DNA of 11,692 nucleotides from Hyphomicrobium sp. GTDB taxonomy: Bacteria; Pseudomonadota; Alphaproteobacteria; Rhizobiales; Hyphomicrobiaceae. The position numbers were made by a program, and so were the translations under genes. Of this stretch, positions 1 through 11,692 are shown piece by piece. The notes below the pieces were generated by a model. It was not told the origin of the DNA. It worked only from the letters and a program-made list of their open reading frames with translations, and made no database searches. Within the stretch, counting starts at the first letter, position 1; each line of letters begins with the position of its first letter. The stretch spans positions 1 to 11,692 of the forward strand of contig JAUVPN010000045.1 in NCBI GenBank assembly GCA_030598645.1. Reading direction: 5' to 3'.

Positions 1-31
1 TAGCGCTTTACACAAGTTCGATGAGGATAAA

Positions 32-53
32 ACCGCCGGAACGCTTCGGCGGT
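32..53 (-). terminator. Bidirectional intrinsic terminator after the SnoaL-like gene
   Basis: A perfect 7-bp stem, ACCGCCG at 32-38 and CGGCGGT at 47-53, encloses an 8-nt loop. Read on the minus strand it is followed by TTTTATCC, the usual T-tract, and it lies 53 bp past the stop codon of the minus-strand gene at 107-529. On the plus strand it is followed by CTTATTCT, so it may also stop transcription entering from the left. No competing gene overlaps it. Confidence 0.7.
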
Positions 54-106
54 CTTATTCTGCTTGCGCAAGGCTAGCCGACGCGACCCTGACACTGCAT
101 TCCGAC

Positions 107-529
107 CTATTTCAAAAAGCCCAGCCCTTGAAAAAAGCTGTACTTGTCCCAGTCGACCCAGCTCTCGGCAATCTTCCCATTTTCGAAGCGGTCGATTTCA
201 ATGCCCGTCCACGTGACTTCCTTCCCGGTCGGTGGTTGCCCTAGGTACTCGCCTGTATTGGTAGCGGTAAATTCGAACCGCGTGGCAACCAACTCTCCCT
301 CCGAAATTTGCATCAGACAAATGGTCGTGCAGTTAGTGAATCCCTTATGAAAGTCTGCGACAAGTTCTTTCCAGCTCTCGAGACTCCGTATGCCCGCGCT
401 CCCTTTGACGTCTGATTCTTGGTGATTGACGTAGTTGTCCGAGAGCACGTCTTCAGGCGTATCCATATTGTTGCTGGCCCACATTTCGATCGCGCGTCGC
501 GACATCTCTTTATGGTCTTCAAGCGACAT
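107..529 (-). CDS. SnoaL-like ester cyclase / NTF2-fold protein
   Basis: This 140-residue protein has the size and composition of a single-domain SnoaL-like (NTF2-fold, alpha+beta cone) protein. Visible features are an N-terminal helix, a DNYVNHQ segment near residues 31-37, the stretch EYLGQPPTGK that is typical of SnoaL-type 'ester cyclase' annotations, and a C-terminal ESWVDWDKYSFFQGLGFL-like end where the family carries its W-D residues. Family members include polyketide cyclases, but most bacterial relatives have no known substrate and nothing here suggests polyketide synthesis. The ATG at 529 is preceded by AAAGGG at a good distance. It begins 25 bp after the stop of the upstream MarC-family gene on the same strand and is followed by a strong terminator, so it is probably the last gene of a two-gene transcript. 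The family call is solid; the reaction is unknown. Confidence 0.82.
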   Translation of the reverse strand: MSLEDHKEMSRRAIEMWASNNMDTPEDVLSDNYVNHQESDVKGSAGIRSLESWKELVADFHKGFTNCTTICLMQISEGELVATRFEFTATNTGEYLGQPPTGKEVTWTGIEIDRFENGKIAESWVDWDKYSFFQGLGFLK

Positions 530-554
530 AAACGTGCCCTTTGTGCTCGCTAAT

Positions 555-1187
555 CTACCCGGCGAGGCCTGGCATCAGGCCCTTCAAACCATCTGCTAGC
601 ATGCCGATGGCAATCGTTGCCAAAATCATGCCCATGACGCGCGTGACAACACCCATTCCGGATTCCCCCAACCATTTCGATATGGGTCCTGCGAAGCTAA
701 AAAGAAAACCGATCAAGGCGGAAAGTGCCAAGACGATTGCGGTTATCTCGAATCTACCGGCCAAAGCTGAGCTTTGGTGAGCAACCACTAGGACAGTCGC
801 CATAGTTCCCGGCCCTGCGACGATTGGAATGGCGAGCGGGACTACCGCGACTGAAGGGCGAGACTTGGCATCTTCGTGTTCTGCCGGCGTGTGTTGGTGC
901 GATTTGTTATTGTTAAGCATGTTTAGACCGATCAGAAATACAATGACGCCGCCAGCTGCTCTAAGCGCATCGACCGTGATCCCGAAAAAATCAAGTAGCA
1001 ATGAGCCAGACCAAGTAACGATCAGTAGGATGATCGCGACCGCTACGGCGCAGGTCCAAGCGGTACGCTTTGTCTGTGCCTCGTCACGCCCCTCCGTTAG
1101 CCCCGCGAAGATACCCACATTGCCGATAGGGTTCATCACCGAGAAAAGGGCAGCTACAAAACTGGACAGTGCGGCCTCTGTCATCAT
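555..1187 (-). CDS. MarC family integral membrane protein
   Basis: A 210-residue polytopic inner-membrane protein of the MarC/UPF0056 family, at the family's normal length. Hallmarks are the NPIGN motif in the first membrane segment (residues 19-23), AAGGVIVFLIGLNML (77-91), the PLAIPIVAGPGTM motif (117-129) and a last hydrophobic segment TRVMGMILATIAIGMLADG. I count six membrane segments in two similar halves, joined by a hydrophilic loop (about 92-112) holding three histidines. The family's function is unsettled; the old link to multiple antibiotic resistance was not upheld, and transport of small molecules is only presumed. Two adjacent ATG codons (1187 and 1184) are both possible starts; the nearest Shine-Dalgarno-like core (AAAGGA) lies 12-15 nt upstream, within a 14-bp tandem duplication. 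It is probably cotranscribed with the SnoaL-like gene that follows. Confidence 0.9.
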   Translation of the reverse strand: MMTEAALSSFVAALFSVMNPIGNVGIFAGLTEGRDEAQTKRTAWTCAVAVAIILLIVTWSGSLLLDFFGITVDALRAAGGVIVFLIGLNMLNNNKSHQHTPAEHEDAKSRPSVAVVPLAIPIVAGPGTMATVLVVAHQSSALAGRFEITAIVLALSALIGFLFSFAGPISKWLGESGMGVVTRVMGMILATIAIGMLADGLKGLMPGLAG

Positions 1188-1198
1188 GATGTTTGCGT

Positions 1199-1227
1199 GT
1201 CCTTTTGTTGAGGTCCTTTTGTTGAGG
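1199..1227. repeat. 14-bp perfect tandem duplication upstream of the MarC-family gene
   Basis: TCCTTTTGTTGAGG occurs twice back to back (1200-1213 and 1214-1227), and the period extends one base left. On the minus strand each copy reads CCTCAACAAAAGGA and so ends in the AAAGGA Shine-Dalgarno-like core. The copy nearer the gene puts that core 12-15 nt before the two candidate ATGs. A TTGACA hexamer lies further upstream at 1253-1248 on the minus strand, so the repeat probably falls in the 5' leader. Confidence 0.85.
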
Positions 1228-1247
1228 CAAGGAACACCTTACCCCGA

Positions 1248-1253
1248 TGTCAA
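1248..1253 (-). promoter_or_regulatory. Possible -35 element for the MarC/SnoaL operon
   Basis: The minus strand reads TTGACA here, a perfect match to the sigma-70 -35 hexamer. At 17 bp spacing the -10 position would be TTGCCT (1230-1225), a poor match to TATAAT but within the looseness seen in alphaproteobacterial housekeeping promoters. Transcription would then start inside or next to the 14-bp tandem repeat. Only the -35 hexamer is convincing. Confidence 0.35.
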
Positions 1254-1732
1254 GCGGGATTCCTAGATTGTCGGTCCCTGTTATAAATTCTATGAAGAGG
1301 GTTGGAGCCGCGGCAGTCTCTGGCCTGCACGGCAGTTGCCATTGGCAAACGTGTGCAGTCTAGAAAAGGATTGCTCTCGAATGAGGGGCTGCTGAGTGTG
1401 GAAAGGCAGGCGCTGGGGCGCTTGGCGCGAGAAGTTGCTTATTGGCCCAACGCGGACGCTCAAAACTGCACCAACCAAAGGCGTACGCGGGTACTGTCTT
1501 GTGCTTGGCCTCACTAAGGGCTAGCTCCTCCATAAGGTGCTGCACTGGGCGCGCGGCGCAGCGCTGGAAAGAGCGTCCCGCGGAACTCTTCGATATCCAG
1601 ATTGTACGCCGTCATTCTAGCGCGGCCTTACGGTCTCGAACCAACGGGCAATGATGCCGAGTAAACCCCTAAGCCGAGCGAAGAGCTAAGGATATGTACG
1701 AAAAGACCGTGGCGGCAGGGAGGGTCGCGTAG
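1254..1732. other. Non-coding spacer between divergent MarC and prfC genes
   Basis: About 480 bp separate the MarC upstream region from prfC. Several overlapping short open frames exist on both strands (within 1290-1654), but none has a recognisable domain, signal peptide or convincing ribosome binding site, and they overlap one another, which is usual for random GC-rich sequence. I see no tRNA, terminator or transposase remnant. The prfC promoter should lie in the right part; I could not identify it with confidence. Confidence 0.5.
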
Positions 1733-3343
1733 GTGTGCGAAATCCAAGATGTCACTGGCGGCACCAATAGTGAATTGGGCCGCCAGATTAGGCGCCGTCG
1801 CACGTTCGCGATAATTTCTCACCCGGACGCCGGCAAGACGACGCTCACCGAAAAGCTCTTGCTGTTTGGAGGCGCAATTCAGCTTGCCGGCCAAGTCAAA
1901 GCGAAAAAGGACAAGCGCGGCGCGCGATCCGATTGGATGGCGACGGAACGTGCGCGTGGCATCTCGGTCGTCGCTTCGGTGATGACGTTCAAGTATGACG
2001 GTGCCGTTTTGAACCTGCTTGATACCCCTGGTCACGAAGATTTTTCCGACCACACGTATCGGACCCTGACGGCCGTCGATTCAGCCATCATGGTCATCGA
2101 TGCGGCCAAGGGCATCGAGGCGCGTACGCGCAAGCTGTTCGAAATCTGTCGACTGCGCGACATCCCCATCATCACGTTCATCAATAAGATGGACCGGGAG
2201 AGCCGCGAGCCGCTCGAGCTGCTGGACGAGATTGAGAAGGTGCTGGCCCTCGATACCGCGCCCATGGTCTGGCCCATCGGCAAGGGGCGCAAATTCCGTG
2301 GCACTTACGATCTTGTTCGGCCGCGCATCCGCCGCGTCGATGAGGACCCCGAGGGTTTGCCTGTCTCGGGACCAAATGATCCGGTCTTTGAGTCCTTGCT
2401 CGAAGACGAGCAACAGGACGATTGGCGCGACGAGATTGAGCTCGTTAAGGACGCTTGTGGCCGTTTTGAATTGAAGGCCTTCCGAGAAGGTACGCTCACT
2501 CCCGTGTTTTTTGGTAGCGCTCTCAAGAATTTTGGCGTGCGCGATATCCTGGACGCGCTCGTTGCCCATGCGCCGCCGCCCCTTGACCGCAACGCGGCAA
2601 CGCGGGTCGTGGTGGCGAGCGAACCTGCGATGACCGGCGTCATCTTCAAGATCCAGGCGAACATGGATGCCAACCATCGTGACCGCATCGCTTTCATGCG
2701 AGTGTGCTCGGGCCGTCTTACGCGCGGCATGAAGGTGAAACACGTTCGCACCGGCAAGACCATGGCGCTGCAGACCCCACAGTTCTTTTTTGCGCAGGAC
2801 CGCTCGCTGGCCGAAGAGGCTTATGCCGGTGACATCGTTGGCATACCTAATCGAGGCAGCTTGAGGATCGGCGACGCGCTGACGGAGGGCGAGGACATCA
2901 GATTTCTGGGAATTCCAAGTTTTGCGCCCGAGATCCTGCGCCGCATAAGGCTCGAAGACGCGATCCGTGCCAAGAAGCTCAAAGAGGCTCTGTGCGAGAT
3001 GGCCGAGGAGGGTGTCGTCCAAATTTTCCAACCGCTTGACGGCACGCAGCCCATTGTGGGCGTCATTGGAAACCTGCAGCTTGACGTATTAGCCGACCGG
3101 CTCGGCGAAGAGTATGGACTTCCCATAGCGTTCGATACTGCGCCCTGCGACGCCGCGCGCTGGATCACGTCCGAAGACCCGGACGCATTAGACCGTTTCA
3201 TTGCGGGCCACAGGTCGTCGGTGGCTACCGATATCGATGGGGACCATGTCTTCCTCGCCGCCTCGGCATTCAACTTGTCCTGGACCCAGGACAAGAATCT
3301 CGAGATTGCCTTTGCCGATATTAAGGCGATCGACGGGATCTGA
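1733..3343 (+). CDS. prfC: Peptide chain release factor 3 (RF3)
   Basis: RF3 is a cytoplasmic translational GTPase that recycles RF1/RF2 from the ribosome after peptide release. The 536 residues are close to the usual length of about 530. The GTPase motifs are all present: P-loop SHPDAGKTT (29-37), RGISV (75-79, G2), DTPGH (97-101, G3), NKMD (151-154, G4) and GSAL (261-264, G5). The RF3-specific SHPDAGKTTLTEKLL and FFGSALKNFGV signatures separate it from EF-G and TypA, and the C-terminal region keeps the LDGTQPIVGVIGNLQLDVL segment of RF3. The start is GTG at 1733: a GGGAGGG Shine-Dalgarno lies 8 nt upstream (1718-1724), and the in-frame codon directly before GTG is a TAG stop, so no earlier start is possible. 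It appears to be a single-gene unit with a long spacer upstream and about 165 bp before the next gene. Translation reads through without any break. Confidence 0.97.
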   Translation: MCEIQDVTGGTNSELGRQIRRRRTFAIISHPDAGKTTLTEKLLLFGGAIQLAGQVKAKKDKRGARSDWMATERARGISVVASVMTFKYDGAVLNLLDTPGHEDFSDHTYRTLTAVDSAIMVIDAAKGIEARTRKLFEICRLRDIPIITFINKMDRESREPLELLDEIEKVLALDTAPMVWPIGKGRKFRGTYDLVRPRIRRVDEDPEGLPVSGPNDPVFESLLEDEQQDDWRDEIELVKDACGRFELKAFREGTLTPVFFGSALKNFGVRDILDALVAHAPPPLDRNAATRVVVASEPAMTGVIFKIQANMDANHRDRIAFMRVCSGRLTRGMKVKHVRTGKTMALQTPQFFFAQDRSLAEEAYAGDIVGIPNRGSLRIGDALTEGEDIRFLGIPSFAPEILRRIRLEDAIRAKKLKEALCEMAEEGVVQIFQPLDGTQPIVGVIGNLQLDVLADRLGEEYGLPIAFDTAPCDAARWITSEDPDALDRFIAGHRSSVATDIDGDHVFLAASAFNLSWTQDKNLEIAFADIKAIDGI

Positions 3344-3509
3344 CGGCGGCTGGCCATAGATCTAGGCTCGTATGCGAAATGAAATTAACGTTGGATTTGC
3401 GCCCGGGCTGCACCGCGAAAATATGCGAGCGTCAGCCTTATTGGCAGCAAGGCGTAGAAATGCGTTTAGCAATGCCAATAACAAAAAGGAGTTGGAGAAG
3501 GACGAGCCC

Positions 3510-4136
3510 ATGACCAAGTTGAAACTCACCTACTTTGACTTTCATGGTGGGCGCGGAGAACCCGCCCGAATTGCTCTCTCGATCGGCGGGGTTGTGTTCG
3601 AAGACGATCGTGTTCCGCTCGCCGAATGGGAGCGTCGTAAGCCGGACACGCCGTTTGGAGCTTTACCACTGCTCGAAGTGGACGGGCAGATCGTGGCGCA
3701 GTCCAATGCAATCAATCGCTATGTGGGCAAGCTTGCGGGCCTCTATCCTTCTGACCCGTGGGAGGCCGCGCTATGTGACGAGATCATGGAGGCGGTGGAG
3801 GACATCATATGTGAATTGGTGGCCACCTTCGGTCTTCCGGAAGAGCAAAAGAAAACGCAGCGCCAGGCGCTGGCGGAAGGCGCCCTCCCAGTCTATCTCA
3901 TCCGACTACAGCGACGGCTTGAAGCGCATGGAGGCCGGTATTTCGTCGCGGACCGCCTGTCGGTCGCCGATCTCAAGGTCTTCGCATTGATGCGGAACCT
4001 CAAGTCCGGAGTACTCGATCATTTGCCGACCGATATACCTGATCACGTCGCGCCCAAGCTCATTGAGCATTATGAGCGGGTTAAAAACGATCCAGGCGTC
4101 AAAGCCTACTATGCCAAGCACGGTTTTACCGTCTAA
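3510..4136 (+). CDS. Glutathione S-transferase, Sigma-like class
   Basis: A cytosolic GST of 208 residues, the standard length. The N-terminal thioredoxin-like domain starts LTYFDFHGGRGEPARIAL; Tyr8 sits where Sigma/Alpha/Mu/Pi enzymes carry the tyrosine that activates the glutathione thiol. The GALPLLEVDG turn holds the cis-proline that binds the glutathione backbone, and QSNAINRYVG (about 64-73) matches the QS-AI motif that binds the gamma-glutamyl part. The all-helical C-terminal domain contains the N-capping box SVADLKVF. The substrate cannot be predicted. The ATG at 3510 is chosen over the in-frame ATG at 3372 because it aligns with family starts and is preceded by a purine-rich GGAGAAGGA Shine-Dalgarno; the extra 46 residues upstream look unlike any GST. 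It lies 166 bp after prfC on the same strand, so a separate promoter is likely. Confidence 0.93.
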   Translation: MTKLKLTYFDFHGGRGEPARIALSIGGVVFEDDRVPLAEWERRKPDTPFGALPLLEVDGQIVAQSNAINRYVGKLAGLYPSDPWEAALCDEIMEAVEDIICELVATFGLPEEQKKTQRQALAEGALPVYLIRLQRRLEAHGGRYFVADRLSVADLKVFALMRNLKSGVLDHLPTDIPDHVAPKLIEHYERVKNDPGVKAYYAKHGFTV

Positions 4137-4492
4137 ATCGCTCTTGCTTTCGGCCTAGCGTTGCAGGGTGCTGCGTTAGGCACCCAAATCGCCATCGAGC
4201 AAGGGCGGCGTCCTTCCATTGCTATCCGACTGCCGTTGAACTTGGATATAAAGTTGGGAAGCGATGTTCGCGTCACAACCAACAGCAGACATTATTCGCA
4301 GTGAGGTAGATGTCAGCTAAGTAGCAATTGCAGTCATACAGCAGGGAGCTTTGGGAGATCTAGTTGGTCTCATAGTCAAGGATCTCCTGCGGCTTAGACT
4401 GGCGGACCAAGAAGACGCAATTCTATGTCGCAATGAAATTGTTTATTCTGCGTTGTTTGCATTCTAGGCTTCAGCCTTCAAAGCTGCGAGCG
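4137..4492. other. Non-coding spacer with a weak hairpin and a repeat remnant
   Basis: No convincing gene is found between the GST and DUF2333 genes. A 6-bp stem, GGGTGC (4166-4171) with GCACCC (4180-4185), lies 30 bp after the GST stop and may help terminate transcription, but no T-tract follows. At 4310 there is a degenerate copy of the ATGTCGGCTAAGTGCCAA repeat, listed separately. The segment around 4430-4470 is locally T-rich and is the best place to look for the DUF2333 promoter. Confidence 0.45.
4310..4327 (+). repeat. Degenerate copy of the 'MSAK-Q' short repeat (copy 1)
   Basis: ATGTCAGCTAAGTAGCAA matches the copy at 10141 in 15 of 18 positions, and both are preceded within 20 bases by ATTCGC. 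The match is short and contains an in-frame TAG, so this is an eroded remnant if it is homologous at all. Confidence 0.4.
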
Positions 4493-4501
4493 GTGTTAGG
4501 T

Positions 4502-4547
4502 TTTAGCGGGGCAGCGTACTACCTTGCGCGGGCAGGAGACCGCTAAA
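4502..4547 (+). promoter_or_regulatory. Inverted repeat enclosing the RBS and start of the DUF2333 gene
   Basis: TTTAGCGG (4502-4509) and CCGCTAAA (4540-4547) form a perfect 8-bp inverted repeat with a 30-nt spacer. The Shine-Dalgarno AGGAG (4534-4538) sits in the spacer next to the right arm, and the right arm ends on the A of the ATG. In mRNA, pairing of the arms would hide the start codon region. It could equally be a DNA operator or chance. Confidence 0.4.
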
Positions 4548-5734
4548 TGTTCGATCGAATGATAGGCTTCTTTTCCACCGCTTGGAGCTGGTTCCGCGGA
4601 CTGTTCGATTTCAAGCTTCCAGAAGCCGCGGAGGGCGGTCCGGCAACGTTCCGCAAAACACGAACGGTCGGCAATGTTATCTGGCGCGGCGGCATTGTTC
4701 TGCTTCTGCTGCTGTTCGTGTTGTGGAATGCACATTTTATTTGGAACGTACTTTGGATACGAGACTATACCCTCGCATATCCAAGGCCTGTGCTGCAGCA
4801 AAGGACTATTTCAACATCGGGCGAGCAAGTGAAGACGGAAAGCGCGTCTGCGGAAACACAAACCTGTAGCCGTTCCAAGATCGTCGATATCCAGTCACAA
4901 CTCATCGATTTCTTGGTAAATCGAAACGCCTGGGTTCCCTCAATGCCCCAGTTCAAGTTGGGTTTTTTCGCAGTTGTATCTTGGGACGCTACGCCTTTCT
5001 TCGACAACAAGGCCTCCTTCCAACGTGGCGTCCTGAGAGCTCTGAGGCGGACAGCTGTTGAACTTGCAGATATTTTGGGCCGCACGCGTGGCACATCGGA
5101 GGTGGACGAGGGCCTTCAGGCGGCACGGGGCTTATTGCAATATGATGAGCGCACGTGGTGGATAAACCCATTTGATGCGGAGCGTCCGTTGGGGCCAGTC
5201 CAGCCCTCACCAATGATTTATCGCCGAGCAATAAGTCTCTATGATAAGTACAATGACCGCCTCGGCCAGTGCGATGCGCTGTTCGACGCTCGCGCAGATA
5301 ATTTGCAGCAGTTTCTCGATCGGATTACAAACGATATCGGCTCAACAGCCGACGCACTTGCTAAGCGGTCTCAAGCAAGTCGTTATGATGCTCCGACCAA
5401 CAGTTTTGTCGAAGCTGAAGGCAATAACCGTGGTTGGTTCGATACGCGGGCGGACAATTTCTTCATGGTGGCCTCTGGGCAGATGTATGCCTATTACGGC
5501 CTCATTCAGGCTGCGCGGGTTGATTTCGAAGATGTGGTCCAAAAGCGCGACCTAGAAGATGTATGGAGCCGAATGGAGCAGCACGTTGCAGAGGCCGCAG
5601 CTCTGTCACCGGCAATTATTTCGAATGGCCGCGAGGATGGCCTCTTTATGCCCGCTCATCTTTCAGTCATGGCAGCAAATATTCTGCGCGCTCGCGCCAA
5701 CATGACAGAACTGCGCGATATTCTTAAACGCTGA
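4547..5734 (+). CDS. DUF2333 family membrane-anchored protein
   Basis: This 395-residue protein fits the DUF2333 family (PF10095) in length, in its single N-terminal membrane segment and in its conserved body. An amphipathic, Trp/Phe-rich start (residues 1-22) is followed by one strongly hydrophobic segment at about 46-70; the rest, about 325 residues, is soluble and mostly helical and probably lies in the periplasm. Recognisable blocks are FLVNRNAWVPSMPQFKLGFF, an RTRGTSEVD segment, the aromatic TWWINPF near 208-214, a DALFDARADNL block and FFMVASGQMYAYYGL. The family has no established function. The ATG has a good Shine-Dalgarno, AGGAG, with 8-nt spacing. It stands alone on the plus strand and converges on the Hsp20 gene. 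The unusual point is the inverted repeat around its translation start. Confidence 0.88.
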   Translation: MFDRMIGFFSTAWSWFRGLFDFKLPEAAEGGPATFRKTRTVGNVIWRGGIVLLLLLFVLWNAHFIWNVLWIRDYTLAYPRPVLQQRTISTSGEQVKTESASAETQTCSRSKIVDIQSQLIDFLVNRNAWVPSMPQFKLGFFAVVSWDATPFFDNKASFQRGVLRALRRTAVELADILGRTRGTSEVDEGLQAARGLLQYDERTWWINPFDAERPLGPVQPSPMIYRRAISLYDKYNDRLGQCDALFDARADNLQQFLDRITNDIGSTADALAKRSQASRYDAPTNSFVEAEGNNRGWFDTRADNFFMVASGQMYAYYGLIQAARVDFEDVVQKRDLEDVWSRMEQHVAEAAALSPAIISNGREDGLFMPAHLSVMAANILRARANMTELRDILKR

Positions 5735-5902
5735 CCGCTGGACGTGATTCTCCGCCGCATAATTTCGGGAGGCTAGGTACTCATTATCGGGATCCTTGCG
5801 TCACCAAGCATCTGCAGCGGCGCAAAAACCCGAAGGAGGGGTGGATTGATGCCTGCTAAGCGCCAAAAGCGAGCATTCAGTTCAACAAGCCTGCGCTCCA
5901 GT
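5735..5902. other. Convergent spacer between the DUF2333 and hsp20 genes
   Basis: This 168-bp gap holds a purine-rich AAGGAGGGG run (5833-5841) and an ATG at 5849 that opens a 59-codon frame running antisense into the 3' end of hsp20. On the minus strand, 5840-5822 reads CCC-CTCCTTC-GGG followed by TTTTTG, a short hairpin with a T-run that could be a weak terminator for hsp20. No strong terminator for the DUF2333 gene is visible. Confidence 0.35.
5849..5878 (+). repeat. Degenerate copy of the 'MSAK-Q' short repeat (copy 2)
   Basis: ATGCCTGCTAAGCGCCAA matches the copy at 10141 in 15 of 18 positions and the similarity continues into the following A-run. In reading frame it gives MPAKRQKRAF, against MSAKCQKQTV at 10141. 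It opens a 59-codon frame (to 6028) with an excellent Shine-Dalgarno match (AAGGAGG, 9 nt upstream), but that frame overlaps the 3' end of hsp20 on the other strand and resembles no protein I know. Confidence 0.5.
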
Positions 5903-6319
5903 CTATGTCTTGCGCACGGCAATCTTTTTTGCAGTAGTTTGGGAAGAGGTTCGCTTGGCAATCTTTATGCGGAGGATTCCATTGCTGAACTCCGCATCGA
6001 TTTTGTCGCCATCCGCATCTGGCGGTAGTCGGAACGTTCGCTGGAACGCGCCGTACTCTCGTTCCGAGAAGAAGTATGTGCGACCCGTTTCCTCATGTTC
6101 AGATCGCTTTTCGCCGCGAACCACGAGGCTATTATCTTCAGTGGATACGTCGACATCTTCCGTCTTTATGCCAGGAAGCTCGACGTTGATTTCGTAGTAG
6201 TCCTCTAGCGCGGATGCATCAGAACGTGGGGCAAACCAGTCTGCAACCCTCTGACCGATATTTCGCAGCGGTTCATATAAGTCTGGCCACCAACCAGCCG
6301 TATGAGATTTCTCGACCAT
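5903..6319 (-). CDS. Hsp20/alpha-crystallin small heat shock protein
   Basis: An ATP-independent holdase chaperone of 138 residues that forms oligomers and binds unfolding proteins in the cytoplasm. A short Trp-rich N-terminal arm (WWPDLYEPLRN, 10-20) precedes the alpha-crystallin domain at about 39-122. Hallmarks are YEINVELPG (42-50), the VVRGEKR strand (66-72), a Glu-rich loop, FQRTFRLP (92-99) and the family's A-x-x-x-NGIL motif (AEFSNGIL, 109-116). The C-terminal tail carries KKIAV, an I-x-V version of the I-x-I motif that docks onto neighbouring subunits. No internal Met is available, so the ATG at 6319 is the only ATG start; its upstream sequence has only a weak Shine-Dalgarno. A heat-shock-type promoter lies directly in front of it. 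It is transcribed divergently from the thiol-redox gene on its right. Confidence 0.95.
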   Translation of the reverse strand: MVEKSHTAGWWPDLYEPLRNIGQRVADWFAPRSDASALEDYYEINVELPGIKTEDVDVSTEDNSLVVRGEKRSEHEETGRTYFFSEREYGAFQRTFRLPPDADGDKIDAEFSNGILRIKIAKRTSSQTTAKKIAVRKT

Positions 6320-6326
6320 CTTTGCC

Positions 6327-6358
6327 TACATAGGGAGCTTCTAACTTCGGGGAGCAAG
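6327..6358 (-). promoter_or_regulatory. Probable RpoH (sigma-32) promoter of hsp20
   Basis: On the minus strand CTTGCT (6358-6353) is followed after 17 nt by CCCTATGTA (6335-6327). This fits the alphaproteobacterial heat-shock consensus as I know it, CTTG about 17 nt before CYTATNT. It faces a small heat shock gene, which makes chance unlikely. The -10 element ends only 7 nt from the ATG, so the transcript would have almost no leader. Confidence 0.6.
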
Positions 6359-6506
6359 TTTGTACTAGCAGCGAGGGGCAGCCCTTGATCCGGCTCAATC
6401 AGTCTTCAGAAAGATTGTGTTTACGTGCGGGTCTTGGAGAGCGAGCCTCTAGAAATTGCTCCGTGCCGCGCGTCGATATATGGGTGAGTTGCCTGGCCGA
6501 AGTTGG

Positions 6507-7781
6507 ATGAAGAACGCCTTGTGGGGGTCTAGATCCGGGAAAGCTCTGGGGCCGCTCGTGTTCGTCGCGCTGCTCCTGCTAACGTTTTATCCAGCCCAAT
6601 CTCAGCAGTCACCTCATGCGCCGGTTTCACCACACCTCGGCTCGGTGCCCATTTACCTGTTCTGGACAGCCACTTGTCCGCATTGCGCGAAAGCGAAGGC
6701 ATTCCTCGAAGCGCTCGCCCTGAAGGAGCCAGGGATAAGGCTTCGCAGCTTGGAGCTGTCGACTAATAAGGCGCACGACCGCGCCTTCGATATCCTCAAT
6801 AGGCATTTCAAGATAGAGCCACCCGCCGTACCACTCATCATTATAGGCGATGAGATATTTCTAGGTTTCGATAAGAATGAGACGACGGGAGTTGAATTGC
6901 TTGGTGCCATCGCAGCATGTCAGCGGGCCCGCTGTCCGGACGTTACGGGTTCGATTATTGCGGGCGAAACCTCGCAACTCGGTCCAGGTCTGTCGAGGGA
7001 TACCGAAGGGCGTGCGCGCCGGCCTACACTTCCCGAGACGATCTGGCTCCCACTGATCGGTAAGGTTCCGACGCAATCGATTTCGCTTCCAGTTCTGACG
7101 ATCGCTCTCGGTGCCATCGACGGCTTCAATCCGTGCGCGATGTGGGTTCTTGTTTTCCTGATTGGACTATTGGTCGGTATGAAAGATCCGGTCAGGATGT
7201 GGAGCTACGGCGCTGTGTTCCTTTTAACATCGGCACTCGTCTACTTCGCCTTTATGGCAGCTTGGCTCAATGCATTCCTACTGCTCGGCTCCATTAAGAT
7301 CATCCGCATGGCTGTCGGTATCTTTGCAATCGGAGCCGGCGGTTACTACCTCTGGCAGTTTTTGACCAATCCGGAGGCGGCCTGCGCCGTGACGCAACCT
7401 GGAGAGCGGCAGCGTATCATGGCACGCTTTAAGGAGGCGGTTGCGCAGCGATCGTTCCTGGTGGCTGTTGCCGGGATCATTGTGCTCGCCGTCGTCGTAA
7501 ACCTCGTAGAGCTCCTGTGCTCTGCAGGTATCCCGGCGGTCTACACACAGGTGCTTGCTCTCAGTGAATTATCGACCCCTGCGTACTACGCTTATTTGAT
7601 GCTCTATGTTTCAGTTTTTCTGATCGATGACATTGTCGTCTTCGTGACCGCAATGATAACAGTGCGGGCTACAGGATTGACAGGGAACTACGCGCGTTAC
7701 TCTCACTTGGTCGGCGGTATCATACTCAGCGGAGTTGGTTTTCTGCTGCTTTTCCGGCCGGAGTGGCTGGCCTTCGCCTGA
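6507..7781 (+). CDS. Thioredoxin-domain / DsbD-CcdA-like thiol-redox membrane protein
   Basis: A 424-residue protein in three parts. First a signal sequence or membrane anchor (hydrophobic LGPLVFVALLLLTF at about 14-27, then AQS). Next a periplasmic thioredoxin-like domain with the active site CPHC (57-60) in WTATCPHC and a cis-proline in AVPLIIIGDE; a further Cys pair sits at about 138 and 143. Last, about six membrane segments (194-417) with one Cys in DGFNPCA (Cys210) and another in VELLCSAGIP (Cys338), the arrangement by which DsbD/CcdA proteins pass electrons across the inner membrane. It probably reduces periplasmic disulfides, possibly for cytochrome c maturation or defence; the partner is unknown. 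Longer starts at 6480 (ATG) and 6456 (TTG) are in frame; I prefer 6507 because it gives an ordinary signal peptide, but no start has a good ribosome binding site. A cytochrome c gene follows 228 bp downstream. Confidence 0.88.
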   Translation: MKNALWGSRSGKALGPLVFVALLLLTFYPAQSQQSPHAPVSPHLGSVPIYLFWTATCPHCAKAKAFLEALALKEPGIRLRSLELSTNKAHDRAFDILNRHFKIEPPAVPLIIIGDEIFLGFDKNETTGVELLGAIAACQRARCPDVTGSIIAGETSQLGPGLSRDTEGRARRPTLPETIWLPLIGKVPTQSISLPVLTIALGAIDGFNPCAMWVLVFLIGLLVGMKDPVRMWSYGAVFLLTSALVYFAFMAAWLNAFLLLGSIKIIRMAVGIFAIGAGGYYLWQFLTNPEAACAVTQPGERQRIMARFKEAVAQRSFLVAVAGIIVLAVVVNLVELLCSAGIPAVYTQVLALSELSTPAYYAYLMLYVSVFLIDDIVVFVTAMITVRATGLTGNYARYSHLVGGIILSGVGFLLLFRPEWLAFA

Positions 7782-8009
7782 GAGAATAGATCGTCATCTC
7801 GCATCAAAACAAATACAAGAAGCTATGCGGTGCGGCGTCAGCTCTACCCAATACAAGCCAATATGCAGACTATTGCAGTAGACGCTCGCCTAGAGGCGTT
7901 TGTTTGCCGTTGATGTAGATCATTCCGTCAGCCGTCGAGACGCATCTATCCTCTGGCTACCCCCCACGACGCTAACGAGTTGCTTTCGATAGCGAGGAGC
8001 AAGGTGGTT

Positions 8010-8336
8010 ATGCGTAGAGTTTATAAAGTGGCTGTAATAGCCTCCGTCCTCACGACAGGGGTTGCCCAAGCAGCGAATTCGGCAAATCCGCAACTCGGCC
8101 TCGCTTACGCACGGGAGAGCTGCGCAGAATGTCATGCGGTTGAGATGGGAGAAGCAGTCTCGCCATCGCCCGATGCGCCCAGCTTCGAGTTTGTAGCGAA
8201 TATGCCTGACGTAACGGCCCAGTCGCTCGATGTGTGGCTGCAGAGCCCGCATCCAACAATGCCCAATTTGATGATACTCACCCAGGACCGAAACAACGTG
8301 ATTTCGTATATCTTAAACTTGCGGACTGAAAAATGA
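8010..8336 (+). CDS. Small periplasmic monohaem cytochrome c
   Basis: The 108-residue product begins with a clear Sec signal peptide (MRRVYKVAVIASVLTTGVAQA, cleavage likely after residue 21), followed by a mature protein of about 87 residues. CAECH (38-42) is a classical CxxCH haem c attachment motif. Met84 in HPTMPN is the likely distal ligand, and the C-terminal helix DRNNVISYILNLRTEK is typical of class I cytochromes, which carry electrons between membrane complexes or enzymes. The ATG at 8010 has GAGGAGCAAGG just upstream; the in-frame ATG at 7980 would add ten residues ahead of the signal peptide and is less likely. Its position behind the thiol-redox gene is suggestive, since haem attachment needs reduced CxxCH cysteines, but the 228-bp gap argues for separate promoters. 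The electron donor and acceptor are unknown. Confidence 0.92.
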   Translation: MRRVYKVAVIASVLTTGVAQAANSANPQLGLAYARESCAECHAVEMGEAVSPSPDAPSFEFVANMPDVTAQSLDVWLQSPHPTMPNLMILTQDRNNVISYILNLRTEK

Positions 8337-8736
8337 TCGGCGCGACACGGTGTAGAAAAGGCACTAATCCTAGCGACGCGCTTGGAAAGAGGCTTGTTCT
8401 GAGTGGCATTGGGTTAACTTTCCCGCCAGGAAATTCAGCCGCATCGAATTGAATGAAGAGCGACCCGATTGACTGCAATCAGCTCAACTGACCAAGGCGG
8501 AGTTTGCGTTGCGCAGGCGCCGGTAGATCGATAGCCCTAACAGCGAATGTCAGCATTCAATTATTCCATGAGGCTTCTGGGGTCAGACGTTAACTTTTTG
8601 CCGTCGGACTAACTGCAAACGAAGCCTCGAATGTGTCATGAGTGCATTCGAATTTCGACGAAGAGAACAGGCCAATTTTCATTAGCGCCAAGGTTCACCG
8701 CGCACCATGGGGACTAGAGAGGCTGAAAAATATTAA
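8337..8736. other. Non-coding spacer upstream of the ketosynthase-like gene
   Basis: No supported gene lies in these 400 bases. The only structured element I find is a 7-bp inverted repeat, TCGAATG (8627-8633) and CATTCGA (8645-8651), separated by 11 nt, about 90 bp before the ketosynthase start. I looked for a nod box because the next gene resembles nodE and saw none. Confidence 0.5.
8627..8651. promoter_or_regulatory. 7-bp inverted repeat, possible operator
   Basis: TCGAATG and its exact reverse complement CATTCGA are separated by 11 nt, so the two half-site centres are 18 bp apart, under two helical turns. That layout suits a dimeric regulator such as a TetR- or MarR-type protein, or a small hairpin. 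It lies 86 bp before the start of the ketosynthase-like gene. No regulator gene is nearby. Confidence 0.3.
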
Positions 8737-9981
8737 ATGGTAGACTCTGACCTCACCCCCCGTGTGGTCGTTACCGGAATGGGAGTAGTAACGCCGATCG
8801 GTCAGACGGTGGCTGATTTCTGGAACGGTCTGAAACAGGGCCGATCTGGAATCGGACCGGTCGAAGGCGTGCAGCTCTATAATCTCAAAGTTCAGATCGC
8901 AGGCCAAATCAAGGATTTCGATCACAGGGCACGTCTCAAACATTGGCAGCGCGACAAGACGATTATGTTCTCTGACCGCTTTTCTTGGTTGGCTGCAGCG
9001 GCCGCCGACGAAGCGATTAAGCAATCAGGCCTTCAGTTGCCATTCAAGAGTGCACATCGCGTGGCGTGCATTATTGGCTCCGGTGCCGGTGGTCAGACTA
9101 CGGGCGAAACCGCAGCTCATAATGTCTTTGTGATTAATAAGCGCGCTGTGCACCCCATGACGCTTCCTCGACTGGTTGGTTCGTCGGCAGCAGCACACGT
9201 CGGCATAGAGTACGGAGCCAAGGGTCCCACCTTTGCGATTTGCAGCGCCGGGGCGAGCGCTGCGCATGCCATCAGCGTTGGCAGCGATTATATCCGTCAC
9301 GGGATGGCCGATGTGGCGATTGTTGGCGGATCTGACAGCATGATCACGTATGGTTCTATGCTGGCCTGTCAAGCCATGGGCTTGCTGTCGCCTCAAGGCT
9401 GCTTTCCCTTCTCCCGCAATCGGAACGGCACTGTTCTGGCAGAGGGCGCTGGCGTGCTGGTGCTGGAATCTGAGCGCCACGCGACCGAGCGCGGTGCGAT
9501 GATGCTGGCGGAACTCTGTGGTATCGGCATGACCTCAAGCAGCACGGACATGGTCAATCCGGACATAGAAGGGACCAGCGAGGCCATGCGTCTGGCACTT
9601 AATGATGCGAATCTTGAGCCCACCGCCATCGATTATCTGAACGCAAATGGCACGGCGACGGTCTTGAACGATTTGAACGAGACTAAGGCCATAAAGAAGG
9701 TGTTTGGCAGGCACGCCTCAAACATAGGCGTTTCCTCCACTAAGTCGATGCATGGCAATCCGATGGGTGCTTCTGGTGGCATAGAAGCTGTAGCCTGCCT
9801 CAAAGCTCTGGATGCCGATTGGATGCCGCCAACCATTGGACTTGATGAGAGTGATTCCCAGTGCGATCTCGACTATGTGCCCAATATTGGGCGCGATAAG
9901 AAATTGATCTACGCGATGTCAAATTCGTTCGGCTTGGGTGGCTTGAATGCCGCGCTCGTTTTCGGACCGACGCCTGCGTGA
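8737..9981 (+). CDS. KAS II / NodE-like ketosynthase with substituted catalytic triad
   Basis: A full-length (414-residue) member of the FabF/NodE thiolase-fold family, which normally condenses malonyl-ACP with an acyl chain through a Cys-His-His triad. The fold is intact: VVVTGMGVVTPIG at the N-terminus, the GADV-like MADVAIVGGSD (190-200), GTVLAEGAGVLVLE (231-244), STKSM (334-338), CDLDYVPN and NSFGLGGLNAALVF at the C-terminus. Gapless comparison with E. coli FabF from memory puts Gly172 (in ICSAGASAAHAI) at the nucleophilic Cys163, Asn304 (NANGTAT, for NAHGTGT) at His303 and Asn341 (KSMHGNPMGASG, for KSMTGH) at His340; Lys336 is kept, and Leu400 replaces the gating Phe. Cys169 is three residues too early to be the nucleophile. 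It therefore cannot work by the normal mechanism; a chain-length-factor-like or binding role is possible. The ATG at 8737 has only a distant AGAGAGG upstream. Confidence 0.9.
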   Translation: MVDSDLTPRVVVTGMGVVTPIGQTVADFWNGLKQGRSGIGPVEGVQLYNLKVQIAGQIKDFDHRARLKHWQRDKTIMFSDRFSWLAAAAADEAIKQSGLQLPFKSAHRVACIIGSGAGGQTTGETAAHNVFVINKRAVHPMTLPRLVGSSAAAHVGIEYGAKGPTFAICSAGASAAHAISVGSDYIRHGMADVAIVGGSDSMITYGSMLACQAMGLLSPQGCFPFSRNRNGTVLAEGAGVLVLESERHATERGAMMLAELCGIGMTSSSTDMVNPDIEGTSEAMRLALNDANLEPTAIDYLNANGTATVLNDLNETKAIKKVFGRHASNIGVSSTKSMHGNPMGASGGIEAVACLKALDADWMPPTIGLDESDSQCDLDYVPNIGRDKKLIYAMSNSFGLGGLNAALVFGPTPA

Positions 9982-10099
9982 GATGGCCATAACCGGGCGG
10001 AACGTGATGCTGCCGCATAAACCGTTTGTTGCCCCGACTTCCGCTGCTTGCACTCGTTGACCAATTAAAGCGATTGCGAGGCCCGCCAGCTCGCTAGGG

Positions 10100-10116
10100 C
10101 TGCCCTTTCGGGGCAG
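10100..10116 (+). terminator. Probable terminator of the ketosynthase-like gene
   Basis: CTGCCC (10100-10105) and GGGCAG (10111-10116) form a 6-bp stem with the 5-nt loop TTTCG, followed by the pyrimidine-rich TTCCTCTGCTTTCT. It lies about 120 bp past the ketosynthase stop, further than usual, and the tail is not a pure T-run. Confidence 0.45.
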
Positions 10117-10140
10117 TTCCTCTGCTTTCTATTCGCGGCA

Positions 10141-10170
10141 ATGTCGGCTAAGTGCCAAAAACAGACAGTT
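10141..10170 (+). repeat. Copy of the 'MSAK-Q' short repeat (copy 3, best preserved)
   Basis: ATGTCGGCTAAGTGCCAAAA reads MSAKCQKQT in the plus frame. Short hypothetical ORFs beginning MSAKCQKRT or close variants recur many times in annotated Bradyrhizobium-type genomes as I remember them, and they appear to be translations of a dispersed repeat and not real proteins. Related copies in this window are at 4310 and 5849. Confidence 0.55.
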
Positions 10171-10308
10171 GCAGAATTGGCTTCCATGTCGCGATCAATG
10201 AGCGAGCCCAATTCATTTCGATACGACTGCATATATGCCCTGCTTCGGCAACGGGACGGCTGCGGCGAGGAGCTAGCACAGCACGTTTCTGCCTGCCTAG
10301 TACTGAGA

Positions 10309-10329
10309 GAGGGGGCACGTAGCCCCCTC
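10309..10329 (-). terminator. Hairpin downstream of the secreted-protein gene
   Basis: GAGGGGGC (10309-10316) and GCCCCCTC (10322-10329) form a perfect 8-bp GC-rich stem with a 5-nt loop, 28 bp past the stop of the minus-strand gene at 10358. The sequence after it on the minus strand is TCTCAGTACT, only mildly T-rich, so it may act as a factor-independent terminator or protect the mRNA 3' end. Confidence 0.45.
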
Positions 10330-10357
10330 CATGGATCAATTCGAAAAATTGTTCGAG

Positions 10358-10771
10358 TTACTTTCTATTCGCCGTACTTAGAGCGACCTGGTTTAGCGCT
10401 CGAACCGTCATCACGTGCGCGCCAATAGGGCACGTATATTCCAATGAGTTTCCCTCGGCTGTGTCGAACCGCGCTGTCTTACCGCCCTCGATCACTGCTT
10501 CAAAGCGAATGCTCTGCGACGGCAGAAGTTTTCTACCGCGCGGAGCGGCGGCCTCCCGATCCGCAACTACTATCGTAAGATCACAAACACCCTTTTTTTT
10601 CAGGAAGTAACTCAGGACATGCTTGCGTCCCACGTTGAAATTTATCGCATGTAACGGTTTCATCGGTCTCCAGGCCGATGCGCCATCTCCAGCACGAACA
10701 GAGCCGAAATTTGCAGTAGCTAATACGCTAGTGAGTGCCGTCGCACGAATGATGTTCTTCGCCAAGCTCAT
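10358..10771 (-). CDS. Small secreted protein of unknown function
   Basis: A 137-residue product with a clear Sec signal peptide: MSLAKNIIRA, a moderately hydrophobic stretch to about residue 22, and a likely cleavage after VRA (residue 27). The mature part is about 110 residues, basic, with an alternating hydrophobic pattern that suggests beta-strands, and two cysteines (63 and 114) that could form a disulfide in the periplasm. I recognise no domain or catalytic motif. The ATG at 10771 is chosen because GGAAGGGG lies 7 nt upstream; the longer frame from 10804 adds MKRKKIGRGLI, has no Shine-Dalgarno, and those added codons contain the ribosome binding site itself. It stands alone among non-coding, repeat-bearing DNA and has a hairpin just after its stop codon. 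Confidence 0.7.
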   Translation of the reverse strand: MSLAKNIIRATALTSVLATANFGSVRAGDGASAWRPMKPLHAINFNVGRKHVLSYFLKKKGVCDLTIVVADREAAAPRGRKLLPSQSIRFEAVIEGGKTARFDTAEGNSLEYTCPIGAHVMTVRALNQVALSTANRK

Positions 10772-10935
10772 GATAAGGCCCCTTCCAATTTTTTTACGTT
10801 TCATAGCGTGTTGGCATCGCTTTTCTGGTCGCCGAATGTCGATCCAGTATTGCGATCATGGGGTCGCTCGTACGGGTCTTCCGTATCAAATCTATGACCG
10901 CAGTCGGCGTCATGATGTCGCCAGTTTCGCTGCGC

Positions 10936-10992
10936 GCATGGCAGATGTTCCAAGAGTGAATAGGACCTTGATCACTCTACCTCTGCAATGTC
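10936..10992. repeat. Diverged direct repeat, unit A
   Basis: Aligned by eye with 11067-11123, this segment matches in 42 of 58 columns with one gap on each side. The best-kept parts are GCATGGCAGA at the left, TTGATCA in the middle, and CCTCTGCAA followed by GTC at the right. The conserved order and nearly equal spacing show that this is one duplicated unit and not scattered chance matches. Confidence 0.6.
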
Positions 10993-11040
10993 GCCAGGTT
11001 GGCGGCCCGCCTAAAAAGCTTAGTTTTTGATCGGAGCAGT

Positions 11041-11075
11041 TAGGGCATGACAGGTCTTCCGCTAGGGCATGGCAG
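11041..11075. repeat. Near-perfect 13-base direct repeat with 22-base period
   Basis: TAGGGCATGACAG (11041-11053) and TAGGGCATGGCAG (11063-11075) differ at one base. The second copy overlaps the left end of diverged repeat unit B. Confidence 0.55.
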
Positions 11076-11123
11076 ACTCTCAGGGCTGAAACGGGAATTG
11101 ATCAATCTTGCCTCTGCAACGTC
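11067..11123. repeat. Diverged direct repeat, unit B
   Basis: Partner of the unit at 10936-10992, offset by 131 bp. It lies 109 bp before the start of the acetyltransferase gene, so it may overlap that gene's control region. Confidence 0.6.
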
Positions 11124-11231
11124 ACGCGCACGTAATCGGCAGGCGTTAAATTGGGTGCAAGAAGAAATCATTTGTCCCGATTGCTCGGGTGAGAGTCACC
11201 AAGTTGACAGCCCGTAATGGAGGTTCTTGGC

Positions 11232-11692
11232 ATGAGTGAGCGTCAGTTCTCGGGAGGAAACATTCGGAAACTGTGGCCAAACGAGACAGATAAGTTTCGC
11301 GACCACTTACTTCGACTTGATAAACAAAACCGCCGTATGCGCTTTGCGCACGGCGTATCAGACGCCTTCGTCGAAGATTATGCTGCGCGCATGAGCGAGA
11401 TGGGGGCGCTTGTCTATGGATTTTATGTAGATGGCGAACTTCGAGCTGCCGCAGAGCTGAAAAAACTTGGTCTCTCGTGGGGCCAGGAGGGAGAAGCAGC
11501 CTTTTCGGTTGAGCAACCTTGGCAGGAGCAGGGAATTGGCACCGAACTGATGGGGCGTGTAATTCGTGCAGCTCGCAATCGCGGTGTTCAGCACCTTTGC
11601 GTGAGTTGTTTGGCTGAAAACGCCAAGATGCGCACCATCGCGCGCAAGCATGAAGCAGAGTTACGTTTCGAATATGGAGAAGTCATCGGCGA
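11232..11692 (+). CDS. GNAT family N-acetyltransferase (3' end outside the window)
   Basis: The frame stays open to the window edge, giving 153 residues of a protein that is probably a little longer. It belongs to the GNAT superfamily, which moves an acetyl group from acetyl-CoA to an amine. The acetyl-CoA binding motif is W-Q-E-Q-G-I-G-T-E-L-M (97-107; the Q-x-x-G-x-G pyrophosphate loop is Gln98 to Gly103) at the start of a helix, preceded by the beta-strand AAFSVEQP and followed by HLCVSCLAENAKM (121-133), where the family has its N-x-x-x-x-x-x acceptor-side helix. The N-terminal RMRFAHGVSDAFVEDYAARM segment resembles the small-molecule or regulatory GNATs of Hyphomicrobiales; the substrate is unknown. 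The ATG has a good Shine-Dalgarno, GGAGG (11219-11223), at 8 nt. Confidence 0.85.
   Translation, partial: MSERQFSGGNIRKLWPNETDKFRDHLLRLDKQNRRMRFAHGVSDAFVEDYAARMSEMGALVYGFYVDGELRAAAELKKLGLSWGQEGEAAFSVEQPWQEQGIGTELMGRVIRAARNRGVQHLCVSCLAENAKMRTIARKHEAELRFEYGEVIG

Follow-up and report, generated by a model that had tools for sequence, protein, structure and literature searches.

Ketosynthase-fold pseudoenzymes are known mainly as chain-length factors (CLFs) in polyketide clusters. CLFs are usually encoded beside their ketosynthase (KS), and the actinorhodin CLF has Gln at the position of the catalytic Cys. The KSQ-type malonyl-ACP decarboxylase carries Gln at the Cys position and keeps the His pair, KAS III (FabH) has a Cys-His-Asn triad, and NodE is an active condensing enzyme. 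A passage of a 2025 review describes the CLF as an 'inactive' KS that has no catalytic residues and forms an obligate heterodimer with an active KS (PMC12664062). In the type II PKS-like cispentacin system, as set out in a passage of a paper on AmcF-AmcG, an active KS is also paired with a partner lacking known functional motifs (PMC10698177); AmcG differs in being a short protein (157-position profile) and not a full-length KAS fold. For FabF, an excerpt of an earlier study names Phe400, Phe202 and Asp265 as gating positions (PMC7138838). The window, meaning the whole 11,692-nucleotide stretch of DNA analysed here, encodes a member of the ketosynthase fold that has none of the triad residues and is not a one-off. 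It belongs to a fatty-acid/NodE-type lineage, lies outside any visible cluster and has lost the whole triad and the gate.

The gene runs from ATG to TGA and has no internal stops. Both ketoacyl-synthase domains of Pfam (PF00109 and PF02801) match its product over residues 9-248 and 257-369. An AlphaFold model made with 63 varied sequences (pLDDT 84, with the lowest confidence, below 50, at residues 141-149) and matches in the PDB predict the fold of FabF. Against NCBIfam TIGR03150 the protein scores 410.2 bits, under the cut-off of 493.75, as does a relative with an intact triad from locus L067 (448 bits); the NF005589 subfamily is matched with 394.3 bits against a cut-off of 387. Residues were mapped on E. 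coli FabF from MG1655, and the alignment is free of gaps around the motifs. The features are as follows.

8423..10149, + strand: block in common with positions 6660-8387 of a Hyphomicrobium MAG contig (L001), by blastn, at 79.9% nucleotide identity
8737..9981, + strand: pseudo-ketosynthase ORF (P0001), 414 amino acids, FabF/NodE-type fold without the catalytic triad
9250..9252, + strand: codon 172, GGG (Gly), at the site of the FabF nucleophile Cys163, by alignment
9367..9369, + strand: codon 211 (Cys), at the FabF gate site F202; Trp in 169 of 169 Cys-type relatives
9538..9540, + strand: codon 268 (Ser), at the FabF loop-2 site Asp265; Asp in 169 of 169 Cys-type relatives
9646..9648, + strand: codon 304, AAT (Asn), at the FabF His303 site, by alignment
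9742..9744, + strand: codon 336, AAG (Lys), corresponding to FabF Lys335; kept in 28 of 28 clade members
9757..9759, + strand: codon 341, AAT (Asn), at the FabF His340 site, by alignment
9934..9936, + strand: codon 400, TTG (Leu), at the site of the gating Phe400

With FabF/KAS II the protein shares the fold, the length, the buried potassium-site residues and Lys335, at 36-40% identity to solved FabF structures, but Cys163, His303, His340, Phe400, Phe202 and Asp265 are all replaced. A first-pass annotation of this DNA had noticed the three triad replacements, the kept Lys and the unbroken frame; the FabF alignment agrees, and the extent of the loss had been understated, as F400 to L400, F202 to C211 and D265 to S268 are lost as well. 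The gate loop reads GLGG with Leu400 in place of the GFGG expected of FabF/KAS II. Since nucleophile, His pair and gate are all absent, condensation by the FabF mechanism is very probably not to be expected of this protein, and we infer that it has no such activity.

From two homologue searches, with 7941 and 7935 hits, the best 120 of each combined to 143 distinct proteins, the window protein included. Among these best matches the Cys is absent in 27 of 143 (26 Gly, 1 Asp), and a further Gly-type copy, 85% identical to the window protein, lies on the L001 contig of a Hyphomicrobium sp. MAG (JAUWCP010000096.1). In an IQ-TREE tree of 68 rows, from which six trait columns were left out, the 28 non-Cys rows form a single clade among Cys-type relatives with support of 100/100. 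Because only the best 120 per search were taken, the clade is possibly larger than 28. Its members are 64-96% identical to the window protein; 27 of them measure 390-422 amino acids, the shorter of which may be cut by contig ends, and some carry 'nodulation protein E' as source annotation. Cys-type relatives, at about 58-70% identity to the window protein and of equal length, have Cys, Trp, Asp, His, His and Phe at 172, 211, 268, 304, 341 and 400 in 169 of 169 cases. Gly-type genes are scattered: one was present among the 30 best matches read in a search of 103 genomes of the family, and no further one among the loci read in searches of the order (397 genomes) and the class (385 genomes) at E <= 1e-150, both of which are samples. 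The searches made of open-licence PMC papers listed no publication on the non-Cys clade.

Within the clade, the six positions have changed to different degrees. Position 172 is Gly in 27 rows and Asp in one, and position 400 is Leu in 26, Ile in one and Met in one. Trp has gone from position 211 in 28 of 28 rows (Cys 20, Ser 6, Ala 2), and Asp from position 268 in 27 of 28 (Asn 15, Ser 8, Gly 4, Asp 1). The two His positions are more mixed, with 21 Asn and 7 His at 304 and 22 His, 4 Asn and 2 Asp at 341; an altered His341 is always accompanied by Asn304. The resulting triads are G-N-H (14 rows), G-H-H (7), G-N-N (4), G-N-D (2) and D-N-H (1). The window's Gly-Asn-Asn is common to three other clusters, among them P0002 (96% identical to the window protein, standing for 24 sequences) and P0003 (87%, 57 sequences). 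Hence, of the suggestion that Gly-Asn-Asn might be conserved as a clade, the loss of Cys stands as the mark of one clade of 28 members, and the exact combination is limited to 4 of the 28. The residues Lys336, Asp312, Glu315, Asn396, Asn404 and Cys169 are invariant in all 28 rows. Among Cys-type relatives, Cys169 and Lys336 are each present in 168 of 169; one such relative (P0072) has Asn in place of Lys336, a single sequence and possibly an error.

The tree requires at least one change for Cys and one for Phe400, both on the stem of the clade, and three for His304 and four for His341 inside it; for His304, three losses or one loss with two returns fit equally. The first-pass annotation had taken the three losses to be independent, which does not describe this history: Cys was lost once for the whole clade together with F400, and His304 and His341 changed several times later. 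It had also held that a change from Cys to Gly needs two base changes. One suffices (TGC to GGC, with GGC in the L001 copy); in the window copy the codon is GGG, which TGC reaches in two steps. Each His-to-Asn replacement takes one (CAT to AAT). Since intermediates with G-H-H, G-N-H, G-N-N and G-N-D exist side by side, the order in which a ketosynthase is converted into a non-catalytic protein becomes directly testable.

The Cys-less protein is selected to stay intact despite its lost catalytic residues. The window and L001 genes separated after the loss of Cys and, on the tree, after the loss of His304, and their subclade has Asn304 in 11 of 11 rows. Between the two, dN/dS is 0.130 by NG86 and 0.145 by YN00, and 200 bootstrap resamplings span 0.087-0.183. 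The two genes are separated by 187 base differences, and their products by 61 amino-acid differences. When 187 changes were scattered at random over the window gene in 500 trials, they altered 127.5 amino acids on average (never fewer than 111) and created 4.9 stops on average; only 2 of the 500 trials were free of stops. A low dN/dS after the loss, together with fewer changes and stops than random, therefore indicates that the protein was kept by selection, in line with the earlier impression of a selected and not decayed gene; relaxed selection was not seen. Comparisons among and with Cys-type genes gave dN/dS of 0.09-0.18, with dS mostly saturated.

It is the fold, with parts of the surface, that selection has kept. 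The segment corresponding to the ACP-docking region 1 of FabF has a conservation of the clade's own, with Trp70 and Ser79 in 28 of 28 members and also Thr/Ser75, Arg72 and Asp73. At the FabF K65 site the clade has Lys in 19 of 28, Gln in 6 and Pro in 3, whereas all 169 of 169 Cys-type relatives have Lys or Arg there; 24 of 28 clade members keep Arg/Lys at the R127 site, and at the R206 site the window copy has Gly. FabF's basic contacts to ACP are thus kept only in part, so that binding of ACP by the window protein is plausible, though not clear from these residues. The aromatic rings at the F202 and F400 sites are lost in 28 of 28 members, and a gate opened in this way could leave the pocket permanently accessible.

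The Gly-type gene is solitary, and its position relative to neighbouring genes has changed. The block shared with L001 includes 314 bases before the gene and 168 bases after it; outside this block, window and L001 have no blastn match except a 28-base repeat. This stretch (window 10140-10167, L001 5676-5703) is non-syntenic, lies at the right edge of the window's shared block and seems to be a dispersed repeat, which could have taken part in the movement of the gene. No homologue of an ACP, an acyl ligase or a second KAS was found in the window or L001, and no ketoreductase matched by Pfam among the ten window ORFs scanned, in line with the first-pass view that no partner lies in the window. 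In the conserved upstream stretch, no RNA or tRNA was detected at the gathering threshold, and promoter and terminator scans did not rise above chance, with no promoter and with 3 terminators where 2.6 were expected. An L001 ORF upstream of the gene (6620-6916) has no Pfam match and no counterpart among the ORFs listed for the window. As to carriage, no plasmid DNA matched the whole window and all plasmid protein matches were below 60% identity, none of 51 pattern matches in viral contigs was confirmed as a relative, and no PHROGs family matched, so that mobile-element, viral and phage origins find no support.

The closest relatives, the Cys-type KAS of the Hyphomicrobiaceae-type ligase-ACP-KAS module, keep the six catalytic and gate positions, unlike the clade. 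At 51 of 55 distinct Cys-type KAS loci read, an ACP gene precedes the KAS on the same strand at a distance of no more than 500 bases, and at 49 of those 51 an AMP-binding acyl ligase is also present in the stretch covered. One of the four loci without an ACP is cut by a contig end and three are extra paralogues. The module, conserved as a divergent AMP-binding acyl ligase, a small ACP and a NodE-like KAS, can be seen at L067 (8042-11646), L069, L070, L071, L085 and others; the clade points to a ligase-ACP-KAS module that is unstudied and occurs with 49 of the 55 distinct Cys-type relatives examined. The extra Cys-type paralogues (L072, L073 and L074, from genomes G010 and G014) have no ACP or ligase nearby, and in two the gate loop reads AFTG and SFSG in place of AFGG. 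The genome of L001 (G001) also has, adjoining an ACP gene, a Cys-type paralogue with 63% identity to the window protein; co-occurrence of Gly-type and Cys-type genes was thus seen in one genome, the sole one in which it could be examined. For the window's RF3 the nearest match (89%) is in genome G004, of the same genus as G001; in G004 only a Cys-type KAS was detected at the cut-off used. Completeness is not given for these genomes, so this absence is weak evidence.

By their catalytic definitions, the window protein falls outside FabF, NodE and KSQ. A KSQ-type decarboxylase is not indicated, because Gln is absent (27 Gly, 1 Asp) and the first His is mostly lost. Asn341 recalls the Asn of KAS III, but with neither Cys nor the first His present a FabH type was rejected. 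The NodE likeness amounts to about 44% identity to a KAS of a Rhizobium leguminosarum plasmid whose gene lies beside nodB and an ACP gene; the window protein differs in having no triad and no ACP gene, and no nod-type gene was present among the window ORFs scanned. CLFs of type II polyketide synthases (actinorhodin KS/CLF, Iga12, AntE, ApeC) likewise have a KAS fold without the catalytic Cys and derive from an active ketosynthase, and the precedent drawn in the first-pass annotation is apt by analogy. The clade differs from them in having Gly (once Asp) at the Cys site, Asn/Asp at the His sites and a lost gate, in a gene that adjoins neither KS nor ACP in the window or L001, and by sequence it groups with FabF/NodE relatives. 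As a shared operon is not seen, the likeness to CLFs is one of analogy at most.

A family of dead copies kept by selection is probably a helper or a binding partner and not an enzyme. The roles suggested in the first-pass annotation, namely acyl-ACP binding, a scaffold or regulation of KAS enzymes encoded elsewhere, would fit such a protein but stay at the level of proposals. The proposed role is that of a FabF-fold pseudo-ketosynthase maintained for binding, which would dimerise, in the manner of a CLF, with a catalytically intact ketosynthase. The partner would most likely be the closest Cys-type paralogue, encoded in relatives beside an ACP and an acyl-CoA/ACP ligase, and the Cys-less subunit might shape the pair's acyl pocket or the way it docks ACP. 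Dimerisation, the identity of the partner and an effect on chain length or flux are what we infer here, and a CLF-like partnership, most likely with the Cys-type paralogue, is put forward tentatively, at a little under an even chance. Several observations speak against it: the Gly-type gene is alone in both of its contexts, the basic ACP-docking positions are incompletely retained in the clade, the model is least confident at residues 141-149, co-occurrence with the paralogue was seen in one genome, and Gly-type genes are scattered in the family. A wider idea, somewhat doubtful, is that the clade is an undescribed class of stand-alone pseudo-ketosynthases whose ungated KAS pocket binds acyl chains or acyl-ACP, and which might act in trans as a sensor, a buffer or an allosteric partner of the ligase-ACP-KAS module and not as a CLF of the classical, operon-linked sort, the catalytic residues having been dismantled stepwise under persisting selection on the rest.

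The main rival to a CLF-like partner is a homodimeric binder of acyl-ACP or acyl chains, acting as a sensor or in a sequestering or regulatory role, for which no ketosynthase partner would be needed. The solitary gene, flanked by no ACP or KAS gene in either the window or L001, fits such a protein, as do a kept fold with an opened gate (F202 and F400 sites non-aromatic in 28 of 28) and the retention of Lys336, Asp312, Glu315, Asn396 and Asn404 in 28 of 28. However, ACP-docking positions are kept only in part, the lining of the pocket varies between clade members and so suggests no single ligand, and no known regulatory KAS of this type came up in the searches made of open-licence PMC papers. 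This explanation is rather unlikely, though the likeliest of the alternatives.

An enzyme with a different chemistry, for example acyl transfer or hydrolysis by way of Lys336, Cys169 or a substrate thiol, is improbable. The invariance of Lys336, Cys169, Asp312 and Glu315 in the clade would be in keeping with it, but Lys336 and Cys169 are just as conserved in Cys-type relatives and are therefore inherited and not new. The three formerly catalytic positions, moreover, vary among clade members, which disfavours a new fixed active site.

Still less probable is a redundant copy heading for loss, in which selection would act on folding and harmlessness only or would have stopped recently. More catalytic residues are gone towards the tips of the tree, as the changes at His304 and His341 indicate, and many positions that are invariant in Cys-type relatives vary in the clade. 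Mean pairwise identity is 74% in the clade and 86% in the first 60 Cys-type rows, two sets that were sampled differently. Neither the window nor the L001 copy has a stop or frameshift, however, and 27 protein members measure 390-422 amino acids; the dN/dS of 0.13 lies within the range of the Cys-type comparisons, most of which have saturated dS; and the clade is deep. The dN/dS already disfavours such a redundant copy. Misassembly, sequencing error or misalignment has a negligible probability and is refuted, as the first-pass annotation had supposed for sequencing error, because the 96% and 87% clusters independently share Gly-Asn-Asn and no gaps occur around the motifs.

Some features of the surroundings can be added. 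Upstream of the gene, the window ORF at 6456-7781 (+) encodes a glutaredoxin-like domain followed by a long hydrophobic, apparently membrane-spanning part, and only its N-terminal part matches known families. A small ORF at 7980-8336 (+) carries the haem-binding motif CxxCH; neither Pfam nor NCBIfam matches it. In G001 (L004), two similar small ORFs at 78-476 and 497-958 (-) lie downstream of the Cys-type KAS, and the one that was scanned is cyclophilin-like (PF04126).
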